Part shown: positions 1 to 64,000 of the stretch, one piece after another
Numbering within the stretch: the first letter of the stretch is position 1
Layout of the letters: every line of letters begins with the position of its first letter
DNA from: Bdellovibrionota bacterium
Lineage (GTDB): Bacteria > Bdellovibrionota > Bdellovibrionia > Bdellovibrionales > Bdellovibrionaceae
Direction: 5' to 3'
Assembly: GCA_963170155.1 (NCBI GenBank)
Contig: CAUJGP010000014.1
Span: 1 to 64,000, forward strand
Length of the DNA: 64,000 nucleotides
The notes under the pieces: model-generated
Database searches by the model: none
Told to the model about the DNA's origin: nothing
What the model saw: the letters and a program-made list of their open reading frames with translations, nothing else
Translations under genes and position numbers: made by a program

Positions 1-75
1 TTTGCCCAAGGCTATGGCCTCTTCTTTAAACTCTTCTGTAAATTTTCTCTTTACCCCTCTGTCTCTCTCTTCCAC
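1..75 (-). CDS. IS3-family transposase OrfA, N-terminal fragment (cut by window edge)
   Basis: Twenty-five codons are visible, starting at GTG (75-73), 7 bases after a strong GGAGGAG ribosome binding site and just after an in-frame stop. The peptide contains KRKFTEEFKEEAIAL, which matches the opening of the helix-turn-helix (HTH_Tnp_1) domain of IS3/IS911 OrfA proteins. OrfA binds the element's ends and is normally fused by frameshifting to the catalytic OrfB. The rest lies outside the window, so completeness and activity cannot be judged. It overlaps the 3' end of the reading frame at 26-541 in another frame, which supports an insertion into that gene. Confidence 0.6.
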   Translation of the reverse strand, partial: MEERDRGVKRKFTEEFKEEAIALGK

Positions 76-141
76 GATTTACTCCTCCACTTTGGGTTAA
101 ACCGCTTAAACGAGACTGTCCACTAAATTTGGGGAACTCCA
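1..141 (-). mobile_element. IS3-like insertion sequence, partial (left end)
   Basis: The first 141 bases look like one end of an IS3-family element running out of the window. On the minus strand there is a possible terminal inverted repeat from 141 downward (TGGAGTTCCCC, then TTTAGTGGACAG), resembling the TG..CCC...AGTGGACA pattern I recall for IS3-group ends. A ribosome binding site (GGAGGAG) and the start of an orfA-like reading frame follow. The exact boundary at 141 is an inference; the other end is not visible. The element appears to sit inside the 3' part of the neighbouring hypothetical gene. Confidence 0.55.
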
Positions 142-541
142 CTTGTCGGGTGTAGTGAACCAGGTAATTGTACAATTTTTGATTAAACTCATAGATGGCG
201 GCATTGAAGTCGGCTTCGCTATTAAATTCCTTTTGGCTTGGCATTTTAATCATAAAGCTAATTTCTTGTGAAAACTGCCCGTGAGAGTACTGATAACCGC
301 CCACACAGATCCGTATTTCCAACTTAACTTTCATAAATGAGCGGAAGATGTCGATCAACTTGGGCAACATCTCTTCATCGACAATAGTAAATGAGGCATT
401 GTCTAACGAAAATATCAGCCTATCAGAACTTTCAAAATCACCGTGGGCATTAAGTTCCGTCACAAATTCACTGTTCAAGATGGAACTGAATCTATCAGAG
501 GCTTCAGAATCAAGGTCAAATTTACTCGCACCATCACCCAC
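26..541 (-). CDS. Hypothetical island protein, C-terminus probably replaced by IS sequence
   Basis: A 171-codon frame starting with GTG (541) after AGGGGG. I recognise no family. The first roughly 133 residues look like a normal soluble acidic protein (MGDGASKFDLD start, then mixed alpha/beta-type sequence). The last roughly 38 residues are basic and low in complexity (RGRERQRGKEK) and are read from the presumed IS3-like end below position 141. The native C-terminus was therefore probably lost by insertion, and the stop at 26-28 belongs to the IS. It is the last gene of the minus-strand island series after the retropepsin-like gene. Whether the truncated product is made or functional is unknown. 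Confidence 0.5.
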   Translation of the reverse strand: MGDGASKFDLDSEASDRFSSILNSEFVTELNAHGDFESSDRLIFSLDNASFTIVDEEMLPKLIDIFRSFMKVKLEIRICVGGYQYSHGQFSQEISFMIKMPSQKEFNSEADFNAAIYEFNQKLYNYLVHYTRQVEFPKFSGQSRLSGLTQSGGVNRGRERQRGKEKIYRRV

Positions 542-637
542 GCAGTTGATCCCCCTTTACGCTCATCGTGTCGGATATTTCGACACTTTTCTTAAAGGTG
601 ATCTCTGAAGTGCTCGGAGGCAATGCGCCGCGACTAC

Positions 638-1102
638 TTAACTTTGGTCCTGCCTGCGCTTTTGGATTCCCGATGGACTGCCTTCGTCGAAAGTCAGATT
701 GACGACAACGCCATGACGCATTTGAACGGCGAAATACTGAATTAGGTCCATACCGAAGATCGGTTCACTGAGAGACTTTGATATGACCATCGGCCACTCA
801 TCAAAGAGAGTCACCCTGCCATCGGAGCCAGTCACTCGGATTGCAACGGCTGTGGTTGGTTCCTTAACCACACCGTTTGCTGTTTCACTGATCTGATCGC
901 CAAGATAAGGCATTACGTCGTCTAGGCCGAGTCGTTCCATCAATGCCGCCGTGATAACCGACGTGCTGGAGCCAGTGTCGATGAGCGCCCGAACTCTAAT
1001 AAATTCCCCGCTCGGCGAAGCGATTTCAATCATTGCGTAGTTGAGTTCTGATTCAGAATCGTCAGTTGGATATTGTTGTCCATAGTGGGCCAGCTTTTTC
1101 AT
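638..1102 (-). CDS. Retropepsin-like aspartic protease domain protein
   Basis: A 154-residue protein starting at ATG 1102 after GAGAGGT. Residues about 38-50 contain ALIDTGSSTSVI, the catalytic Asp-Thr-Gly-Ser signature of single-domain retropepsins, which act as homodimers. Residues about 112-120 (PIFGMDLI) fit the second conserved strand (hydrophobic-hydrophobic-G-x-D) of this fold. The length fits one protease domain and little else. There is no signal peptide, so it should be cytoplasmic. It lies downstream of the primase gene in the island. Its substrate is unknown; a role in processing an island protein or in host-defence escape would be speculation. Bacterial clan-AA proteases of this type exist, but few are understood. 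Confidence 0.7.
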   Translation of the reverse strand: MKKLAHYGQQYPTDDSESELNYAMIEIASPSGEFIRVRALIDTGSSTSVITAALMERLGLDDVMPYLGDQISETANGVVKEPTTAVAIRVTGSDGRVTLFDEWPMVISKSLSEPIFGMDLIQYFAVQMRHGVVVNLTFDEGSPSGIQKRRQDQS

Positions 1103-1147
1103 TTATACCTCTCATTTGAGTTCGTTACTCATTTAAGATTGTTGCAG

Positions 1148-2278
1148 CTAGAAAAGTTTGACTGGCTTGATCGAAGAAATATCCACGGGGTCTGAGGACG
1201 AAGGAATTAAGGGAGAAGGTCTTCTCTTTGCCCTGAATCTCGTCTCAAAAGTTCTTCCAACCAGTTTATGGCAAGCGGAGCACCACACTATCCTTTTGCT
1301 CACGTTGATAAACGCAGACATGTTGCGGTCTTTTCCGCTTTTGTGGTCGGCCTGATTGGGACAACTCACTGAAAGTTTGCCGTGTCGAATGGACTTCGCG
1401 CTTTTTAGACCGTGATCTTGTATGAATTGCCAGGCAGCGGCCTCCGCCTCACTCAAATCAAGTAACTGCGGAAAATAATCCGCTTCAAATTCCTGCCTTA
1501 ATGGAACGTGGGAGTTCACAACGGGCTTGGAGTCGATCCATTTTTCCAAAGTCGTATTGTCTACTCGTCGTCCGATATAAAGAACACGGACCTCAACAGT
1601 CTCACCGCGCTTATTTGTCCTTAGAGTTCCAGGAAGACGCTCCATTTGGTTAATTCGACCAACGCCGCAATCAATCCAAGACGGCAGGCGCTCGAAGACT
1701 TTTCTGACAGTTCGGTCGAACTCACCACGCCCAATGCTCTTATCAAGTGCGATTCCAATGTGTGGGCCTCGTCCGCCCGTATCCAAGATATAGGAAATGG
1801 GGAGGTTGGTTTCCAAAATCTCTTTGAGCACCGTGATCTTGTCGTCGGGAGTCTTGATCTCCCTGCCATCAGAAAGCGAATCGGCTTCAATAAAAAAAGT
1901 TCGACCGCACTCAAATAACGAAGCTGACAGAGACAATTCCGCTCTGAGATCAGGAATCAAGCGGTCCCACTGCGTCTGGCCTAACGAGACAATCCTTTCC
2001 AAGTAATCTAGCTTTTCTAAGAATGATGACGGCACAGCGTTTGTGCAAAACTGAACGCCAGTGTCGCTATGCTCATTCAACCATACATTGATTACATTGT
2101 CGCTTCCAATTTCAATATACTGAGCATCAGCAGGGTGTTCGTGAGATCGCCTTTTAACCTGGATGCTTTCGCCAGCATCAAAAAGCAACTTAATGAACGC
2201 TGATAGATCTACGCTTTCATGCTGACGGTTCATTAACATCGTCAGCGTCTTTAAGAGTTCGTTTACTTCGTCGGACAT
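1148..2278 (-). CDS. Archaeo-eukaryotic-type primase (AEP) with C-terminal zinc ribbon
   Basis: About 376 residues when started at ATG 2278, which follows AAGGAAGA; an ATG at 2296 sits in front of that ribosome binding site. The middle carries AEP primase motifs: FFIEAD (acidic motif I), GGRGPHIGIAL (the G-x-H motif II) and IDCGVGRINQMERLPGT (motif III region with the RLPGT seen in PrimPol-type enzymes). The C-terminus has a CHC2/DnaG-like zinc ribbon: CPNQADH, then WCSACHK. Such proteins make RNA or DNA primers for replication of plasmids, phages and satellites. Downstream is the retropepsin-like gene; upstream is the VapE-type helicase, its likely partner. No helicase domain is fused to it, so the usual primase-helicase pair is split here. 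Confidence 0.75.
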   Translation of the reverse strand: MSDEVNELLKTLTMLMNRQHESVDLSAFIKLLFDAGESIQVKRRSHEHPADAQYIEIGSDNVINVWLNEHSDTGVQFCTNAVPSSFLEKLDYLERIVSLGQTQWDRLIPDLRAELSLSASLFECGRTFFIEADSLSDGREIKTPDDKITVLKEILETNLPISYILDTGGRGPHIGIALDKSIGRGEFDRTVRKVFERLPSWIDCGVGRINQMERLPGTLRTNKRGETVEVRVLYIGRRVDNTTLEKWIDSKPVVNSHVPLRQEFEADYFPQLLDLSEAEAAAWQFIQDHGLKSAKSIRHGKLSVSCPNQADHKSGKDRNMSAFINVSKRIVWCSACHKLVGRTFETRFRAKRRPSPLIPSSSDPVDISSIKPVKLF

Positions 2279-2321
2279 AAAATTCTTCCTTTGCATGAGC
2301 TATATGAGTGTTGGTGAAATT

Positions 2322-2410
2322 GCTGACGGTTCCGACGGATGAAACACTAACTCAATAGCAGTTTCTTACTTCAATCGTTCGGAGGCCAAACAACCGTCGA
2401 TACCGTCAGC
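2322..2410. repeat. Imperfect inverted repeat with TGACGG/CCGTCA iterations before the primase gene
   Basis: GCTGACGGTTCCGACGG (2322-2338) and CCGTCGATACCGTCAGC (2394-2410) are inverted copies matching at 15 of 17 positions. A further CCGTCAGC follows directly at 2410-2417, so five CCGTC-type units lie in about 95 bases. The stretch separates the helicase gene (stop at 2424) from the primase gene (start at 2278) and holds no gene. It could be an operator, an iteron-type replication origin or a large stem; sequence alone does not decide. Confidence 0.6.
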
Positions 2411-2423
2411 CGTCAGCAAATCT

Positions 2424-3656
2424 TCAAAAAGGAAATGAGTTTTCTTTTTTGTATTTTTGAATGAGATCGAGAGTTGTTCTGGTTATTCGATACCCCTTGT
2501 CGCCATTGTGCCCTTGACGATCTGCCAAATCCTTCATGCCGATATTCTTGATGCGACGATGAAAAGTGTTGCTTGGCTTTTGGCGCTCACCATTTTTCTT
2601 AGCGTACAGGCAATAAACCGCATACATTTCAGAGTTTGAAATGAACTCAACTCTAGCTTCTGGATCGCCTTCCAAAAACTGGAAGTAACCCAAGAAATCT
2701 TCATCGGCGTCAGACAAAACCAGTCTTTCCTGACGAACCTTGATTTCAGTCATATAGGGCGTGATGTACAACTGCTCTCGATTTTCGTCGATGCCTTGCC
2801 AAATTTTGAGCGCATCAAGACTATTCAAAGCGGCCCAATCCATTCTATGCAGCGATTCGATCTCAAAAAATCTGCGCATACCTGTTGAGTCCCGAATCAT
2901 TTCGCTGACGGACCTATTCGTCGCACCAACAAAGGTACAACTTTGGACCACGTTGACGTAAATGTTCGTGCCTAGCTTCCTAGTCTCGAAGGTGTCGGCA
3001 GAGACGATGTTCTTGAGAGCATCAACACTCGTTCGTTCCGCATACTGAAGCTCATCGCAGAACACTACGAAGCCGTCGCGCAGAAAAAGTTTCCATCTGT
3101 CATCCGTGATTTCGGACAACGAAGCGCTTTTGAACCAACCCAAGAGTGGCTTAAAGATTTTTCGTATTGCTTCGGTTTTACCGATTCCCTGAGCGCCACG
3201 AAAAATGACCATCTGATGTTCGTACACTCTTTTGTGAAAGATTTTGCGCTTCACCTGCCAGATCATGTGAGCCAATACAGCAAGCTCGACTTCGTCGCAC
3301 TTACCAGTCGCCCCGATTAGAAATCGCTTTAGCTCATCAAGGTTTTCGCCTGTGCATTTGATGGCGATTTTGATTTCTTCGAGCGCCTCTTGTTTCTTTA
3401 CTTCGAGATACTCCTCAACCGCCTTTACAAGATCTTTTTCTGGAAATCCCTTTATGCGGTCTTCTCGGTCGGACTCGCTGTTAAAATCGCGTAACTGACC
3501 CGTATAGTCCAGCCACATGCCGTTTAGAACCAACGAAAGATCAAAAGACTTGTTTGCTTCGTTGAGAATCAGACTGCCTTGGATTCTTAACTTTTTCAGC
3601 TTGAACCAATACGGAACGAACGCACGAGGGTTAGATAAAATTTCAACGATATTCAT
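2424..3656 (-). CDS. VapE/VirE-type superfamily 3-like helicase-ATPase
   Basis: About 410 residues from ATG 3656, preceded by GGACGAGGTG; the frame is open to 3719 but that part lies inside the ParB-like gene. The central region has a Walker A motif (FRGAQGIGKTEAIRK), a Walker B-like VVFCDELQ and a sensor-like CTFVGATNRS, followed by GMRRFFEIE. This arrangement is typical of the VapE/VirE (PF05272) helicases of prophages and satellite islands. The protein probably unwinds the island origin with the AEP primase encoded next. Only one base separates it from the upstream ParB-like gene, so the two are probably translationally coupled. The N-terminal 110 residues match nothing I recognise. Confidence 0.75.
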   Translation of the reverse strand: MNIVEILSNPRAFVPYWFKLKKLRIQGSLILNEANKSFDLSLVLNGMWLDYTGQLRDFNSESDREDRIKGFPEKDLVKAVEEYLEVKKQEALEEIKIAIKCTGENLDELKRFLIGATGKCDEVELAVLAHMIWQVKRKIFHKRVYEHQMVIFRGAQGIGKTEAIRKIFKPLLGWFKSASLSEITDDRWKLFLRDGFVVFCDELQYAERTSVDALKNIVSADTFETRKLGTNIYVNVVQSCTFVGATNRSVSEMIRDSTGMRRFFEIESLHRMDWAALNSLDALKIWQGIDENREQLYITPYMTEIKVRQERLVLSDADEDFLGYFQFLEGDPEARVEFISNSEMYAVYCLYAKKNGERQKPSNTFHRRIKNIGMKDLADRQGHNGDKGYRITRTTLDLIQKYKKENSFPF

Positions 3657-3657
3657 C

Positions 3658-4530
3658 TTACACCTCGTCCTTGCTGAATTTCTCAAGGAAGCGTTTGGCC
3701 AGAGCCGCAACATCGCCAACTGCGGCTATTGCTTTGTCGTCTGGGACCTGCTCTTTTGTGAGCATCGCATCTAACTCATCAGAAAAATCTATTGCTAGAG
3801 CTTCAAGGCTGGACATTTTGCGGCGGCACATCGTTTTTGCCGTTTCACTCTCCGCACGCACTTCTGACGTTGTAACTGGTTCGACGACCTGATGACTGTC
3901 AATAGAGGACGCTGATACTTCATGGACTGTTGACCCTGTCTCGTTCAATTCAGCTTCGGGTTTGGTTTGTTGCGCCTCTACGCGAGTTTTTTTGGAGAGG
4001 TTCATAACTTGATCTTTGCCGTTTTTAGTGAATTTAGTTGTGGTTCTCTCCGAACCGTTCGGGGTTAGTTCTTTTCTCAGCTTGGAAACAAAGCGATCTG
4101 ATACCCCAGCCAGCTTTGCGAGTTTGCCATCGCTCCAGGTTTTCCATTCGTCATCGTTGAGCAGAAGTTCAACGACTTTATTTTTGTCTTCGTTTGACCT
4201 TCTAAGGCCGACGTTGGTGTCCACACCGATGGCGAACAAAACAGCGTCTCTTCGATTCCCTTGGTGAACTCGAACGGAAATCTCGTTACGTCCGATACTG
4301 CGAGCGGCACTGTAACGATGAAACCCGTTTGCCAGCAAGTAACTTGAGCCATCATAGAAAACGTCAACAGGCGGGAACTCCGCGCCGTCTTGCATCTCTC
4401 TGGCGTATTCAGATATTGTTTCATCGTTGAGTTTGACTCTAACTTGCAAAGCTGAGTCTTGTTTGATTTGGTCCAGCGATAGCATCGTGGACTCTGTAAT
4501 TGTCGTACCTGGAACCTTTATGGCTTCCAT
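3658..4530 (-). CDS. ParB/Spo0J-like nuclease-domain protein
   Basis: A 290-residue protein starting at ATG 4530, 8 bases after GGAGG. Residues about 17-110 form a ParB N-terminal (ParB/sulfiredoxin fold) domain with LLANGFHRYSAA, the counterpart of the GERR-type nucleotide-binding motif. Residues about 125-155 (WSDGKLAKLAGVSDRFVSKLRKEL) look like a helix-turn-helix. The C-terminal third is polar and low in complexity. ParB-like proteins bind specific sites for partition or gene control, and phage and island versions may regulate replication. It heads the coupled pair with the VapE-type helicase. No ParA partner is visible here, so a regulatory or replication role is as likely as partition. 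Confidence 0.75.
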   Translation of the reverse strand: MEAIKVPGTTITESTMLSLDQIKQDSALQVRVKLNDETISEYAREMQDGAEFPPVDVFYDGSSYLLANGFHRYSAARSIGRNEISVRVHQGNRRDAVLFAIGVDTNVGLRRSNEDKNKVVELLLNDDEWKTWSDGKLAKLAGVSDRFVSKLRKELTPNGSERTTTKFTKNGKDQVMNLSKKTRVEAQQTKPEAELNETGSTVHEVSASSIDSHQVVEPVTTSEVRAESETAKTMCRRKMSSLEALAIDFSDELDAMLTKEQVPDDKAIAAVGDVAALAKRFLEKFSKDEV

Positions 4531-4651
4531 ATATGTGCCTCCGTTACGCTGTCAGGAGGCGTAAGAATAAAAAGTGTCCTTACCTGCTAAGGATTGAGCG
4601 ATTTGCCGCCCATATCCCTAACGATAAATTAAATGGGTCTGTGGTTGGTTC

Positions 4652-4674
4652 CGTGGGGAGAAGTCGTAAATTTG
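4652..4674 (+). repeat. 23-bp inverted repeat, left copy
   Basis: This 23-bp sequence (begins CGTGGGGAGAAG, ends AAATTTG) recurs in inverted orientation at 5810-5832 with one mismatch (T versus G at repeat position 16). It lies 5 bases past the stop codon of the unrecognised 4680-5783 gene and about 121 bases upstream of the ParB-like start codon. The two copies bracket exactly one gene. Sequence outside the 23 bp does not match, and no target duplication is evident. Confidence 0.85.
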
Positions 4675-4679
4675 TGGTT

Positions 4680-5783
4680 TCACCACTGATAATCTGTGCG
4701 CTTATTCCGTCTGCTTGGATTGCGCTTTTCAAGGAACTCCAGAAATTCTGGGCTGAGTAGGTTGAGGTTATCACTGCCATTTGAGCCAAAAACTTGGAAC
4801 TTACGGGTGTCGTTTTTCGGATTACCTTTTATCCTGTTCTTAATTCCTGTGCGGTCAAACAAGGGATCAATGTCATAACCCGTCTTCTCCTTCAGTCTCG
4901 CGGAGTCGTCACCGAACATATACTTTAGTTTAGTGGCTAAAAAGTTGTCGAAGTTATCTCGGAAGTAGCGCTCATTTTGGCTATCAAGTTCAAAGTAGGA
5001 ATGAAAGACTGAGTGATACGCCGCTATGAACTCTCTAAAGAATTGGTGCTCATCTGGACGAAGTGAAAAGAGAATTTTTTGTCCTTCGACAACTGGCTTA
5101 GCAAGATAGCGACCTCTTTTCGTTCCATCCTCACCAAAGTATTTTTTGTATCCTTTGATATGTCGATGTTTAATCTTGCCTTTGCCTCCGCTCCCGATTT
5201 CTTCTTCAGCCTCTTTAGCGATGTCATCCTCAAGTTTTGGAGCGTCCTCCAGATCACTCAATATAGAATCAAAAACGGCCTTCTCCAGCCCATATTCAAG
5301 AAACACAGTGGGCCTAGAATAGGAGCCGTCTTCATTTTTTCGATTAACTAAAACCAATGGGTCGTTTTCAATTCGTCCGAATTTTTTGTAAAAATCCAAC
5401 CCATCTTTTTCGCGGTCGTTGCGTGCTTCCGTTAAATCCAATGCGCGTTCAAATTCTTTCGTTTTATCTGCTTCTACTTTTTTTATAAAAGTCTGGATGG
5501 CGCTTAGGTACGCATCGCAAGTTTTGAACTTATTGATCGCCAAATCCTCGTTGATCGGCTCATGCAGAAATTGATTTCCTGTCCAGCGCATAAGCGCCTG
5601 ACGTGCCAAACATTCTAAAACACCATAGTCCTCGTCAGTGAGCATCCATTGCTCTTGTAGCTGTTTTTTGAAGGCATCAGGCTCGACCCAGTCGAACACT
5701 CGAAGATGAATTGGTTGTGATCTATAATGGCGGCTCATAACTCCATGATATTCCAAAAGTTGTATTAAAAAAAGCAGTCTCAT
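4680..5783 (-). CDS. Unrecognised island protein bracketed by 23-bp inverted repeats
   Basis: I do not recognise this protein. The frame is open from 5831, but the first codons lie in the inverted repeat. I chose ATG 5783 (367 residues), 9 bases after GGGAG; ATG 5738 (MSRHYRS start) is an alternative. The protein is soluble, charged and mainly helical by eye. It has no signal peptide or membrane segment. It has an acidic stretch near the middle (LEDAPKLEDDIAKEAEEE) followed by a basic one (GKGKIKHRHIKGYKKY), and many aromatic residues near FFREFIAAYHSVFHSYFEL. No transposase DDE/DEDD pattern, zinc finger or P-loop is obvious. It lies between the ParB-like gene and the divergent zinc-finger and recombinase genes. 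Function unknown; a mobility, replication or regulatory role is possible. Confidence 0.65.
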   Translation of the reverse strand: MRLLFLIQLLEYHGVMSRHYRSQPIHLRVFDWVEPDAFKKQLQEQWMLTDEDYGVLECLARQALMRWTGNQFLHEPINEDLAINKFKTCDAYLSAIQTFIKKVEADKTKEFERALDLTEARNDREKDGLDFYKKFGRIENDPLVLVNRKNEDGSYSRPTVFLEYGLEKAVFDSILSDLEDAPKLEDDIAKEAEEEIGSGGKGKIKHRHIKGYKKYFGEDGTKRGRYLAKPVVEGQKILFSLRPDEHQFFREFIAAYHSVFHSYFELDSQNERYFRDNFDNFLATKLKYMFGDDSARLKEKTGYDIDPLFDRTGIKNRIKGNPKNDTRKFQVFGSNGSDNLNLLSPEFLEFLEKRNPSRRNKRTDYQW

Positions 5784-5809
5784 AATGAGACGCTCCCTAG
5801 CGCAGTCAG

Positions 5810-5832
5810 CAAATTTCCGACTTCTCCCCACG
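5810..5832 (-). repeat. 23-bp inverted repeat, right copy
   Basis: This is the inverted partner of the repeat at 4652-4674, identical at 22 of 23 positions. It lies 27 bases upstream of the chosen start of the unrecognised gene and 37 bases before the divergent zinc-finger gene. It therefore falls in the likely promoter region between two divergent transcription units. Either an operator or a recombination site would fit that position. Confidence 0.85.
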
Positions 5833-5869
5833 CCGACTGAATCCTTTAGTTTTCTGGCTAAATGGATTC

Positions 5870-6169
5870 ATGAACAAGATCGCAGGCAAAAATTCAGAAG
5901 GACCGACGAGCGGGAAAACCTGCTCGGCCTGCGGCGTTTCCAAGCCCGTTAGCGAGTTCTATTCAAAAGGCAATCGCACCGACAGCGCGTGCAAGGGCTG
6001 TCAGACAAAAAAGAAGAGAGCTAAGTATGTAGCCAACAAGAATCAAGATGCCGTTGCTGGACTGAAAGCGGTTCTTGGGATAACCACTCAGGGACTTGGC
6101 AAGCGAATCCGCTCTGAGATCGAAAAGTTAGATGAGGTAATTTTATGTCTGCAAAAATCAAAGCGGTGA
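5870..6169 (+). CDS. Small zinc-finger protein upstream of the recombinase
   Basis: A 99-residue protein starting at ATG 5870; no strong ribosome binding site is visible. Residues 18-45 contain CSACGVSKPVSEFY followed by CKGCQTKKKRAKY, a four-cysteine C-x2-C...C-x2-C knuckle like those at the start of phage HNH/recombination-endonuclease-VII proteins, but the nuclease part is missing. The rest is basic and helical. It overlaps the serine recombinase start by 25 bases, so the two are translationally coupled. The position suggests a DNA-binding accessory or directionality factor for the recombinase. That role is inferred from context only. Confidence 0.6.
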   Translation: MNKIAGKNSEGPTSGKTCSACGVSKPVSEFYSKGNRTDSACKGCQTKKKRAKYVANKNQDAVAGLKAVLGITTQGLGKRIRSEIEKLDEVILCLQKSKR

Positions 6170-7743
6170 GATTCGACCGAGTATCTTCAGCCGACCAACG
6201 CGATGGCTACTCCCTGGAAGCACAAAGAGATAACGGAACGTCATACGCGCAAAAGGCTTCTTTGAACGTCGTGAAGGTTTGGTCGGTCAGCGAAAGCGCC
6301 AGCAAAGAAGAAGACCGCACCGAGTTCTTCGAGATGATTGACTTCGTAAAACAGAATAAAATTGAAGCCGTTATTTTCGACAAGGTTGATCGTGCCTGTA
6401 GGGGTTTGAAGTCGGCAGTCATGATCGAAGAGTTGATGGATTATCACGGAGTCAAATTTCATTTCACGCGAGAACATCTTGTAATCGACAAAGAGTCGCC
6501 GCCTCAAGAAAAGCTAAGATTTTATCTTGGGATCATTTTAGCGAAGTATTACATCGACAATTTGAAAACTGAAATTCGCAAGGGCATCAACGCAAAGTTG
6601 GATGCTGGCATTTGGAACGGAAAGGCTCCATTTGGCTACAAAAATGTCATCGTTGACGGCAAGTCCACCATTGGGGTTCACGAATTGGAGTTTCCAGTTG
6701 GGATTGAATTATTCAACCTGTATGCGACTGGTAACTACGGATTTGAAGAACTGACAAAAATCGTTTCCGAAAAAGTACCGAAGAGAAAAAGAAAGAAAAG
6801 GTCGAAAAAGGGAGACGCGCAAGAGTCTCAGATAGTGGAAGTGGAGTTCACCAAAAGACTCGTTGAAGAGATGATTTCTAACCCTTTTTATTACGGCATG
6901 ATGAAAGTTAAAGGGACGATACGGAAAGGCACTCATCAAGCAATGATCTCTAAGGAATTATTCGACGCCTGTCAGAAGATTCGCGGTATTCGAGCAGCAA
7001 ATGCCCTTAGTACACGCAAAGGATTTATTCCTAAGCCACTCATGGGTGTGTTTACTTGCGGCGAGTGTGACCACGCAATCACGGGCGAATCCGTCAAAAA
7101 GAACAGTGGCAAAATTTACGTCTATTATCGCTGCGCGAATCAAAAGTGCCCTCAGCATAGAAAGCGCGTTGAGCAGAGCGACTTGTTCGCTCAGATCAAA
7201 GAAGCCTTTCTGCCTTTCAGAAAATGGACACCGAAAGCGACGAAGGCGTTTATCGACATGATCCACGAATCGCTTGGCGACCTCGAACTGTACACTCAGA
7301 AGATGACGGGTGAGCTTGCCGAGGCCCGTATTGAGCTAAAGAAACGTATTGAAGCACTCAACGTGTTCAAGAACGATGGGAAGCTCTCACAAGCCGAATA
7401 CGACGCGGCTGTTGCCGTTCCAATGAAGCTCTTAGAGGACAATACTGCCGAGATTCAAGCGTATCAGAACGCCGATCTTGCAACTTTTCAAAAAGGTGTG
7501 CAGGTCATCCAACTCTTCCAAAAAGCCTATGATTACATAAACTTAAATGGAAACGAGTTAGAGAAAGTAAAATTGATTAAAGCGGTCCTATCCAACCCGA
7601 AGTTGAAAGACCGAAGTATTGGATATGAATACGAAAAACCGTTGGATGTCCTTTTAGACTTGCCAACGGTTCCCGTATGGTGGAGGCGGGGGGAATTGAA
7701 CCCCCGTCCGCAAGTGATCCACGATAAGGCGCTACATTCTTAG
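6145..7743 (+). CDS. Large serine recombinase (integrase) of the island
   Basis: 532 residues from ATG 6145 after GATGAGGT. The N-terminal resolvase-type catalytic domain (about 1-150) has RFDRVSSADQRDGYSLEAQ, with Ser14 the likely nucleophile and Arg12 beside it, and further motifs FDKVDRACR and REHLVI. A Recombinase domain (about 160-270, GKAPFGYKN start) and a zinc ribbon (about 304-340: CGECDH, then CANQKCPQH) follow, then a coiled-coil region (about 375-440). Such enzymes join attP to attB without homology. The last 21 codons, from 7678 on (WWRRGELNPRP...), lie antisense over the tmRNA 3' end. The C-terminal tail thus comes from the target site and would differ in the excised circle. This is the island's probable integrase, and its gene ends at the insertion boundary. 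Confidence 0.9.
   Translation: MSAKIKAVRFDRVSSADQRDGYSLEAQRDNGTSYAQKASLNVVKVWSVSESASKEEDRTEFFEMIDFVKQNKIEAVIFDKVDRACRGLKSAVMIEELMDYHGVKFHFTREHLVIDKESPPQEKLRFYLGIILAKYYIDNLKTEIRKGINAKLDAGIWNGKAPFGYKNVIVDGKSTIGVHELEFPVGIELFNLYATGNYGFEELTKIVSEKVPKRKRKKRSKKGDAQESQIVEVEFTKRLVEEMISNPFYYGMMKVKGTIRKGTHQAMISKELFDACQKIRGIRAANALSTRKGFIPKPLMGVFTCGECDHAITGESVKKNSGKIYVYYRCANQKCPQHRKRVEQSDLFAQIKEAFLPFRKWTPKATKAFIDMIHESLGDLELYTQKMTGELAEARIELKKRIEALNVFKNDGKLSQAEYDAAVAVPMKLLEDNTAEIQAYQNADLATFQKGVQVIQLFQKAYDYINLNGNELEKVKLIKAVLSNPKLKDRSIGYEYEKPLDVLLDLPTVPVWWRRGELNPRPQVIHDKALHS
7678..7743. other. Island/chromosome junction at the tmRNA 3' end (candidate att site)
   Basis: The recombinase gene runs into the antisense strand of the tmRNA 3' end here. 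Integrative elements commonly insert at the 3' end of ssrA and keep it functional, so this is the probable chromosomal attachment junction. The second copy should lie at the far (left) end of the island, outside this window. The exact crossover bases cannot be fixed from one junction. Confidence 0.6.
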
Positions 7744-8022
7744 TCAGTGATTTAGTTTGTTCCTACCGCTTCCGCTGACAAAATCAGTATGAACACTCCC
7801 CCAGTAAATTTAAGCGAGTCTGCTGGAGAAAACCCAACTCACCGAGGTTGCTAAATGACGATCTGTCCTCGACCGCAACCACATCGAGGCAGATCGTGCA
7901 GTCAACTAAGCTGCAAGTGCGTAATCGTTGCCAATTACAAAGTGCACATTGTTAACGGGGTCCTCATGCGCCCCGGAATGCTCCTTATGCTTCTGCACCC
8001 ACGTCGAAGCCGTGACGCCCCC
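7678..8022 (-). ncRNA. ssrA: Transfer-messenger RNA (tmRNA, ssrA)
   Basis: A 345-nucleotide RNA read from 8022 down to 7678. The 5' end GGGGGCG pairs with CGCCTCC near the 3' end (7 pairs, one G-U), followed by A and an encoded CCA. The 3' part carries the tRNA-like T-arm (GGGGGTTCAATTCCCCC), and the 5' part has GGCTTCGACG, typical of tmRNA. The tag frame at 7932-7906 reads GNDYALAA then UAG; the ALAA ending is the classic protease tag that rescues stalled ribosomes. The gene appears intact although the island abuts its 3' end, so the island preserves or restores the terminal bases. SmpB is not in the window. Confidence 0.95.
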
Positions 8023-8100
8023 AATGACGATCGATAATGCAAAACAAATCGAATACGACTCTAACACAAAACAACTCATTCAACCATAGGAAAGACAACA

Positions 8101-8187
8101 ATGGATATGAATGAAATTGATTACTCTCATTTGATCACCTTTGCTCTCAATGATGCCTCATATCAAGCTCCTGAGGCTATCTATTGA
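8101..8187 (+). CDS. Possible 28-residue peptide
   Basis: ATG 8101 follows AGGAAAG by 6 bases and opens a 28-codon frame (MDMNEIDYSHLITFALNDAS...AIY) ending at TGA 8185-8187. The composition is protein-like, but no family can be recognised at this length. It lies alone between the tmRNA promoter region and the AT-rich intergenic stretch. It may be a small gene, a remnant or chance. Confidence 0.2.
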   Translation: MDMNEIDYSHLITFALNDASYQAPEAIY

Positions 8188-8335
8188 ACTCAGAGGGGAA
8201 GTCAGCAACTAGATCTAGTGTTTTTTGTCTTTTCTTCTTCCTGTAAATTTTATTTATGATAAATATAATTTTCAATTGACGAAAGAACATCAAATAAAGT
8301 TTACTGGACAACCTAATAGGCACTGTAAATTGGAG

Positions 8336-8422
8336 TTATCAACAATCCATTTTCATTGAAATCACAAATAATAATAGGTATTTAGACAACTAGCCTTGTG
8401 GGTTTCCACAGAGTTATCCACA
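8336..8422. promoter_or_regulatory. DnaA-box-like cluster in AT-rich intergenic DNA
   Basis: A perfect DnaA box, TTATCCACA, lies at 8414-8422. GTTTCCACA ends 3 bases before it (8402-8410), and TTATCAACA lies at 8336-8344; each of the last two is one base off consensus. All are on the plus strand, inside a roughly 390-base AT-rich gene-free stretch (8188-8576). They may bind DnaA for regulation or as part of an origin. No dnaA or dnaN gene is nearby to support a chromosomal origin. Confidence 0.35.
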
Positions 8423-8576
8423 CCATTTTGTCTTCTATAAAAACAAACTTTATTTTCTACACCTCTACAACAATCACTTTGCTTAAGGCCCAGTCTAAAA
8501 ATGAACTCAACAAAACATTTGATGTTATACTGAAGGCAGAGTCATTGAAATGAAAATAAGACACTCGATAGAATAG

Positions 8577-8753
8577 ACTATAGCAGAGATCTTTCATGAA
8601 GATAAAATCAACGACTTGGCTAACAAACCATTTTTAAAAACCCTGGGAATTGAACTACCCATCATGTCAGGTCAAATGGCAATGCTGGGCCAAGCCCTTC
8701 CCGCAAAAGAACTCACGAGAAAATGGACGAACGAGTGCCTTTTCCAATCATAA
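8577..8753 (+). pseudogene. Possible gene remnant (C-terminal fragment, GpsA-like?)
   Basis: A stop-to-stop frame of 58 codons without a good start has coding-like composition, including KTLGIELPIMSG and ALPAKELTRKW. The LGIELPI segment resembles the C-terminal helix region of NAD-dependent glycerol-3-phosphate dehydrogenases (GpsA), where G-V-x-M-P-I is common. If so, the rest of the gene is missing, perhaps lost after island traffic at the neighbouring tmRNA. The similarity is weak and by eye only. Confidence 0.25.
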
Positions 8754-8775
8754 AAGTTTCACTTCAAAATGGATT

Positions 8776-9711
8776 TTAAGGATTTTCTAACTCAGCAATC
8801 CGTTTCGATTGATCAGTTACAGGGTAAAGTTGCAGATTCATTTGATACACTCTCTCCCCCTTTTCGTTCATTCTCTGGATGGAATTATCTTTGTGAATTT
8901 GTTTTCTAAATTTTCTTAATTGAAACCGCAGTTCCTCGAACTCTTTCTTGGTCAGAGAAAGAGTCAAAGTTCCAAACTCCCGCTCCATGGGACTGTCTTG
9001 GAATAAAGATTCAAGCCCCAAACTCATAAGCTGCGTTTGCAACCGCCGAATCAAATCCACCGGAATGTCATCCGTACCATCGCCTTGCTTGCGTCCCTTT
9101 TTGATTTCGCCCGTCTCCGCGTCCAAAACAAACTCACCCGAATCAATGAGCTTATTAAGCGCGTTTTGAATTTCCGTTTCACTGGCTTTGTTTCTCAAAA
9201 GCTGTCGTAGGGCAGATGCGGTAAACTGCGCGCCTTCTTGGTCTAATAAAGAATATAAAATCCACCCAATCCAATTAGGAACTTTATCTAAATACTTTCG
9301 GTCTATAACACCTTGTCTTAAAGCTTTTTGAAGACGAAAATCAGACAAAGACTTGAGATACTGATTACGCAACACAGGATCTGTTTCTTGGCTGTACAAA
9401 ACCATCAAGACAAACTCATCCGTGTTTTCTTTATTCATCTGCATGGCTCTTGCAAATTTAAAAGCCATCTCTTCAGATAAGTTCCGCTGCCCTTCAATAA
9501 TCATTTTCAAATAATTGGGAGATCGGATGTCCGCCGCCGCAGAAAAAAAAGAATAGTTGTATTGCCGGCGGTTGCCTTTCGTCATCTCTCTCTTATAAAG
9601 GTAAAAAGCCCGGAGAAAATCCCTATAATTCAAATAGTCCCCTAATTGTGGTTCTTTGCACTCCACAGGAGGAGAAGAAACGAGATCTTTATTTTCAATT
9701 GAAATACCCAT
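8776..9711 (-). CDS. TIGR02147-family regulator-like protein
   Basis: 311 residues from ATG 9711 after GAGGT. The N-terminal half matches the TIGR02147/DUF4423 pattern: YLNYRDFLRAFYLYKRE, then SPNYLKMIIEGQRNLSEEMAFKFARAM, the HTH-like segment with RNLSEE, then EFVLMVLYSQ. These proteins are numerous in Fibrobacteres and Bdellovibrionota and are presumed transcription regulators. The C-terminal half (about 150-311) is charged and helical with LSLTKKEFEELR. It is a single minus-strand gene facing the AT-rich region. No target is evident. Confidence 0.75.
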   Translation of the reverse strand: MGISIENKDLVSSPPVECKEPQLGDYLNYRDFLRAFYLYKREMTKGNRRQYNYSFFSAAADIRSPNYLKMIIEGQRNLSEEMAFKFARAMQMNKENTDEFVLMVLYSQETDPVLRNQYLKSLSDFRLQKALRQGVIDRKYLDKVPNWIGWILYSLLDQEGAQFTASALRQLLRNKASETEIQNALNKLIDSGEFVLDAETGEIKKGRKQGDGTDDIPVDLIRRLQTQLMSLGLESLFQDSPMEREFGTLTLSLTKKEFEELRFQLRKFRKQIHKDNSIQRMNEKGERVYQMNLQLYPVTDQSKRIAELENP

Positions 9712-9774
9712 CTTGTAAACCTCGAGAGGCTTCAGTTTTTAAAATAAAGAATGATATTACAAGTTTAATCTAAT

Positions 9775-10074
9775 TTATGAAGTGGTGCGTTTAAAAATAA
9801 GGATTTCCACAGCTTCAAGGCTTAAATGATAAACCCTGATTTGCTTTTGACGGGAGCTTTCTCCCTTGATTAATTCTAAAGAAGAAATTTTAACATTCAA
9901 AACTTCAGATAAAAATCGAAGCAAACACGCGTTAGCTTTTCCATCCACGGGCGGGGCTTCAATTTTTATCTTTAAACGGTCATTGTATAAACCAATGATT
10001 TCATTTTTCTTTCCCTGAGGAAGGACATGAAGCTCCAAAATGCTTCCCTGTGAATCAGATCGAATCCATGCCAT
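9775..10074 (-). CDS. DUF167 (YggU/UPF0235) family protein
   Basis: About 99 residues from ATG 10074, well placed after GAGGAG (a TTG at 10089 precedes that site). The family pattern is clear: LELHVLPQGKKNEI, then LKIKIEAPPVDGKANACLLRFLSEVL with the diagnostic PPVDGKAN, then LIKGESSRQKQIRV. The fold is known from structures of E. coli YggU, but the biochemical role is not established. The protein is cytoplasmic. The gene follows the terminator of the beta-barrel-like gene, so it is probably transcribed separately, towards the TIGR02147 gene. Confidence 0.85.
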   Translation of the reverse strand: MAWIRSDSQGSILELHVLPQGKKNEIIGLYNDRLKIKIEAPPVDGKANACLLRFLSEVLNVKISSLELIKGESSRQKQIRVYHLSLEAVEILIFKRTTS

Positions 10075-10124
10075 CTCAAAACTCCTCAATGATGCCGGCG
10101 AAAAAAGGCATAAATAAAAAAGCT

Positions 10125-10151
10125 AGGGCTGTTGCGTGTGACAACAGCCCT
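10125..10151 (-). terminator. Rho-independent terminator of the beta-barrel-like gene
   Basis: A perfect 10-bp stem (AGGGCTGTTG / CAACAGCCCT) with a 7-base loop. Read on the minus strand it is followed by AGCTTTTTTATTT. It lies 37 bases after the stop codon of the gene at 10188-10916. Confidence 0.85.
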
Positions 10152-10187
10152 ATAGGTGGTCGAGGGAGCCTTCAATCATTTAATAAA

Positions 10188-10916
10188 TTAAAAATAGTAG
10201 GTATAACCCAATGTGGCCAAAATCCCTGAGAGAGTTGTGCCTAAATCACGATTGTTCATTTCCACTTCTTCGCCTGATTGCGTCGGCCCGGTGATCCCCG
10301 AACTCCATCCTCCGGCGGAAGAAACTGCAGTGGCTTTATTGCGTTCAAACGGCAGATAACGGAAGTTACCTTCTAAATTAAAGCAATGATCATCAAAGAA
10401 ACAAAACTCCGCGCCCAAGCCGGTGATACCGCCAAAGTTACCGCCCGAAAATTCCATCGTGCTGTCGTTTTCCCGAATTTTTCCAGTCAAGCGACCGTAG
10501 CCAACACCGATTTGCATATAAAATTTCATGAACGAGTTTTCCAAAGGGGTCATGCGAAACATCGGAAAGAACGTCCATCCACTTAATTCATAATTGTACT
10601 TAGCCCCAGAAGGATCGCTTCCCTTAGAGCTTTGAGCAAAAACTGATGGTCTAAAAAGAAGAGCAAACATAGTCCCACCGAATTCATACATATATTGAAA
10701 CGTGAGTTCATAGCCTTGCCCCAAAGGTTTTGTACTGATTCCGCCAGCAACGGAGTTCGCCGTAGAAATCAAGGTGTCAAAGTCGTCTTGACTGGGAGAA
10801 GTGAAAATCATGGCTCCACCAATACTGTGGGTCCCGCCAAAACTTCGCCCCTGAGAAGCCACCGCAAACAAAACAGTGATCGCAAACAAAACCTTCCTTA
10901 AACAAACTCTATTCAT
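10188..10916 (-). CDS. Outer-membrane beta-barrel-like protein
   Basis: 242 residues from ATG 10916 after GAGGAGTG. It has a signal peptide (residues 1 to about 24: basic MNRVCLRK, hydrophobic LFAITVLFAVASQG). The mature part alternates polar and hydrophobic residues in about eight strand-like segments, rich in G, F and Y (FYMQIGVGYGRL, FNLEGNFRYLPF), and ends in GYTYYF with a terminal phenylalanine, the usual outer-membrane insertion signal. The size fits an eight-stranded OmpA/OmpW-like barrel. Two cysteines in CFFDDHC may form a loop disulfide. No specific family is recognised. The gene has its own terminator, and DivIVA is encoded just upstream. Confidence 0.65.
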   Translation of the reverse strand: MNRVCLRKVLFAITVLFAVASQGRSFGGTHSIGGAMIFTSPSQDDFDTLISTANSVAGGISTKPLGQGYELTFQYMYEFGGTMFALLFRPSVFAQSSKGSDPSGAKYNYELSGWTFFPMFRMTPLENSFMKFYMQIGVGYGRLTGKIRENDSTMEFSGGNFGGITGLGAEFCFFDDHCFNLEGNFRYLPFERNKATAVSSAGGWSSGITGPTQSGEEVEMNNRDLGTTLSGILATLGYTYYF

Positions 10917-10941
10917 GAAACACTCCTCTTTCTTATAAAAC

Positions 10942-11493
10942 TTATAAAATATCCACCGCTAAGGGCGAAATTTCAGATGTTAATTTTGGAGAACTCTCGT
11001 CAGAAAGGGAAGAATGCGGCGCTGACTCTGTCAGCGGCATTCCCATGTATTTTTTCCCCTCTTCCAGCAACGACAAATGAGCATGCGCCAACGCTTTCAT
11101 GTTGCTTTCAAACTGGATTCTCAGTGCTTTTAAATCATTGATTTCCGTGTAAGCCTTTTGTAAGGATTCATGCGTTGACCGTTGCAAATCATTCGTCTTC
11201 AATTGAGCTTCTTGCACAATGAGCTCTGCTTTTTTCTCTGCATCCTCTCGGATTTTTTCAGACATTTGAGAGGCCGTTGTCAGCGTAGTCTTCAACAATT
11301 GATCTCTCTCTTTAAATTCTGCGATCTGGATTTCTTTTTCACGCAACCGTTCACGAAGCTCATTTCTCTCTTTAAAGAGGGCTTCCAATTGATCACTAAT
11401 GGCTTGAAGGTAAGCCACAACCTCTGTTTGATTCAAACCATAAAAAGACCTGTTAAACGTCTTATGAGCGACATCCACTGGAGTGATCTTCAT
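10942..11493 (-). CDS. DivIVA-domain protein
   Basis: About 183 residues from ATG 11493, 5 bases after GAGGAGG; the GTG two codons earlier lies inside that site. The N-terminus (MKITPVDVAHKTFNRSFYGLNQTEVVAYLQAI) is the DivIVA lipid-binding domain pattern, with the F-x-G-L/Y-x-x-x-E-V-x-x-Y/F-L core. A long charged coiled coil follows (about 35-150). DivIVA proteins sense negatively curved membrane and mark poles or division sites. They are best known in Gram-positives but also occur in Bdellovibrionota and Myxococcota. A role in polarity is inferred from family only. Confidence 0.85.
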   Translation of the reverse strand: MKITPVDVAHKTFNRSFYGLNQTEVVAYLQAISDQLEALFKERNELRERLREKEIQIAEFKERDQLLKTTLTTASQMSEKIREDAEKKAELIVQEAQLKTNDLQRSTHESLQKAYTEINDLKALRIQFESNMKALAHAHLSLLEEGKKYMGMPLTESAPHSSLSDESSPKLTSEISPLAVDIL

Positions 11494-11855
11494 CTTCACC
11501 TCCTCAAGAAATATTTTTCTTCACCATTATTCAACTGACTCTTGCCGAAACAACCCGTTCATTCCACAATAGTGAAATAACGCGCTCCCGGAATCACCAA
11601 CAGTTTATCCCTGCAAAACCAACTCAATGAAAAACCATAATTAACTCTCAGTTTTGCGAGGCTAGAATCAATAAACTCAATTCTTTGGTACAATGCTTTT
11701 CAAATCACTGCTGGATTCTTGATTAATTCTAGACAAAGAGAGGGATGAGAATCAAATGACTTAAGTCCAGCAAGCCCTCAATCGAAGAAAAACTAGACCA
11801 AGGACTAAGAAATAAACTCTTAACAGGGATCTGAGATCAAAAGGTTTACCTAAAT
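11494..11855. other. Intergenic region, no gene seen
   Basis: Between the DivIVA gene and proC, both on the minus strand, lie about 360 bases without a supported reading frame, hairpin terminator or clear promoter motif. It presumably holds the proC 3' untranslated region and the DivIVA promoter. Confidence 0.5.
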
Positions 11856-12701
11856 TTACTTTGGATTGGCATTGTTTGTAAGCCGCGAGAGCTCTTGGTT
11901 TCTCATCCAGGCTTTTTCAAAACTCAAACGCAACACACGCTCCAGTTCTAATTCTCTCATGGAATCCAACCCCGCAGCGGTAACGCCTTTTTTAGATGTA
12001 ACTCTTTGCTGAAGCTCTTCTAAAGAAACTTTTGATTCTGTTTGAGCCATCAATGTAGCACCTAAAAATGTTTCTAACGTCATCTTTTTAGCAACCTCAG
12101 GAGAAAACCCTCGTTCCTCAATCCAATCTTGCCAATAAGACATGAGCTCCAAAACAAAGCCCGTCCCCGATGAACAAGAGATGGTAAGAGCATCGAACAT
12201 ATCTCCCTCTTCCATTGCAACCACATAGCCTAAAGGAGCCAGTAATTCTTCCATAATCACATTTGCTCCTTCATCGCCCTCATCGTTCAAGCAATAACCA
12301 ATCACACCTTTGCCAAGAGCCGATGGAGTGTTAGGCATCACACGCACTAACCGGGAGTGGGGCAATGTTTTTTCTAAAGTCCCAAAGTCGATTCCCGCCA
12401 AGAGACTCGCCACAATTTGATCCGGTTGCAAAAGAGACGCGATCGGTTCTATAGCGCTCGAAAAATCCTGTGGTTTCACGGAAAGAAAAAGAATCTGCGT
12501 GTGATCCACGACCTCTTCGTTATCGCTGGCCGCATTGATATTCCATTGATCCTTCAGCTTCATTAGTTTTCCCGGAGTGCGATTGCTCACCCAAATATTT
12601 TCTGCTTTGACTTCGGAGGATTCCAACAACCGACGAATCATCACGGACGTCATGTTTCCCGCGCCAATAAAACCAATTTTCAAATGCTGCACTAAATTCA
12701 T
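11856..12701 (-). CDS. proC: Pyrroline-5-carboxylate reductase
   Basis: 281 residues from ATG 12701. The enzyme reduces 1-pyrroline-5-carboxylate to proline with NAD(P)H, the last step of proline synthesis, in the cytoplasm. Visible marks are the N-terminal dinucleotide fold IGFIGAGNMTSVMI, FLSVKPQD, the RVMPNTPSALGKG motif, and the C-terminal dimerisation region with SCSSGTGFVLELM and VTSKKGVTAAGLDSM (normally T-S-P-G-G-T-T; here SKKGVT). The length is typical. It is followed after 29 bases by... the maf gene upstream in the same direction, so the two may be cotranscribed, maf first. The K-K variant in the TSPGGTT motif is a small oddity. Confidence 0.93.
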   Translation of the reverse strand: MNLVQHLKIGFIGAGNMTSVMIRRLLESSEVKAENIWVSNRTPGKLMKLKDQWNINAASDNEEVVDHTQILFLSVKPQDFSSAIEPIASLLQPDQIVASLLAGIDFGTLEKTLPHSRLVRVMPNTPSALGKGVIGYCLNDEGDEGANVIMEELLAPLGYVVAMEEGDMFDALTISCSSGTGFVLELMSYWQDWIEERGFSPEVAKKMTLETFLGATLMAQTESKVSLEELQQRVTSKKGVTAAGLDSMRELELERVLRLSFEKAWMRNQELSRLTNNANPK

Positions 12702-12730
12702 TTTTTATTCTCTCTCTCTAAAAAAACTCA

Positions 12731-13333
12731 TCACTGTGATTCAAGACTCCACCCTTTTAACTCAAGCAATCGATAAAAACTATCAATGGATAAGCCCACC
12801 ACATTGTCAAAAGACCCTTGATGGTTTTCAATAAAAGTTCCACCCAACCCCTGAATGCCATAGGCTCCTGCTTTATCCATCGGTTCTCCAGAAGCAACGT
12901 AATTTTTAATTTCTTCACTGGAAAGAGGACGAAAAAAAACATCAGTCGTGGTGATCTCACTGGCTTGTTCAAAAGTTTTACAGTTTACCACACACAACGC
13001 GGTCTTGACTTGATGAGCTCGACCCGACAAAAGTTTTAAATACGATTCTGCTTCAGCGGTATTTTTTGGTTTACCAAACGAAACTCCATCAACAATCACC
13101 ATCGTATCGGCCGATAGAATTAAATTATCCTGAGATTTCAATTGTTTATTTTGTTCCAAGCAGGCCCAGGCCTTATCTTGAGCAATCTTCAAAATTTGCC
13201 CGTCTAAACTTAGGTTTTTATCCGGAGTTTCCGATATGTTAGCGGGGAGAATTGTAAACTTGATACCTGCTTTTATAAGCAAGTCTCTTCGTCTTGGAGA
13301 TTGAGAAGCGAGAATCAGTTTATAATGTATCAC
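12731..13333 (-). CDS. maf: Maf-like nucleotide pyrophosphatase
   Basis: 200 residues starting at GTG 13333. Family marks are LILASQSPRRRDLL at the N-terminus (S-x-S-P-R-R), LSADTMVIVDG (catalytic aspartate region), GKPKNTAEAESYLKLLSG and the EPMDKAGAYGIQG motif near residue 155. Maf proteins hydrolyse non-canonical or pyrimidine nucleoside triphosphates (dTTP/UTP or methylated forms) to monophosphates and are linked to septum inhibition. The gene starts only 29 bases from the divergent TadC-like start, so the two promoters must overlap coding DNA. proC follows downstream. Confidence 0.9.
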   Translation of the reverse strand: MIHYKLILASQSPRRRDLLIKAGIKFTILPANISETPDKNLSLDGQILKIAQDKAWACLEQNKQLKSQDNLILSADTMVIVDGVSFGKPKNTAEAESYLKLLSGRAHQVKTALCVVNCKTFEQASEITTTDVFFRPLSSEEIKNYVASGEPMDKAGAYGIQGLGGTFIENHQGSFDNVVGLSIDSFYRLLELKGWSLESQ

Positions 13334-13362
13334 TCATCTATTTTCATCACAAAGGTTGTGAA

Positions 13363-14265
13363 ATGGGAAGATCTGATTTACTGCTTTTTAGTTCTTTGTT
13401 GTTAATCGGCGTATCCGTGTACCTTTTTGTTTCTGTCATTCTTGGCAATAACAACGACAAAGATCTCCTTGCATGGGCCAGCGGCGAAGATAAACCCAAA
13501 CCTAAAAGCAAAGTTATCGAAATTGCCTTAATTTTAACACGTCAGTTCACTCTCAAATACGCACTGAAAATCAAAGATACGGCCTATCGAAAAAAAGTGG
13601 ATCATCTTTTACTCACAGCAGGAATGTCCCGTGAAATGACGGTCGATGAATTCATCGGAATGCGCATTTTATTCGGAGTCATGTTTCCCATTCTGCTGTA
13701 TCTTTTGAATTTGGCCGCAGAAGCAGAAATGCCTCTCACCTTTATTCTTGTTCTCATTCCTCTTGGATACAACTTGCCGGACATCCATGCGAAGGGAATT
13801 AAAAATCAACGCGTTCTTTCCGTGCGAAGCGACTTGCCCTTCTTTATTGATCTTTTGGCACTCTCGACAGAAGCAGGTCTGGATTTTATCGGAGCGATCC
13901 AACGTATTGCCGACAAAGCCCAAAACAGCGTCCTTGCGGAAGAGTTGGCTCTTGTACTTCAAGACATAAAATTAGGCTCTTCACGGATTGATTCCATGAA
14001 ACGTCTGGCACAAAGATTGGATATGAGTGAAATTACTAGCTTCGTGGCTGTTCTCGCTGATGCCGATGCTACCGGTGCCAGTATTTCACAGGTGTTGAAA
14101 GATCAATCTATTCAAATGCGTTTGGAACGATTTGTTCGAGCTGAAAAAGCGGGGGCGCGAGCTTCGCAATTGATTCTGCTCCCCATTGTTCTTTTTATTC
14201 TACCCGCTGTGTTCATTATGGTTTTTGGTCCCATTGCTCTTCAATTCGAGCAGGGAGGAAACTAA
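13363..14265 (+). CDS. TadC-like type II/IV secretion system F-domain membrane protein
   Basis: About 300 residues from ATG 13363 (MGRSDLLLF). The frame is open to 13294, but that part overlaps maf. There is an N-terminal membrane helix (about 5-25), a pair of helices around 100-145 (FGVMFPILLYLL, LTFILVLIPLG), a cytoplasmic T2SSF domain (about 165-270: RSDLPFFIDLLALSTEAGLDF, then LRRL-like SMKRLAQRL) and a final helix (ILLPIVLFILPAVFIMVFGP). TadB/TadC proteins form the inner-membrane platform of Tad pili. No TadA ATPase, TadB or pilin gene is adjacent, so this is an isolated component. It heads an operon with DUF192 and FHA genes; its stop overlaps the next start (TAATG). Confidence 0.8.
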   Translation: MGRSDLLLFSSLLLIGVSVYLFVSVILGNNNDKDLLAWASGEDKPKPKSKVIEIALILTRQFTLKYALKIKDTAYRKKVDHLLLTAGMSREMTVDEFIGMRILFGVMFPILLYLLNLAAEAEMPLTFILVLIPLGYNLPDIHAKGIKNQRVLSVRSDLPFFIDLLALSTEAGLDFIGAIQRIADKAQNSVLAEELALVLQDIKLGSSRIDSMKRLAQRLDMSEITSFVAVLADADATGASISQVLKDQSIQMRLERFVRAEKAGARASQLILLPIVLFILPAVFIMVFGPIALQFEQGGN

Positions 14266-14612
14266 TGGCGCAATTGACGAATTCAACGCAAAGTCGCACC
14301 CTCACCCAAAATCTTGTCGTTGCGGACAACCTCTTTCAGAGAATGAAAGGGTTACTAGGAAAATCTCATTTAAAAGAAGGGGAAATGCTGTGGATTTTAA
14401 GGTGCAACAGTATCCATACCTTTTTCATGAAGTTTCCGATCGATTGTGTTTTTCTAAATAAACAAATGTCAGTTTGTTCGATTCAGTCCCATGTCAAACC
14501 CTGGCGGCTGGTTCTCCCTATTTTCAAGGCCACGTCGGTCATTGAAATGGAAGCGGGAAAAGCCCTACAATTCAACATTCAAATTGGGGATCAACTGCAT
14601 GTGGGCCATTAG
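14265..14612 (+). CDS. DUF192 family protein
   Basis: 115 residues from ATG 14265, overlapping the TadC-like stop by one base, with GGAGG upstream. It shows the DUF192 pattern: ADNLFQRMKGLLGKSHLKEGEMLWI, then C-x-S-I-H-T-F-F-M-KFPIDCVFLN (the H-T-F/W-x-M...P-I-D core) and VIEMEAGKA. DUF192 proteins are small beta-rich domains of uncertain function, often exported, but this copy has no signal peptide and would be cytoplasmic. In Tad-related clusters DUF192 genes do recur. Its end overlaps the following FHA gene by 14 bases, suggesting coupled translation. Confidence 0.8.
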   Translation: MAQLTNSTQSRTLTQNLVVADNLFQRMKGLLGKSHLKEGEMLWILRCNSIHTFFMKFPIDCVFLNKQMSVCSIQSHVKPWRLVLPIFKATSVIEMEAGKALQFNIQIGDQLHVGH

Positions 14613-16227
14613 GATGCTTTCTGGAAATCACGCGGGGCAAGTGTTTCCTCTCCAAGAGGGAAGAAACCTCATCGGTCGAGGCGTGAATTGCCAAATTCGA
14701 TTCAATGATTTGGACGTCTCCAAAGAACATGCCTTTATCATTTCTGAAGAAAAAAAATTGATCCTCATGGACAACCAATCCAGAAACGGAACTTTTGTCA
14801 ATGGTGTCATGATCAATAAAACCAATTTAAAACGAGGCGATAAAGTTTCATTCAATCAAACACTCTGTGACGTTATTTACCTGCCAAATGCAAACGCCAA
14901 CAAGATGCTATCGCTCGTGCCCAATGCAAACGGAGCGGCACTCACTCCGCAAACGATTCCCATGGGATCACCTGCGCACTACAATCCTCATGGAGTTCCT
15001 GGTCACGTCAATCCCACTTCATCTTCAATGCCTGCTTTTGAAAATAACATTTCCGTGGAGAGAACCTCACCGCCATCCTCTGATTTTTTCAAACGCTATT
15101 TTGAAGAAGTTTTAATGCCCGGCGTGTATCAACTCGGTAAAGTCATGGAGTTCAAACTCGTCATTGGCCTCTTCATGCTGATTTACGCCGTTTTGGTAAC
15201 GGCTCTTTCAACTATCCCCATGCTCGCAATCACCTCGGATAGCATTCAAATAGAGAGTCGCAGAAGGGCTCTGACCATCGCCCGTAATTTAGCGAACCTC
15301 AATCAACAAGCTCTTCTCAAAGATATGGAATCCGCCGTTTCAACTCAAACAGCGGAACTCGAAGAAGGCGTAAGCCAAGCGTACATCATTCGTCAAGCCG
15401 ATGGATCCGTGATCGCGCCGGCGTCTCGCTCCGGGACCATTCCATCCATTCCTTTCATTGAAACTGCACGCCGCGAACAAAAAGAACTCATCAAACAAAT
15501 TGATTCCTCCCATATTGCTGTTGCCGTTCCGTTGTCGGCCTTCAACCCGGATACGTCCACTTATGCGATCAAAGCTTTTGCCATTGTTATTTACGACATG
15601 GGTTCTCTCGCCATTGACGATGGAAGAACTCTCAGTTTGTTCTTTCAAACCCTGATCATCGCCATCATCTTAGGTTTCTTTCTTTATCTGCTATTCTACC
15701 GATTCGTAGAACACCCTGTTGCAAAACTTAACACGCAGATTGATCACGCTCTGAAAACAAAGTCCTCCTCCATCGCGACTGTTGATATTGATTTTCCTGT
15801 CTTTCAAAGTCTCGTTTCAAACATCAACAGCCTCATCACGAGGGTTTCTACCTCAGACGGCGATTCTGAGAGTTTTTCTGGAGCCAACAAAGACTTTGAA
15901 ATGATCAACGTTGTGAAACTCATTGGTTATGCGGGTCTTGTTATTAATTCAGATCACACGGTGCTTGGTCTTAACAGCGCGGCAGAACAGCTTTTAAATC
16001 TCAGCGAATTTCAAATAAGAAACCAACCCATCACTCTTATTCCTGACCAGGCTTTGCAAAAAAGTCTGTATGACCTTATGGAACACGCTCAAAGGGACCC
16101 CGCCATTCCGAGTCGCAATGAATTGGAATTCGGAGGCGTCAACACTGAAATTAATTGTCAAGCCATCACCAATAAAAGCCAAATTCAATACTACATCGTC
16201 ACCATCATTCCCCTTGAAGGCGGCTAA
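14599..16227 (+). CDS. FHA-domain transmembrane sensor protein with PAS-like C-terminus
   Basis: About 542 residues from ATG 14599 (MWAIRM); ATG 14614 is an alternative start. Residues about 5-95 form a canonical FHA phosphothreonine-binding domain (LIGRGVNCQI, DVSKEHAF, NQSRNGTFVNG). A proline-rich linker leads to a membrane helix (about 186-206), an extracytoplasmic region of about 135 residues, a second helix (about 345-365) and a HAMP-like stretch. A PAS-like domain (about 435-500: YAGLVINSDHTVLGLNSAAEQLLNLSE) closes the protein. This resembles a sensor kinase chassis in which an FHA domain is present and no kinase domain exists. It probably couples an envelope signal to phosphopeptide binding. 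It is second in a series of coupled genes ending in a PP2C-like protein. Confidence 0.8.
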   Translation: MWAIRMLSGNHAGQVFPLQEGRNLIGRGVNCQIRFNDLDVSKEHAFIISEEKKLILMDNQSRNGTFVNGVMINKTNLKRGDKVSFNQTLCDVIYLPNANANKMLSLVPNANGAALTPQTIPMGSPAHYNPHGVPGHVNPTSSSMPAFENNISVERTSPPSSDFFKRYFEEVLMPGVYQLGKVMEFKLVIGLFMLIYAVLVTALSTIPMLAITSDSIQIESRRRALTIARNLANLNQQALLKDMESAVSTQTAELEEGVSQAYIIRQADGSVIAPASRSGTIPSIPFIETARREQKELIKQIDSSHIAVAVPLSAFNPDTSTYAIKAFAIVIYDMGSLAIDDGRTLSLFFQTLIIAIILGFFLYLLFYRFVEHPVAKLNTQIDHALKTKSSSIATVDIDFPVFQSLVSNINSLITRVSTSDGDSESFSGANKDFEMINVVKLIGYAGLVINSDHTVLGLNSAAEQLLNLSEFQIRNQPITLIPDQALQKSLYDLMEHAQRDPAIPSRNELEFGGVNTEINCQAITNKSQIQYYIVTIIPLEGG

Positions 16228-16229
16228 CC

Positions 16230-17486
16230 GTGAATACAGCAAAGGCATTCCCCTCTGATTTAATTAAAATTGACGTGAAAATCACCTCAGGGCCTCACGA
16301 AGGGGAAACCTTTGTCATCACAAAAGACATCTTCAATGTCGGTAGAGGCGCTGAAAATGACATCATCCTGATCAATGATCCTAAACTGAGTCGCAATCAC
16401 ATTAAAATTTCAATGAAAGAATCTCATCTTTTCGTTGAAAATTTAAGTACTCGCAATCCGATTCTTTTCAAGAAAAAATTAGAGCAGCAAGTGGAAATCA
16501 AACCCATGGATCGCATCCGTATTGGGGATACTGAAATGGAACTCTCTTGGAATGCGACGCTTTTTGAAAAAACATTAATGGCCACCGAAGATCCAACCCA
16601 GCTTTCTGTTCAACGAACGATAGCCACCAAGGTGGAAGACATCCCCGAACAAGAGCTTCCATTGCCAGTTCTCACAGAAAAAAATAAAATTCCAGCCATC
16701 ATCCCTCTACCTGCGGCAGCGACAGCGGCGGCAACTGCACCCCCAGCCACCACCGCCACTTCCGCCTCGGATAAGGCTCTTCGTAATAAAGTGCTTTTTC
16801 ACCCTACAGCACCCAAAATACCACTTGCGCCTTCCATCAAAAATGAAAATAGAATCGTGAAAAATGATGAGCCTCCAAAGATAAATGCGGCTCCTCCTCC
16901 TCGCCCCGCCCCGAATGCCATCATTCACAAGAGTAAAATCCCGCCTCGCTTTCTACTCATAGGAGCTGGAGTGGTTCTGTTGATCATTATTGTGATCATG
17001 CAATCGGGAGATAAAAAACCCAAAAAACAAACGGCGTTGAAAGACCCACATCAACTCAATGCGGAACTGCAAAAATCAAATCAACTTGTTGAAAATTACA
17101 TGAAAGAAAAAAAACTGCAGGACGACGGACGGATGGATCGCGTGCATGAATCAGCTCAATCCTACTATATCAGGGGCTTTCGCGATTATCGACAAGGACA
17201 ATTCTCGCGCGCCATCATCGCTTTTCAAGCCGCCCTCTCTTTTGACCCGAATCATGTGCTGGCGAAAAAATATCTTCTTCAAAGTGTAAAAAAACACTCT
17301 GAAGTCGTTCAATTCAATCTTGATCAGGCGAAGAGGTACAAGGAAAAAAGCAACTATCGCCTTTGCCGATCTTCGGCCAAACAAGTCATTATTATGGCTC
17401 TCCGAAAAGATCAAAGCGATCCTCACTATAAAGAAGGAAAAAGCCTGTTTGATGATTGTGACATGCTCTCTAAGGGACGGTTTTAG
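16230..17486 (+). CDS. FHA-domain membrane protein with C-terminal TPR-like region
   Basis: 418 residues from GTG 16230, two bases after the previous stop. Residues about 14-105 form an FHA domain with NVGRGAENDI and KLSRNHIKI, but the usual N-G-T-x-V-N turn is replaced by STRNPILF, so phosphothreonine affinity may be altered. An alanine/proline-rich linker (about 150-235) precedes one membrane helix (about 240-258, RFLLIGAGVVLLIIIVIM). The C-terminal 150 residues contain TPR-like helices (SYYIRGFRDYRQGQFSRAIIAFQAALSFDPNHVLAKK). The topology suggests a cytoplasmic FHA domain and a periplasmic TPR domain, inferred from order only. Such proteins may act as scaffolds across the inner membrane. 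Confidence 0.78.
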   Translation: MNTAKAFPSDLIKIDVKITSGPHEGETFVITKDIFNVGRGAENDIILINDPKLSRNHIKISMKESHLFVENLSTRNPILFKKKLEQQVEIKPMDRIRIGDTEMELSWNATLFEKTLMATEDPTQLSVQRTIATKVEDIPEQELPLPVLTEKNKIPAIIPLPAAATAAATAPPATTATSASDKALRNKVLFHPTAPKIPLAPSIKNENRIVKNDEPPKINAAPPPRPAPNAIIHKSKIPPRFLLIGAGVVLLIIIVIMQSGDKKPKKQTALKDPHQLNAELQKSNQLVENYMKEKKLQDDGRMDRVHESAQSYYIRGFRDYRQGQFSRAIIAFQAALSFDPNHVLAKKYLLQSVKKHSEVVQFNLDQAKRYKEKSNYRLCRSSAKQVIIMALRKDQSDPHYKEGKSLFDDCDMLSKGRF

Positions 17487-17488
17487 CC

Positions 17489-19441
17489 ATGGTTAAACTG
17501 GTTGTGCGCCTTCATGGAAAAGTCATTCAAACACTGGAACTCTCTGATCCCGCCACCACCTACTGGGCCGGAAGAAGTGAAAATTGCCAAGTGGTTTTAA
17601 ATCACGAGAAAGGAATTTCCCGTCAGCATTTCAAAATCAACCTCAAAGAGGGCCTTTGGAATCTAGAAGTCACGTCAACCTATGGCGATATTAAAACCGG
17701 TGAAACGACCGTGCGAGAACTTGTGCTGCAAGAAGGCACCAGCTTCAGCCTTACACCTTACGAATTCCATGTGGAAAGCATCCACACTCAAAGTCACTCT
17801 TCTGATTTAGCTCTGGCTTCAGGAGAAGCTCGGGCAAGATCCTCCTCTTCTGCTGCGGGATCTCCCCACCAAGAATTCGAAAAAACCGTGACTCGAGTTT
17901 TCGAAACAAGCAAACAATACACTCTCGCCTACTTCAATAAAGATACCAACGAGAGCAAAGTTTTTATCCTGACTAAAAATGAATACGTCATTGGTCGTGA
18001 TCCTGGGTGTGATATTGTGCTCAATGATGCTCGCGTGAGCCGACGTCAATTCAAATTGATCAATAAAAATGGAAGTTTTTATTTAATGGACAACTTGGGC
18101 ATTAACGCCACAAAAATCAATAAAATTAAAGTGACTTCCAATGAACCCCAATTACTCAGCAGCAACGACGAGATTAAAATTCTATCTCACAAATTAAAAT
18201 TCGAGATCCGAGACTCTCAATTCGAAAGCCAGTGGCAAAAAGTGAAACATTTGGCGCTGATCGATCCTGCTGACTTCTCTAATAACCCTGATCTCAACGA
18301 CCCTTCTTTAGGAGAAGGGTCCACTGCAAATCAATCCAATGAAACTACGGACTCTGACCCTGCAAAAATTTTAAATTTTTGGGGGATCAAAATAGCTCTC
18401 ACCAAAAAAAATAAGATCCGCATGGGACTCGTTGGTCTGCTATTGATCGTCGCCATTGTCATTTCATCGGACAACAGCAGCATGGATCCCAATGCCAATG
18501 TCGCCAATCAACCAGCCAATCCTCTTGCCAAGTTAACACCCGAAGAACAAAAACAAGTGAAAGTTCAATACGAGCTGGCTAAAGATTTGTACACCAAAGG
18601 GAATTACCAAATGGCTAAAGAAGAACTCACCAAAGTTCATGCTAAAATCCCTTCTTATCTTGATTCCCTGGAGTTAGCTCGTTTTATCGAAGTGGGCATT
18701 CAATCGGCCCAAGAAAGAGAACAACAAGAACGTCTAAAAAGAGAAGCGGCTGAAATTGAAGAAAAAATAGTGAATATCGTGGCCTTCTGCCGTCAGCAAT
18801 TAAAACCCGATGCGAGCATCGCGGAATCTGATGATTGCCTGTCCCCTGCCATTCAACTCAATCCTGAACATGAATTACTTGTAACTTTTCGAGGAGAAAT
18901 CGCTCGCGTGGAAGAGCAAAGGAAAACCCTCGAGGCCGAGCGCGCCTTCAAAGCCGCACAAGCCGCGGAATTAGAAAAACAATACAAGTTAGCTCTGGAA
19001 ATCAGCCAAAAAGATCCTTACAAGGGCAAGCAAGCCTTTGAAGATTTTTTAAAGTTGACCATGGATGACCCTAAAAAACTCCAAGATAAAGCAAAACGTG
19101 ATATCAAGAGACTGGAGCGTAAAATAAAACAAAGCATCTCTTCAGCTATTAACTCCGTTAAGACTTTAGTCGAAGAAGGAAAGCACAGACAGGCCATTAT
19201 TGCGCTTGAAAAAGCTGTTGAAATGTCCCCTCCCAATCATGAACTCGATGAAGAAATCGAAAAAATCACAGAAGATCTTCGAAAAAAGATGCAAGCTCTT
19301 TATCAAGAGGCCATCCTAGAAGAAAACATTGGCAATGTCGATACCGCCAAAGACCGGTGGAAAAAAATTATTGAACAAGACATTCCCAATGGAGAATATC
19401 ACAATAAAGCCAAAATCAAATTGAAAAAATATGGTGGATGA
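17489..19441 (+). CDS. Double-FHA membrane protein with long TPR/coiled-coil C-terminus
   Basis: 650 residues from ATG 17489, two bases after the previous stop. FHA domain 1 (about 5-95) keeps YWAGRSENCQV and GISRQHFKI. FHA domain 2 (about 145-245) has YVIGRDPGCDI but VSRRQFKL, where the usual histidine is glutamine, and NLGINATKIN. A membrane helix at about 308-327 (MGLVGLLLIVAIVIS) follows. The C-terminal 300 residues hold TPR-like repeats (AKDLYTKGNYQMAKEELTKVHAKIP) and charged coiled coil. The architecture repeats that of the preceding protein, with a second FHA added, suggesting duplication within the operon. The stop overlaps the next start in an ATGA. It probably forms a signalling or scaffold complex with its neighbours. 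Confidence 0.78.
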   Translation: MVKLVVRLHGKVIQTLELSDPATTYWAGRSENCQVVLNHEKGISRQHFKINLKEGLWNLEVTSTYGDIKTGETTVRELVLQEGTSFSLTPYEFHVESIHTQSHSSDLALASGEARARSSSSAAGSPHQEFEKTVTRVFETSKQYTLAYFNKDTNESKVFILTKNEYVIGRDPGCDIVLNDARVSRRQFKLINKNGSFYLMDNLGINATKINKIKVTSNEPQLLSSNDEIKILSHKLKFEIRDSQFESQWQKVKHLALIDPADFSNNPDLNDPSLGEGSTANQSNETTDSDPAKILNFWGIKIALTKKNKIRMGLVGLLLIVAIVISSDNSSMDPNANVANQPANPLAKLTPEEQKQVKVQYELAKDLYTKGNYQMAKEELTKVHAKIPSYLDSLELARFIEVGIQSAQEREQQERLKREAAEIEEKIVNIVAFCRQQLKPDASIAESDDCLSPAIQLNPEHELLVTFRGEIARVEEQRKTLEAERAFKAAQAAELEKQYKLALEISQKDPYKGKQAFEDFLKLTMDDPKKLQDKAKRDIKRLERKIKQSISSAINSVKTLVEEGKHRQAIIALEKAVEMSPPNHELDEEIEKITEDLRKKMQALYQEAILEENIGNVDTAKDRWKKIIEQDIPNGEYHNKAKIKLKKYGG

Positions 19442-20121
19442 TGAAGCTTCAAGAACAATTCAGTTATAGAACTCATCAGTCTTGGCGACCTCAACCCACG
19501 CTCCTAACGGAAGACTCCCTTCAATTCACCGGCGTGAGTTTTTCGTGGGGAGAAATGGATGTCTCTCAAAAGGCCTTTGAAAACATAAGAATTTTTGTAG
19601 AAGCCACTCTTAATCAATCCGAGGTTACGAACCCTTTTGGTTTCAACGAAAGCCTTTCCAGTTTGGAAAACGCTCTTTACTCGGGCTGCTCCCAAGCCAA
19701 TGATGTGATTTATCGTTTGATCAACAACATCACATTGACGAGCGGGTTAGAAGGCTTGTGGATGATCAAAAAAGGCAAAGAATTAGCCATGATTCAGGTG
19801 GGACAACCTCAAGTTTATCTGATCCGCAACCAGACCCTCACACCTCTTTTTGGAGTAGGAGACATCACCACTTCGCAACCAAATAATGGTGAATTTTTAC
19901 CTCATAGATTATTAGGTGTTCACAATCAAGGGGCCTTCAACATCCAAAGCGTTGGTCTTGAAGACAATGACCAATTGTTATTGCTTGCCCATAGCTTAAT
20001 CCCGATGAGTTTGCATGACGTTCTGAAATCCAAATCTAAGATTTATGATGCAAAGTTGCTCTTTCAAAAAATTGCCAAAGAGCACCCTCACTGCCCCTTT
20101 TGGATTTCTACTTTTTTATAA
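19438..20121 (+). CDS. PP2C-like protein, probably a catalytically inactive phosphatase
   Basis: 227 residues from ATG 19438, overlapping the FHA gene stop by 4 bases. The second half resembles PP2C/PPM phosphatases: LWMIKKGKELAMIQVGQPQVYLIRNQTLTPLFG matches the strand pair around G-D-S-R-x-Y-L-x-R-x-G-x-L, and RLLGV...VGLEDNDQLLLLAHSL matches the R-A-L-G ... D-x-L-L-L-C-S-D-G-L segment. The metal-binding aspartates of PP2C (D-G-x-G-G, G-D-S-R, S-D-G-L) are absent: GQPQ and AHSL occupy those places. It may bind phosphoprotein without cleaving it. Its place after three FHA genes fits a phosphosignalling set. Identification rests on pattern, not a search. Confidence 0.6.
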   Translation: MMKLQEQFSYRTHQSWRPQPTLLTEDSLQFTGVSFSWGEMDVSQKAFENIRIFVEATLNQSEVTNPFGFNESLSSLENALYSGCSQANDVIYRLINNITLTSGLEGLWMIKKGKELAMIQVGQPQVYLIRNQTLTPLFGVGDITTSQPNNGEFLPHRLLGVHNQGAFNIQSVGLEDNDQLLLLAHSLIPMSLHDVLKSKSKIYDAKLLFQKIAKEHPHCPFWISTFL

Positions 20122-20267
20122 ATTGACAGATTCACAGTCAAAAGTGTGACGGGACATCGCCCCCCTTTGGTCTAAAACCCAAACTTAGCCTAGTTTCATT
20201 AATAAATAAAAATAGTTTTTTACTGGAAATTCGTCTTTTCTGACTCTTTTTCTCACCTCAGTCCTGT

Positions 20268-20283
20268 TGGCATATATGTTGCT
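20268..20283 (+). promoter_or_regulatory. Sigma-54 (RpoN) promoter of the flagellar operon
   Basis: TGGCATATATGTTGCT matches the sigma-54 consensus TGGCAC-N5-TTGCW, with the invariant GG (20269-20270) and GC (20281-20282) separated by 10 bases. It lies 43 bases before the fliL start codon. The 200-base gap between the PP2C-like gene and fliL contains it. It implies that the fliL-fliA genes need an enhancer-binding activator; one is encoded at 31914-33470. Confidence 0.85.
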
Positions 20284-20325
20284 GTATACAAAATTCAACA
20301 GAAATAAATTTTAATAGGGGGTCGT

Positions 20326-20853
20326 GTGGCTGAGGAAAAAGCAGAAGCACCCAAGAGTGTGCCACCTCAAAGTGGGCCAAAGCAAACTTTACTCATTGCA
20401 CTTTGTATCATCAATATGGCTGTCGTTGGTGCCGTGGGGTTCATGCTTTATCTCAACAAGAAAAAAGAGGCTGCTGAACCCAAAATTGAAAATGTCATCA
20501 AAGGCGAATACGAAGCGCAAATCAGTGATGCCAAAGAAGCTAATAACTTTGTCAAAGAAATGGTCCGTTTGGAACCTTTTGTTGTCAATTTAGCAGGATC
20601 TCGTGGGCGCAGGTTGGCTCGTGTCACTCTGGAGCTTGAAGTCGATAACGACAAAGTTAAGGATGAAATTGAAACCCGGTCCGCGCAAATTCGAGACATC
20701 ATTATCATCATCTTGTCCGCAAAAAATTACGAAAGCGTGTCCAACAAAGAAGGAAAGGATGCCTTGCGAGACGAAATCAGAGACACCGTCAGCGGCTTTC
20801 TCACCAAAGGAAAAATCCGAAAAGTATTCTTCACTGAGTTTATGTACAACTAA
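20326..20853 (+). CDS. fliL: Flagellar basal body protein FliL
   Basis: 175 residues from GTG 20326 after AGGGGG. There is one membrane helix near the N-terminus (about 22-43, LLIALCIINMAVVGAVGFMLYL). The periplasmic domain has PFVVNLAGSRGRRLARVTLELEVD and ends in KVFFTEFMYN, the typical FliL end (V-x-x-V-Y/F-F-T-x-F-V-x-Q). FliL surrounds the stator units and supports torque. It is the first gene after the sigma-54 promoter and 12 bases before fliM, the usual order. Confidence 0.9.
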   Translation: MAEEKAEAPKSVPPQSGPKQTLLIALCIINMAVVGAVGFMLYLNKKKEAAEPKIENVIKGEYEAQISDAKEANNFVKEMVRLEPFVVNLAGSRGRRLARVTLELEVDNDKVKDEIETRSAQIRDIIIIILSAKNYESVSNKEGKDALRDEIRDTVSGFLTKGKIRKVFFTEFMYN

Positions 20854-20865
20854 AAGGAGATCTTC

Positions 20866-21894
20866 ATGAATCAGGTGCTCAGTCAAAGTGAAGTTGATGC
20901 TTTATTGGCTGCCGTCTCGGAAGGAGATGTCAGTGGAGGAGGCTCTTCTTCTAACTCATCTTCAGGCTCCGGAAGTAACAAAGCCTCTGGAACAAAGGAT
21001 GCTTTATCGGGTGAAGAAAAAGTTGTCGTTGTTTATGACTTAACCAGCCAGGATAGGATTATTCGGGGACGACTTCCCCAACTTGAAGTGATTTACGAGA
21101 AATTCATGCGATCCTTTCGCATTAGTCTCTCTTCGGCTCTTAGAAAAATTGCTACGCTCAATCTCGCCAGCACTGACTTTCTCAAGTTTGGAGAGTTTGT
21201 TAACACACTTCCCATGCCCACGTGCATGAGTGTTCTTCGTTTCAACGCTCTTCGCGGCTCAAGCTTGTTCGTGATCGAAAGCAAATTAGCCTATGCCTTG
21301 GTCGATAGTTTTTTTGGCGGTGCCGACAGACCCTATACAAAAATCGAAGGAAAAGACTTCACTCAAATTGAACTCGCCATTGTCAGAAAAATCGTTGATC
21401 TCGCCATTGATGATCTAGAAATGGCATGGGCTCCCATTGAAAAAATCGACTGTAGCTTTCAACGTACAGAAGTGAATCCGCAATTCGTGGGTATTGTTCC
21501 TCCCACAGATGTGGTCATCGCCACCACATTTGACGTTGAACTTGAAAACGCCAATGGAACAATCACGTTGGTGATTCCCTACGCCACCATAGAGCCTATT
21601 AAACAAAAATTATCAACTGGCTTCCAAGTGGAATCCGATCAAACGGATAGAAAATTATGGTACGAAATCATCAAAGAACAGCTGATGAACACGAATATGG
21701 AGCTCAGGGTTAATCTCGGCGAATCAGAAATCAGCTTATCAGAATTGATGGACTTAAAAGAAGGTGATGTCATTCCATTAGACCAAGACGCCAACGGCGA
21801 ATTTAACATTCACGTCGAAGGTGTTCCCAAATTCAAAGGTCTTTACGGCATACACCACGGATCCATCGCTGTACAATTAACAAAATTTATTTAA
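20866..21894 (+). CDS. fliM: Flagellar motor switch protein FliM
   Basis: 342 residues from ATG 20866 after AAAGGAGA. The N-terminal MNQVLSQSEVDALLAAV is the conserved start, containing the CheY-P-binding helix region; then comes a Ser/Gly-rich linker (about 25-45, SSSNSSSGSGSN), a middle CheC-like domain (YEKFMRSFRISLSSALRK, FGEFVNTLPMPTCM, FFGGADRPYTKIEGKDFTQIE) and a C-terminal SpoA domain (LGESEISLSELMDLKEGDVIPLDQD). FliM forms the C-ring and sets rotation direction. The Ser/Gly linker is longer than in enteric FliM. fliN follows after 18 bases. Confidence 0.95.
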   Translation: MNQVLSQSEVDALLAAVSEGDVSGGGSSSNSSSGSGSNKASGTKDALSGEEKVVVVYDLTSQDRIIRGRLPQLEVIYEKFMRSFRISLSSALRKIATLNLASTDFLKFGEFVNTLPMPTCMSVLRFNALRGSSLFVIESKLAYALVDSFFGGADRPYTKIEGKDFTQIELAIVRKIVDLAIDDLEMAWAPIEKIDCSFQRTEVNPQFVGIVPPTDVVIATTFDVELENANGTITLVIPYATIEPIKQKLSTGFQVESDQTDRKLWYEIIKEQLMNTNMELRVNLGESEISLSELMDLKEGDVIPLDQDANGEFNIHVEGVPKFKGLYGIHHGSIAVQLTKFI

Positions 21895-21912
21895 TTAAAA
21901 TGAGGGGGAACA

Positions 21913-22284
21913 ATGGGCGATAGTTTTGACAATCTAGCCGAGAAATTATCCGCAGAAAGCGCCAGTGAATCGGAAAAATCTAACAATTCTGAATCTATCA
22001 TGCATTTTGGAGATGAGAAAAAAGATCGTAATTTGCAAATGATCTTGGACATTCCCTTAAAAGTTTCCGTCGAATTGGGAAGAACAAAAATGCCCGTGAA
22101 GGAACTTATCAACTTGGCTCAGGGAAGCGTTGTTGAATTGAACAAACTCGCCGGTGAGCCTCTGGAAGTTTACGTTAACGATAAATTAATCGCCCGCGGG
22201 GAAGCTGTCGTCGTTAACGAGAAATTCGGCGTGCGTTTAACAGATATTATTTCACAATCCGAAAGAGTGGAACAACTCAGTTAA
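21913..22284 (+). CDS. fliN: Flagellar motor switch protein FliN
   Basis: 123 residues from ATG 21913 after GAGGGGG. The C-terminal SpoA domain (about 45-120) is clear: ILDIPLKVSVELGRTKMPVKELINLAQGSVVELNKLAGEPLEVYVNDKLIARGEAVVVNEKFGVRLTDI, shortened here by description to its hallmarks LGRTKMPVKEL and GEPLEVYVN. The N-terminal 40 residues are acidic and low in complexity. FliN completes the C-ring with FliM and docks the export ATPase complex. The length is normal. Confidence 0.95.
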   Translation: MGDSFDNLAEKLSAESASESEKSNNSESIMHFGDEKKDRNLQMILDIPLKVSVELGRTKMPVKELINLAQGSVVELNKLAGEPLEVYVNDKLIARGEAVVVNEKFGVRLTDIISQSERVEQLS

Positions 22285-22375
22285 CTGTTTTCTTCAATTT
22301 GATTGTGGATTTTGGGTTTTATCAACCAGTGATTCGAGCACTCACTCCAATCATGACTATATAAGGATATGATTT

Positions 22376-23446
22376 ATGATTAAAACATCTTTGTTGTTCG
22401 TTGTTTTCTTCTCCATCAATGGTTTGGCCGGGAGCAAACTGCTGACCGCCAGCACGTCCAATGAACAAGACATCCTTCGACTCGAGTTAGGTTTCGATCA
22501 AATCATCGACTCTAATGCCGTGACTTTGGCATTTCAAAAAAAATCCTTGATCCTCACTGTGCCAGAAGCCAGTTTAAATAAAAATTTACCCGCTTTGGAT
22601 GCCAAATCTCCTTACATTAAAGATTTAAAATTGAAAAACTCCGGTTCCAAAAATATTTCTCTGGAGATAGAATTCAGTGATGTCACTGCTATGCAGATGA
22701 AAGAAAACTTAGCTTTGGAAAGCATAGGAAAAGCCCTCGTCATTGAAATTCTCCCACCCACCATGCAGCACGCTCAAAATCAAAAAGAATCGACATCAAA
22801 CTTGGACTCTCTCTCTTCCGTGACGGCAGCTCCAACGGCATCTTCGTCTCTAGGCCTACCGGATAAAAAAATGAATCAGGCCCACACGGAAGCCTTAGCC
22901 TCCTCAAAAACCACTACCACCACCACAGCTTCCTCTTCTGTAAACCAAGAAGAATCTAAAATTCCTCTCTTTGAAAATAAAACAGAACCGAGCCGCAGTG
23001 GTCAAAGTGAAGTGACTAAAATTGGTTTAATGGTCATTGGATTAATAGTGCTCGGTGGAGGTTGCATTTTCTTCTTGAAAAATAAAAGTAAAATGGTCAA
23101 CGGACCAGAGTCTCTCATGAAGATTAAAATGATTACGCAATTTCACATAGGACCAAAAAAATCCCTCGCGGTCATTCGCGTGGCAGGTGAATCCTTGCTC
23201 CTGTCCATCACAGAAACTCAAATCACTTTGATCAAATCACTCGCTCTCCTGGACGAAGACTTGCCCGAAGTCACACCTTCTGATTTCGCAGAATCTCTGG
23301 ATGATGAAAATAAAAGTTCCAGCCACCGGGCAAAAGAATCCTATTTTGCCAATGAAACAACTTCAACGGAAGAAGAGTTTTCCTTTGGACCCGCGACGAA
23401 AACCACCCTCACTCAAAAAATACCCCTCTTAAGGAAAATAATATGA
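22376..23446 (+). CDS. fliO: FliO-type flagellar export protein with an unusual periplasmic AMIN-like domain
   Basis: 356 residues from ATG 22376 after AAGGA. Position between fliN and fliP and the C-terminal part identify it: a membrane helix (about 218-236, GLMVIGLIVLGGGCIFFL) followed by a FliO-like cytoplasmic domain (KMITQFHIGPKKSLAVIRVAGESLLLSITETQITLI). FliO helps assemble the FliP ring. Unusually, about 215 residues precede the helix: a signal peptide (LLFVVFFSINGLAG), an AMIN-like beta domain (about 25-125, with LRLELGFDQIIDSNAVTL) and a Ser/Thr/Ala-rich linker. Enteric FliO is only about 120 residues. AMIN domains bind peptidoglycan or direct localisation, so wall anchoring is plausible but unproven. 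The stop overlaps the fliP start (ATGA). Confidence 0.82.
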   Translation: MIKTSLLFVVFFSINGLAGSKLLTASTSNEQDILRLELGFDQIIDSNAVTLAFQKKSLILTVPEASLNKNLPALDAKSPYIKDLKLKNSGSKNISLEIEFSDVTAMQMKENLALESIGKALVIEILPPTMQHAQNQKESTSNLDSLSSVTAAPTASSSLGLPDKKMNQAHTEALASSKTTTTTTASSSVNQEESKIPLFENKTEPSRSGQSEVTKIGLMVIGLIVLGGGCIFFLKNKSKMVNGPESLMKIKMITQFHIGPKKSLAVIRVAGESLLLSITETQITLIKSLALLDEDLPEVTPSDFAESLDDENKSSSHRAKESYFANETTSTEEEFSFGPATKTTLTQKIPLLRKII

Positions 23447-24195
23447 ATCGTAAATTTGTTTTTCTTTTGACGATTTTTGGTTCTTTCCTGTTGCTCAGCC
23501 AAAATCTTTTTGCTCAGGTTACGTTGCCCACGGTGAATCTTGGTTTCAAGAGCGTCGACAACCCTAACGAAATGGTCAACGCCATTCGCATTTTAATGAT
23601 ATTAACAGTTCTCACACTGGCACCCGCGATTTTAATCATGATGACGGGATTCACGCGAATTATCATTGTTCTTTCTTTTTTAAGGCAAGCCCTCGGACTT
23701 CAACAAATGCCGCCCAACCAACTCATGATTGGCTTAGCCCTCTTTTTAACCTTTTTCGTGATGGGACCGGCCTTTACAGAAATAAATGAAAAAAGTTTAC
23801 AGCCTTACCTCAAAGGCAGCATCTCTCAAGAGGCCGCCTTTGACATTGCTCTTTCTCCCTTGCGGCGTTTTATGTTCAATCAAACACGCGACGCTGACCT
23901 CAGTTTATTCATCAAATTTGCCAACCTCAACACACCTAAAACCAGAGCTGAAGTTCCCACCATGGTATTGATTCCCTCGTTCATTGTGAGTGAGCTCAAA
24001 ACCGCCTTTTTAATTGGTTTTATCATCTTTCTGCCTTTTTTAGTCATTGATATGGTGGCGGCGAGCAGCCTCATGGCCATGGGAATGATGATGCTCCCTC
24101 CCACTGTTATTTCTCTCCCTTTGAAAATCATGCTTTTCATTGTCGTCGATGGATGGGGTTTGCTCATCGGATCCATGGTTAAAAGCTTTGGGTAA
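23443..24195 (+). CDS. fliP: Flagellar export gate protein FliP
   Basis: 250 residues from ATG 23443, overlapping fliO by 4 bases. It has a cleavable signal peptide (about 1-25), then the FliP membrane segments with TGFTRIIIVLSFLRQALGLQQMPPNQ, PFTE-like GPAFTEIN, and the C-terminal LIPSFIVSELKTAFLIGFIIFLPFL and VVDGWGLLIGSMVKSF. Five FliP subunits form the core of the export gate with FliQ and FliR in the inner membrane. The length is typical. fliQ follows after 36 bases. Confidence 0.95.
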   Translation: MNRKFVFLLTIFGSFLLLSQNLFAQVTLPTVNLGFKSVDNPNEMVNAIRILMILTVLTLAPAILIMMTGFTRIIIVLSFLRQALGLQQMPPNQLMIGLALFLTFFVMGPAFTEINEKSLQPYLKGSISQEAAFDIALSPLRRFMFNQTRDADLSLFIKFANLNTPKTRAEVPTMVLIPSFIVSELKTAFLIGFIIFLPFLVIDMVAASSLMAMGMMMLPPTVISLPLKIMLFIVVDGWGLLIGSMVKSFG

Positions 24196-24231
24196 ACAAA
24201 ATAAAATTTAAAGACTCTCACGGTGAGGTGA

Positions 24232-24507
24232 ATGATGACAGAAGATTTAGTTCTGCAACTAGCGCAAGAAGCCATGAAAACAACGGCTTTCGTAGCCGCA
24301 CCGATATTGATCAGCACCCTGGTTATTGGTCTCGTGGTCAGTATTTTTCAAGCACTCACTCAAATCAATGAAGCGAGTTTAAGTTTTATCCCTAAAATGA
24401 TCATCGTGGGAATTGTTTTAGTTCTGGCAGGCCCGTGGATGTTGGACTTGCTCAGTCACTACACCACACAGCTTTTTCAAAATATTTCTGAAATTGTTCG
24501 AGAATAA
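24232..24507 (+). CDS. fliQ: Flagellar export gate protein FliQ
   Basis: 91 residues from ATG 24232 after GTGAGGTG. Two membrane helices (about 18-40 and 52-75) with the conserved LISTLVIGLVVSIFQALTQINEASLSFIPKM region. FliQ wraps the FliPR core of the export gate. The size and order (P-Q-R) are standard. fliR begins 10 bases on. Confidence 0.95.
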   Translation: MMTEDLVLQLAQEAMKTTAFVAAPILISTLVIGLVVSIFQALTQINEASLSFIPKMIIVGIVLVLAGPWMLDLLSHYTTQLFQNISEIVRE

Positions 24508-24516
24508 ACGAGGTTC

Positions 24517-25302
24517 ATGATGCCCGCCATTTATCAATGGTCCGAAACAGAACTTTTACTTTTTATTCTGACATTTATACGCATTACAGCGCTCATGGCC
24601 TCATTTCCTATTTTTGGACTTCAAGGCGTTCCCAACTCAACTAAAGTCTTGTTGTCTTTGATCATCGGGATCGTTCTTTTTCCCTCCGTGAAATCCATTA
24701 ACATCGGTTTTAGTTATGGGATAGATACAGGTTTTTTGTGGCTCGCCTTAAAAGAAACACTCATTGGCATCTTCTTGGGTTCCATCGCCCGACTTTATTT
24801 TATGTCTATCAACGTCGCAGGACAAATCATGAGTAACTCACTCGGACTTTCGTCAGCCCAAGTGTTCAACCCCATGCTTGGAACTCACTCCAACACTTTA
24901 GAGCAATTCCAAGTCTCCTTTGCCATGCTTTTATTTTTAGGCTTCAACGGTCATCATGTGTTGTTAGCGGCCATGAACGAAAGTTTTCATGTCATCCCAA
25001 TGTCTTTTGACATGATCAAATGGGACGGTGTCAAAACAGCGGCTGTCATGGGTAGCGATATCCTCTCTCTTGGTCTGAGGCTCAGCGCTCCTGTGGTCGT
25101 AGCATTATTTTTGACCCAAGTTTGCATGGGAATCATAGGTCGAGTTGTTCCGCAAATCAATGTGTTGGTCACGAGTTTGCATCTAACAATTATTATCGGT
25201 CTTTTTGTCATTTTTATGACGCTTCCTTTTTTCTTAGAGGGTGTCCACGAAATGGAAAGGCAGATGGGAGAATATCTTTTTGGTATCATGAAAGGAATGT
25301 GA
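24517..25302 (+). CDS. fliR: Flagellar export gate protein FliR
   Basis: 261 residues from ATG 24517 after ACGAGGTT. It has six hydrophobic segments with FliR marks: RITALMASFPIFGLQGVPNSTKV near the N-terminus, LGSIARLYFMSINVAGQIMSNSLGLSSAQVFNP, FNGHHVLLAAM, GIIGRVVPQINVLVTSLHLTIIIG. A single FliR closes the FliP5-FliQ4-FliR1 gate. The flhB start lies 4 bases after the stop, as usual. Confidence 0.95.
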   Translation: MMPAIYQWSETELLLFILTFIRITALMASFPIFGLQGVPNSTKVLLSLIIGIVLFPSVKSINIGFSYGIDTGFLWLALKETLIGIFLGSIARLYFMSINVAGQIMSNSLGLSSAQVFNPMLGTHSNTLEQFQVSFAMLLFLGFNGHHVLLAAMNESFHVIPMSFDMIKWDGVKTAAVMGSDILSLGLRLSAPVVVALFLTQVCMGIIGRVVPQINVLVTSLHLTIIIGLFVIFMTLPFFLEGVHEMERQMGEYLFGIMKGM

Positions 25303-25305
25303 TTC

Positions 25306-26373
25306 GTGGCTGCGGATGAAGCGGGTGAAAAAACCGAAGAAGCAACACAAGCGCGGCGAGAGGAATTCCGCAAGCGGGGTCAAGTTGCCCAAACGCGTGA
25401 ATTGGCTTCAGCCATGGTTTTGTTATTTGCTTTCTTCATCATTTATTTTGCCGGACGTTATTTTGTAAATCAGTCCTATTCGCTCTTTAATACTTTTTTT
25501 GTGGATGGGGTTTTTCAAGCGACGGATCACGATGAGATAAACAAAATGATCCAACTCGCAGGTATCTCTATGGCTAAATTATTTTTTCCCATAGGAATCA
25601 CAATTTCTGTCATTGCTCTGTTTTCAATTGTAATTCAAATTGGTTTTCTGCAAGTTGAAGATGCCCTGAGTTTCAAAATGGACAAGATCGATCCTTTTAA
25701 CGGAATGAAACGGATCTTCAGCTTAAAAAGCGTGGTCGAAGCCATTAAAGCCGTCTTTAAACTCTTGATCATCGGAATGATCATTTATTTCACTTACAAA
25801 TCAGAAATCATCAAATTACCTAATTTGATGGATCAGTCCGCTGAAACTATTTTATCTTATCTCGGCGACAAGGTCGGTCTCCTTTTGGCCTCCATTGCCG
25901 CACTCTTTTTAGCTCTCGCTGGGGGAGATTATTTTTTTCAACGATGGGATCTGGAAAAACAAATGATGATGACCAAACAAGAGGTCAAAGAAGAGACGAA
26001 ATCCCGTGAAGGTGATCCCTTAATCAAGTCAAGAATCCGGCGCATTCAAAGAGACATCGCTCAACGAAGAATGATGCAAGAAATTCCGAAAGCCGATGTG
26101 ATCGTCACCAACCCTACGCACATCGCCGTAGCGCTCAAGTACGATAAGACAACTCCCGCTCCTAAGGTCATTGCCATGGGAGTAGACCTGATTGCTGAAA
26201 AAATTCGGAATCTGGCGCGTGAGCACGACATACCGATCGTAGAAAACAAACCTCTCGCCCGCACGATTTATAAAACCATGAAGATAGGTCAGGTGATTCC
26301 GCGAGAACTGTATGTGGCTGTCGCAGAAGTGCTTTCGTACGTCTACAAACTTAAACGAAAGGTCATTCAATAA
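25306..26373 (+). CDS. flhB: Flagellar export switch protein FlhB
   Basis: 355 residues from GTG 25306. The N-terminal cytoplasmic lead (AGEKTEEATQARREEFRKRGQVAQTRELA) and four membrane helices are typical. The cytoplasmic domain contains the self-cleavage motif NPTH at about residue 268 (VTNPTHIAVALKYD) and KPLARTIYKTMKIGQVIPRELYVAVAEVLSYVY. FlhB changes export specificity from rod/hook to filament proteins after autocleavage between N and P. Its stop overlaps the flhA start (TAATG). Confidence 0.96.
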   Translation: MAADEAGEKTEEATQARREEFRKRGQVAQTRELASAMVLLFAFFIIYFAGRYFVNQSYSLFNTFFVDGVFQATDHDEINKMIQLAGISMAKLFFPIGITISVIALFSIVIQIGFLQVEDALSFKMDKIDPFNGMKRIFSLKSVVEAIKAVFKLLIIGMIIYFTYKSEIIKLPNLMDQSAETILSYLGDKVGLLLASIAALFLALAGGDYFFQRWDLEKQMMMTKQEVKEETKSREGDPLIKSRIRRIQRDIAQRRMMQEIPKADVIVTNPTHIAVALKYDKTTPAPKVIAMGVDLIAEKIRNLAREHDIPIVENKPLARTIYKTMKIGQVIPRELYVAVAEVLSYVYKLKRKVIQ

Positions 26374-28460
26374 TGGAGGGATTATTTCAGTTTTTGAAAC
26401 GATTTGAGAAGTACTCCAAAAATACCGATCTATTGATTGCTTTTGGATTGCTCGCCATCATGGCAGTGATGATTGTTCCCATGCCTCCCATCTTATTGGA
26501 CGTCGCCCTCACGTTTTCACTGGGTTTGAGCATTTTGATTTTACTGATCTCCATTTATGTGACTAAAGCTCTCGACTTTAGCGTGTTCCCGACCTTGCTT
26601 TTAATCACCACCCTTTTTCGACTGGCCTTAAACGTAGCCACCACTCGTGTGATTCTTTCAAAGGGTCATGAAGGTCCGAGCGCCGCAGGTTCTGTGATCC
26701 ATGCTTTTGGTAATTTCGTGATCGGCAACAACTACGTCATTGGGTTCATCGTGTTTGTCATTTTGGTCGTCATTAACTTCGTGGTTATCACCAAAGGTGC
26801 GGGGCGTGTCGCCGAGGTTGCTGCGCGTTTCACTTTAGATGCCATGCCTGGAAAACAAATGTCTATCGATGCTGATTTAAATGCCGGAATGATCAATGAA
26901 ACAGAAGCGCGGAGAAGACGAAAAGAAATTGAATCTGAGGCCGATTTTTATGGAGCCATGGATGGTGCCAGCAAATTCGTACGCGGAGATGCCATCGCTG
27001 GGATTATCATCACCGTGATCAATATTCTCGGCGGCCTCCTCATTGGGGTTCTACAAAAAAACCTCGATGTGGCTGTCGCTGCTAAGAACTACACCATGCT
27101 CACCATTGGAGAAGGTTTACTCGCTCAAATCCCCGCCCTGATCATTTCAACTGCGGCCGGTACGGTCGTCACTCGCAGTGCCCGTTCCGGAGAAAACATG
27201 GGCGCGGAGATGACCAAACAACTTTTAATTAACCCGCGGGCCCTTGGAATCACCGGCCTTGTTCTGAGCCTTCTGGCCCTTATTCCCGGACTGCCGACTC
27301 TTCCTTTTCTCATGATGGGAGGATTCATGGGAGGAGTTGCCTGGATCATCAATCGTTATCAAATGGAAGAAAAAGAAGTTAAAAGAAAAGCAGAATTAGA
27401 ATCAGCAAAAGCACCTGTCAAAGAAAACATTGAAAATCTATTGCCTTTGGATCTGGTAGAACTCGAAGTTGGCTATGGCCTTATCAGCATTGTGGACTCT
27501 GATCAATCCGGTGATCTTCTAGAACGAATCGTATCCATCCGAAAACAATTCGCCTTGGATTTAGGAATCGTTGTTCCCAGCATTCATATTCGAGATAATT
27601 TGCAACTCGGAGCTGGAGAATACCGCCTCTTAATCAAAGGAAACAAAGTGGCTGGTGGAGAACTCAGATCCGATGCGCTTCTCGCCATGGATCCTGGAAC
27701 GGTCATGGCCCCCATTGCTGGAATTAAAACTAAAGAACCCGCCTTTGGATTGGATGCTTTGTGGATTTCTCCCCAATTAAAAGAAGATGCCGAAAACTCC
27801 GGATACACCGTCGTGGATCTTCCAACGGTGATGGCAACACACATCACTGAAGTGATTCGCACTCACGCCCACGAACTGCTGGGACGTCAAGAATCCTCTC
27901 AACTCATCGATAATTTCAAGAAAAGCCATTCAAAAGTGGTGGAAGAGCTCATTCCAGATATTCTTCCTCTCGGCTCTGTCGTGCGGGTACTCCAGAATTT
28001 ATTGAAAGAACAGATTTCCATTCGCGATCTTTTAACCATCTTTGAAACGCTGGCAGATGAAGCTCCCCGCAGCAAAGACATTGATGTTCTCACGGAATCC
28101 GTACGCAAAAACCTCGCTCGTGCCATCACGGCGAAATACAAGAATGAAGAGAATTCCATTCCCGTTTTATCTCTTCATCCAGCGCTGGAAGAATTGATTT
28201 CAAATTCTCTCTTGCAAACTGAGCAAGGTATTCAACTGGTCATGGACCCACAAACTGCTTCGCGCATGATTTCATCCATTGCCCGAGCTGTGGATTCACA
28301 TCCTGAAATCGCAAGCCAACCGATTTTATTGACGAGCCCTTCGACCCGGCGTCACCTCTTTAAACTCACCCATCGCTTTATTCCTCAGTTGGTCATTCTG
28401 TCGCACAGTGAATTAACCAGTGACGTCAATGTTAAATCAATAGCTATTGTGGAGTTATGA
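26373..28460 (+). CDS. flhA: Flagellar export protein FlhA
   Basis: 695 residues from ATG 26373. The N-terminal half has eight membrane helices with the conserved FHIPEP segment: FPTLLLITTLFRLALNVATTRVIL, then GAGRVAEVAARFTLDAMPGKQMSIDADLNAG. The C-terminal cytoplasmic domain (about 350-695) includes VPSIHIRDNLQLG and LVLSHSEL-like VILSHSELTSDVNVKSIA. FlhA forms the nonameric export ring that receives chaperone-substrate complexes and uses the proton gradient. The stop is one base before the flhF start. Confidence 0.97.
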   Translation: MEGLFQFLKRFEKYSKNTDLLIAFGLLAIMAVMIVPMPPILLDVALTFSLGLSILILLISIYVTKALDFSVFPTLLLITTLFRLALNVATTRVILSKGHEGPSAAGSVIHAFGNFVIGNNYVIGFIVFVILVVINFVVITKGAGRVAEVAARFTLDAMPGKQMSIDADLNAGMINETEARRRRKEIESEADFYGAMDGASKFVRGDAIAGIIITVINILGGLLIGVLQKNLDVAVAAKNYTMLTIGEGLLAQIPALIISTAAGTVVTRSARSGENMGAEMTKQLLINPRALGITGLVLSLLALIPGLPTLPFLMMGGFMGGVAWIINRYQMEEKEVKRKAELESAKAPVKENIENLLPLDLVELEVGYGLISIVDSDQSGDLLERIVSIRKQFALDLGIVVPSIHIRDNLQLGAGEYRLLIKGNKVAGGELRSDALLAMDPGTVMAPIAGIKTKEPAFGLDALWISPQLKEDAENSGYTVVDLPTVMATHITEVIRTHAHELLGRQESSQLIDNFKKSHSKVVEELIPDILPLGSVVRVLQNLLKEQISIRDLLTIFETLADEAPRSKDIDVLTESVRKNLARAITAKYKNEENSIPVLSLHPALEELISNSLLQTEQGIQLVMDPQTASRMISSIARAVDSHPEIASQPILLTSPSTRRHLFKLTHRFIPQLVILSHSELTSDVNVKSIAIVEL

Positions 28461-28461
28461 A

Positions 28462-29880
28462 ATGATTATCAAGAAGTTTGAAGCTAGAAGCATGAAAGAA
28501 GCGCTTGAGATGATAAAATCAGAACTTGGGCCTGAAGCCATTATCATTGCCGCAAGAGACAACATTAAAAATTATGGTCTCGTGGGAGACGAAAGCGTTG
28601 AAATTACCGCAGCGATACAAGAAGACCGCTTGCAAAAAAAGAAATTGGCAGAATCCCGAATGACAGCGGAACTTCGTGATCGAATTCATAAAGGATCAGC
28701 GAAAAACCACAAAGAATTGATTGAAAAGGTCATCCAAAACCGCCAAAAAGAAGATCAAAAAAACAACTCTCCATCGAAACCACTTGTTGCGACAGCAGCT
28801 AAAACTCCGGCCCGGCGCTCTCAACGCTACATTGATATGCTGGATGAAGTTGAGCCTGAAGCCGCACCGAATGGAGCGAGCGAGCGCCTCAAAATCGAAG
28901 CCCAAAAAGCATGGAAAACCTTGAAGCAATCAGCGACTCCCAACAATGCTTCATCTCTCACTCTTCATTCTCTTAAAGATGAAATCCATGATTTGAAACA
29001 ATTCTTTACTTCGCTCCGTAATGTTCCACAAAATATAATTCCCGCTCATCCTGGGCATGATTTCGGTCTACGTTATGAGCTCTCCTCCTTTTATGAAAAG
29101 CTTTTAGCAACTGGCATAGAAAAAAATCTGTTAGTGACTCTTTTAAAACAAGTCCAAGATGATTTGCTCTCGACCAATACGCTGACCACTCCCTTCATTC
29201 ATGGAATGATTGCAAAAACCCTAGCGCAAAAAATAATCATCAAACCTCCCGGAAGCGATTTTAAACTTGAAGTGTTTATCGGAGCCGGGGGTCATGGGAA
29301 AACGTCCTCCCTCATTAAAAGAGCTTCAGCTTTGAGCCTCAGCGAGCAAAAAAGAGTGGCCATCTTAAGCACAGATACGAAAAAATTAGGTGCTGATGAG
29401 CAATTAAAAATTTACTCTCAAATTTTAAATATCCCTTTCATGCCCATCCATTCTTCATCGGATTGGGCTTTTGTCGCCAACGAAATCCGGCACTTTGATC
29501 ATATTTTGATAGACACGCCCGGCGTTCGATTCCGTTCCCCGGATGAAATCCAAGAGTTGAAAAAACGATTGCCCTCCAGCTCCTTGAACTGCACCACTCA
29601 TTTGGTTCTCTCCGCAACAGCGAAAGATCAAGATGCCATTGAAATCGGGAAACGATTCACAAGCGTTGGTTTTGATGACATCATCTTTACCGCCCTTGAC
29701 GAATCTTTGCAGCATGGTGTTTTGCTGAACTTTCAAAATTTCATAGGAAAGCCGTTTCACTCTTTTGGGATCGGGCCTAAAATTCCGGAAGACTTTGAAC
29801 CCGCAACCATTGAACGAGTGGTTGATTTATTTATTGGCGCCCCTATGATTTTTGATCACAATGCCGAGCTTGGAATTTAA
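28462..29880 (+). CDS. flhF: Flagellar biosynthesis GTPase FlhF
   Basis: 472 residues from ATG 28462 after GTGGAGTT; the frame is open 15 bases further upstream inside flhA. The N-terminal B domain starts MIIKKFEARSMKEALEMIKSELGPEAIIIAAR. A charged linker leads to an SRP-type GTPase G domain: P-loop GAGGHGKTSSLIKRA, LSTDTKKLGADEQLKIYSQIL, ILIDTPGVRFRS, and FTALDES (TKLDE in relatives). FlhF marks the pole for the first flagellar components and is opposed by FlhG. Its place before flhG is standard in polar flagellates. Confidence 0.93.
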   Translation: MIIKKFEARSMKEALEMIKSELGPEAIIIAARDNIKNYGLVGDESVEITAAIQEDRLQKKKLAESRMTAELRDRIHKGSAKNHKELIEKVIQNRQKEDQKNNSPSKPLVATAAKTPARRSQRYIDMLDEVEPEAAPNGASERLKIEAQKAWKTLKQSATPNNASSLTLHSLKDEIHDLKQFFTSLRNVPQNIIPAHPGHDFGLRYELSSFYEKLLATGIEKNLLVTLLKQVQDDLLSTNTLTTPFIHGMIAKTLAQKIIIKPPGSDFKLEVFIGAGGHGKTSSLIKRASALSLSEQKRVAILSTDTKKLGADEQLKIYSQILNIPFMPIHSSSDWAFVANEIRHFDHILIDTPGVRFRSPDEIQELKKRLPSSSLNCTTHLVLSATAKDQDAIEIGKRFTSVGFDDIIFTALDESLQHGVLLNFQNFIGKPFHSFGIGPKIPEDFEPATIERVVDLFIGAPMIFDHNAELGI

Positions 29881-29969
29881 ATGATTTCAGTCCTAACTTT
29901 AAACACTTATTTTTTGTTATCTAAATGGCTCAAAGCTAAAAAGACTCATTCAGCGAGAAAGGAATCCAG

Positions 29970-30776
29970 ATGCAGTTCACCAAAAGCATAAGTATCTCCT
30001 CCGGTAAAGGCGGAGTTGGTAAATCAACCCTCATCTCAAATGTTGCTCAATACCTCTCACTCCAAGGTAAACGCGTTTTATTGTTCGATGGCGATGTTGG
30101 AATGGGAAATTTGCACATTCTTTTTGGCGTCAACACCGATAAAAGCATTTTGAATGTCATTAAAGAAAATGATTCCATCAATGATATTCTGACTCCCGTC
30201 ATGCCCGGGGTCGACCTCATCCCAGGAGGCAGCGGTTTAGTGGATATCAACACCCTCAACCCATATGAAAGAAGAAATCTGATCGATGCCATCGACCACT
30301 TGGCACAAAAATATGATTACTTGCTCGTGGACACGGCTCCTGGGATCGCGGAACACGTTCTTTATTTGAATGCGGCCGTCGATCACACCGTCATCGTCAT
30401 CACATCCGACCCTTCAAGTTTTGCCGATGCCTACGCGTTGATAAAAATTTTAAGTCTTTATCACAAAGTAAAAAAGTTTTCCATTGTTTGCAACTTCACC
30501 AAAGACAGTTCAGAGGGATTGTTGCTATTCAAGCGATTTTCCGAGGTTGTGCATCGATTTTTAAATGTTGGCATTGATTACTTAGGATCAGTCCCTTTTG
30601 AAAACGCTCTCAGAAAAAATGGCCTCCACCGCCGTCTCATCATGAAAGAGCGCTTGTCCAGCTCCGTGATTGAGAGCATCCAGGATATCAGTGTCCGCAT
30701 TTTAGACGAACGTACTGAAATCAAACACTCTAAAGGTCTGCAAATGCTGTGGTCACAAGTTGTTGGTTTGGCATGA
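29970..30776 (+). CDS. flhG: Flagellar number regulator FlhG (FleN, MinD-like ATPase)
   Basis: 268 residues from ATG 29970 after GAAAGGAA. It has a deviant Walker A SSGKGGVGKSTLISN, switch-type DGDVGMGNLHILFG, LLVDTAPGIAEHVLYLNAAVD and VCNFTKD, all typical of ParA/MinD-family FlhG. A C-terminal amphipathic helix (QMLWSQVVGLA) could bind membrane. FlhG limits polar flagellar number by acting on FlhF and, in Vibrio and Pseudomonas, on the sigma-54 activator. The N-terminal DQAxxLR motif that stimulates FlhF is not seen at the start; the protein begins almost directly with the P-loop. Confidence 0.93.
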   Translation: MQFTKSISISSGKGGVGKSTLISNVAQYLSLQGKRVLLFDGDVGMGNLHILFGVNTDKSILNVIKENDSINDILTPVMPGVDLIPGGSGLVDINTLNPYERRNLIDAIDHLAQKYDYLLVDTAPGIAEHVLYLNAAVDHTVIVITSDPSSFADAYALIKILSLYHKVKKFSIVCNFTKDSSEGLLLFKRFSEVVHRFLNVGIDYLGSVPFENALRKNGLHRRLIMKERLSSSVIESIQDISVRILDERTEIKHSKGLQMLWSQVVGLA

Positions 30777-30923
30777 TTTTAATTGGACTTTTCCGCACCA
30801 TCTCATAATGGTATCTTGAAAGGTGTAGGGCGATTCCATCTCAATAGAGTTTAAAACAAAGAGAAAAACATTGTACGTACTTGCACTCACTGATGGTGAG
30901 GTCCTAGGGGGAGAAAAAAGAAC

Positions 30924-31709
30924 ATGTCGAAGCACTCAGCTCTTTTGAAGAAATACAAAGAGGATCCTTCGCGATTAACGTCCCAGCAAAAAGATCGTCT
31001 CATCATGGAGTATTCTCCCCTCATTCGCTTCATCGCTCAAAAAATCGCAGTGCGATTGCCCTCCAACATTGAATTAGATGATTTGATTTCAGCAGGTGTT
31101 ATTGGCCTTATGGACGCTATTGAAAAATACGATCCTTCCCGGGACAATAAATTCAAAACCTACGCGGAATTCAGAATCCGAGGAGCTATCCTGGATGAGT
31201 TGCGCTCACAGGATTGGATTCCGCGCTCTGTACGCGACAAAGCCAAGCTCATCGACCGTAAACACATTCAATTGTCAGCGGAATTTGGGCGTGAAGTCAC
31301 TGATGAAGAAATGGCATCAGCCTTAAACATCACTTTGGATCAATACCATGATCTCATCAATCAAACAAAACCCGTCAGCCTGCTCTCCATTGATGAATCA
31401 CCCTCTTTCAGTGACTATGATAAAAAATCCATCTTGAACATCCTTGAAGGATGTAAGTTAGCAAGCCCGTTCAATCAACTTAATATGAAGTTGGTCAAAG
31501 AAGTTGTTTCAAAATCCATTGAAGAACTTCCGGAACGCCAGAAAATGGTCCTATCCCTTTATTATTATGAAGAACTCAGCTTAAAAGAAATCGGCCAAGT
31601 TCTCCGAGTGACAGAAAGTCGTGTGTCACAATTGCATGCTCAAGCTGTGCAAAAATTGAGAACCAAGCTCACTCTTGTTATTTCCTCTGGGGAATTAGAA
31701 GCCATTTGA
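30924..31709 (+). CDS. fliA: RNA polymerase sigma-28 factor FliA
   Basis: 261 residues from ATG 30924 after AGGGGGAGA. It shows sigma-70 family regions 2 to 4 of the FliA/WhiG type: ELDDLISAGVIGLMDAIEKYDPSRDNKFKTYAEFRIRGAILDELRSQDWIPRSVRDKAK for region 2-3 (typical DLxSxGxIGLxxAxxxYDP), and SLKEIGQVLRVTESRVSQLHAQAVQKLR for region 4. FliA directs late genes such as flagellin and chemotaxis. Matching promoter-like sites lie in front of cheW, one flagellin gene and the sigma-54 activator. No flgM gene is visible in the window. Confidence 0.95.
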   Translation: MSKHSALLKKYKEDPSRLTSQQKDRLIMEYSPLIRFIAQKIAVRLPSNIELDDLISAGVIGLMDAIEKYDPSRDNKFKTYAEFRIRGAILDELRSQDWIPRSVRDKAKLIDRKHIQLSAEFGREVTDEEMASALNITLDQYHDLINQTKPVSLLSIDESPSFSDYDKKSILNILEGCKLASPFNQLNMKLVKEVVSKSIEELPERQKMVLSLYYYEELSLKEIGQVLRVTESRVSQLHAQAVQKLRTKLTLVISSGELEAI

Positions 31710-31856
31710 ATACTGTCCCTTGAGAAGTTCACAACTCATCATCTCTTAATGCAAGCGGCACTCATGTGCTGTTGAATGTTACAATGAAAACTCCCCGACA
31801 AGAATCGTTCATCACGATGACGATGTTTTAGGATTCATGATACTCAAAAAAAGAGA

Positions 31857-31903
31857 AGGGCTCCCTACACGATGTCTCATCAAGAAGAAAGGAGCCCCTT
31901 AAG
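31857..31903. terminator. Probable bidirectional terminator between fliA and the sigma-54 activator
   Basis: AAGGGCTCC (left) pairs with GGAGCCCCTT (right), with one bulge and a loop of about 26 bases. On the minus strand it is followed by TTCTCTTTTTTTG. On the plus strand TATTTTTT comes 8 bases after it. It lies between two convergent genes. Confidence 0.65.
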
Positions 31904-31913
31904 ATTGTATTTT

Positions 31914-33470
31914 TTATGAACGCATCATTTTGCGTTTATCAAGTCCGTATTTTTCAACTTTCATAATCAAACCAGCGCGGCTGATCCCTAACTCCTTCGC
32001 CAATTTGGATTTATTCCAACCTGTTCTGCGAAGACCTTCATGAATCATGTCTCTTTCCAAAGCTTCAAGGGCATCTTTCAATTTTCCTTGAAGACGGGCT
32101 CCCTGGATTTTACCTTTTTCAGCAGATTCAATAATCTTACCTGAAAGCAATTCTTCACTTATTTTAATCTCTTCACCAGCTAAGACCACACATCTTTCCA
32201 TTTCATTCTGGAGCTCCCGAACGTTTCCAGGCCAAGAATAGTCATACAGTTTTTCCAACGCCCGTCGGGTCAGTGTTTTCTTGAGTCCGCCTTTTTGCTC
32301 ACAGGCTTTTTGCAAAAAATACTCCGCTAACAATGGAATATCTTCTTTGCGTTCTTTCAAAGACGGAACCCGGATATTAATGACATTCAAACGATAATAC
32401 AAATCTTCGCGGAACGTCCCTTGCTCCACCATCTCCCTTAAGTTTCTGTTAGTAGCGGCGATGATTCGCACATCCACTTTTCTGCCTTCCGTCGCACCCA
32501 CAGGCATGAAAGTACCTTCTTGAAGAACGCGCAGTAACTTCACTTGCATTTGTGGAGAGGTATCTCCGATTTCGTCTAAAAAGAAAGTTCCTTTATCCGC
32601 AATTTCAAAAAGCCCTTTTTTATCTTTGAGGGCCCCTGTAAACGATCCCTTCACGTGACCAAATAACTCCGACTCTAATAAATTATCCACAAAGGCCGAG
32701 CAGTTTTGAATCACAAAAGCTTTATCTCGACGATGAGAATTATAGTGAATGGATTTAGCGATTAACTCTTTTCCTGTCCCGTTATCCCCTTGAATAAGTA
32801 CGGTGCTGTCAGCTCCTTTAATTTTATCCATTAAAGCGTACAGACCTTGCATGGATTTGGACTTTCCGATCATATTATCGTATTTGAATCGGCTGCCCAG
32901 TTCTTTATTAAGCTCTTTGATACGGTCTTCTCTTGAAGTGATTTCTAAATGAAGCGTTTTCACCTCTTGCGCTACAAGATCACAAAGATCCGCAAAATGC
33001 TGGCGTTCCGCCTCATCGACACTTTTAAACATGGTAAAAGCTTTTTCAATCATCTCACTACTACAGCCAAAAGCGGCTAAGCGATCCCTGACCTCAGTCA
33101 ATTTTTGAGTGAAATTTTCATCTCTGAAAAACCCGACCGCCAATACTGTTCCCATAAAATCATTTTCAATCATCAATGGAAACACGCCCACGTCATATCC
33201 AACCATGTCCCATTTGCGAATACTGAAACGATTATCTGAATTTCTTAAATCTTCGACAGCTTTCGTCACCATTTCAGAAAGATTCGCTCTACAAGCGTCT
33301 TTTTCCATCAAAAAAGCGGTGGCTGGATTTTTACATTGAGCTTTGCCTGTAAAGCCTTTCACCTGCCCTCGATCATCTGTGAAAAGCAGATCAATATTCC
33401 ACCAGCTATTGAGGATTAATCTCAATTTATCGATAACATGTATATGCTCAAAATCATCCCAATTAATCAT
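31914..33470 (-). CDS. Sigma-54-dependent transcription activator with PocR-like sensor domain
   Basis: 518 residues from ATG 33470. The N-terminus (about 10-165) resembles the PocR ligand-sensing domain (a PAS-like fold; LRLILNSWWNIDLLFTDDRG, CRANLSEM, VFPLMIENDFMGTVLAVGFF). A coiled linker leads to the AAA+ core (about 215-440): Walker A GDNGTGKELIAKS, ESELFGHVKGSFTGA (GSFTGA replaces GAFTGA), GTFFLDEIGD. A Fis-type helix-turn-helix ends it (WNKSKLAKELGISRAGLIMKVEKYGL). It should open sigma-54 promoters, most likely the one before fliL given its place beside the operon. There is no receiver domain, so it is probably controlled by ligand rather than phosphorylation. A sigma-28-like site precedes it. 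Confidence 0.9.
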   Translation of the reverse strand: MINWDDFEHIHVIDKLRLILNSWWNIDLLFTDDRGQVKGFTGKAQCKNPATAFLMEKDACRANLSEMVTKAVEDLRNSDNRFSIRKWDMVGYDVGVFPLMIENDFMGTVLAVGFFRDENFTQKLTEVRDRLAAFGCSSEMIEKAFTMFKSVDEAERQHFADLCDLVAQEVKTLHLEITSREDRIKELNKELGSRFKYDNMIGKSKSMQGLYALMDKIKGADSTVLIQGDNGTGKELIAKSIHYNSHRRDKAFVIQNCSAFVDNLLESELFGHVKGSFTGALKDKKGLFEIADKGTFFLDEIGDTSPQMQVKLLRVLQEGTFMPVGATEGRKVDVRIIAATNRNLREMVEQGTFREDLYYRLNVINIRVPSLKERKEDIPLLAEYFLQKACEQKGGLKKTLTRRALEKLYDYSWPGNVRELQNEMERCVVLAGEEIKISEELLSGKIIESAEKGKIQGARLQGKLKDALEALERDMIHEGLRRTGWNKSKLAKELGISRAGLIMKVEKYGLDKRKMMRS

Positions 33471-33506
33471 CTTAACAATCCTCCATCAAAGATACTGTCA
33501 AAGCTT

Positions 33507-33534
33507 TTATCGTCAAAAAACTCAACAAACTTTA
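33507..33534 (-). promoter_or_regulatory. Sigma-28-like promoter of the sigma-54 activator gene
   Basis: On the minus strand TAAAGTTT (33534-33527) matches the FliA -35 consensus fully. After a 12-base spacer GACGATAA (33514-33507) matches the -10 consensus GCCGATAA in 7 of 8 bases. It would start transcription about 30 bases before the ATG at 33470. The spacer is one base longer than the usual 11. Confidence 0.65.
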
Positions 33535-33573
33535 GGAGACTGATAAAATAATTGTCGAATAAATAACAAGTAT

Positions 33574-36552
33574 TTAATATTCCAGGTATTTCTTTAAATA
33601 ACGTCCTGTCAAACTGGAGGTTTCTCGCGTTAAAGCATCCGGACTGCCCGCATACACAATATGCCCGCCCTCTGGACCGCCTTCTGGACCCAAATCAATC
33701 ACATAATCAGAACCAGCGATCACGTCTAAATTATGTTCAATCACAATAACACTGCCACCCTCACTCACCAATTTTTGCAACACGTCCATCAGCAGTTCGA
33801 TTTCTCGAAAATGTAGACCCGTCGTGGGTTCATCTAAAATATAAAGGGTGGATTTTTGACGGACATGACTCAGTTCTCTCGCAATTTTGAGGCGTTGAGA
33901 TTCCCCACCACTGAAACTGCTGGCGGATTGTCCCAACTTGATATGCTCTAAGCCCACTTGTTTCAAAAAAGAAAAGGCCTTGCGAATATGAGGATAGTTG
34001 ATGAAAAAACTCAAAGCCTCTTCAATGGTTAAATTCAATATTTCCGTAATGTTTTTATCTTGAAATTTAACATCCAGAACTTCCTCTTGAAATTTTTTAC
34101 CGTCACACACTTCACATTTTAAAATCACATTGTCCATAAAGACCATGTCAATCTCTTCAAAACCAAGCCCTTTGCAAGCCGGGCATCGCCCCCCATCCAC
34201 ATTCAAACTAAAATGGCCCGGTAATAAACCCCTGTATTTCGCCTCCGGAGTTGAAGCCATCAACACTCGTATGGCGTCATAGATCTTCATAAATGTTAGC
34301 ACATTGCTACGAAGGGATCGTCCCACCGGAAGCTGATCCAGAAGAACCACATTTTGAATATGCTCCGCTCCTTCGATACCTGTACAAGGTTGTGACGCCA
34401 AATAATCCAGATCCAAAGCACGACAAAGTGTCGGATATAACGTTTTGCTAATCAGTGTGGATTTACCTGACCCACTCACGCCTGTCACCGCGACCAAGCA
34501 TTTCAAAGGGATCACCACATCTAAATCTTTAAGATTGTGGCCAACGGCTCCCCTCAATGTCAGCGTGTATTTATAATTTTCTAAATCAATTTTAGTTCTT
34601 GCTTCTCCTTCGGCAGGGTGAAATTTAGTTTTAGCCAAATTAGATTGCAAATAGGGGACTGTCTTTGATTCCGGCTGCGTCCAAAAGGCTTTGATGGGCC
34701 CAGAGTAAACCACCTGGCCACCATGGATTCCTGAACCCGGCCCCATTTCAATAATATACTCACTATTTTTTATAAGGTCATGATCGTGTTCCACGATCAC
34801 CAAAGTGTTCCCCAGATTCCTCAGCTCTTTTAATATAGAAATCAACCGGTCATTGTCACGAGGATGCAATCCCACCGTTGGCTCATCCAAGACATACAGC
34901 GTTTGCGAAAGGGCCATTCCCAATTGGTGGGCCAAAATCAATCTCTGGTATTCTCCACCGGAGAGAGTTCGCGTTTCCCGAATTAAAGTGAGATAATGAA
35001 CACCCACTTTTAACAAAAACCCCAATCTTGATTTCAATTGTAAAAAAACCTCATGACCAATCTCAGCCTCTGTTGGTGAAAAATTCAAACCAGAGAAAAA
35101 ATCAAACAATGTTTTCACTGTCATATCACAAAGCTCAGGCAGTGATTTTCCTCGAAAATAAATATATTTTGTTTCTTTCCGCAGACGGCTTCCACCACAC
35201 TCCGTACAAAGAGAAGGGCTGCGGTACCTTGATATAAAAACACGGACGTGCATTTTATATTTCATTTCTTCGAGCATCTCGAATAGCCCGCGCACGCCCA
35301 TGAAACTATCGCTTCCATCCCACAGCATTTTTCTGTGGGCCAAAGACAAAGACTCCCACGGCATATCAATATCAATTTTTTGCTTTCGGCAAAATGCAAA
35401 CAATTCCTTTCGATCCCGAGAGGCGCTGGGCATGGTAAAAGGATGAAGCGCCCCCTGAGCAACACTCAACTTCGGATTAGGAACTACTTTTTTTTCATCC
35501 AACACTAAAATATTGCCAAATCCCTTGCACGTAGGACAAGCTCCGTAAGGGCTGTTAAAACTGAATAGTTTGGAAGAAATATGAGGCGGCTGATAACCAC
35601 AAACAGAACAACAATTATCCTCGCTGACTCTTAATATTTTTCCATCCACAGTGGTGACCAGGGCTCGAGCGGAAAGTAATTCTGTATTGAACTTTAAACT
35701 CGCCTCGTAAGCCTGAGCCATAGAGTCAGCAATGCGCGAGCGTTCTTCCTCTTCAAAAGAAAGACGATCAATCACTAAATAAAAATTTTCCTTCGGCAAA
35801 CCTTTTTTGATGGCTTCGGCTCCTGAGAGTTCGAGTATTTCTCCCCAAAACCCATTCGCTTCCATTTGATTTTTCTTCGCTGAAGAGTTTGAAAGTTTTT
35901 TAACATCAGAATTTTTTTTCTTTTTATTTTCACTCTGACCTTCAACAGGATTTTTGCCTTTAATTAAAGAAGATAAAATCCGTCCCTTGCCTGATTCTTC
36001 TTTTTTGAAAGGAACCAAAATCCGTAAAAACCCCTCTTTTAAAAGCAAAGCATGAAGTTCTTTGCCCTCTGCAACTCTTCCTTTTTTAGGAATTTCCACC
36101 AAAAGATAGCCTCTTTCCCCTTGGAATTGGCTAAGAACCTTGCTCGTAGCATCGGTCACGCTTTCTCTTGCTGTTGGAATTTGATGTTCAGGACAATAGG
36201 CTTGCCCCAATTTTTCATATAAAAGACGAAGATAATCCACGATCTCCGTGGTCGTCCCAACTGTCGAACGACTGTTTTTAACAGAGTTTTTTTGTTGAAT
36301 GCAAATGGCGGGGGGAATATTCGCCACACCCTCAATATCAGGCTTTGGTGCTGTATTTAGAAATTGTCGAGCATAATTGGAAAGACTTTCAATAAAGCGC
36401 CGCTGTCCCTCCGCATACAAAGTTTCAAAAGCCAAAGAGCTTTTACCAGAACCACTGGGCCCACACACCACAGTCATTTGGCCCATCGGTATTTTTACTT
36501 CAATATTTTTTAAATTATTTTGCTTTACACCCCAGAGGTGAATATCCTTCAT
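33574..36552 (-). CDS. uvrA: Excinuclease ABC subunit A
   Basis: 992 residues from ATG 36552, overlapping the upstream pbp1A stop by 4 bases (ATGA). It has two ABC ATPase modules: Walker A GPSGSGKSS (about 31) and GVSGSGKST (about 695), signatures LSGGEYQRL and FSGGESQRL. Two zinc modules follow the UvrA plan (CSVCGYQ...CPTCKGFG; CPACKGLGF...CEVCDGKKF). UvrA scans DNA for bulky lesions with UvrB. It is about 50 residues longer than typical, partly through a lysine-rich insert near residues 200-240 (KGKNPVEG...KKKKNSDVKK). The first C-x2-C pair before the UvrB-binding region is reduced to CPEH. This may be a divergent UvrA or one of two paralogues. Confidence 0.93.
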   Translation of the reverse strand: MKDIHLWGVKQNNLKNIEVKIPMGQMTVVCGPSGSGKSSLAFETLYAEGQRRFIESLSNYARQFLNTAPKPDIEGVANIPPAICIQQKNSVKNSRSTVGTTTEIVDYLRLLYEKLGQAYCPEHQIPTARESVTDATSKVLSQFQGERGYLLVEIPKKGRVAEGKELHALLLKEGFLRILVPFKKEESGKGRILSSLIKGKNPVEGQSENKKKKNSDVKKLSNSSAKKNQMEANGFWGEILELSGAEAIKKGLPKENFYLVIDRLSFEEEERSRIADSMAQAYEASLKFNTELLSARALVTTVDGKILRVSEDNCCSVCGYQPPHISSKLFSFNSPYGACPTCKGFGNILVLDEKKVVPNPKLSVAQGALHPFTMPSASRDRKELFAFCRKQKIDIDMPWESLSLAHRKMLWDGSDSFMGVRGLFEMLEEMKYKMHVRVFISRYRSPSLCTECGGSRLRKETKYIYFRGKSLPELCDMTVKTLFDFFSGLNFSPTEAEIGHEVFLQLKSRLGFLLKVGVHYLTLIRETRTLSGGEYQRLILAHQLGMALSQTLYVLDEPTVGLHPRDNDRLISILKELRNLGNTLVIVEHDHDLIKNSEYIIEMGPGSGIHGGQVVYSGPIKAFWTQPESKTVPYLQSNLAKTKFHPAEGEARTKIDLENYKYTLTLRGAVGHNLKDLDVVIPLKCLVAVTGVSGSGKSTLISKTLYPTLCRALDLDYLASQPCTGIEGAEHIQNVVLLDQLPVGRSLRSNVLTFMKIYDAIRVLMASTPEAKYRGLLPGHFSLNVDGGRCPACKGLGFEEIDMVFMDNVILKCEVCDGKKFQEEVLDVKFQDKNITEILNLTIEEALSFFINYPHIRKAFSFLKQVGLEHIKLGQSASSFSGGESQRLKIARELSHVRQKSTLYILDEPTTGLHFREIELLMDVLQKLVSEGGSVIVIEHNLDVIAGSDYVIDLGPEGGPEGGHIVYAGSPDALTRETSSLTGRYLKKYLEY

Positions 36553-39344
36553 TCCGAAAAATCCTGCTTGTAGAAATCAATCTCCTCGTCCTTACGGCTG
36601 CTCTCAACCGTCGGCTCGGTTCCTTCTCTAAAAGCCTGTCGTATCACATTTTTAGTCGAAGCAGAAGGGAGTTTTCCACTCGTATTATCGATGCTGACAA
36701 AAACAATTCCCGCAGGGATCGCAAAACTGGTTTCCGGAATATTTTTATGCGCTTCCTTCATGTACTCAACCCAAATGGGAAGGGCAACGCGTCCCCCCAC
36801 TTCTCCCACTCCCAATGTTTTCTCTTGGTCAAATCCCACCCATACTCCCGTGGAAATTTGCGGTGTGTAACCAATGAACCAAGCATCGTAGTAGCCGTTG
36901 GTCGTTCCTGTTTTTCCAGCGACATCTCGTCCCAACGCACGAGCCCGCCCTCCTGTCCCACCAGGATCATCAATCGTGGCCTTAAGCAGGCTGGTAATTA
37001 AGTAAGCCGTTGTGGGATCGATTAATTGATTGGGATCATCAAAAAAGAGCGCTGGCCACTTGGCTAGTTTCAGTTGAATTTCTTCCACCTTTTCCGGGTT
37101 GGAACTCTCTGCTTCACGCAGCTGCGCCTTGAGTTCCAAATACTCTTTTCTTCTCTTTTCAAAAGCCTCATCAATCGCTTGCTGAGCTTCACTGAATCTT
37201 TCATCGATAGAAATATCTTGAACCAACACCTTATCGCTGCGATCCAAAACTCTGCGAATCATCATCGGATACATGCGTTTGCCAAGACGACCAAAGTGGC
37301 CAAAAACCTTCGTCATCTCATACAAAGTCACACTGCTTGAACCTAAAGCCAAAGTAAAATCTTTGTTCAAGGGACTAAAAACACCCAATCTTTGGGAATA
37401 ATCCAAAGACCAATTCACTCCAATATCTTCTATGATCCGCACGGTGGGAACATTCAAAGATTTCACCAAAGCATTTCGAAATAAAATATCTCCCTCAAAT
37501 GTTTTGGAATGATTCGTCGGCTTCCACGTCTTGGTTTGCTTCACCTCTTCATTTTTCGCAGCCTTTTTCTTATTTCGGGGAACATCTTGGCCTTCTGAGT
37601 CTTCTATATCCACTTCTTCTTCAAAAACCACAGGAGCATCTAAAATAGGTGTGGCCGGCGTGTAACCTTTATCCAAAGCCGCTGCATAGATAATGGATTT
37701 GAAAGAAGACCCCGTTTGGCGAGCCGCCTGGATCGTTCGGTTAAATTCTGATTTTTCAAAATCGACTCCACCGACCATGGCAATAACTTCTTCGGATTCC
37801 AAATCCAGACTCAATAAAGCCCCTTCGGCAAGAGGCTCTTGCTCCAACTCCAACCACCATTGATTTTTAAAATTAGGCAAAACAATCTTTGTTGGTGGGG
37901 CTGGTTTGGCCTTTCCTTTTGCTGGCGTTTGCGCTTTGGCTAAAGATTCCAATCTCTCGGACTTAAATTGAAAATCCACAAGTTTGACATCGATCACATC
38001 CCCTGCTTTGAGAGCCTGGGAGGGTTTAGAAATGGTTTCTCTTTCTGGAGACACATCAGGATTGAGAGCCCGAGCCCACTTCATAGAGTTTATATCAATA
38101 ACCCCCGCCGAACCTCCAGAAACATGCACGTAAACCAATCCAAGGGAATCATCGACTTTCGAAACAACGCCTCGAATAATAGAACCGATCTTAATCCAAT
38201 CCAATAACTCCATTTTTGCCGAAGCCTCTGAAGCACTCGATCTTGATTTCGACTTTGCAGAAACCTCTTCCTCTTCGGGAATCACTGTCATCTCGCCCTT
38301 TTCATTAATAACCCGGGCCGTTGACATTTGTTCTTTCATTTTTTTAGCTTCATCTTCCAAAAATTTTGCAACTTCCCCTTCTGGGAGATTTTTTGAAGCC
38401 CCTCGAAACCCTTGCCGTTTATCCAAATCCCTCAAGCCTTTTTCCACGCTTTTTTGGGCTTCTATCTGCTTGTCAAAATCAAGTCCCGTATAAACTTTCA
38501 AACCTTGATCAAGCACCACGGCTTCCGTGAGTTTTTTGACAAGCATTTGTCGAACCGTCTCTAAATAAAAGGGAGCAATTTCTTCATACTTTTCTTTGAT
38601 GAAAACCTTAATGGGGGAGGTCATCGCCTCCTCTGCTTCAGCAGGAGTAATGAAATTCTTATCCACCATTTGTTTTAAAACATAGCGTTGGCGTTCCTTA
38701 GCACGCTTGGGATTCAAGACAGGAGAGTACCGGCTGGGAGCCTGAGGCAAGCCCGCCAGCATCGCGGCTTCCGCTAAAGTGATTTTCTCTACAGGTTTAC
38801 GAAAATAAGTCTCTGTCGCCACACCAATACCATAAGAGCTTTGTCCAAAATAAATTTGATTTAAATATAAATAAAGAATGTCCTCTTTTGACAGGCTTTT
38901 CTCCATCTTGAGAGCCAACAAAGCGTCCTTTATCTTTCGAGTGATTGTTCTCTCAGAAGAAAGCATCAGCGTTTTAGCCACCTGCTGGGTGATGGTGGAT
39001 CCACCTTGTACCGTATGCCCAGCTCTAATGTTGACGAGCATCGCCCTGAAAATAGCTTGATAATTAATTCCCTTATGCTGGTAGAACTCAGCATCTTCTG
39101 CCGCCATGAAAGCGTTCACCACCACCTTGGGGATTTTTTCAAAGGGGACCAACACTCTCCGCTCTCGAAAAAATTCACCAATTTTTCGCCCATCTCTAGC
39201 GTAGACATTCGTCACAAGTAAGGGTTTGTAATCTTCTAAGGTTAACACTTCTGGGAGGCTATTACTGACAGAGGTGACGAAAGCCACTACGCCCGCAACC
39301 ATCATCACTACAAAAATCGCAAAGGCTAAAAGTATTTTTTTCAT
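36549..39344 (-). CDS. Penicillin-binding protein 1A (bifunctional transglycosylase/transpeptidase)
   Basis: 931 residues from ATG 39344. One N-terminal membrane helix (about 3-25) anchors it. The GT51 glycosyltransferase domain (about 55-230) has EDAEFYQHKGINYQAI, GGSTITQQVAK and RKIKDALLALKMEK. The transpeptidase domain has the nucleophile in TGSSFKS (about 543), SLN (about residue 640, KSLNVPTVR) and KTGTTN (about 813). Between the two lies an OB-type insertion with an S1-like stretch (VRGVVSKVDDSLGLVYVHVSG) and charged linkers. The enzyme polymerises and cross-links peptidoglycan at the inner membrane. It is probably coexpressed with uvrA, whose start overlaps its stop. Confidence 0.93.
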   Translation of the reverse strand: MKKILLAFAIFVVMMVAGVVAFVTSVSNSLPEVLTLEDYKPLLVTNVYARDGRKIGEFFRERRVLVPFEKIPKVVVNAFMAAEDAEFYQHKGINYQAIFRAMLVNIRAGHTVQGGSTITQQVAKTLMLSSERTITRKIKDALLALKMEKSLSKEDILYLYLNQIYFGQSSYGIGVATETYFRKPVEKITLAEAAMLAGLPQAPSRYSPVLNPKRAKERQRYVLKQMVDKNFITPAEAEEAMTSPIKVFIKEKYEEIAPFYLETVRQMLVKKLTEAVVLDQGLKVYTGLDFDKQIEAQKSVEKGLRDLDKRQGFRGASKNLPEGEVAKFLEDEAKKMKEQMSTARVINEKGEMTVIPEEEEVSAKSKSRSSASEASAKMELLDWIKIGSIIRGVVSKVDDSLGLVYVHVSGGSAGVIDINSMKWARALNPDVSPERETISKPSQALKAGDVIDVKLVDFQFKSERLESLAKAQTPAKGKAKPAPPTKIVLPNFKNQWWLELEQEPLAEGALLSLDLESEEVIAMVGGVDFEKSEFNRTIQAARQTGSSFKSIIYAAALDKGYTPATPILDAPVVFEEEVDIEDSEGQDVPRNKKKAAKNEEVKQTKTWKPTNHSKTFEGDILFRNALVKSLNVPTVRIIEDIGVNWSLDYSQRLGVFSPLNKDFTLALGSSSVTLYEMTKVFGHFGRLGKRMYPMMIRRVLDRSDKVLVQDISIDERFSEAQQAIDEAFEKRRKEYLELKAQLREAESSNPEKVEEIQLKLAKWPALFFDDPNQLIDPTTAYLITSLLKATIDDPGGTGGRARALGRDVAGKTGTTNGYYDAWFIGYTPQISTGVWVGFDQEKTLGVGEVGGRVALPIWVEYMKEAHKNIPETSFAIPAGIVFVSIDNTSGKLPSASTKNVIRQAFREGTEPTVESSRKDEEIDFYKQDFSE

Positions 39345-39409
39345 TAGATCATGGTAGAGAATTTAGGGAGAGACTTCAACTATAAAAAATGACTTAAAAA
39401 CTCTCGCAC

Positions 39410-40840
39410 TTACCGTTCACCGCTTTTATTAGATGATTTGTTGTTACGGCTCCCCGAACTTGTTTTACACCAACCAGGACTTTCTTTACCCTTGCAAGAT
39501 TCACAAGCCATCTCTCTCAGCTCTTTCCATGTACCCACAATGGGTGCCGCATCACCAAAAGTATTCATATGAAATGCCGCCTGATTAGAGGATTGCTGCA
39601 TTTGAGCCATATTTAACTTAAGGTAGGCCTGCTGATACTCTGCATTTGCGGTTGACTCCTGTACCCGGTAATTCTCTATCGACTGATTGATCGAAGCCTG
39701 AGCCGCCATCATATCATTGATATTACTTTCTCTCTCCGCATTGCTCACATCTTTAAGGGATTGCAAATCCGTATTTAAATCTGTCGGGACTTGCTGGACT
39801 TTTTTTAGGTTGTTCTCGATTTGTTCTTTAAGAGCAACAACTCCACTCGAATAGCTCTTAATTTCATTTGATATTTTTTGGTAATTAAACTTATAAGCCT
39901 TCGTTTGCGTCTCAAGACATTGATTGTATCTTTTAGCATACTGAGTTTGCAATAATTTTTGCCTGTTTTTCATTTGCGTTTTAAACTCTGATTTTACCTT
40001 GTATTTCGCATTCAAATCGTTGATTTTTCCTAACTCTGCTTGAAGCTCTTGGATCGCCTTATCATAATCCGCTAAGGTCTTATCCTTTTCTGCTTCTAAC
40101 TCTTTTGCACAAGTCCCTATGGTATTGATATATAAATCGCCCCGCTCGGTTTCCTTCATTTCAATTTCAGCCATGGCCGACGCTACGCCTAGCTCTTGTT
40201 TTCTAATTTGCTCAAGCAACTCTTCTGTCTTAGCCGCGGCAGCTTCTCGAAGTTCTTTTTCTTTAACCTTAAGCTCGGCCTCTCTGGCTTTTGTATCTTT
40301 AATCGTTCTAGTAAAATCCTTTTTCATCTCTGTTATTTTATCGTTCAGTTCTTCTTTCTTCTCTTCAATTTTTCTTTTATATTCTTTGGTTCGCTTCTCG
40401 GTCTCCGAAGCTTCTTTTTGCATCTCTTTTATGTTCGAAGTAATTTTATCTATGCGAGTTGATGGCATACATTTAAATGCATTCGGTGAACTGGAACTAG
40501 CAACAGGAAATCCACCAGCCAAACCCGCCATCAATGGACCCTGAATAGCATTCATTAAAGAAGCCACTCCATCGGGAGATTCTTCATCTTTCGCAACACA
40601 TTCCCCAGCCATCTTTATACAATCGTCTAAAACCACTCCACCACATTTGTCCGATAAACTCTTCGCAGTACTCGTAATGCTACTCATAATATTTGTACAA
40701 GCGTTTGCAGGAGGGTAACCACTAAATCCCACGCCTCCATTAGAGCTTGTGTCTGTGTTTGAGGATTCACCCATGGCTTGAGTGTCAAAGAAATGAAAAA
40801 CAAATAAATAAACTATAAACAGTCTCGATAGATATGGCAT
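39410..40840 (-). CDS. Exported coiled-coil protein of unknown function
   Basis: About 476 residues from ATG 40840, well spaced after GGAGGA; an adjacent ATG at 40843 is possible. It has a signal peptide (residues 1 to about 23, LFIVYLFVFHFFDTQA). A short cysteine-containing region (CTNIM, KCGGVVLDDCIKMAGEC) precedes a long coiled coil (about 140-400) rich in K/E heptads. A Q-rich helical part follows and the end carries CESCKGKESPGWCK and a Ser/Asn-rich tail. The cysteines suggest disulfides in the periplasm or outside. No family is recognised. It is separate from pbp1A by 65 bases on the same strand and could be its upstream operon partner. Confidence 0.7.
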   Translation of the reverse strand: MPYLSRLFIVYLFVFHFFDTQAMGESSNTDTSSNGGVGFSGYPPANACTNIMSSITSTAKSLSDKCGGVVLDDCIKMAGECVAKDEESPDGVASLMNAIQGPLMAGLAGGFPVASSSSPNAFKCMPSTRIDKITSNIKEMQKEASETEKRTKEYKRKIEEKKEELNDKITEMKKDFTRTIKDTKAREAELKVKEKELREAAAAKTEELLEQIRKQELGVASAMAEIEMKETERGDLYINTIGTCAKELEAEKDKTLADYDKAIQELQAELGKINDLNAKYKVKSEFKTQMKNRQKLLQTQYAKRYNQCLETQTKAYKFNYQKISNEIKSYSSGVVALKEQIENNLKKVQQVPTDLNTDLQSLKDVSNAERESNINDMMAAQASINQSIENYRVQESTANAEYQQAYLKLNMAQMQQSSNQAAFHMNTFGDAAPIVGTWKELREMACESCKGKESPGWCKTSSGSRNNKSSNKSGER

Positions 40841-40873
40841 CATTCCTCCAATTATACCATTTATCCTGTGCAA

Positions 40874-41671
40874 ATCAGAGACCAGTTTTTAAGTGCCAAA
40901 CTTTAATCTCTCTCAATGTCTGAACAAAAAAACTCAGTGCTTATTTAAGGTTACACGCAAATTAAGTCTCCTCATTATGAAAAATTGATTTTAATTGAAC
41001 CTCCTAATTCAAAAATATTATTGAAATAGAAAATGTTTTTGTCTCAAAACAAAACACTTTCATGTAATTTTAATATGAAAAATTATTCCATGATGGATTC
41101 TCATTTTAAATTTTAACTGGAAAAAAACTGAATCGATTGAGAAAACTGCATTAACTTAAGTCTACATTCCCTCTGATGGAGTAGAACCACTTTCTTCTTT
41201 ACTATTTATGTTTATATTTTTTATGTTATGACTTTTATTGTTTTCTTATTTCTTAAATCTCTTATTGATTTCTTAACTTGATCGAAAGCTCCCTGAAAGA
41301 ACAAAAAAAAGTCTCAGAGAGCGACTCCGACAACTAAACCCAAGTTTGTTAAAGTGGGCGACCATAATAACAACTTTAGGCTTCTCAGTACTTGCTAAGC
41401 TTGCACACCATTGTCAGGGACAGTCCCCGTTCTTATACTTGTAGGGTTCATTGCTCAAGAGACTTACGCCATCTGAGACAAACACAGAATATAATGAATC
41501 TCCAACTTCGTCAATTTCTGCTTTCGAAACAAAATGAAATTATTTACAAGCTGTCACAATTCTTTTTTATAAATCATCTTATTTGACTTTTGTCGCCTCA
41601 AAGAGAGAATGGATGTTGACAATTTTCGCCTTCACGAAGAAAGTTTTACCCTTTAAAGAAAGTTATTTTTC
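40874..41671. other. AT-rich intergenic region, no supported gene
   Basis: About 800 bases of strongly AT-rich sequence. A short frame at 41392-41586 lacks a ribosome binding site and looks random. A run of eight A bases at 41301-41308 next to a weak stem (AGTC/GACT) could be a minus-strand terminator. GGGACAGTCCC at 41417-41427 is a short palindrome of the type found in REP-like repeats. The promoter of the DedA gene should lie at the right end. Confidence 0.5.
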
Positions 41672-42358
41672 ATGACAGAACTCATTCAAAATTTGATTCA
41701 TCTTTTTCAAAGATTCGTAGAAATCATTTTACATCTAGATCTTCACTTAGCCATTTGGACTCAAATGTTTGGCCCATGGATCTATCTTATTTTATTTTTA
41801 ATCATCTTTGCAGAAACAGGGCTTATCATAACGCCTTTTCTTCCAGGCGACTCCCTTCTCTTTGCTGCTGGGGCCATCGCAACCCTTCCTAATGTTCCCA
41901 TCAATGTGCACATCCTCGCCATCCTCCTCATCATCGCGGGTATTCTTGGTGATTTTGTCAATTACAGTATTGGCAAATCTTTAGGTCCTAAGATTTTCAG
42001 AAGAGAGGATTCGTTCTTTCTCAATAAAAATCATCTTGTTAAAACTCAAGACTTCTATCACAAACACGGGGCAAAAACCATCATCATTGCCCGCTTCGCG
42101 CCGATCATTAGAACCTTTGCTCCCTTTGTCGCGGGGATCGGTAAAATGAATTATTCAAAATTTGTTGTTTACAATGCCGTGGGTGCTTTTTTATGGGTTA
42201 CTATTTTCATCTATGCCGGATATTTCTTTGGAAACCTTCCCTCTGTGAAGAGAAACTTCCATATCATTATTTTTGCAGTGATCGGCCTCAGCCTTCTTCC
42301 TATTATTATTGGCTGGATACAAAGCCGAAAGCCCTCACCCACCACTCAAAATGAATAG
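41672..42358 (+). CDS. DedA-family membrane protein
   Basis: 228 residues from ATG 41672. It has several membrane helices and the DedA (SNARE-associated/VTT) marks: FAETGLIITPFLPGDSLLFAAGAIA, ILGDFVNYSIGKSLGPKIF, and the motif FYHKHGAKTIIIARFAPIIRTFAPFVAGIGKM with R-F-x-P-x-x-R-T. DedA proteins are inner-membrane and some translocate undecaprenyl phosphate or phospholipid head groups. Which lipid this copy handles is unknown. It is a single gene with AT-rich flanks. Confidence 0.92.
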   Translation: MTELIQNLIHLFQRFVEIILHLDLHLAIWTQMFGPWIYLILFLIIFAETGLIITPFLPGDSLLFAAGAIATLPNVPINVHILAILLIIAGILGDFVNYSIGKSLGPKIFRREDSFFLNKNHLVKTQDFYHKHGAKTIIIARFAPIIRTFAPFVAGIGKMNYSKFVVYNAVGAFLWVTIFIYAGYFFGNLPSVKRNFHIIIFAVIGLSLLPIIIGWIQSRKPSPTTQNE

Positions 42359-42406
42359 AATATTTGTTTTGTATTCTGATAATAAACTGCGAGGTTTTTG
42401 AATCAA

Positions 42407-42434
42407 CACCACCGACGATCTCTTCAGGGTGGTG
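42407..42434 (+). terminator. Weak hairpin after the DedA gene
   Basis: CACCACC (42407-42413) pairs with GGTGGTG (42428-42434) around a 14-base loop. No clean T-run follows on either strand, so termination is uncertain. It lies between convergent genes. Confidence 0.35.
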
Positions 42435-42471
42435 CTTGAAAATATTGCGCTTTTATAAATAAAATTTATTT

Positions 42472-43455
42472 TTAATTTTTCTTTATAACAGTTTGATCGA
42501 TAAGCCCAAAAAGACTCTTGCCATCAAAATTAAACATCTCTATCGAGATTGTATCGCCCACCTTCATGAAAGGCGTTTTGATCTCACCTTCATTCAGTTG
42601 CTCCAGCATCCTTTTTTCAACAAGACAACTAGAGCCTTTTGCCGGGTCTTCATTTGAAATAGTTCCGCTTCCGATGATCGATCCTGGTTGAAGATCTCTT
42701 GTTCGAGCCACATGCGCGATAATTTGCCCAAAGTGAAAATGCATTTCCTTAGCATTGGCTTGACCAAAGATCTCTCCGTTGTATTTCACAACCAACGGAA
42801 GATGCACTCGACCATTCTGCCAGGCTTCTCCCAGCTCATCCGGGGTTAAGCAAACTGGTGACAGCGCTGAAGCTGGCTTACTTTGAAAAAAACCAAAACC
42901 TTGAGCTAATTCCCCAGGGATCAAACCACGCAAAGAAACGTCATTAATTAACATGATCAACCGAATGCTTTTCAAACACTCTTCAGGGCTAGCCCCCATA
43001 GGTACAAAGCCTGTAACAACTCCCACCTCTCCCTCAAAATCAGTACCATGATTAAAATCAATCTGAGGAATAGATTCACTCGGTGCTAAAAATCGAGAAC
43101 ACTCTCCTTGGTAAACAAGAGGAACGGTTTCTAATGTTTCTGGTAATGGAGCCTTTCGAGCCATACGCACCAACTTGATATGTTGGATAAAAGCTGACCC
43201 ATCAGCAAAAAGATAAGTCCTCGGGATGCAAGCTTCCACCTCACTGGATTGAAAAGCAAAGGTTCCTTCACACTGACCGACATTGAGTCTTTGATAAACG
43301 TCTTCAAGCTGAGGCTTCACACGCTCCCAATTTTCCATAGCCTCACGAAAGTTAGCGGCAATATCAGTAACCTTCACAGCTCGAGTCAGGTCACGATTCA
43401 CAAGAATTAATTCACCATCTAAAGATTTTGTTGATTTTAATGTTCCTAATTTCAT
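42472..43455 (-). CDS. Fumarylacetoacetate hydrolase (FAH) family protein
   Basis: About 327 residues from ATG 43455; GTG 43464 is an alternative and neither has a strong ribosome binding site. The FAH C-terminal domain shows the metal-binding acidic residues in DFEGEVGVVTGFVPMG, then INDVSLRGLIP, FFQSKPASALSPVCLTPDELG and GTISNEDPAKG. FAH splits fumarylacetoacetate into fumarate and acetoacetate at the end of tyrosine degradation. The maleylacetoacetate isomerase gene next to it, in the same direction, strongly supports that role. Homogentisate dioxygenase is not in the window. Confidence 0.88.
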   Translation of the reverse strand: MKLGTLKSTKSLDGELILVNRDLTRAVKVTDIAANFREAMENWERVKPQLEDVYQRLNVGQCEGTFAFQSSEVEACIPRTYLFADGSAFIQHIKLVRMARKAPLPETLETVPLVYQGECSRFLAPSESIPQIDFNHGTDFEGEVGVVTGFVPMGASPEECLKSIRLIMLINDVSLRGLIPGELAQGFGFFQSKPASALSPVCLTPDELGEAWQNGRVHLPLVVKYNGEIFGQANAKEMHFHFGQIIAHVARTRDLQPGSIIGSGTISNEDPAKGSSCLVEKRMLEQLNEGEIKTPFMKVGDTISIEMFNFDGKSLFGLIDQTVIKKN

Positions 43456-43665
43456 AGCGCCCACTATAAGGAGACTTTAATCCAGGCTCCAGAGGTTTTT
43501 ATAATCACTTGGCGCGTCATCTCCCACGCTCTGAAAACCAAAGGACATCCCGTCTCATGAATCAATTTCTAAACCCATTGAAACATACCCTTTGCCGATA
43601 AAGCTTCACCATGAGTGCTCCTCGCCATCACAAATAATAAATAAACATCAAGATAATATTAGTGA

Positions 43666-44337
43666 TCAAACCTTTCCAAAAAGCTCTGGAGGAGTGTCTT
43701 GCTGAACGTGAGGATGGGCTTTATTGAAAGCATCAAGCTTCATAGCTCTTTCATAAACCTTTTGAATGGTTTTAAAATTTTCAAGTGTGACCCCAAACCG
43801 CTTCGATGAAAAAACCTGAGGAACCACAAAAAGATCTGCAACAGTGAGCGTATCTCCAAAGGCAAATTCACCCGCTGTTTTAGTTAATAAATTTTCAAGC
43901 GTGATCATTCCTTCTTGGATCCAATGCTTCAACCACTGATTTTTAACTTCTTCTGAAACACTCAATTGAGTCGTTAAATATTGCTGCACTTTTAGATTCG
44001 CAATAGGATGAATACCGCAATTGATGTGCTCACAGATTTGCCGTACGCGAGCTTTGTCATAAGGGGCTGCCGGAAACAACTTTGGTTCAGGGAATAATTC
44101 ATCAAGGTATTCAATGATCGCAAAAGACTGGCTTAAAATATTTCCATTATGAACCAGTGTCGGAACCTCACCTGCGGGATTAAGGGAACGATACTCCGGA
44201 GTGTGTTGCTGCCCGCCTCCCTCAAGAAGATGAACGGGTTTTGAAGTGAACTTCAATCCTTTTAAATGCAAAGCGATGCGCACTCGATAAGAGGTTGAAC
44301 TCCTGAAGTACGTGTAAAGAAGAAACTCCTGATTCAT
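43666..44337 (-). CDS. maiA: Maleylacetoacetate isomerase (zeta-class glutathione transferase)
   Basis: 223 residues from ATG 44337 after AGGGGTGG. The N-terminal thioredoxin-like domain has YTYFRSSTSYRVRIALHLKGL with the zeta-class SSxSxRVRIAL motif, LNPAGEVPTLV and SQSFAIIEYLDE. The helical C-terminal domain has DTLTVADLFVVPQV. The enzyme isomerises maleylacetoacetate to fumarylacetoacetate using glutathione, the step before FAH, whose gene lies 210 bases downstream. Together they form a tyrosine/phenylacetate-type catabolic pair in the cytoplasm. Confidence 0.92.
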   Translation of the reverse strand: MNQEFLLYTYFRSSTSYRVRIALHLKGLKFTSKPVHLLEGGGQQHTPEYRSLNPAGEVPTLVHNGNILSQSFAIIEYLDELFPEPKLFPAAPYDKARVRQICEHINCGIHPIANLKVQQYLTTQLSVSEEVKNQWLKHWIQEGMITLENLLTKTAGEFAFGDTLTVADLFVVPQVFSSKRFGVTLENFKTIQKVYERAMKLDAFNKAHPHVQQDTPPELFGKV

Positions 44338-44525
44338 GATCCACCCCTGATGAATAAAAACATGTTTGTGAACTAAAACATTCTTATTATTAAAACGAAA
44401 TCATCGAGGCTTTGTCAATTTTAGTTTAATCCTTAATGAGTGATACATTCAATCAATTCACTTTGCCTTAATGGCTTCATGGGAAGAACCTACGAAACAA
44501 CACCTACACCATTTTTGAGAGCCTC

Positions 44526-45887
44526 TCAGAGAGGTTCGTTTTCAAGTAAAATTTGCTTTCCCAAAGCTTTACTTTCTAAACTCTTTTCGGTCTTCGCGCC
44601 CAACTCTTTCAATCGTTCTACTTGCTTTAATAAATTACCTCGACCATGACTCATACGATTAATCACTTCATCATAGGATTCCTGAGTTTGACGAATCCTT
44701 GAACCCATTTGCTCAATTCCATCCAACAATCCAATGAATTTATCGTACAAAGCACCGCCCGCCCTCGCTATCTCTAAAGTATTCTTATTTTGTTTTTGCT
44801 GCTTCCATAAAATAGCGGCGGTTCGCAAAGTTGTGAGCAACGTGGTTGGACTCACAATGGCGATTTGTCTGTCCCAAGCCATTTGCAATAACTCCGGCTT
44901 CATGCGAAAGGCTAAGGCAAACGCTGGTTCCAAGGGCATAAACAACAATGTAAGATCTGGAGAGCCCAATTCTTTCAGGTCATGATATTTCTTTTCCGCA
45001 AGACCTTCGATATGTTTTTTGAGTGAATCCACATGATCTTTTGCTAAACGCTCTTGCTCCACAGGATTATCCTCATTGATATACGCTTCAAAAGCTTTCA
45101 ATGAAACTTTAGAATCCACAACGAGAAATTTATCATCAGGCAACTTGACTAAAACATCCGGACGCAAATGAGTGCCTTGTTCATCGGACTTGAGCCCTAA
45201 TCCCTGTCCTTGAAGAATATACTCTTCCCCTTCTCTGAGCCCAGATCGTTCTAAAATACTCTCCAAAACAAATTCACCCCAAGTTCCTTGAACTTTGACA
45301 TCCCCCTTTAAAGCACGAGTCAAATTTTCTGTTTCAGAGCTCATCCGCAAATTGAGTTCAATCAAGCGATTGATTTCCCCTTTTAAGGTACCTCGTTCAA
45401 CGCGTTCATTGGTATAAGTGGCGTCCACTTTTTGCTCAAACTCCTTTATTTGAGCCTTAAAGGGATCGATGAGTTGCTGTAGAGATTGAAGGTTTTGATG
45501 CGCGAACTTCTGACTCTTCTCCTCAAAAATACGCTGTGCTAAATTTTCAAATTGCTCCTTCAACTGCTGCTGAGCCTTTTCACCCTCTTTGAGTTGATTC
45601 TGTAATTGAGCCAGTAAATGAATTTTGTCCGCCTCTAAAGAGCCCAATTTTCTTTGAGATTCCACCAGCTCACTACGCAGAGTCTCTAAAGTGAAACGCA
45701 CTTCTTCGCTTTGTTTTTCAATTGATTTCTTTTCCACCTCTAAACGAATATTATCATTAGCCATTTGCTGAAAGTTTTCCATTTCAGTTTTGGCAACGGA
45801 TTGATGGCGTCGAAACACAAAGTAAACACTAAAGCCTGTGAATAAGACACCTGCGAAAAAACCAATCACAAAATCATAATACTGCAC
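44526..45887 (-). CDS. rmuC: RmuC-family DNA recombination protein
   Basis: 453 residues from GTG 45887, 6 bases after AAGGAG. There is an N-terminal membrane helix (about 6-25, FVIGFFAGVLFTGFSVYFVF), a long coiled coil (about 35-170) and a PD-(D/E)XK-like nuclease core: VQGTWGEFVLESILERSGLREGEEY, LRPDVLVKLPDDKFLVVDSKVSLKAFEAYI. RmuC limits inversions at short inverted repeats in E. coli and its relatives may cleave DNA structures. The length and layout are normal. It stands alone, divergent from menB. Confidence 0.93.
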   Translation of the reverse strand: MQYYDFVIGFFAGVLFTGFSVYFVFRRHQSVAKTEMENFQQMANDNIRLEVEKKSIEKQSEEVRFTLETLRSELVESQRKLGSLEADKIHLLAQLQNQLKEGEKAQQQLKEQFENLAQRIFEEKSQKFAHQNLQSLQQLIDPFKAQIKEFEQKVDATYTNERVERGTLKGEINRLIELNLRMSSETENLTRALKGDVKVQGTWGEFVLESILERSGLREGEEYILQGQGLGLKSDEQGTHLRPDVLVKLPDDKFLVVDSKVSLKAFEAYINEDNPVEQERLAKDHVDSLKKHIEGLAEKKYHDLKELGSPDLTLLFMPLEPAFALAFRMKPELLQMAWDRQIAIVSPTTLLTTLRTAAILWKQQKQNKNTLEIARAGGALYDKFIGLLDGIEQMGSRIRQTQESYDEVINRMSHGRGNLLKQVERLKELGAKTEKSLESKALGKQILLENEPL

Positions 45888-45976
45888 TGAAAACTCCTTG
45901 TGAGTCTGAAAAAATCTGGTATGAGTTGAGGTCTTAAAAAACCTTATCTACTATGCCATAACAATTTGGAGGACCT

Positions 45977-46828
45977 ATGTCAGCATCAATCCATCCGACA
46001 ACCACTTCCAGCGAAAAATGGATCTCACTCAAAACCTACGAAGATATTAAATTTGAAACAACCGAAGATGGCATCGGAAAAATCACTATTAACCGTCCCC
46101 AAGTCCGAAATGCCTTTAGACCGCAAACTGTAATAGAAATGAAAGATGCTTTAGAGATCGCTCGTGAAAATCCGAATATCGGAGTGCTTGTTCTAACAGG
46201 AGAAGGATCTGAAGCCTTCTGCTCGGGTGGTGATCAAAAAGTGCGAGGTGATCAGGGGTACGTTGGCCAAGACGGAGTTCCACGACTTAATATTCTCGAT
46301 GTGCAAAAACAAATTCGACAACTGCCCAAACCAGTCGTTGCGATGGTCGCTGGTTACGCTATCGGGGGAGGACACGTTCTTCATGTGGTGTGTGATCTCA
46401 CAATTGCTGCGGACAACGCAAAATTTGGACAAACAGGACCTAAAGTAGGCTCCTTTGACGGTGGGCTTGGCAGCAGCTATCTAGCTCGTATCGTCGGTCA
46501 GAAAAAAGCGAGAGAAATTTGGTATCTCTGTCGCCAGTATGACGCTCAACAAGCTCTGGATATGGGATTAGTGAACACAGTTGTCCCATTAAAAGACCTA
46601 GAAGCTGAGACTTTGAAGTGGTGTCGAGAAATGCTCCAACATTCTCCGATGTCTCTTCGCTGTTTAAAAGCCTGCCTCAATGCTGATTGCGATGGACAAA
46701 TGGGCCTGTTAGACTTGGCTGGGAACGCAACCTTGCTTTATTACATGAGCGAAGAAGCCCAAGAAGGCAAAACAGCCTATGTGGAAAAACGAAAACCTGA
46801 TTTTTCAAAATTTCCACGCCTTCCATAA
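45977..46828 (+). CDS. menB: 1,4-dihydroxy-2-naphthoyl-CoA synthase
   Basis: 283 residues from ATG 45977 after TTGGAGG. It is a crotonase-fold enzyme with MenB-specific marks: [77 protein letters not shown], here cited for the GGDQKVRG and [10 protein letters not shown] signatures. MenB closes the naphthoquinone ring from o-succinylbenzoyl-CoA in menaquinone synthesis. menA follows 14 bases later in the same direction. Other men genes are not in the window. Confidence 0.96.
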
Positions 46829-46841
46829 TTCGGTTTCTAGG

Positions 46842-47750
46842 ATGACGTCCTCAACGAGCGCTTCACCACAAAATAAGATCAAGCACTGGTTTTTGGCTTT
46901 TCGACTAAAAACATTAACCGCTGCGGTTGTTCCTATTCTTATAGGGACAACTTTGGTGTCAGCTCTCGGCTACCCTATTCAAAATTGGATTACACTGTGT
47001 TGTCTTTTTGCTTCTCTTTTCATTCAAATTGGAACTAACCTTATCAATGATGCCATGGATTTCAAAAAAGGGGCTGATACTGAACATCGCACAGGCCCCC
47101 TGCGCATCACTCAAAGTGGCAAAGCCAATTTTAAATCGGTTTTATTGGGCGGATTGTTCTGTTTCTTACTCGCTCTTGTCTTTGGGATTCCTTTAGTCCT
47201 TCATGGCGGCCTACCCATTCTTATTATTGGTCTTTTTTCACTTCTCTGTGGCTATGCCTACACTGGTGGCCCTTTTCCATTGGCCTATCATGGCCTGGGA
47301 GATCTTTTTGTTATTTTATTCTTTGGAGTTATTGCAGTCAGCGGAGTCACGTTCCTTCATACTCAAGAGTGGCACTGGGAGTCTTTAGTGGCTGGTTTGC
47401 AAATTGGAGCCTTAGCCACCATTCTTATTGCTATCAACAATGCACGCGACATCACTGGTGATAAATTGGTAAATAAAAAAACATTAGCCGTGCGGTTCGG
47501 CCTCCCCTTTGTCCGTGGTGAAATCGCAATTTTGATTATTCTGTCTTTTCTTTTAAACATATATTGGTGGCGACAAGGCTATAAGCTCCCTGTAATGTTG
47601 AGTTTCCTGTGCCTTCCCTTGGGGGTTGTTATTGTTAAAAATATTTTATCGAATGACCCTTCATCACTCTATAATAAATTTTTGGGTCAGTCCGCGCTCT
47701 TGCATCTCCTCTTTGGGAGCCTCTTGAGCCTTGGTTTCGCTCTTTTATAA
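46842..47750 (+). CDS. menA: 1,4-dihydroxy-2-naphthoate polyprenyltransferase (UbiA family)
   Basis: About 302 residues from ATG 46842 (MTSSTSASP); the frame is open back into menB. It has about eight membrane helices. The first polyprenyl-binding motif is NLINDAMDFKKGADTEHRTGP (N-x-x-x-D-x-x-x-D) and the second is NNARDITGDKLVNKKTLAVRFG (D-x-x-x-D), as in MenA. The enzyme attaches the isoprenoid tail to dihydroxynaphthoate at the inner membrane. The neighbour menB makes its precursor. The ribosome binding site is weak (TCTAGG), consistent with coupling to menB. Confidence 0.92.
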   Translation: MTSSTSASPQNKIKHWFLAFRLKTLTAAVVPILIGTTLVSALGYPIQNWITLCCLFASLFIQIGTNLINDAMDFKKGADTEHRTGPLRITQSGKANFKSVLLGGLFCFLLALVFGIPLVLHGGLPILIIGLFSLLCGYAYTGGPFPLAYHGLGDLFVILFFGVIAVSGVTFLHTQEWHWESLVAGLQIGALATILIAINNARDITGDKLVNKKTLAVRFGLPFVRGEIAILIILSFLLNIYWWRQGYKLPVMLSFLCLPLGVVIVKNILSNDPSSLYNKFLGQSALLHLLFGSLLSLGFALL

Positions 47751-47815
47751 TCGAGAGATGTCTCATTGAAAGACTTACTCTTGCCCTTTTAAAACAGATA
47801 TGCGAAGACCAAGAT

Positions 47816-48799
47816 ATGTCGAGTCAAATCATAGAAAAAATCAAAGACATTAAAGCTAAGAAAAACGCCTGCATCCTTGCTCATTACTATGAAGAGGGAG
47901 AGATCCAAGATATCGCAGATCATGTGGGTGACAGCCTTTATTTGGCTCAGGTAGGCCAAAAATCAGAATCGCCGCTTATTCTACTCGCTGGTGTTGTCTT
48001 TATGGCAGAATCTGTGAAAATTTTAAATCCAAACAAAAAAGTGGTGGTTCCCACGCTTGAAGCAGGATGCTCTCTTGTTAAGGAGTCGCCTTACGAGGCG
48101 TATTTAAAATGGAGATTGGAACACCCTCAGGGGATCGCTGTAACTTACATTAATTCCAGTGCGGAAGTTAAGGCGATATCCGATGTCATTGTCACATCCA
48201 GTAACGCTGCTAAAATCATTGAATCCATTCCAAAAGATCGACCTATTCTCTTTGGGCCAGATCAAAACTTGGGCCGATATCTAAGTCAAAAACTCAATCG
48301 CCCCATGATTCTCTGGCCAGGAGCTTGCGAAGTTCACGTTCTTTTTTCCAGCAAGAAACTCTTTGAGCTCACACAAGAACATCCTGAAGCCGTCGTTATT
48401 GCTCACCCAGAGTGTGATCCCTCTGTTTTACAATATGCACACGTCATCGGATCCACATCTCGCCTTCTAGAAGAAGTTCAAAAAAATCCTGCCAAAAAAT
48501 TTATTATTGCAACAGAGACTGGGATTTTACATCAAATGAAAAAATCACGCCCCGACGTTGAATTGATTCAAGCTCCTACCGAGGGAAGTTGTGGCTGCAA
48601 CAACTGTCCCTTTATGAAACTCAATACTCTTGAGAATTTACTGTATGCTCTGGAAAATGAGGCTCCGGAAATCAAACTTCAACCTAACCTTGCCCAACAA
48701 GCTGCAATTTCTCTTGAAAGAATGATGGCTATTACAGCTGGAAAACCTGTCTCATGGCCTGATCACTTCCAACCTTGGCGCGAAACGTCCACGCCATAA
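47816..48799 (+). CDS. nadA: Quinolinate synthase A
   Basis: 327 residues from ATG 47816. Marks of NadA are CILAHYYEEGEIQDIADHVGDS, LAGVVFMAESVKILNP, and the three cluster cysteines in EAGCSL, WPGACEVH and GSCGCNNCPFMKLNTL. The enzyme uses a [4Fe-4S] cluster to condense iminoaspartate and dihydroxyacetone phosphate to quinolinate for NAD synthesis. Length and motifs are normal. NadB and NadC are not nearby. A strong stem-loop follows the gene. Confidence 0.96.
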   Translation: MSSQIIEKIKDIKAKKNACILAHYYEEGEIQDIADHVGDSLYLAQVGQKSESPLILLAGVVFMAESVKILNPNKKVVVPTLEAGCSLVKESPYEAYLKWRLEHPQGIAVTYINSSAEVKAISDVIVTSSNAAKIIESIPKDRPILFGPDQNLGRYLSQKLNRPMILWPGACEVHVLFSSKKLFELTQEHPEAVVIAHPECDPSVLQYAHVIGSTSRLLEEVQKNPAKKFIIATETGILHQMKKSRPDVELIQAPTEGSCGCNNCPFMKLNTLENLLYALENEAPEIKLQPNLAQQAAISLERMMAITAGKPVSWPDHFQPWRETSTP

Positions 48800-48816
48800 T
48801 AAATAAATATTATTTT

Positions 48817-48872
48817 GAATTCTCCCATAAGACCCCAGCAAAGATCCCTTTCATTGGCCTTAGGGAGAATTC
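48817..48872. terminator. Stem-loop between convergent nadA and cheW
   Basis: GAATTCTCCC (48817-48826) and GGGAGAATTC (48863-48872) form a perfect 10-bp stem, extended after one bulged base by TAAG/CTTA. The loop is long. There is no clear T-run on either side, so it may be a bidirectional terminator or RNA-protecting hairpin. Confidence 0.55.
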
Positions 48873-48892
48873 GTTGAAGTGATGTCTTAAAT

Positions 48893-49474
48893 TCAAGCTG
48901 CCTCTTGCTGCAAATCAACATCATCGGCACTTGCAGCTGCCGCCACTTTTGCAGCAGCAAGCTCTTTCCCTTTGGTATTGTAACTGATCAGATCAGAAAC
49001 ATCCACCGCCCGCTTTAAATCCAAAAGTAAAATCATGGATCGATCTTTGAAGTGGGCAATCCCATTGATAAATCGGTTATCACCATTCACAGAGACTTCC
49101 AACTGTTCATTGATTTGTTCTTTTGAAATCGAGATGACTTCATTAATGGAATCGACAACGCAACCTAGAGTGATTTCACCAATCTCGATAATAATAACAG
49201 CCGGCCGCTTGGTTTCACGCGAATCCGTGCTAATGCCCATTTTCATTCTCAAATCAATCGCCGAGACCACTTTTCCCCGCAGGTTGATCAATCCCAAGAA
49301 GTAGGCTGGGGCTCCCGGAACATATGTGCAGGTTGGTAACCCGATCACTTCTTTCACATCAGACAACAAAACTCCGTACTGATTTTCATGTAATCGAAAT
49401 ATTAAATACTTTTTATTTTTAGCCTTCACTTCTGCATCAGACATTCCTAGTTCAATTGTACCAGAATAAGACAT
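48893..49474 (-). CDS. cheW: Chemotaxis coupling protein CheW
   Basis: 193 residues from ATG 49474 after GGAGGG. The CheW domain (about 20-160) shows KYLIFRLHENQYGVLLSDVKEVIGLP, VPGAPAYFLGLINLRGKVVSAIDLRMKMG, and CVVDSINEVISISKEQI. CheW links chemoreceptors to the kinase CheA. The C-terminal 30 residues are an Ala-rich tail not part of the domain. A sigma-28-like promoter sits directly before the gene, fitting late flagellar control. No cheA or receptor gene is near, so it is an isolated che gene. Confidence 0.93.
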   Translation of the reverse strand: MSYSGTIELGMSDAEVKAKNKKYLIFRLHENQYGVLLSDVKEVIGLPTCTYVPGAPAYFLGLINLRGKVVSAIDLRMKMGISTDSRETKRPAVIIIEIGEITLGCVVDSINEVISISKEQINEQLEVSVNGDNRFINGIAHFKDRSMILLLDLKRAVDVSDLISYNTKGKELAAAKVAAAASADDVDLQQEAA

Positions 49475-49493
49475 AATCCCTCCTGCTATATTG

Positions 49494-49521
49494 AACTCGG
49501 CATTAGTCTGGCTGGACTTTA
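49494..49521 (-). promoter_or_regulatory. Sigma-28-like promoter of cheW
   Basis: On the minus strand TAAAGTCC (49521-49514), a 12-base spacer and GCCGAGTT (49501-49494) match the FliA consensus TAAAGTTT/GCCGATAA at 6 of 8 and 5 of 8 positions, with the core TAAA and GCCGA intact. It lies 20 bases before the start codon. Confidence 0.6.
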
Positions 49522-49565
49522 GGGATTATTAAAAAAATATTAATAATCCCTTCTTTTACTGGTAT

Positions 49566-50552
49566 TTAAAGTGCGTTTTCTTTTTTTAAAAAAAGAAAGA
49601 CCTCTTTCATAAAATTTTGAATAAGATCAGGACGGTCCGGCTGTATGTGCCCTCCAGGCAATGACACCACCTTAGGAGCGACAGAAAGCGCATTTACCAA
49701 CTGTTGACGAGATTTTCGAGGAAACACATTGTCATCCTCTCCGTTCACCACTAAAAACGGTCCTCGCAAGTGAGGTAAATGATATTGAGGTTCGATCATC
49801 CAGGTTTGGTTTTTGATCATTATTTTTAACATTTCCAGCTCAAATGAATTTATTTTATTTATAAAATGATTCCCTATGATTTCAGAGATTCCCACCCCTC
49901 CATAACCAAACACGGTTGCTTTTGGGTAAAAACCTTGATCGCCCAAGATCCTCTGAGCCAAAGGAAAAAATAAGTTACCAAAGCTCACGTTGACCACGCT
50001 TATTTTTTGGTGATCGATAAAGTCCTGATGGTGCAACCAAACCAATGTCATCGCCATAAGCACAGGGATCATCTCAATGCGTTTCCAATCCCAATGAGCC
50101 GATTGATCCGAAATATCCAGTGGCCATGGATATTCAAACCCCACATACGCAACAGAATCAGGTACATCGACAAGCTGAATCGCCTGAGCCCCTGTTTGAT
50201 ACCCTGAAAACAAAACAATGGCAGGGAGCGGCTTATTCCATTTCAACGGAAGCTTTAAAACAAACGTCACTTCAGGCAAACTTTTTACCGCTAATTTGAT
50301 GATCCTGATTTTATAATGATCGTAAATAATTTCATCATTCGAAATCTGCTGATACGCAGGCAACCCTCCACTAATCTGATAATAATCCTTAATTGCCTGA
50401 TACGAAGAAGGCGAAGAAGGGTCGGCAGGCATTAAAGAATTCAATGCTTTCACTGAAATTGGCCTCAAAAATCCAATTAAAATGATCAATCCAAACATCA
50501 GCTTTTGAATGCTTCTCAATTTATAATGCGGGATAAAGAAAAATGGGTTCAT
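49566..50552 (-). CDS. Exported or membrane-anchored alpha/beta-hydrolase-like protein
   Basis: 328 residues from ATG 50552. A hydrophobic segment (about 19-37, LMFGLIILIGFLRPISVKA) is a signal peptide or anchor. The remainder has the alpha/beta hydrolase plan: LPAIVLFSGY (oxyanion strand), nucleophile elbow NVSFGN at about residue 190 (N-x-S-x-G instead of G-x-S-x-G), acid in NGEDDNVFP and histidine in LPGGHIQP. It may be an esterase or peptidase acting in the periplasm; the substrate is unknown. It stands alone on the minus strand after the flagellin terminator. Confidence 0.7.
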   Translation of the reverse strand: MNPFFFIPHYKLRSIQKLMFGLIILIGFLRPISVKALNSLMPADPSSPSSYQAIKDYYQISGGLPAYQQISNDEIIYDHYKIRIIKLAVKSLPEVTFVLKLPLKWNKPLPAIVLFSGYQTGAQAIQLVDVPDSVAYVGFEYPWPLDISDQSAHWDWKRIEMIPVLMAMTLVWLHHQDFIDHQKISVVNVSFGNLFFPLAQRILGDQGFYPKATVFGYGGVGISEIIGNHFINKINSFELEMLKIMIKNQTWMIEPQYHLPHLRGPFLVVNGEDDNVFPRKSRQQLVNALSVAPKVVSLPGGHIQPDRPDLIQNFMKEVFLFLKKENAL

Positions 50553-50744
50553 TAATGGGCATTATTAACAAAGAGTTCAAAAAGAATCTCGTGAAAAAAA
50601 ATTCATTCACTTTTTTTCATCCTCACTTCGAGAGGTGCTTTCATGAGCTTAAGATTCCATGCCACAAAACAAAGTTGAAAATCCAATGGACTACGACAGC
50701 TTGAAAAACTTGATTTGATAAAATTGGGAATGAGTTAAAAAATA

Positions 50745-50771
50745 GCCCTGGAGGTGGCGTACCTCCAGGGC
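50745..50771 (-). terminator. Rho-independent terminator downstream of the first flagellin gene
   Basis: A perfect 11-bp stem, GCCCTGGAGGT / ACCTCCAGGGC, with a 5-base loop. On the minus strand it is followed by TATTTTTTAACTC. It lies about 200 bases after the flagellin stop codon, giving a long 3' untranslated region. Confidence 0.85.
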
Positions 50772-50779
50772 GGGCTTAA

Positions 50780-50907
50780 GAGTCGATGTCTGTGGGCGAC
50801 GACTCAAAACTCTTATTTTATGTCCATCAATGAGTGTTTTAAACCCTTCATAGGTTCAAAACACTCTAGTTGGAAATAAAACTTAAATAATTTAACTATT
50901 TAAGTTT
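50780..50907 (-). other. Chain of three hairpins in the flagellin 3' untranslated region
   Basis: Between the flagellin stop (50972) and the terminator lie three further inverted repeats: GAGTCG/CGACTC (50780-50785, 50800-50805), GAGTGTTTT/AAAACACTC (50832-50840, 50858-50866, with an inner ACC/GGT pair) and AACTTAAATA/TATTTAAGTT (50880-50889, 50897-50906). No reading frame is present. The transcript end would be strongly structured, which may stabilise the flagellin mRNA or release a small RNA. Confidence 0.6.
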
Positions 50908-50971
50908 AACAAAACTCCAAAGCTTTACGAAACAGGCTCTTGGATTTCAGCGTTCATAGCTCTTCAAACCA

Positions 50972-51799
50972 TTAAGCCAGTAACTTCAAAGCCACTCCCG
51001 GCAGTTGATTGGCTTGAGCTAATACGGAAACTGCCGTCTGTTGCAAAATATTTGCAGAAGTCAGTTCTGCGGCTTCTCGTGCCACATCGGTGTCTCGTAT
51101 TCGCGAATTGGCAGCACTCAAGTTTTCATATTGAACGTCCAAATTACTCACAGTTGCCAGCAACCTATTTTGAATCGCGCCGAAATTCGCTCTTAACGAA
51201 CCCACTTTAACAAGGGCATCATCGACGGTTTGCAAGGTATCTCGAGCGCCTTCTTTTTCTGAAATATCAATGTCATTGATCCCTATCGCTTTTGCTGTAG
51301 CATCTGCAGAAAGATCGTATCCAATCTTATTCTCTTCTCCTCCGAAAGCCCCTACATGAAATTCCATTTTTCCGCCAGAGCCATCCAATAAGCTCTTTGC
51401 CCCAAACCTTGTGGTTCTGGCAATCCTGTCAGATTCTTCTATCAATTGCTTTGCCTCATCATTTAAAAATTTTCGTTCTGTTTCTCCAATATTATCACTG
51501 GCCGCTTGGATGCCTAGCTCCCGAAGTCGAATCAAGATATTATTGATCTCATTCAAACCCCCCTCTGAAATTTGAATGGCGGATCCGGCATTAAAAGCGT
51601 TGTTACGCGCTTGAGCGATCCCGCGAATTTGTCCCTTTAAACTTTCAGAAATCGAAAGCCCTGCCGCATCATCTGCCGCATTCACAATCCGACTTCCAGA
51701 AGACAACGCCGCCGCCGCGTGCTCTGCTCTCTTTTGCTGAACACCAAGCACTCGCTGGGCACTCAGTGACGCCATGTTAGTGTTAATTCTTAAGCCCAT
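50972..51799 (-). CDS. Flagellin, first copy
   Basis: 275 residues from ATG 51799 after GAAGGAGGAG; the frame extends 16 codons upstream but the ribosome binding site fixes this start. The N-terminal D0/D1 region (MGLRINTNMASLSAQR, LSSGSRIVNAADDAAGLSISE, ISEGGLNEINNILIRLRELGIQAASD) and C-terminal D1/D0 region (RANFGAIQNRL, SRIRDTDVAREAAELTSANILQQTAVSVLAQANQLPGVALKLL) are typical. The variable middle is very short, giving a compact filament protein of the size usual in Bdellovibrio-like bacteria. A sigma-28-like promoter lies about 190 bases upstream. It differs clearly from the second copy, so the two may build different filament parts. Confidence 0.95.
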   Translation of the reverse strand: MGLRINTNMASLSAQRVLGVQQKRAEHAAAALSSGSRIVNAADDAAGLSISESLKGQIRGIAQARNNAFNAGSAIQISEGGLNEINNILIRLRELGIQAASDNIGETERKFLNDEAKQLIEESDRIARTTRFGAKSLLDGSGGKMEFHVGAFGGEENKIGYDLSADATAKAIGINDIDISEKEGARDTLQTVDDALVKVGSLRANFGAIQNRLLATVSNLDVQYENLSAANSRIRDTDVAREAAELTSANILQQTAVSVLAQANQLPGVALKLLA

Positions 51800-51927
51800 G
51801 TCTCCTCCTTCAGAGATAAAAATGCCATGAGAATAGAGGCTTTCCACAGACCTCAGACTCAGGCGTGCTCACTCGAACACAAATTATTTCTTATTGATGT
51901 ATAAGGAAGAGTTCTTCAGAATTTCCG

Positions 51928-51951
51928 CTCGTTTTTGACTGCTGAACGAGA
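51928..51951 (-). other. Leader hairpin of the first flagellin gene with tract complementary to the second flagellin's upstream region
   Basis: In the leader, CTCGTT and AACGAG (51950-51945 and 51933-51928 on the minus strand) form a 6-bp stem. The loop and one stem arm contain a 17-base tract (51935-51951) complementary, with one G-U pair, to the tract at 53023-53039 as read on the same strand upstream of the second flagellin gene. A loop displaying such a tract is typical of antisense pairing sites, but function is unproven. Confidence 0.5.
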
Positions 51952-51989
51952 TGTCTTTCTTCAGGGTCTCTTCATCATGCACAGGAAAC

Positions 51990-52016
51990 TTCTCGGCGAA
52001 GGTCCAGCAAACTTTA
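51990..52016 (-). promoter_or_regulatory. Sigma-28 promoter of the first flagellin gene
   Basis: On the minus strand TAAAGTTT (52016-52009), an 11-base spacer and GCCGAGAA (51997-51990) match the FliA consensus TAAAGTTT-N11-GCCGATAA in 15 of 16 defined bases. Transcription would begin near 51983, leaving a leader of about 185 bases before the start codon at 51799. Confidence 0.85.
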
Positions 52017-52091
52017 GCGAAAAGTCTAGGTTATTTTGGACGCAAAGCATCTAGTCTTTGAATTGATTGACCATTAAAAATAAAAAATATT

Positions 52092-52119
52092 TAGACGATA
52101 GTCTAGGTCTAGCTAGACC
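52092..52119 (-). terminator. Double-hairpin terminator of the second flagellin gene
   Basis: Just after the stop codon on the minus strand, the 14-bp palindrome GGTCTAGCTAGACC (52119-52106) is followed by TAGAC-TATC-GTCTA (52105-52092), then AATATTTTTTATTTTTAA. The second hairpin with its T-run fits a rho-independent terminator. Confidence 0.7.
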
Positions 52120-52131
52120 AATAAATAAATA

Positions 52132-52962
52132 TCAAGTTTGAAGTAATCTTAACGCAGCTTGAGCGCTGCTATTGGCTTGCGATAAAACTGCGACTTGGTA
52201 TTGATTTTTAAGTTGAGCTGTCGTCATTCGTGTTACAGCTTCTGCAACATCCACATCTGACATTTTAGACCTAGCTTCTTCAATGGAAATTTGATGGCTA
52301 GAAAGATGGCTTGAGGCATGCTCCAGCCGAGATTGAATGGCACCAAAGGAAGCCCTTGCTCCTCCCACAATAGAGAGCGCACCATCAATATCTTTGAGAG
52401 CCGCTAAAGCATCATCTTCATCCGCGACACTGAGATCATCCAACCCCAAAGCATCGCTCGAAGTTTTTGATGTTAATGTATAAGAGATTCGATTTTCAGA
52501 CCCACCATAAGCTCCGACTTGAAAACTAAAACTCTGGCCATTTCCCATCAGCAGTTTATTGGATCCATATTGGGTCGTCTTAGCAATACGATCAACCTCT
52601 TCGCGCAACTGCTGAAACTCTTGATCTAAAAACTCTCTTTCCACATCGGAAACAGTATCGCTGGCGGATTGAATAGCCAACTCTCGCATACGAATCATAA
52701 TATTATTTTGTTCGTTCAATCCGCCTTCGGCTACTTGAATAAAAGAAAGAGCATTCTCCGCATTCCTATGTGCTGCTTTCAATCCTTGTGATTGTCCTCT
52801 CAAATGTTCGGAAATAGTATAACCCGCAGGATCTTCTCCTGAATGAGCAAAGCGTGAACCAGAAGCCAATTGAACTAAAGCTCGATTCGCATCTCGTTGA
52901 CTTTGCGTGATATGTTTCATCACCGAAAGAGCAGCGATGTTAGTGCCTATACGAAGGCCCAT
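52132..52962 (-). CDS. Flagellin, second copy
   Basis: 276 residues from ATG 52962 after AAGGGGG. It keeps flagellin hallmarks: MGLRIGTNIAALSVMKHI, LASGSRFAHSGEDPAGYTISE, VAEGGLNEQNNIMIRMRELAIQSASD and, near the end, RASFGAIQSRLEHA with SQANSSAQAALRLL. It differs from the first copy at many positions usually conserved (for instance SGEDPAGYTIS instead of AADDAAGLSIS), so it is an old paralogue. Such specialised flagellins can be minor or tip components. Both lie in the same direction with about 330 bases between them. Confidence 0.93.
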   Translation of the reverse strand: MGLRIGTNIAALSVMKHITQSQRDANRALVQLASGSRFAHSGEDPAGYTISEHLRGQSQGLKAAHRNAENALSFIQVAEGGLNEQNNIMIRMRELAIQSASDTVSDVEREFLDQEFQQLREEVDRIAKTTQYGSNKLLMGNGQSFSFQVGAYGGSENRISYTLTSKTSSDALGLDDLSVADEDDALAALKDIDGALSIVGGARASFGAIQSRLEHASSHLSSHQISIEEARSKMSDVDVAEAVTRMTTAQLKNQYQVAVLSQANSSAQAALRLLQT

Positions 52963-53021
52963 AAAACCCCCTTCTCACTCTGTTGCCCAACAGAAAATAG
53001 TGAGGGTCGCCCACAGAAAAA

Positions 53022-53050
53022 CTCTCGTCCAGCAGTCAACTCAAAGTCTA
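53022..53050 (-). promoter_or_regulatory. Possible weak sigma-28-like site before the second flagellin gene
   Basis: On the minus strand TAGACTTT (53050-53043), a 13-base spacer and GACGAGAG (53029-53022) resemble the FliA consensus at 6 of 8 and 5 of 8 positions. The spacer is 2 bases too long. It is clearly poorer than the site of the first flagellin gene, and no better candidate was found. Confidence 0.3.
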
Positions 53051-53181
53051 ATAGAAGTTTATTTTATTGAATATAAAAATATGAAGCAATGCATTAAATA
53101 TTTGAATTTATTTATTATTTAATTAACCAATTTGAGATTTAAAGACAACAATAAAGAAGCAAAGACTTATTAAAGGCTCTT

Positions 53182-53934
53182 TTAAGCTTCAATAAAAGAT
53201 CCGCCTTGTTCATCAATACGATAAACAAGGGGCTTAGAGTTATCAATCCATGTTCCTAAATTCACAGACTTAACAATATCTGTTTCAACTTCGAATTCAA
53301 ACTCATCCTGCACATGAACATGACCGGTAATCACAAATTGGCAACGGTCTCTTTGAGCCACTTCTTTAGCATAATGCCTAATCATGGCTCTTAAGTTTTC
53401 TTTCTCACCTTCGCGAAAGGCTCTGCTTTTTTTAGAAGAGGCCTCGCTCATCTTTGTACCAAACCAATCCCACCAGCCTCCCGGTAGTTTATGAGCTAAA
53501 TAATGGGCGAAATCAGATCTTATTTTTTTTCGATAGCTCAAATAGGCTTTATCTTTTTTATTTATGAGATCTCCATGAGCCATATGAATCACCCAAGGAC
53601 CTAAAGGCATCGTGAGAGGTTCTGTGAGTACCGTAGCACCCATTTTTTTCTCCCAAAAATCAGCAATGTGCACATCATGATTACCTTCAAAATAAAAAAT
53701 CTGCGTATGGTGCTTTTTAACCAATGACTCAATCGCCTTAATAATCGGATTCCATCGCTTTACAAATATTTCATGACCGCCAACCCAAAGATCAAAAATA
53801 TCCCCTAACAAACAAAGTTGAGTTATCGATCCTTGCGGTAGTTGCCAAAGCGAAAGCAAAAAACGCAACAACCTTTGGCTGTTGCGTTCTTCCATCGTCT
53901 TCAAATGTAAATCAGAAATAAAGTAAGCCTGCAC
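53182..53934 (-). CDS. lpxH: UDP-2,3-diacylglucosamine pyrophosphatase-like metallophosphoesterase
   Basis: 250 residues from GTG 53934 after AAGGAG. It has the calcineurin-like metal-binding set: YFISDLHL (D-x-H), LLGDIFDLWVGG (G-D-x-x-D), YFEGNHDVHI (G-N-H-D), HMAHGDLIN and FVITGHVHVQDE (G-H-x-H). The GDIFDLWVG wording is typical of LpxH, which cleaves UDP-2,3-diacylglucosamine to lipid X in lipid A synthesis at the inner membrane. It follows ftsZ by 30 bases in the same direction, so it may be coexpressed with the division genes. Confidence 0.85.
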   Translation of the reverse strand: MQAYFISDLHLKTMEERNSQRLLRFLLSLWQLPQGSITQLCLLGDIFDLWVGGHEIFVKRWNPIIKAIESLVKKHHTQIFYFEGNHDVHIADFWEKKMGATVLTEPLTMPLGPWVIHMAHGDLINKKDKAYLSYRKKIRSDFAHYLAHKLPGGWWDWFGTKMSEASSKKSRAFREGEKENLRAMIRHYAKEVAQRDRCQFVITGHVHVQDEFEFEVETDIVKSVNLGTWIDNSKPLVYRIDEQGGSFIEA

Positions 53935-53964
53935 ACGATCTCCTTAGATGGAGCAAGAGGCCCA

Positions 53965-55455
53965 TTAATTTTTACCCGGATCGACTTCGAGACTCTGTTG
54001 CTTGCGCCGTAAAAAGGCGGGAACTTCAAAGTCCTGAGAAAAAGGATTTCTCAATGCCTCTCGAGCCAAGCGACGAGCTTCTTCCAATGCCGCTTCGTCC
54101 ATATTAACTGTTGAAGGCGTCGGTCCTCCTCGAGGAGGAGTGTCATGATTATCTCTAAATGCTCTTGCCTTCGCAATCAATAAATCCCGTGGCAACTGAC
54201 CTGATTCAGTCGGTTGTACCGCTTCACTCATCTTTCTTTGATGGTCTTCAACCATGGGAGCCGCCATTGTCGGTGGCACAGCAGGAGCGCTTGGAGGAAG
54301 ATTACCATGAGCCATTGACGGTGGCATAACGGGTTGGTGAAAAGGTGTTTGAACCGGCGACTGTGGCATAGCTGGCTGTGCTGCTATCATTGGATTTGAA
54401 GCACTCACCATTGGTGAGGACTGCTGGATTGTCCCTGAAGGCTGTCGATGAAGAAAATCTTGCATTTGCTGAGACACATGCGCAACTTCTTTCGGCTGTT
54501 GGTACTCAAAGCCAGTCGCAATGACTGTCACTCGAATCTCATCTCCTAAAGTTTCATCAATCACCGCACCAAAAATAATCTCTGCATCTTCATGGGCGGC
54601 TTCAGTGATAAGAGTCGAAGCCTCATTAACCTCATACAAGCTGAGATCCGCTCCGCCTGTAACGTTAATAATGATTCCAGTCGCCCCATCAATGGAAATA
54701 TTCTCCAATAAAGGCGATGAAATAGCTGCTGTCGCTGCCTCCACGGCCCGATTTTCTCCCCGTGCCACGCCCGTGCCCATCAAAGCAATTCCTCGACTGG
54801 ACATAACGGTTCTAATGTCTGCAAAATCCAAATTGATCAAACCACGAATATTAATTAAATCAGAAATACCTTTTACAGCTTGTAACAATACTTCGTCCGC
54901 TTTCTTAAAAGTTTCAAGAAGAGGCGTCCGCTCCGATGAAATACTCAATAATTTTTGATTAGGAATAACGATGAGAGTGTCTACGTTTTCCTTTAACTCT
55001 TGTAACCCTAAATCAGCATGCTTTTGTCTCTTTTTTCCCTCAAACACGAAAGGACGAGTGACCACTCCAATCGTCAGAGCCCCTAATTCGCGAGCAATTT
55101 TTGCGACAACAGGTGCGCCTCCCGTTCCTGTTCCACCGCCCATGCCCGCGGTAACAAAAACCATGTCTGCGCCTTCAATTTTTTCCACAATATCATTATA
55201 AGATTCAATCGCAGCTCTTCTTCCAACATCAGGATTGGCTCCTGCTCCCAAGCCCTTTGTTAACTCAGCCCCCAATTGAATTCGCCCTTTGGCTTTATGA
55301 GCCGCCAAAGCCTGACGATCCGTATTTGCCACAACAAACTCAACACCATTCATTCCTGATTCAATCATCGTGGAAACGGCATTGCTACCACCGCCTCCAA
55401 CACCTACAACTTTGATATTCGCGCCTATATTTATATTTTCTTCAAGCTCAAACAT
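53965..55455 (-). CDS. ftsZ: Cell division protein FtsZ
   Basis: 496 residues from ATG 55455 after GGGAGGA. The GTPase domain has [15 protein letters not shown], the tubulin signature [11 protein letters not shown] at about 107, and [24 protein letters not shown]. The T7 and C-terminal domains follow to about residue 320. A long proline/methionine-rich linker (about 325-430) is followed by a C-terminal part with [13 protein letters not shown], the conserved FtsA-binding peptide (D-x-P-x-F-L-R-R). FtsZ forms the division ring. At nearly 500 residues it is longer than E. coli FtsZ because of the linker. ftsA precedes it by 15 bases. Confidence 0.97.
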
Positions 55456-55470
55456 GATTCCTCCCGAATC

Positions 55471-56718
55471 CTAAAATATTTTTCCAAAAAATCCTTTTAT
55501 TTGGCGAGCTGCCTGGGCCAATGCATCACCCAAGTCCTCGTTTTTAGAACTAACATTCTTTTGCCTGTACTGATCACATCCATAAAGCACAAGTCCTACA
55601 GCCGTAGCATACCCCGGAGACCGCACAACTTCTGTCAAGCCGCCGATCTTTGATGGTATTCCTCGACGAACTGGAACATCAAAAATGAATTCCCCCATTT
55701 CTACTAATCCTTCCAATTCGCTGGCTCCTCCTGTAAGAACAATTCCAGCGCCTAAGAATGGCAAAAACCCACTCTTTTGAATGTCTTTAGCGATCATTTG
55801 CAAAATCTCTTCAGCTCTTGGTTCTATCACTTCAGCAAGGTCTCGACGACGAATCGTTCTCACTTTTCGGCCGCCAACGCCCTCGACTTCAATCATTTCA
55901 TCTTCAGAAACCAAACTCATCAAAGCACAACCATGCTTTCTCTTGATTTCCTCTGCAGATATCTGAGGAGTTCTTAACCCAATGGCGACATCTTGAGTAA
56001 AATGCTGACCACCGATGGGAAGTACCGATGTATGAGCGACATGGCCATTGATAAAGTAAAGAAGATTTGTTGTGCCACCACCGATATCAATCACACAAAC
56101 TCCGAGATTTTTCTCATCATCACTTAAAACAGCCATTGATGCTGCCAAGGGATCAAGAACCATCCCTGCCACTTTTAAATTTGATTTCTCTGTACACTTC
56201 ATTACATTTTGTAAAGTGGTATGCCCGCCTGTTATCAAATGAATGGAAGCTTCTAAACGAATGCCGCTCATTCCAATGGGGTCCCAAATTCCTTCGGTAC
56301 CATCCACTTTGAAATCACGAGGTAAAACATGTAAAAGCGTGCGGTCTGTCGGAACTGCCACGGCTCTTGCCGCCTCAAGCACACGTTCCACATCCTGGTT
56401 TGTGACTTCTTTATTTTTAATGGCAACCATGCCTCTTGAGTTGAAACTCTTGATATGAGTTCCAGAAACGCCGACCCAAACATCTTTTATTGGGTAACCC
56501 GACATTAACTCTGCTTCTTCTTTTGCTTTTATGATCGCTGCCGTTGTCGCTTCGATATTGACAACCACTCCCTGTCGAATCCCTGTATTGGGAGCTGTTC
56601 CGATTCCGGCGATATCAAGTCCGCCTTCTTTGTTAAAACTTGCCGCAATGGCCACAACTCGCGTTGAACCAATATCTAAACCCGCAAAAAGCGGTGATTG
56701 AAGCTTTGGTTTACTCAT
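55471..56718 (-). CDS. ftsA: Cell division protein FtsA
   Basis: About 415 residues from ATG 56718 (MSKPKLQ) after AAGG; the frame is open further upstream to 56769. Actin-like ATPase marks are FAGLDIGSTRVVAIAA, VIDIGGGTTNLLYFINGHVAHTSVLPIGGQHFTQDVA (phosphate-2 region) and GIVLTGGASELEGLVE. SHS2 domain: IKDVWVGVSGTHIKSFNSRGM. The C-terminus IKGFFGKIF is the amphipathic membrane-targeting helix. FtsA anchors FtsZ to the membrane and recruits later division proteins. It lies between ftsQ and ftsZ, the standard order. Confidence 0.96.
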   Translation of the reverse strand: MSKPKLQSPLFAGLDIGSTRVVAIAASFNKEGGLDIAGIGTAPNTGIRQGVVVNIEATTAAIIKAKEEAELMSGYPIKDVWVGVSGTHIKSFNSRGMVAIKNKEVTNQDVERVLEAARAVAVPTDRTLLHVLPRDFKVDGTEGIWDPIGMSGIRLEASIHLITGGHTTLQNVMKCTEKSNLKVAGMVLDPLAASMAVLSDDEKNLGVCVIDIGGGTTNLLYFINGHVAHTSVLPIGGQHFTQDVAIGLRTPQISAEEIKRKHGCALMSLVSEDEMIEVEGVGGRKVRTIRRRDLAEVIEPRAEEILQMIAKDIQKSGFLPFLGAGIVLTGGASELEGLVEMGEFIFDVPVRRGIPSKIGGLTEVVRSPGYATAVGLVLYGCDQYRQKNVSSKNEDLGDALAQAARQIKGFFGKIF

Positions 56719-56790
56719 CCTTAAGTCCTTTGTCGCTGATAAAAATGATATTCGATCGCCACCATGCAATCCAATACCCTGTATATAAGG

Positions 56791-57531
56791 CTAGGGCTGG
56801 TTACGCAGCCTGACAAGCACTTTCTTTGAGAAATTTAAATCAATGACGCGACTTTCAAGACCTTTTGATTGTAGATAATCCAAAACCTGATTGGCTCTTA
56901 ATGATTTTATTTCGAAATGATCTAAACCAAACCTAATTTGTTGACCTGTTTTAATTAATGTAACTCCAAAACCATCCACATCATTGAATTGTATTTCTGA
57001 AATTTGTTCAGAGGTGAGCAAACCCTTGCTCGGTAATTGATTTAAAAACTCAATGACTTTTGTTTGTAATTCAGGTTTTCGATCAATCCAACGACCTCGC
57101 ACCCAAGGTAAATTGGGCAATCGTGACCAACTCATCGGACCAATCCATTTTGCATTTTCAGTTAAAATTTTAAACTTGTTATTCTCTACAGGATAAATAG
57201 CTTTTAGCGCGGGCAAAGAATATTTCACCCTTAATTGCTGAGGCCATGCCTTATGAACTTGAACTTTTTCCAAATTGGAAAATCCCTCGAGTTGCCGTTT
57301 TACTTTTTCCAGAGAAATTTTCCAAATAGGAATTCCTCTGAAAATCTTCAACTCTGATTCCACCTTAGAAACCTCATCACTCCAAGCAAGCCGATCCGTC
57401 TCGTTCATCTCAATTTCAATGGCCACATTATCAATATTAAAGAGAGATCGCTCTTTAATTAAAACCCCGGCCATCGCGAGCATTAAAGTTCCTATTAAAC
57501 TCGAAATCAAAAAAGTTCTCATGTTCTTCAA
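56791..57531 (-). CDS. ftsQ: Cell division protein FtsQ
   Basis: 246 residues from ATG 57531. There is one membrane helix (about 5-25, FLISSLIGTLMLAMAGVLI), a POTRA domain (about 32-105, with LEGFSNLEKVQVHKAWPQQLRVKYSLPALKAIYPV) and the FtsQ beta domain ending in SRVIDLNFSKKVLVRL. FtsQ with FtsB and FtsL links the ring to septal wall enzymes in the periplasm. Here it is the first gene of the ftsQ-ftsA-ftsZ set; the usual upstream mur genes and ddl are absent, and a divergent gene follows. Confidence 0.92.
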   Translation of the reverse strand: MKNMRTFLISSLIGTLMLAMAGVLIKERSLFNIDNVAIEIEMNETDRLAWSDEVSKVESELKIFRGIPIWKISLEKVKRQLEGFSNLEKVQVHKAWPQQLRVKYSLPALKAIYPVENNKFKILTENAKWIGPMSWSRLPNLPWVRGRWIDRKPELQTKVIEFLNQLPSKGLLTSEQISEIQFNDVDGFGVTLIKTGQQIRFGLDHFEIKSLRANQVLDYLQSKGLESRVIDLNFSKKVLVRLRNQP

Positions 57532-57687
57532 TATAATCTATAAATAAAATTAAATTGAATGTTTTATTAAAGTCTAGTCTAGTGCTCCAACCACTCAAGC
57601 GTGTTTGACGATAACTGATTCTCTTCTGGCTTTGGCCCTGCTTAAAGCTGCTCTAGCAGCAGTTCCTTGAAAGAAAAATAAAAAACC

Positions 57688-59040
57688 ATGAGAATAGGCT
57701 TAATGCTTATAATTCAATTAACCTCTCTTCTTGTATCACTTTTATCTTACCTATGGAACTCACAAGCCGTAGCTCTTGTTCCAATACAAGAGACTTTCCA
57801 GCAGCGATCCACGCCTTTCTATCGATCCCCTTACAGCGCTTTTCCTTCTGGTTTAGCTGATGTTAGCCAACTTAAGACCACAAAAAATAAAATCACTACA
57901 GAAACCTGGTATCTTATTGAAGAAGAAAGCGCGCCTTCGACATGGGTGAAAGAATCAGATCTCTTTTTTTTACAATCAGAGAAATCTCATTTTACATTTC
58001 CTAATTTATCCAAGACGGCCCTCCATCAACAAAGGAATTATAATCAAAAAGGATTTATTAAAGAAACAGCTGCCACTTTACAGTTAAAAGACGGATGGAG
58101 AGCTGGTGATGAAATCAAAGAAGGATCTCGAATCCTGATTAACTCCATCAGATCCGATTGGTCCTGTGGAAAAGATGAAAATCAAAAACCAATTTGTGTT
58201 GCTAGCGATAAAGTCCTGCTACCTATCGACACTGTTTCACGAGTCAAAACCCTGAGTGGGCGATGGCACGATATCAAAGCACGAAAAAAACACCTCTTTC
58301 AAACAACCCAAAACACATTCATTCCCATTGCAAAAACCTCAGAGTGGGTGCTCGACGGTCAAATTGCTTTTCGACGTCCTTTCAATGCCGACACATCCGT
58401 CAAATTCGTAAACCACGATTTTAATCTCAATTATACAAAAGTCCGGATTAAGCAAAAAGAAATCAGAAAATGGAATCAAAGCCACGTTAAGCAACATGGC
58501 TATATTTGGTGGCAAGAGCCCTCCAGCAATAAAGAAACTCCTATCATTATTTCTACTGATGAATTGAAAAACCGCACTGTTTTTTCAAAGATTTCTACAA
58601 ACCCATCTCGAACCTCTCAAAATCCGTCTCGTCCAAAATCTCTGTCCATCGCTTCGGCCAATGGAATTTTTATCTCTCAAGATGAATCCTCCTGGAAATT
58701 CCTCGGCCGATTTGGAGAAAAAAATTATCCCGTAGCGATAGGCCCTAAAAATACCCTCATCGTAGGGGATCAAATTTCTTTTGATGAAGGCCTTACCTTT
58801 CAAAATTACTTACGATGGGAACAAATCACTTTGCAAACGCAGAAAACTTTAAACCATGCTCCAAAGCATCTAAAGTTGTCCGCAATCAACCTTATCAAAC
58901 AAAATATATTGAAAATTGACATTGATACTGGATATAAAATACTGGTTTTTGAATTCAATACCACCAATAACTTACTCTCTCTCCACGACTCTCGTCTAGT
59001 CAATTGCTGCCAAGAAATCATTTCCGGCACCTCCAATTAA
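57688..59040 (+). CDS. Exported protein of unknown function with SH3-like and sensor-like parts
   Basis: 450 residues from ATG 57688; no clear ribosome binding site. A signal peptide (about 1-28, MLIIQLTSLLVSLLSYLW) is present. Residues about 60-200 contain short SH3-like beta segments such as WYLIEEESAPSTWVKESDLFFL and RADDW-like RSDWSCGKDE. Residues about 310-380 look like a BNR/beta-propeller strand set (ASANGIFISQDESSWKFLG, GDQISFDEGLTFQNY). I do not recognise the protein. It is divergent from ftsQ across 156 bases, and the ABC exporter genes lie downstream. A periplasmic envelope function is possible. Confidence 0.6.
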   Translation: MRIGLMLIIQLTSLLVSLLSYLWNSQAVALVPIQETFQQRSTPFYRSPYSAFPSGLADVSQLKTTKNKITTETWYLIEEESAPSTWVKESDLFFLQSEKSHFTFPNLSKTALHQQRNYNQKGFIKETAATLQLKDGWRAGDEIKEGSRILINSIRSDWSCGKDENQKPICVASDKVLLPIDTVSRVKTLSGRWHDIKARKKHLFQTTQNTFIPIAKTSEWVLDGQIAFRRPFNADTSVKFVNHDFNLNYTKVRIKQKEIRKWNQSHVKQHGYIWWQEPSSNKETPIIISTDELKNRTVFSKISTNPSRTSQNPSRPKSLSIASANGIFISQDESSWKFLGRFGEKNYPVAIGPKNTLIVGDQISFDEGLTFQNYLRWEQITLQTQKTLNHAPKHLKLSAINLIKQNILKIDIDTGYKILVFEFNTTNNLLSLHDSRLVNCCQEIISGTSN

Positions 59041-59163
59041 AAGCAAGCATCATTGATTAGTGAATGACTTTAAATAAATACTATTTGAAAATCAAAAAAG
59101 GTTTCCAGCTTAGTGTCTTTAAGACAAGCTTGAAGAGGGTTTCATCCATTAGCAAGGTTAACT

Positions 59164-60084
59164 ATGAATCATATTACCATTGAAGCGAAAGGCTTGACTA
59201 AAAAATTCGGGGACAAGACCGTCGTTAATAAAATCGACCTTGAAATTTATAAAGGAGAATGTTTTGGCCTCTTGGGTCCCAATGGAGCCGGAAAATCCAC
59301 GACTCTTCGAATGATGTATGGAATTAGCCATATTCAACAGGGAGAGCTTTTCGTATTGGGCATGAATGCCAAAACTCATGCTAGAGATGTTAAAACCCGA
59401 ATTGGAGTCGTCCCGCAAAACGATGGACTCGATGTGGATTTTTCCGTACTCGATAATCTCCTGGTTTATGCCAGCTACTTTCAAATTAATTTTGGCACGG
59501 CTCTTGAGCGCGCTCGTCATCTCCTGCGCATTATGAAACTCGATGACGTATGGCAGAGCCCCGTAGAACAGTTAAGTGGAGGCATGAAAAGACGCCTCAC
59601 CATCGCTCGCAGTATGATTAATCAACCAGATCTTCTTTTTCTTGATGAACCCACAACGGGGCTAGATCCACAAGCTCGTGCCTTTATTTGGGATCTCCTG
59701 CGAAAATTCAAAGCCGATGAAAAAACTCTTGTACTGACAACTCACTACATGGAAGAAGCCGAACAACTCTGTGATCGCATCGGAATCATGGATCGAGGAA
59801 GCATTATCGCCCTCGGTACTCCCGCGGAATTGATTCTCCGCCACGCTGGAAAACAAGTCCTTGAAATAGGTCTGAAACCAGAAGACATCCCCTACTTTTC
59901 TCGCAAACTCACCCAAGATCAATATGAGTTTCTACCTCTTGAAAATAAAATAATGTTATTTTTAAAAGATACCAATAAGCCTGAAAAAATCATGAACATC
60001 ATTCCCAGCCAAGAAATTGTTTTCAGACCCGCCAGTCTCAACGACGTTTTTTTAAGACTGGCAGGCTATGACCTAAAGGATTAA
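59164..60084 (+). CDS. ABC transporter ATP-binding protein (NodI/DrrA-type)
   Basis: 306 residues from ATG 59164 after AAGG. It has Walker A LLGPNGAGKSTTL, Q-loop VPQNDGLD, signature LSGGMKRRLTIAR, Walker B LLFLDEPTTGLD and switch histidine in TTHYMEEAEQ. The GLDVDFSVLDNLLVYASYF wording after the Q-loop is characteristic of NodI-like exporters. It energises the ABC-2 permease encoded 6 bases downstream. Substrate unknown; NodIJ relatives export lipo-oligosaccharides or drugs, but in non-rhizobia the cargo is mostly undetermined. Confidence 0.92.
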   Translation: MNHITIEAKGLTKKFGDKTVVNKIDLEIYKGECFGLLGPNGAGKSTTLRMMYGISHIQQGELFVLGMNAKTHARDVKTRIGVVPQNDGLDVDFSVLDNLLVYASYFQINFGTALERARHLLRIMKLDDVWQSPVEQLSGGMKRRLTIARSMINQPDLLFLDEPTTGLDPQARAFIWDLLRKFKADEKTLVLTTHYMEEAEQLCDRIGIMDRGSIIALGTPAELILRHAGKQVLEIGLKPEDIPYFSRKLTQDQYEFLPLENKIMLFLKDTNKPEKIMNIIPSQEIVFRPASLNDVFLRLAGYDLKD

Positions 60085-60090
60085 CAAGAT

Positions 60091-60900
60091 ATGAACTCAG
60101 CCACTAGAATCCCTACAACTTTACCGGAACGCACTCTTCCCAAATGGGGTCATGGCGTTAAATCAGTCTGGAGGAGAAATTTCCTTCACTTTCGATACAC
60201 CTTTTGGGTGACTCTCTGTTGGATTTTCATTGAGCCATTATTATTTTTACTAGCCATTGGCTATGGAATTGGAAATTTCGTTTCCGATATCAATGGAAAA
60301 GGTTATATCGATTTTTATTTTCCGGCCTTACTCACAGTCACTGCATTTTCTGTCCCTTTTTTTGAATCCACCTATAATTATTATTCCAAGCTAACCTATC
60401 AAAAAACCTACCAAACTATTTTAATGACCCCTGTCGGAGTCAGCGAAATTCTTTGGGGTGAGTTGCTGTGGGGGGCAAGCAAAGGACTTCTCAGCTGTTT
60501 CGCAGTTTCCATCGTGGCTCGCGTTCTCAACATCTATCACTCTTGGCTCATTTTTCCCGTCTTTATGATACTCGCTCTCATCGCTTTTCTTGGTGCCGCC
60601 AGCGGTCTTCTTTTTACAACCTTCGCCAAAAACTATGACTTCTTCAACTACGCCATATCGGGATTTCTTTTACCTATGACTTTCTTTAGTGATACTTACT
60701 TTCCCATTAACCAATTTCCTTCGGCCCTCCAGATTATCATCCATTTTTTTCCCCTGATTCATGGAGTTAAAGCGGTCCGGCTCCTTCTTGATGGCACATC
60801 GAGTCCCACGTTATATCTTTCCATTTTAGTTCTCTTGGTCTTCGCCTTCGGTCTTACGCGATGGGCTTACGTGCGTTTTCGAAGGTTAACAGAGCATTGA
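60091..60900 (+). CDS. ABC-2 type transporter permease (NodJ-like)
   Basis: 269 residues from ATG 60091. It has six hydrophobic helices, with ABC-2 family features: an N-terminal cytoplasmic lead, FWVTLCWIFIEPLLFLLAIGYGIGNFV, YIDFYFPALLTVTAFSVPFFESTYNYYSKLTYQKTYQTILMTPVGVSEILWGELLWG (abbreviated here by its marks F-P-A-L and M-T-P-V), and GFLLPMTFFSDTYFPINQFPSALQ. It pairs with the NodI-like ATPase just before it. The pair forms an inner-membrane exporter with one ATPase and one permease type. Confidence 0.9.
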   Translation: MNSATRIPTTLPERTLPKWGHGVKSVWRRNFLHFRYTFWVTLCWIFIEPLLFLLAIGYGIGNFVSDINGKGYIDFYFPALLTVTAFSVPFFESTYNYYSKLTYQKTYQTILMTPVGVSEILWGELLWGASKGLLSCFAVSIVARVLNIYHSWLIFPVFMILALIAFLGAASGLLFTTFAKNYDFFNYAISGFLLPMTFFSDTYFPINQFPSALQIIIHFFPLIHGVKAVRLLLDGTSSPTLYLSILVLLVFAFGLTRWAYVRFRRLTEH

Positions 60901-60951
60901 GTTCTCAACTTCATTATTCACCCCATAGCCAAACCGGAGTGTAACAACCTT

Positions 60952-61587
60952 ATGGACAACAAAAGCTGGGTCACCAAACTGATCATCGTTATCAATGTTT
61001 TCGTTTTCCTGAGCTGGAACTTTCTGGATAACCAAACGAATGTTAATTCATGGATGTTTCGTCACTTTCTAGTCAGCTGGGATGGGCTCATGCAAGGTCG
61101 CGTGTGGACACTCATCACCTCCGTGTTCTCTCACAATTCACTCATCCATCTTTTTTTCAATATGTATGTACTTTTTAATTTTGGACCTATTATTGAAACA
61201 GTCCTGGGTACTAAATCTTTCATTAAATTTTATTTAATGGCAGGGCTAGTCAGCTCTCTCACACATGTCTGTGTTTCTGCCTTTTTATTAGAAAAACCAG
61301 GACTTCCAGCACTTGGCGCTTCAGGCTCTATTTCTGGGATTATTTTAATTTTTTCCCTCTTGTTTCCTCGTCAAATCCTACTTCTTTTTGGCCTTATTCC
61401 TATTCGAGCCTTGTATGGAGCTCTGATCTTTGTTGGTTTAGATCTTTGGGGACTTATTATGCAATCGGAGGGAGGAGGCCTTCCTATCGGTCATGGAGCT
61501 CATCTTGGGGGTGCTCTTTTTGGTACTTACTATTATCTCAAAAACAAAAGCCTCGTCCGGAGGGGATTGGACGAGGCTCGAAAGTAA
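60952..61587 (+). CDS. Rhomboid-family intramembrane serine protease
   Basis: 211 residues from ATG 60952 after GGAGTG. It has six membrane helices. The conserved loop motif is RVWTLITSVFSHNSLIHLFFNMYVLF (H-x-x-x-H-x-x-x-N), the catalytic serine lies in LGASGSISGII (G-x-S-G) and the catalytic histidine in GHGAHLGGALFG. Rhomboids cut substrates within the membrane. The substrate is unknown. The last 13 codons include a strong stem-loop that serves the convergent gene as a terminator. It follows the ABC genes by 51 bases. Confidence 0.93.
   Translation: MDNKSWVTKLIIVINVFVFLSWNFLDNQTNVNSWMFRHFLVSWDGLMQGRVWTLITSVFSHNSLIHLFFNMYVLFNFGPIIETVLGTKSFIKFYLMAGLVSSLTHVCVSAFLLEKPGLPALGASGSISGIILIFSLLFPRQILLLFGLIPIRALYGALIFVGLDLWGLIMQSEGGGLPIGHGAHLGGALFGTYYYLKNKSLVRRGLDEARK
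61549..61578 (-). terminator. Terminator of the convergent exported-protein gene, inside the rhomboid coding end
   Basis: AGCCTCGTCC (61549-61558) and GGACGAGGCT (61569-61578) form a perfect 10-bp stem with a 10-base loop. On the minus strand it is followed by TTTGTTTTTGAG. It lies 55 bases past the stop of the gene at 61633-62322, within the last codons of the rhomboid gene. Confidence 0.7.
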
Positions 61588-61632
61588 CTATCCCGACTTT
61601 TATGGAGGGGAATCGGGACAGCTGCCTAAAAA

Positions 61633-62322
61633 TTAGTACATCTCTGTACTAATTGTAAAAAGAAACACCGCTGGATCCTCGGAAACTTGCTTTGCACGGA
61701 GGGGACTGTGCGCTGCAATTTCAAACCCAGGACCCATTCGATGTAAAATTTGAGTACCTTCTACAAAAACATTGTGGCCAACATACTTAGACAAATCGAG
61801 TTCTGTCTTCAGCGTCGTTTTACGGCCTTGTTCAGCAGTCAGAATCCACTCGCCATTCTCAGATTGGCTAAGTACACCCGAAAGCTCTACAGAATCATAA
61901 TTGGGATAATAACTATTCACAGGGATATTCACTAGAAAATCAACCTTTGCTTCTGCATTGGAGATATAATTCGCTAAAGAAAGTTGATAAGAACCAGCAC
62001 CTAATCCTAAGGAGCGAACATCAATAACTTTACTGAAAATTCTCGACGTTGCTAAAGTAAAACACAAATCAACATTTCTATTTTTCACCACTTCTAAAAA
62101 AACAACCTTATCTTTTTTCTCATGTGAAGACTGATCCTCAATCACTTCAGTTTGTATTGAAATCCCACAAGGATTATTTGTTCGTCCCTCTAGAACTAAA
62201 ACCAAATTTTCATTATCAAAAGAGGCTTTATCTAGAACAACAACTTCAGCTCTTACAAGGCCTGACCAAGCGAGAATTGAGAGGATATATATTGCGATAA
62301 GAACACTTACATATTTTTTCAT
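61633..62322 (-). CDS. Exported protein of unknown function
   Basis: About 229 residues from ATG 62322 after AGAAGAAAAG; a TTG at 62340 extends the frame. A signal peptide is clear (KKYVSVLIAIYILSILAWSGLVRAEV, cleavage probably after VRA). The mature part is beta-rich with two cysteines (NPCGISI, VDLCFTL) that could form a disulfide, and strand-like segments such as SYQLSLANYISNAEAKVDFLVNIPV. The second half (about 140-200) resembles an OB-like strand set (VELSGVLSQSENGEWILTAEQGRKTTLKTELDLSKYVGHNVFVEGTQI; key part VGHNVFVEG). No family is recognised. It is probably periplasmic. Confidence 0.65.
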   Translation of the reverse strand: MKKYVSVLIAIYILSILAWSGLVRAEVVVLDKASFDNENLVLVLEGRTNNPCGISIQTEVIEDQSSHEKKDKVVFLEVVKNRNVDLCFTLATSRIFSKVIDVRSLGLGAGSYQLSLANYISNAEAKVDFLVNIPVNSYYPNYDSVELSGVLSQSENGEWILTAEQGRKTTLKTELDLSKYVGHNVFVEGTQILHRMGPGFEIAAHSPLRAKQVSEDPAVFLFTISTEMY

Positions 62323-62340
62323 ACTTTTCTTCTTAAGCAA

Positions 62341-62791
62341 GGTTTGTGCCAGACCTCAAAGACTCCTCAAATCCATAATAAGTTGGTTTCAGCGCACGAA
62401 AGTCTCTTTATACCTCTCTGCTGGGTGATATTTAGGACTTTTGGGTCGTTCCAAAATGAGACTCAGTTTCAGACTGGAACCAGATATTAATAAAGGATTG
62501 TTAGTTCCCCTTGTGATCCATTCACTGATGCTTTTTTTTCGCATCCTTATATTGATATTATTGCATGGTCGCATTCTGGGAAGAGAGATGACTACAACAA
62601 ATCCTCTTGAGGTGATGATTTCTTGAATCGATGATTCAATGAAGTGATTGGATCAAAGCTTTATGAAACAAAATCTTCAGTGATGGCAAGATGACCTCAA
62701 CGAACGACCAGAACTTGCAATCTCTAAACAGAAACTCCCTCTCAAAACAGAATTATTGCGACATATCATTTCTTTTATGTAGAATAAAATA
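62341..62791. other. Intergenic region, no supported gene
   Basis: About 450 bases between divergent genes. Short frames at 62389-62574 (minus) and 62441-62626 (plus) overlap each other, lack ribosome binding sites and look random. No terminator or recognisable promoter was found. It should hold the promoters for both flanking genes. Confidence 0.5.
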
Positions 62792-64000
62792 GTGGCTGCA
62801 AAATCAAACAAACAATGGCTTATCCGCGATCCTTCCGGAAAGACTTCAGGTCCTTATACTCTAGAGACAATAGAAAGTTTGATCTCGAGAGGCCTCCTTA
62901 TTGGTGATGAACTTGTCTCCTCGTCCCCCAAAGAAGAATGGGTGCCTATAGTCAGTTACCCTGAATTTTATGACCTCATTATTTCCAACTTAGAAGCTGG
63001 AAAATCAGAAGATGCCATAAAAATGATGGAAAAAATGGAAGCAAAAACTGTTGTGGTCACAAAGCCCCCGCTCTCTCAATCACAAGTAAAGACTTCAGAA
63101 GGCATTCCTGAAAATGAAACTGTTCAAGCAGATCCATCTCAACTCTCTGATCTCACTCGTTCTCTACGCACAGGGCTTTCCCATCTACTGAAAGGGGCCC
63201 AACAACCCCAATCCCCAGGCCATTCCAATGAAAACTCTAAAGCGTCTCAACCCTTCAACAAAAGCTTTACCCCCTATGATAACAGCATTCCCACTATCAC
63301 TACGAACGGGTTAATCGATAAACTTTTGTTAAAACTCCCACCTCAGCTTCAAGGAACGAAATTGGAGTTTTGGCTACCACGGATCCTTGGCCCTCTACTC
63401 ATTTTACTTGGATTTGGTATTTATTTTTTCATGGATCAAATCACCCAAACTTTTCCCGTAAGAGAAGGTAAGATTCGCCTTCTTGCACCGGGGCCTCAAA
63501 GTGGTTTTTTAACTCCCGATGAGTCTAAAGCCTATCTTATGAAGGTAAAATCTTCTTTTGAGCGAGATAACACCTCCGATTGGATTGAAGCACAGAATAT
63601 TTTGATTAAAATGGCAGAAGCAGAACCAACCAATACGGAGGTCAGGGAACTCTTATGCATGGCCCACAAAGAGCTTTGGCAGTACGCCTTTCAAGATGCA
63701 GAAGATTTACAGGTCCTCACTCACATGACTCAAACCACACGCGCCCTGAACCCCAGCGTTCGCCATGGGAGAACTTGCGAATTCGTTCGCACTTGGCTAA
63801 CAGGAAAATTTCAAGAGGCTAAAAGCCAACTCGAGATGCTTTTACAAGAATTTCCCAACATCAGTTTTTATATTTGGCTCAAAACGGACATGCTCATTTC
63901 TGAAAATGATTTCATCAACGGGCAAGGGTTTGCGTCTTCACTAAATACGATTTGGCCTGAATTCAACAAAGGAAGGTTGCTGTCAGCCCAAGCTCACCTC
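62792..64000 (+). CDS. GYF_2-domain membrane protein with TPR-like C-terminus, cut by the window end
   Basis: 403 codons are open from GTG 62792 to the last base; no stop is reached. GTG is the only usual start codon after the in-frame TAG at 62780 and has no strong ribosome binding site. Residues about 8-55 match GYF_2/DUF4339: QWLIRDPSGKTSGPYTLETIESLISRGLL...EEWVPI (short W...GP-Y/F-T...W-V-P pattern). A polar linker (about 80-185), one membrane helix (about 204-224, ILGPLLILLGFGIYFFM) and a helical region with TPR-like spacing (about 250-403) follow. The layout of cytoplasmic domain, helix, TPR region resembles the FHA proteins at 16-19 kb. Function unknown. Confidence 0.7.
   Translation, partial: MAAKSNKQWLIRDPSGKTSGPYTLETIESLISRGLLIGDELVSSSPKEEWVPIVSYPEFYDLIISNLEAGKSEDAIKMMEKMEAKTVVVTKPPLSQSQVKTSEGIPENETVQADPSQLSDLTRSLRTGLSHLLKGAQQPQSPGHSNENSKASQPFNKSFTPYDNSIPTITTNGLIDKLLLKLPPQLQGTKLEFWLPRILGPLLILLGFGIYFFMDQITQTFPVREGKIRLLAPGPQSGFLTPDESKAYLMKVKSSFERDNTSDWIEAQNILIKMAEAEPTNTEVRELLCMAHKELWQYAFQDAEDLQVLTHMTQTTRALNPSVRHGRTCEFVRTWLTGKFQEAKSQLEMLLQEFPNISFYIWLKTDMLISENDFINGQGFASSLNTIWPEFNKGRLLSAQAHL

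Follow-up and report, generated by a model that had tools for sequence, protein, structure and literature searches.

The window analyzed here, a 64,000-nt stretch of DNA that begins at a contig end, carries part of an island of a Bdellovibrio-type bacterium that is integrated at ssrA and encodes a large serine integrase. Its relevant features, including a gene that we call gene X and the two inverted sites (arms) that flank it, are as follows.

1148..2278, minus strand: unclassified 376-aa protein, in the same operon direction, primase-like by position only
2424..3656, minus strand: replication helicase of the VapE/DUF5906 type, from domain searches
3658..4530, minus strand: ParB-like protein (ParB N-terminal type plus helix-turn-helix [HTH]), heading the operon that lies downstream of gene X
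4577..4593, no strand assigned: palindrome TCCTTACCTGCTAAGGA, between the left arm and the ParB-like gene
4652..4674, plus strand: left arm, between gene X and the ParB-like gene, 121 bp ahead of the ParB-like ATG
4680..5783, minus strand: gene X; its 367-aa product has no known domain and is a distant member of a small Bdellovibrionota family
5810..5832, minus strand: right arm, 26 bp ahead of the gene X ATG and, on the other strand, 37 bp ahead of the zinc-ribbon ORF ATG
5870..6169, plus strand: zinc-ribbon-like open reading frame (ORF), 99 aa, first gene of the integrase operon; relatives stand ahead of related integrases
6145..7743, plus strand: large serine integrase (Resolvase, Recombinase, and zinc ribbon), its end overlapping the ssrA 3′ end
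7678..8022, minus strand: tmRNA gene ssrA, the integration target

The domains of the integrase and the end of its gene within the tmRNA 3′ end identify the element as a large serine integrase island in ssrA, and integrases of the same family occupy ssrA in three further genomes and tRNA-Ala in two. The search for a second island end gave nothing, and the ssrA end has no further copy when up to 3 mismatches are allowed; the left end is absent because the window starts inside the island. Bases 1-145 resemble, by eye, the end of an insertion sequence, which may explain both the assembly break and the absent left end. As unusual cargo, the island carries a retropepsin-like aspartyl protease gene (638-1102, minus strand; PF13975, E 2.4e-8). 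The closest integrase relative (67%, also at ssrA; L034:9341-11170) belongs to an island that has neither gene X nor VapE but an MCM-type helicase. Relatives of the ParB-like protein (36-46%) are present on IMG/VR contigs L041-L044, three of which have a serine recombinase several kb off, with a long ORF (~1,180 aa) coming next. These contigs were considered as a context for gene X and rejected, being unrelated phages with no gene X near.

According to the layout of the neighboring genes, gene X and its arms separate two divergent operons, which serve integration and replication/partition, respectively. The left arm reads CGTGGGGAGAAGTCGTAAATTTG on the plus strand and the right arm CGTGGGGAGAAGTCGGAAATTTG on the minus strand; the two agree at 22 of 23 positions, and the bases beyond both arms are without match. 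The single long ORF that they enclose is gene X. The first-pass annotation had described a 22/23 inverted repeat with unmatched flanks that brackets exactly one gene beside a serine recombinase and has no visible target duplication. All of this was borne out, the enclosed gene by an ORF check and the recombinase as the large serine integrase that ends in ssrA. At up to 3 mismatches, the arms are the only two copies in the 64-kb window, where shuffles expect none, and the sole such pair in the 2.85-Mb genome. Comparison of the upstream and downstream flanks of gene X returned the same 22/23 match with a shuffle p of 0.002, and the pair is not due to chance. No promoter consensus was seen at the arms, which have little dyad symmetry, unlike most operators, and the 23-mer was absent from viral contigs. 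A role as attachment sites was rejected since the arms bear no similarity to the ssrA junction and attachment region (p 0.5 to 0.8). At the start of gene X, AGGGAG lies just 5′ of the ATG (5783), and the frame stays open to a GTG at 5831, inside the right arm. A GTCTCATTATGAGAC palindrome (5777-5791, minus strand) spans this start codon, and hairpins were noted by eye where the zinc-ribbon ORF starts and at the ribosome-binding site of the ParB-like gene.

The gene X product alone had no match in Pfam, NCBIfam, PHROGs, PADLOC, or PDB sequences, and single-protein scans of genome, viral, plasmid, and phage collections found nothing. A weak match in G130 (E 9.8e-4) led to a 303-aa protein encoded divergently from a serine integrase that overlaps tRNA-Leu. 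Single-sequence matches in G043 and G251 were subthreshold, and another in G329, also subthreshold, was discarded as an unrelated ORF. A two-sequence profile retrieved members in G318, G007, G305, and G192 and a fragment in G190, and a profile of the neighboring HTH gene led to one further member, in G173, so that the full-length family numbers seven (the window, G000, with G130, G318, G007, G305, G192, and G173). Collection scans with the family alignment (A4) returned only genomes already found and nothing viral. Pairwise identities range from 16 to 43%, excluding the near-identical G305/G192 pair, and E-x2-FRQ and A-x-KLNFEFG are among the shared motifs. No member is more remote than the window protein: in hhalign, a profile built without it scored 35.1 against it (probability 35%), whereas the highest of 150 shuffles reached 22.7 and the reversed sequence 17.8. 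Taxonomically named records with members are assigned to Bdellovibrionota, Bdellovibrionaceae, Bdellovibrionales, and Bacteriovoracaceae, and the searches indicate a small remote family confined to Bdellovibrionota within the collections covered.

The AlphaFold model of the window protein was poor (pLDDT 41); that of the G318 relative (pLDDT 73) is nearly all-helical and had no fold match in PDB or BFVD. The window protein is slightly acidic (pI 6.5). No DNA-binding domain was recognized in gene X by sequence, Pfam, NCBIfam, PHROG, PDB, or fold, and no transposase or recombinase family or fold was found. The earlier statement that the product could not be placed in any family therefore holds for Pfam, NCBIfam, PHROG, PADLOC, PDB, and fold comparisons, but a remote Bdellovibrionota family does exist; profile searches gave six remote relatives, and neither they nor structure prediction led to a known family or fold. 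The family is new to the libraries searched, and we infer its mode of action from context. For all six other full-length members, the next gene downstream is an HTH gene, in many cases with a DNA methyltransferase after it, and the window gene X lies directly upstream of the ParB-like gene, itself ParB plus HTH. In the window, G130, and G007, a serine integrase with a small ORF ahead of it is transcribed away from gene X; for G318, whose contig ends at this point, the same arrangement is taken from its 88% DNA match to G130. The orientation of gene X is identical in all seven islands.

We then compared the upstream flank with the downstream flank of each gene X, using shuffle-based, uncorrected p values. 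Inverted sites flank five of the seven full-length members, and their sequence differs from island to island. Besides the window, the gene-between-sites layout is kept in four genomes: G130 has a 17/18 inverted pair exactly around gene X (L033 9727-9744 / 10742-10759; p 0.002), G318 a 34-nt bipartite inverted match (p 0.004), G007 a 12/12 match with a further 10-nt block whose spacing is conserved (p 0.014 to 0.018), and G173 a 12/12 pair (p 0.003 to 0.02). Every gene X with a tRNA or the integrase side directly opposite it, five in all, has such sites. The first-pass annotation had suggested searching related genomes for the gene with and without the repeats, and G305 and G192 proved to be exceptions of the second kind. 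No inverted pair was detected there: the upstream site is missing, AbiE-side or other genes directly precede gene X, and the near-identical gene X proteins have a common downstream site, GGGGAACT-N16-AGTTCCCC. For G197, where other genes precede the HTH copies, the one flank tested gave no site pair. AbiE-type toxin-antitoxin genes, recognized by eye, lie on the gene X upstream side in three genomes (L074:10163-11583, L075:10309-11750, and L073:839-2289).

The orientation of the sites was equally consistent. Direct-orientation scores for the same flanks were at background (best 6 to 10), all four clearly asymmetric site pairs are inverted, and in the four clear cases both sites are oriented alike with respect to the divergent operons that they face. 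The flank score was also calculated, as an external control, for 391 ORFs from about 30 loci. Ten of them reach the level of the weakest positive gene X, five of these being gene X itself, and the chance of at least five of seven family members falling in the top 10 of 391 is about 7e-8. The other top-ten ORFs mostly have AT-rich flanks, and one represents an AbiE-side site. A 229-aa gene divergent from an AbiEi-like gene (L073:2331-3020) is flanked by TGACATTTTT...AAAAATGTCA sites, which are among the two strongest flanking pairs of the 391 ORFs. Dyad symmetry noted by eye in G007 and G318 failed the shuffle test and was consequently left out of the evidence; only the G173 downstream site was significant. 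The comparative approach that worked here was to seek genes whose flanking site pair recurs in layout, not in sequence.

Arms that are complementary in every case despite differing sequences could also act at the RNA level, by pairing within one transcript as a panhandle around gene X that governs its translation or decay, and the G130 arm indeed ends 5 nt before the start codon. The mismatches, however, are not enriched in G-U wobbles (by eye, 2/10 in G318 and none of those in G000 or G130), the bipartite sites leave a 15-nt, mostly unpaired center, and no Rfam family other than tmRNA was found. We regard such a device as highly improbable.

The islands of G130 (L033) and G318 (L071) come from different families of the phylum, and their DNA is 86 to 95% identical outside the arm-to-arm block, which indicates a recent transfer between distant Bdellovibrionota. 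By region, DNA identity is 87% for the integrase, 95% for the small ORF, 94% for the small-ORF upstream region, 86% for the HTH leader, and 93% for the HTH gene. From arm to arm it falls to 41 to 61% (about 50%), and the edges of the divergent block lie 21 bp before the left arm and 13 bp after the right arm. Gene X and its sites therefore change as one block while the flanks are conserved, a covariation that rests on this one natural pair, to which the window's own island does not belong. Since the flanking integrase, small ORF, and HTH proteins are conserved, the changed sites would most simply be read by the gene X product.

This comparison bears directly on the possibility that the arms are operators for another island protein (the ParB-like or HTH protein, the zinc-ribbon ORF product, or the integrase), with gene X merely lying between them. 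The arms do border the promoter regions of exactly those operons, and ParB and HTH proteins often bind near their own genes. In five islands, a TTACAG-N4/5-CTGTAA palindrome stands directly ahead of the HTH gene (L033:10679-10696 and the same place in L071, L072, L074, and L075), with second copies ~2 to 3 kb further on in G318 and G192, and it is likely an operator of the HTH protein. By position alone, the palindrome at 4577..4593 of the window may be its counterpart. Nonetheless, the TTACAG palindrome is constant between G130 and G318, as expected with a conserved HTH protein, whereas the arms differ even though the HTH gene, small ORF, and integrase are 87 to 95% identical. We consider it unlikely that the arms serve one of these other proteins.

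The same block could instead be a mobile or exchangeable cassette, the arms being terminal or recombination sites for the gene X protein, as a new transposase or recombinase, or for another recombinase, with the block exchanged at a fixed place. A single gene in ~1.0 to 1.2 kb with terminal inverted repeats less than ~100 bp from the ORF would fit, as would the near coincidence of the mosaic block edges with the arms. Insertion sequences share the single gene, the terminal inverted repeats, and a size of about 1.1 kb, but gene X matches no transposase or recombinase family or fold. Moreover, no target duplication is visible in the window or, by eye, in G130 and G007, the segment has one copy in the genome, its place between the two operons does not vary among islands, and the divergent block reaches 13 to 21 bp past the arms. 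A cassette, raised in the first-pass annotation as a minimal mobile unit, is disfavored on these grounds and seems to us distinctly unlikely.

Disfavored as well is the proposal, from the same source, of an invertible segment that the adjacent serine integrase would flip at the arms for phase variation. Although near-identical inverted repeats adjoin a serine recombinase, both orientations would be expected and only one is seen (7/7 islands). The neighboring enzyme is a large integrase that uses ssrA or tRNA sites, its attachment region is unlike the arms, and islands with integrases of 87% DNA identity have different arms. Inversion is thus very improbable.

A replication initiator also has to be weighed, as replication and partition genes come next in the window. 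In some plasmids, the Rep gene is flanked by iterons on either side, and the iterons change jointly with the initiator; by this parallel, gene X would be a Rep protein and the arms iteron-like copy-control sites. However, each side has one inverted site instead of an array of direct repeats, no direct iteron array beside a Rep gene was found, gene X gave no Rep family or winged-helix match, and a VapE-type helicase is already present in the window. An initiator is accordingly quite improbable.

With the pairing, recurrence, and position of the sites and their joint change with gene X established, the operator pair is the best supported of the three readings offered by the first-pass annotation, given its fixed place between operons, its shared polarity, and its joint change with gene X. 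The original observation is confirmed and is stronger than could be seen at that stage, and we favor the operator reading in the form of a co-changing control module. Specifically, the equal polarity of the sites and the parallels with lambda and Cluster A phages lead us to propose that the segment is an island control module resembling a phage immunity region, in which gene X would encode an immunity-type control protein and the arms would be its cognate sites. We hold this reading tentatively, with a confidence somewhat short of even.

That gene X and its sites change together is what gives the segment its likeness to a phage immunity region. In heteroimmune phages of the lambda/434 type, repressor and operators are exchanged together while the flanks stay homologous, and the G130/G318 pair is the one case in which such a joint change with conserved flanks was seen here. 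As in the lambda immunity region (OL - rexBA-cI - OR), a control gene candidate lies between site groups that face divergent integration-side and replication-side operons. The segment differs from lambda in having one asymmetric site per side, compared to three dyad operators (the G173 downstream site being the only dyad-symmetric exception), a gene X product without a recognized HTH, a serine-integrase island as host, and binding that is proposed from sequence. In Cluster A mycobacteriophages such as L5 and Bxb1, the sites are asymmetric, 13 bp long, and mostly in one orientation relative to transcription, and site motifs and repressors diverge together and define heteroimmunity (PMC6550527). 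Asymmetric, oriented sites and the joint divergence of sites and regulator are likenesses to this repressor/stoperator system, which however has 20 to 30 sites and a helix-turn-helix repressor, against two sites and no recognized DNA-binding domain here. The master repressors of integrative and conjugative elements and phage-inducible chromosomal islands (ImmR, SetR, and Stl types) are HTH repressors that act at one divergent promoter beside the integrase. They resemble gene X as regulators divergent from the integration genes of an integrated island, but no HTH family matches gene X, and the sites lie on either side of gene X itself.

In the proposed mechanism, gene X would encode a site-specific control protein, most simply a repressor. 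The right arm would be its cognate site in the promoter region from which gene X and the zinc-ribbon/integrase operon are divergently transcribed, and the left arm its cognate site at the promoter region of the ParB-like/replication-helicase operon. The pair would be inverted because the two controlled operons point apart, which gives each site equal polarity relative to its own operon. The gene X protein would bind both arms, perhaps looping over its own ~1-kb gene; in lambda, CI forms a bridge between OL and OR over a distance of about 2.3 kb (PMC5880393). Once bound, it would repress, holding the integrase/excision and the replication/partition genes off until induction.

A bolder version of this proposal, which we consider doubtful but worth stating, is that gene X represents a new family of no known fold that recognizes and acts on its own flanking sites. 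The site-gene-site unit would then be a self-contained and exchangeable specificity module with a fixed place in the islands of these predatory-lineage bacteria, constituting either a new class of immunity repressor with no known DNA-binding fold or a new recombinase-like exchange cassette. If the control reading is right, the islands have immunity groups of their own, determined by a protein family absent from current libraries. This would provide a handle on silencing, competition, and mutual exclusion of mobile elements in predatory bacteria, and the ability of islands to coexist could be predicted.

Follow-up and report, generated by a model that had tools for sequence, protein, structure and literature searches.

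Why should the gene for a Tad inner-membrane platform protein, TadC, stand in a tightly packed operon with a DUF192 gene, three FHA membrane proteins and a phosphatase-like protein, away from the other Tad genes of its genome? This question is raised by positions 13363-20121 of the window, by which we mean the whole stretch of 64,000 nucleotides analysed here (contig CAUJGP010000014.1, from a member of the Bdellovibrionaceae). A preliminary description had seen in these genes a trans-envelope phosphosignalling scaffold around an orphan TadC, beside the flagellar operon and with a composition not matched by any described system. Based on gene-order comparisons, searches of the remaining contigs of the genome, and structure predictions, we consider it probable that the block instead unites the TadC platform with a dedicated phosphothreonine-signalling control of a split, contact-triggered Tad pilus.

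The six-gene block and its conservation

The block comprises six overlapping or near-touching genes, all called as ORFs on one strand (Table 1), and every junction type reported earlier (TAATG, 14-base overlap, 2-base gaps, ATGA) was seen. The gene of FHA1 overlaps the DUF192 gene by 14 bases when its start is placed at ATG 14599, and the 2-base gaps precede FHA2 and FHA3. The start of the longest ORF (14491) was dropped for 14599 on conservation, because the MW start (here MWAIRMLSG) is common to the relatives. A scan for internal promoters or terminators gave counts close to those of shuffled controls (15 against 11.0, sd 3.3, and 10 against 8.1, sd 2.5) and carried no information on either. 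Pfam agrees with four FHA domains on three membrane proteins, two of them in FHA3, and with TPR regions on two of these proteins, the TPR matches being weak. As had been described, neither TadA, TadB, a pilin nor a kinase was found within the block in the ORF list or by Pfam.

Table 1. Genes of the block, with coordinates in the window
Gene	Position	Strand	Length (aa)	Features
tadC	13363..14265	+	300	Single-domain T2SSF inner-membrane platform protein; Pfam PF00482, 1.3e-16
DUF192 (COG1430) protein	14265..14612	+	115	Pfam PF02643, 5.7e-19; TAATG junction with tadC
FHA1	14599..16227	+	542	Pfam FHA, 8.9e-15; weak PAS
FHA2	16230..17486	+	418	Yop-YscD_cpl/FHA, 1.4e-13/5.6e-9; TPR_2, 1.6e-5 (weak)
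FHA3	17489..19441	+	650	FHA, 6.8e-23, in two stretches; TPR_2, 6e-5 (weak)
PP2C-fold protein	19438..20121	+	227	Fold from predicted structure; ATGA junction with FHA3

Of 39 relatives, 38 gave a full-strength match in the TadC search, and 190 of the 191 genomes of the phylum gave matches, at least one of them (G028) with a weak TadB-type match only. Where more than 6.5 kb follows tadC, the gene order tadC-DUF192-FHA1-FHA2-FHA3 holds in 99 of 101 loci (28/29 order genomes, 16/16 other-family loci and 55/56 named Bdellovibrionia loci, the first and last sets overlapping in part, as G167 and L143 have equal coordinates), and the median gaps between the block genes range from -1 to -14 bases in these loci. 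The arrangement is thus no product of chance; scattering of these genes among relatives would, according to the preliminary description, have made the operon incidental. The DUF192 gene is second in nearly all loci. Directly 3' of FHA3, an ORF of about 190-260 aa is present in 30/30 order loci with sufficient sequence and in 59/60 named loci; a recognisable PP2C was not found at this place in two families (f12, locus L092; f15, loci L095 and L096). All six genes are present in Bdellovibrio sp. qaytius (L143) and in B. bacteriovorus kdesi (L162), in the latter in the same order and with similar lengths. Since L143 has the coordinates of G167, a genome listed in the family of the window, the window belongs to the family of Bdellovibrio. 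The trans-envelope module of FHA and phosphatase-fold proteins is real and ancient.

Divergently upstream of tadC, the window carries maf, proC and divIVA (10942-13333, minus strand). These genes lie beside the block in 31, 28 and 21, respectively, of 31 loci of the order, but adjoin it in none of 20 loci of other families, which implies that the block outlasts the general gene order. The statement that the block lies beside the flagellar operon is true at this locus; the neighbourhood itself is incidental, fliL/M/N having been seen next to the block in 0 of 131 further loci, part of which are short. A flagellar link was therefore rejected. In G028, a genome of the same order, no TadC operon was found in the 100-contig assembly, and its Tad cluster, running from tadV to tadB (L230, G028:C33:108000-124000), has no detectable TadC block; this is possibly a true loss or an assembly gap.

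Position of the block within the Tad machinery

The genome contains six T2SSF domains, accounted for by two double-domain PilC/GspF-type proteins, by TadB (contig C24) and by the TadC of the window (contig C14); the latter is the only TadC of the genome, TadB being the only other single-domain T2SSF protein. On C24, TadB adjoins a fusion protein of 747 aa in which a ParA-like TadZ is joined to TadA. Contig C36 carries matches to Flp1_like (3.5e-10), Peptidase_A24 (2.6e-11), RcpC (9e-22) and Secretin (2.7e-20), together with a short Flp-like gene and two TadE/F-like genes; the latter two, which have no Pfam match, were assigned from their position and from a pilin-like segment at the N-terminus. 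Among the core Tad parts searched for (flp, tadV, cpaB, secretin, tadZ, tadA, tadB and tadC), TadC alone is missing on C24/C36, and the Tad genes of this genome are split over contigs C14, C24 and C36.

In six other families (f13, f16 with two genomes, f19, f21, f23 and f24), the block runs on the same strand into tadV-flp-tadE/F-cpaB-cpaC-tadZA-tadB, and the three FHA genes sit between tadC and tadV/flp. The gene tadV is present in most of these six families, and Pfam supports the f16 copy of the cluster. The TadA variant of f13 has 917 aa, with no TadB detected directly behind it, and the tadB of f23 is read as two pieces. In the order of the window and in several families (e.g. f17 and f20), the block lies apart from the other Tad genes. 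Since only TadC is missing elsewhere in the genome, and since the locus is contiguous in six families, the window block is the upstream half of a split Tad locus, and it almost certainly belongs to the Tad (type IVb) pilus system. The Tad locus has been split in the Bdellovibrio order as well as in a number of other families. The gene arrangement of B. bacteriovorus agrees with this: its tad locus bd0108-0121 includes tadA and tadB (PMC5430801), and its tadC is bd0470 (PMC3818213). In host-independent strains, bd0470 is down along with the bd0108-0121 tad genes (PMC3818213). A split locus also accounts for the known Bdellovibrio tad (hit) locus having no tadC beside tadA and tadB.

On C36, within L211:5516-6229 (plus strand), a 65-aa Flp2-like ORF whose product begins with MTVEYVLLL lies beside the Flp1-like pilin gene and resembles the trimmed flp2 that has been reported for Bdellovibrio. 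It is adjoined in this genome by a tadV prepilin peptidase gene; tadV has been said to be missing from Bdellovibrio genomes (PMC5430801).

An independent trans-envelope phosphosignalling scaffold with an orphan TadC at its centre and no relation to pili would fit with the lack of TadA, TadB or pilin genes nearby and with the distance of the block from the other Tad genes in the order and in families such as f17 and f20. However, the same genome holds a core Tad machinery that is complete but for TadC, the contiguous cluster of the six families already largely refutes such a scaffold, and B. bacteriovorus mutated in tadC is defective in attachment (PMC6561027). This reading, which we regard as very improbable, was rejected on the first two grounds: what stands of the earlier proposal is the module of FHA and phosphatase-fold proteins, while its TadC is no orphan but a displaced Tad part, the very situation that the preliminary description had named as its alternative and that the core parts on C24 and C36 reveal. 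A further possibility concerns the motor, since the block could serve an orphan CpaF instead of, or besides, TadZ-TadA, two Tad-like motors then sharing one platform. In L110 of family f26, the block is followed by genes for a cupredoxin-like protein and a CpaF. This pair is found by itself on contig C3 of the present genome (L114:2465-4203, plus strand), where the CpaF is the best match of the genome to the f26 CpaF (374.9 bits, against 332.4 for the TadZ-TadA fusion). Such linkage was nevertheless seen once only, whereas the neighbour is the TadZ-TadA fusion in six families, mostly with TadB, and we hold such a use of the block by the orphan CpaF to be rather improbable. Contig C12 also carries a secretin-type gene beside a third, divergent CpaF-like ATPase (L116:2654-5148, plus strand), a pair for which the genome has no separate TadB or TadC.

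FHA proteins and the PP2C-fold protein

If the block is thus part of a Tad system, the role of its FHA proteins has to be considered. The model of FHA1 (pLDDT 86) consists of a cytoplasmic FHA domain, a transmembrane helix, a periplasmic alpha/beta sensor-like domain, a second transmembrane segment with a HAMP-like helix, and a cytoplasmic PAS-like domain. Its top Foldseek match is the WalK sensor kinase (integrative model; 7.9e-14, partial, TM 0.26); phosphothreonine-binding FHA domains come next. In its model, FHA1 thus resembles a WalK-type sensor kinase that carries an FHA domain but lacks the kinase. FHA2 is composed of an FHA domain, a long linker, a transmembrane helix and TPR, with a hydrophobic segment after about residue 240 of the translation. 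FHA3, the orthologue of Bd0474 of B. bacteriovorus, has two FHA domains, a transmembrane helix and TPR, and Bd0474 shows the same arrangement (2xFHA-TM-TPR).

All three proteins also match in Pfam the FHA-fold domain of the type III secretion ring, Yop-YscD_cpl. They might therefore be purely structural, forming ring-like assemblies as YscD/SctD-type FHA-fold domains do and reading no phosphothreonine, and the loss of the contact histidine in the second FHA domain of FHA3 would be in line with such a role. On the other hand, the phosphothreonine-contact residues are kept in FHA1 (G26, R27, S41, H44 and N63, in 37-38 of 38), largely in FHA2 (G, R, S and R in 18/18, H in 14/18) and in the first FHA domain of FHA3 (G, R, S, R and H in 18/18). 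A domain with a structural role alone would not be expected to conserve the G-R-S-H contacts, and a phosphatase-fold partner is encoded together with the FHA genes; we thus find a solely structural function unlikely, albeit less so than the alternatives considered above.

The last protein of the block had been described as phosphatase-like, and this is upheld by its predicted structure: although it has no Pfam or NCBIfam match, it models confidently as a PP2C (PPM) fold (pLDDT 92), and its top Foldseek match is PppA, the T6SS phosphatase of P. aeruginosa (1.2e-12), among 148 PDB matches at E <= 0.001. In alignments, the metal-binding ED, DGxGG, (T/S)DG and DN motifs of active PP2C are all kept in the f17 and f20 copies and are kept in part in f16, f19, f21 and f24. 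Pattern counts found DGxGG in 13 of the 16 copies of other families, but neither DGxGG nor [TSC]DG in any of the 30 and 59 order copies (89 in all). The catalytic residues have been lost in the order and the gene has been kept, which argues for a binding role; judged by its motifs, the protein is presumably a catalytically dead pseudophosphatase in this order.

Relation to known systems and a possible role at prey contact

The threonine phosphorylation pathway of the T6SS consists of PpkA, Fha1 and PppA. The present block resembles it in pairing FHA proteins with a PP2C-fold partner, of which PppA is the top structural match, and in its tie to a contact-dependent machine. It differs in having no linked kinase and no T6SS genes, and in a PP2C that appears catalytically dead by its motifs. 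In canonical Tad/Flp loci, such as cpa of Caulobacter and tad of Aggregatibacter, the genes are usually in one locus. The genome studied here likewise has TadC, TadB, TadA, TadZ, CpaB, a secretin, Flp and a prepilin peptidase, but in several places, with TadZ and TadA fused and with additional DUF192, FHA and PP2C genes. The single locus is a usual trait rather than a strict one, because the Tad genes are also split in B. bacteriovorus and in the Kil system of Myxococcus xanthus.

Kil is a Tad-like prey-killing system that assembles at prey contact, and its authors suggest that its FHA proteins signal prey contact to pilus assembly; they also group Kil with the Tad systems of Bdellovibrionales (PMC8460266). 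Kil, whose Tad parts are split over two clusters, shares with the present genome this splitting and the presence of several FHA proteins, a likeness of composition. Its single ATPase, KilF, bears an N-terminal FHA domain, whereas in the present genome a ParA-like TadZ is joined to TadA, the FHA domains belong to membrane proteins distinct from the ATPase, and two more CpaF-type ATPases occur. By analogy, the block may then work like a Kil-type Tad system, although it fails one Kil-defining feature, the FHA domain on the ATPase.

The closest known case is B. bacteriovorus, which belongs to another genus and whose TadC is 59% identical. The earlier claim that no described system has exactly this composition fails in the strict sense, as the operon itself is already known in that species: Bd0470-Bd0475 has been named (PMC12034629), and predation phenotypes are on record for two of its genes (PMC6561027). 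In that organism, which is not the one of the window, a Bd0470::Tn (tadC) mutant shows no prey attachment, killing or rounding, while a Bd0474::Tn (FHA3) mutant attaches to prey yet neither kills nor rounds it (PMC6561027). Bd0474 interacts in two-hybrid assays with Bd0075, mainly via the TPR domain that the latter carries outside the cytoplasm, and a contact between Bd0473 (FHA2) and Bd0475 (PP2C-like) is predicted with an ipTM of 0.604, in the grey zone (PMC12034629). In the open-licence literature, we did not find a description of Tad contiguity in other families, of the phylum-wide fixed order, of the sensor form of FHA1 or of the loss of the PP2C catalytic residues, nor any match for Tad, FHA and PP2C together.

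These elements suggest how such a control could operate. The periplasmic domain of FHA1 would sense an envelope or prey-contact signal, and its FHA domain, like those of FHA2 and FHA3, would read threonine phosphorylation set by a Ser/Thr kinase encoded elsewhere. FHA2 and FHA3 would extend their TPRs into the periplasm and recruit partners there (Bd0075 in B. bacteriovorus). The catalytically dead PP2C could act as an FHA-associated adaptor or as a phosphopeptide competitor, and together with the FHA proteins it might control when the TadBC/TadA motor is assembled or fired at the point of contact with prey. No Ser/Thr kinase gene was found among the six; the only clear one of the genome (Pkinase match) is on contig C32, unlinked. 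Because no kinase is linked, our confidence in the phosphosignalling mechanism itself is moderate, its chances of being right and wrong being about equal. More speculatively, the block might be a phylum-wide Tad-pilus control module composed of a kinase-less, WalK-like FHA sensor and an FHA-TPR pair that read threonine phosphorylation, in which the PP2C became a pseudophosphatase in the Bdellovibrio order, turning an erasable into a scaffolded switch that fires the pilus on prey contact; we put this forward tentatively and consider it somewhat doubtful. The block nonetheless provides a concrete and conserved parts list for the possible control of a Tad pilus needed in Bdellovibrio-type predation, and its pseudophosphatase and sensor FHA protein make the vague idea of FHA signalling directly testable in a tractable predator.

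A last observation concerns the gene directly after tadB, which encodes an RHS-repeat/DUF6531 protein of 549 aa with a signal-like N-terminus (L024:8437-10086, minus strand; Pfam 2.8e-13). Such a protein also follows tadB in other families (L201, L202, L203, L204 and L205). It is likely to be a hit-locus protein of the Bd0109 type, and is perhaps a pilus-linked surface protein.
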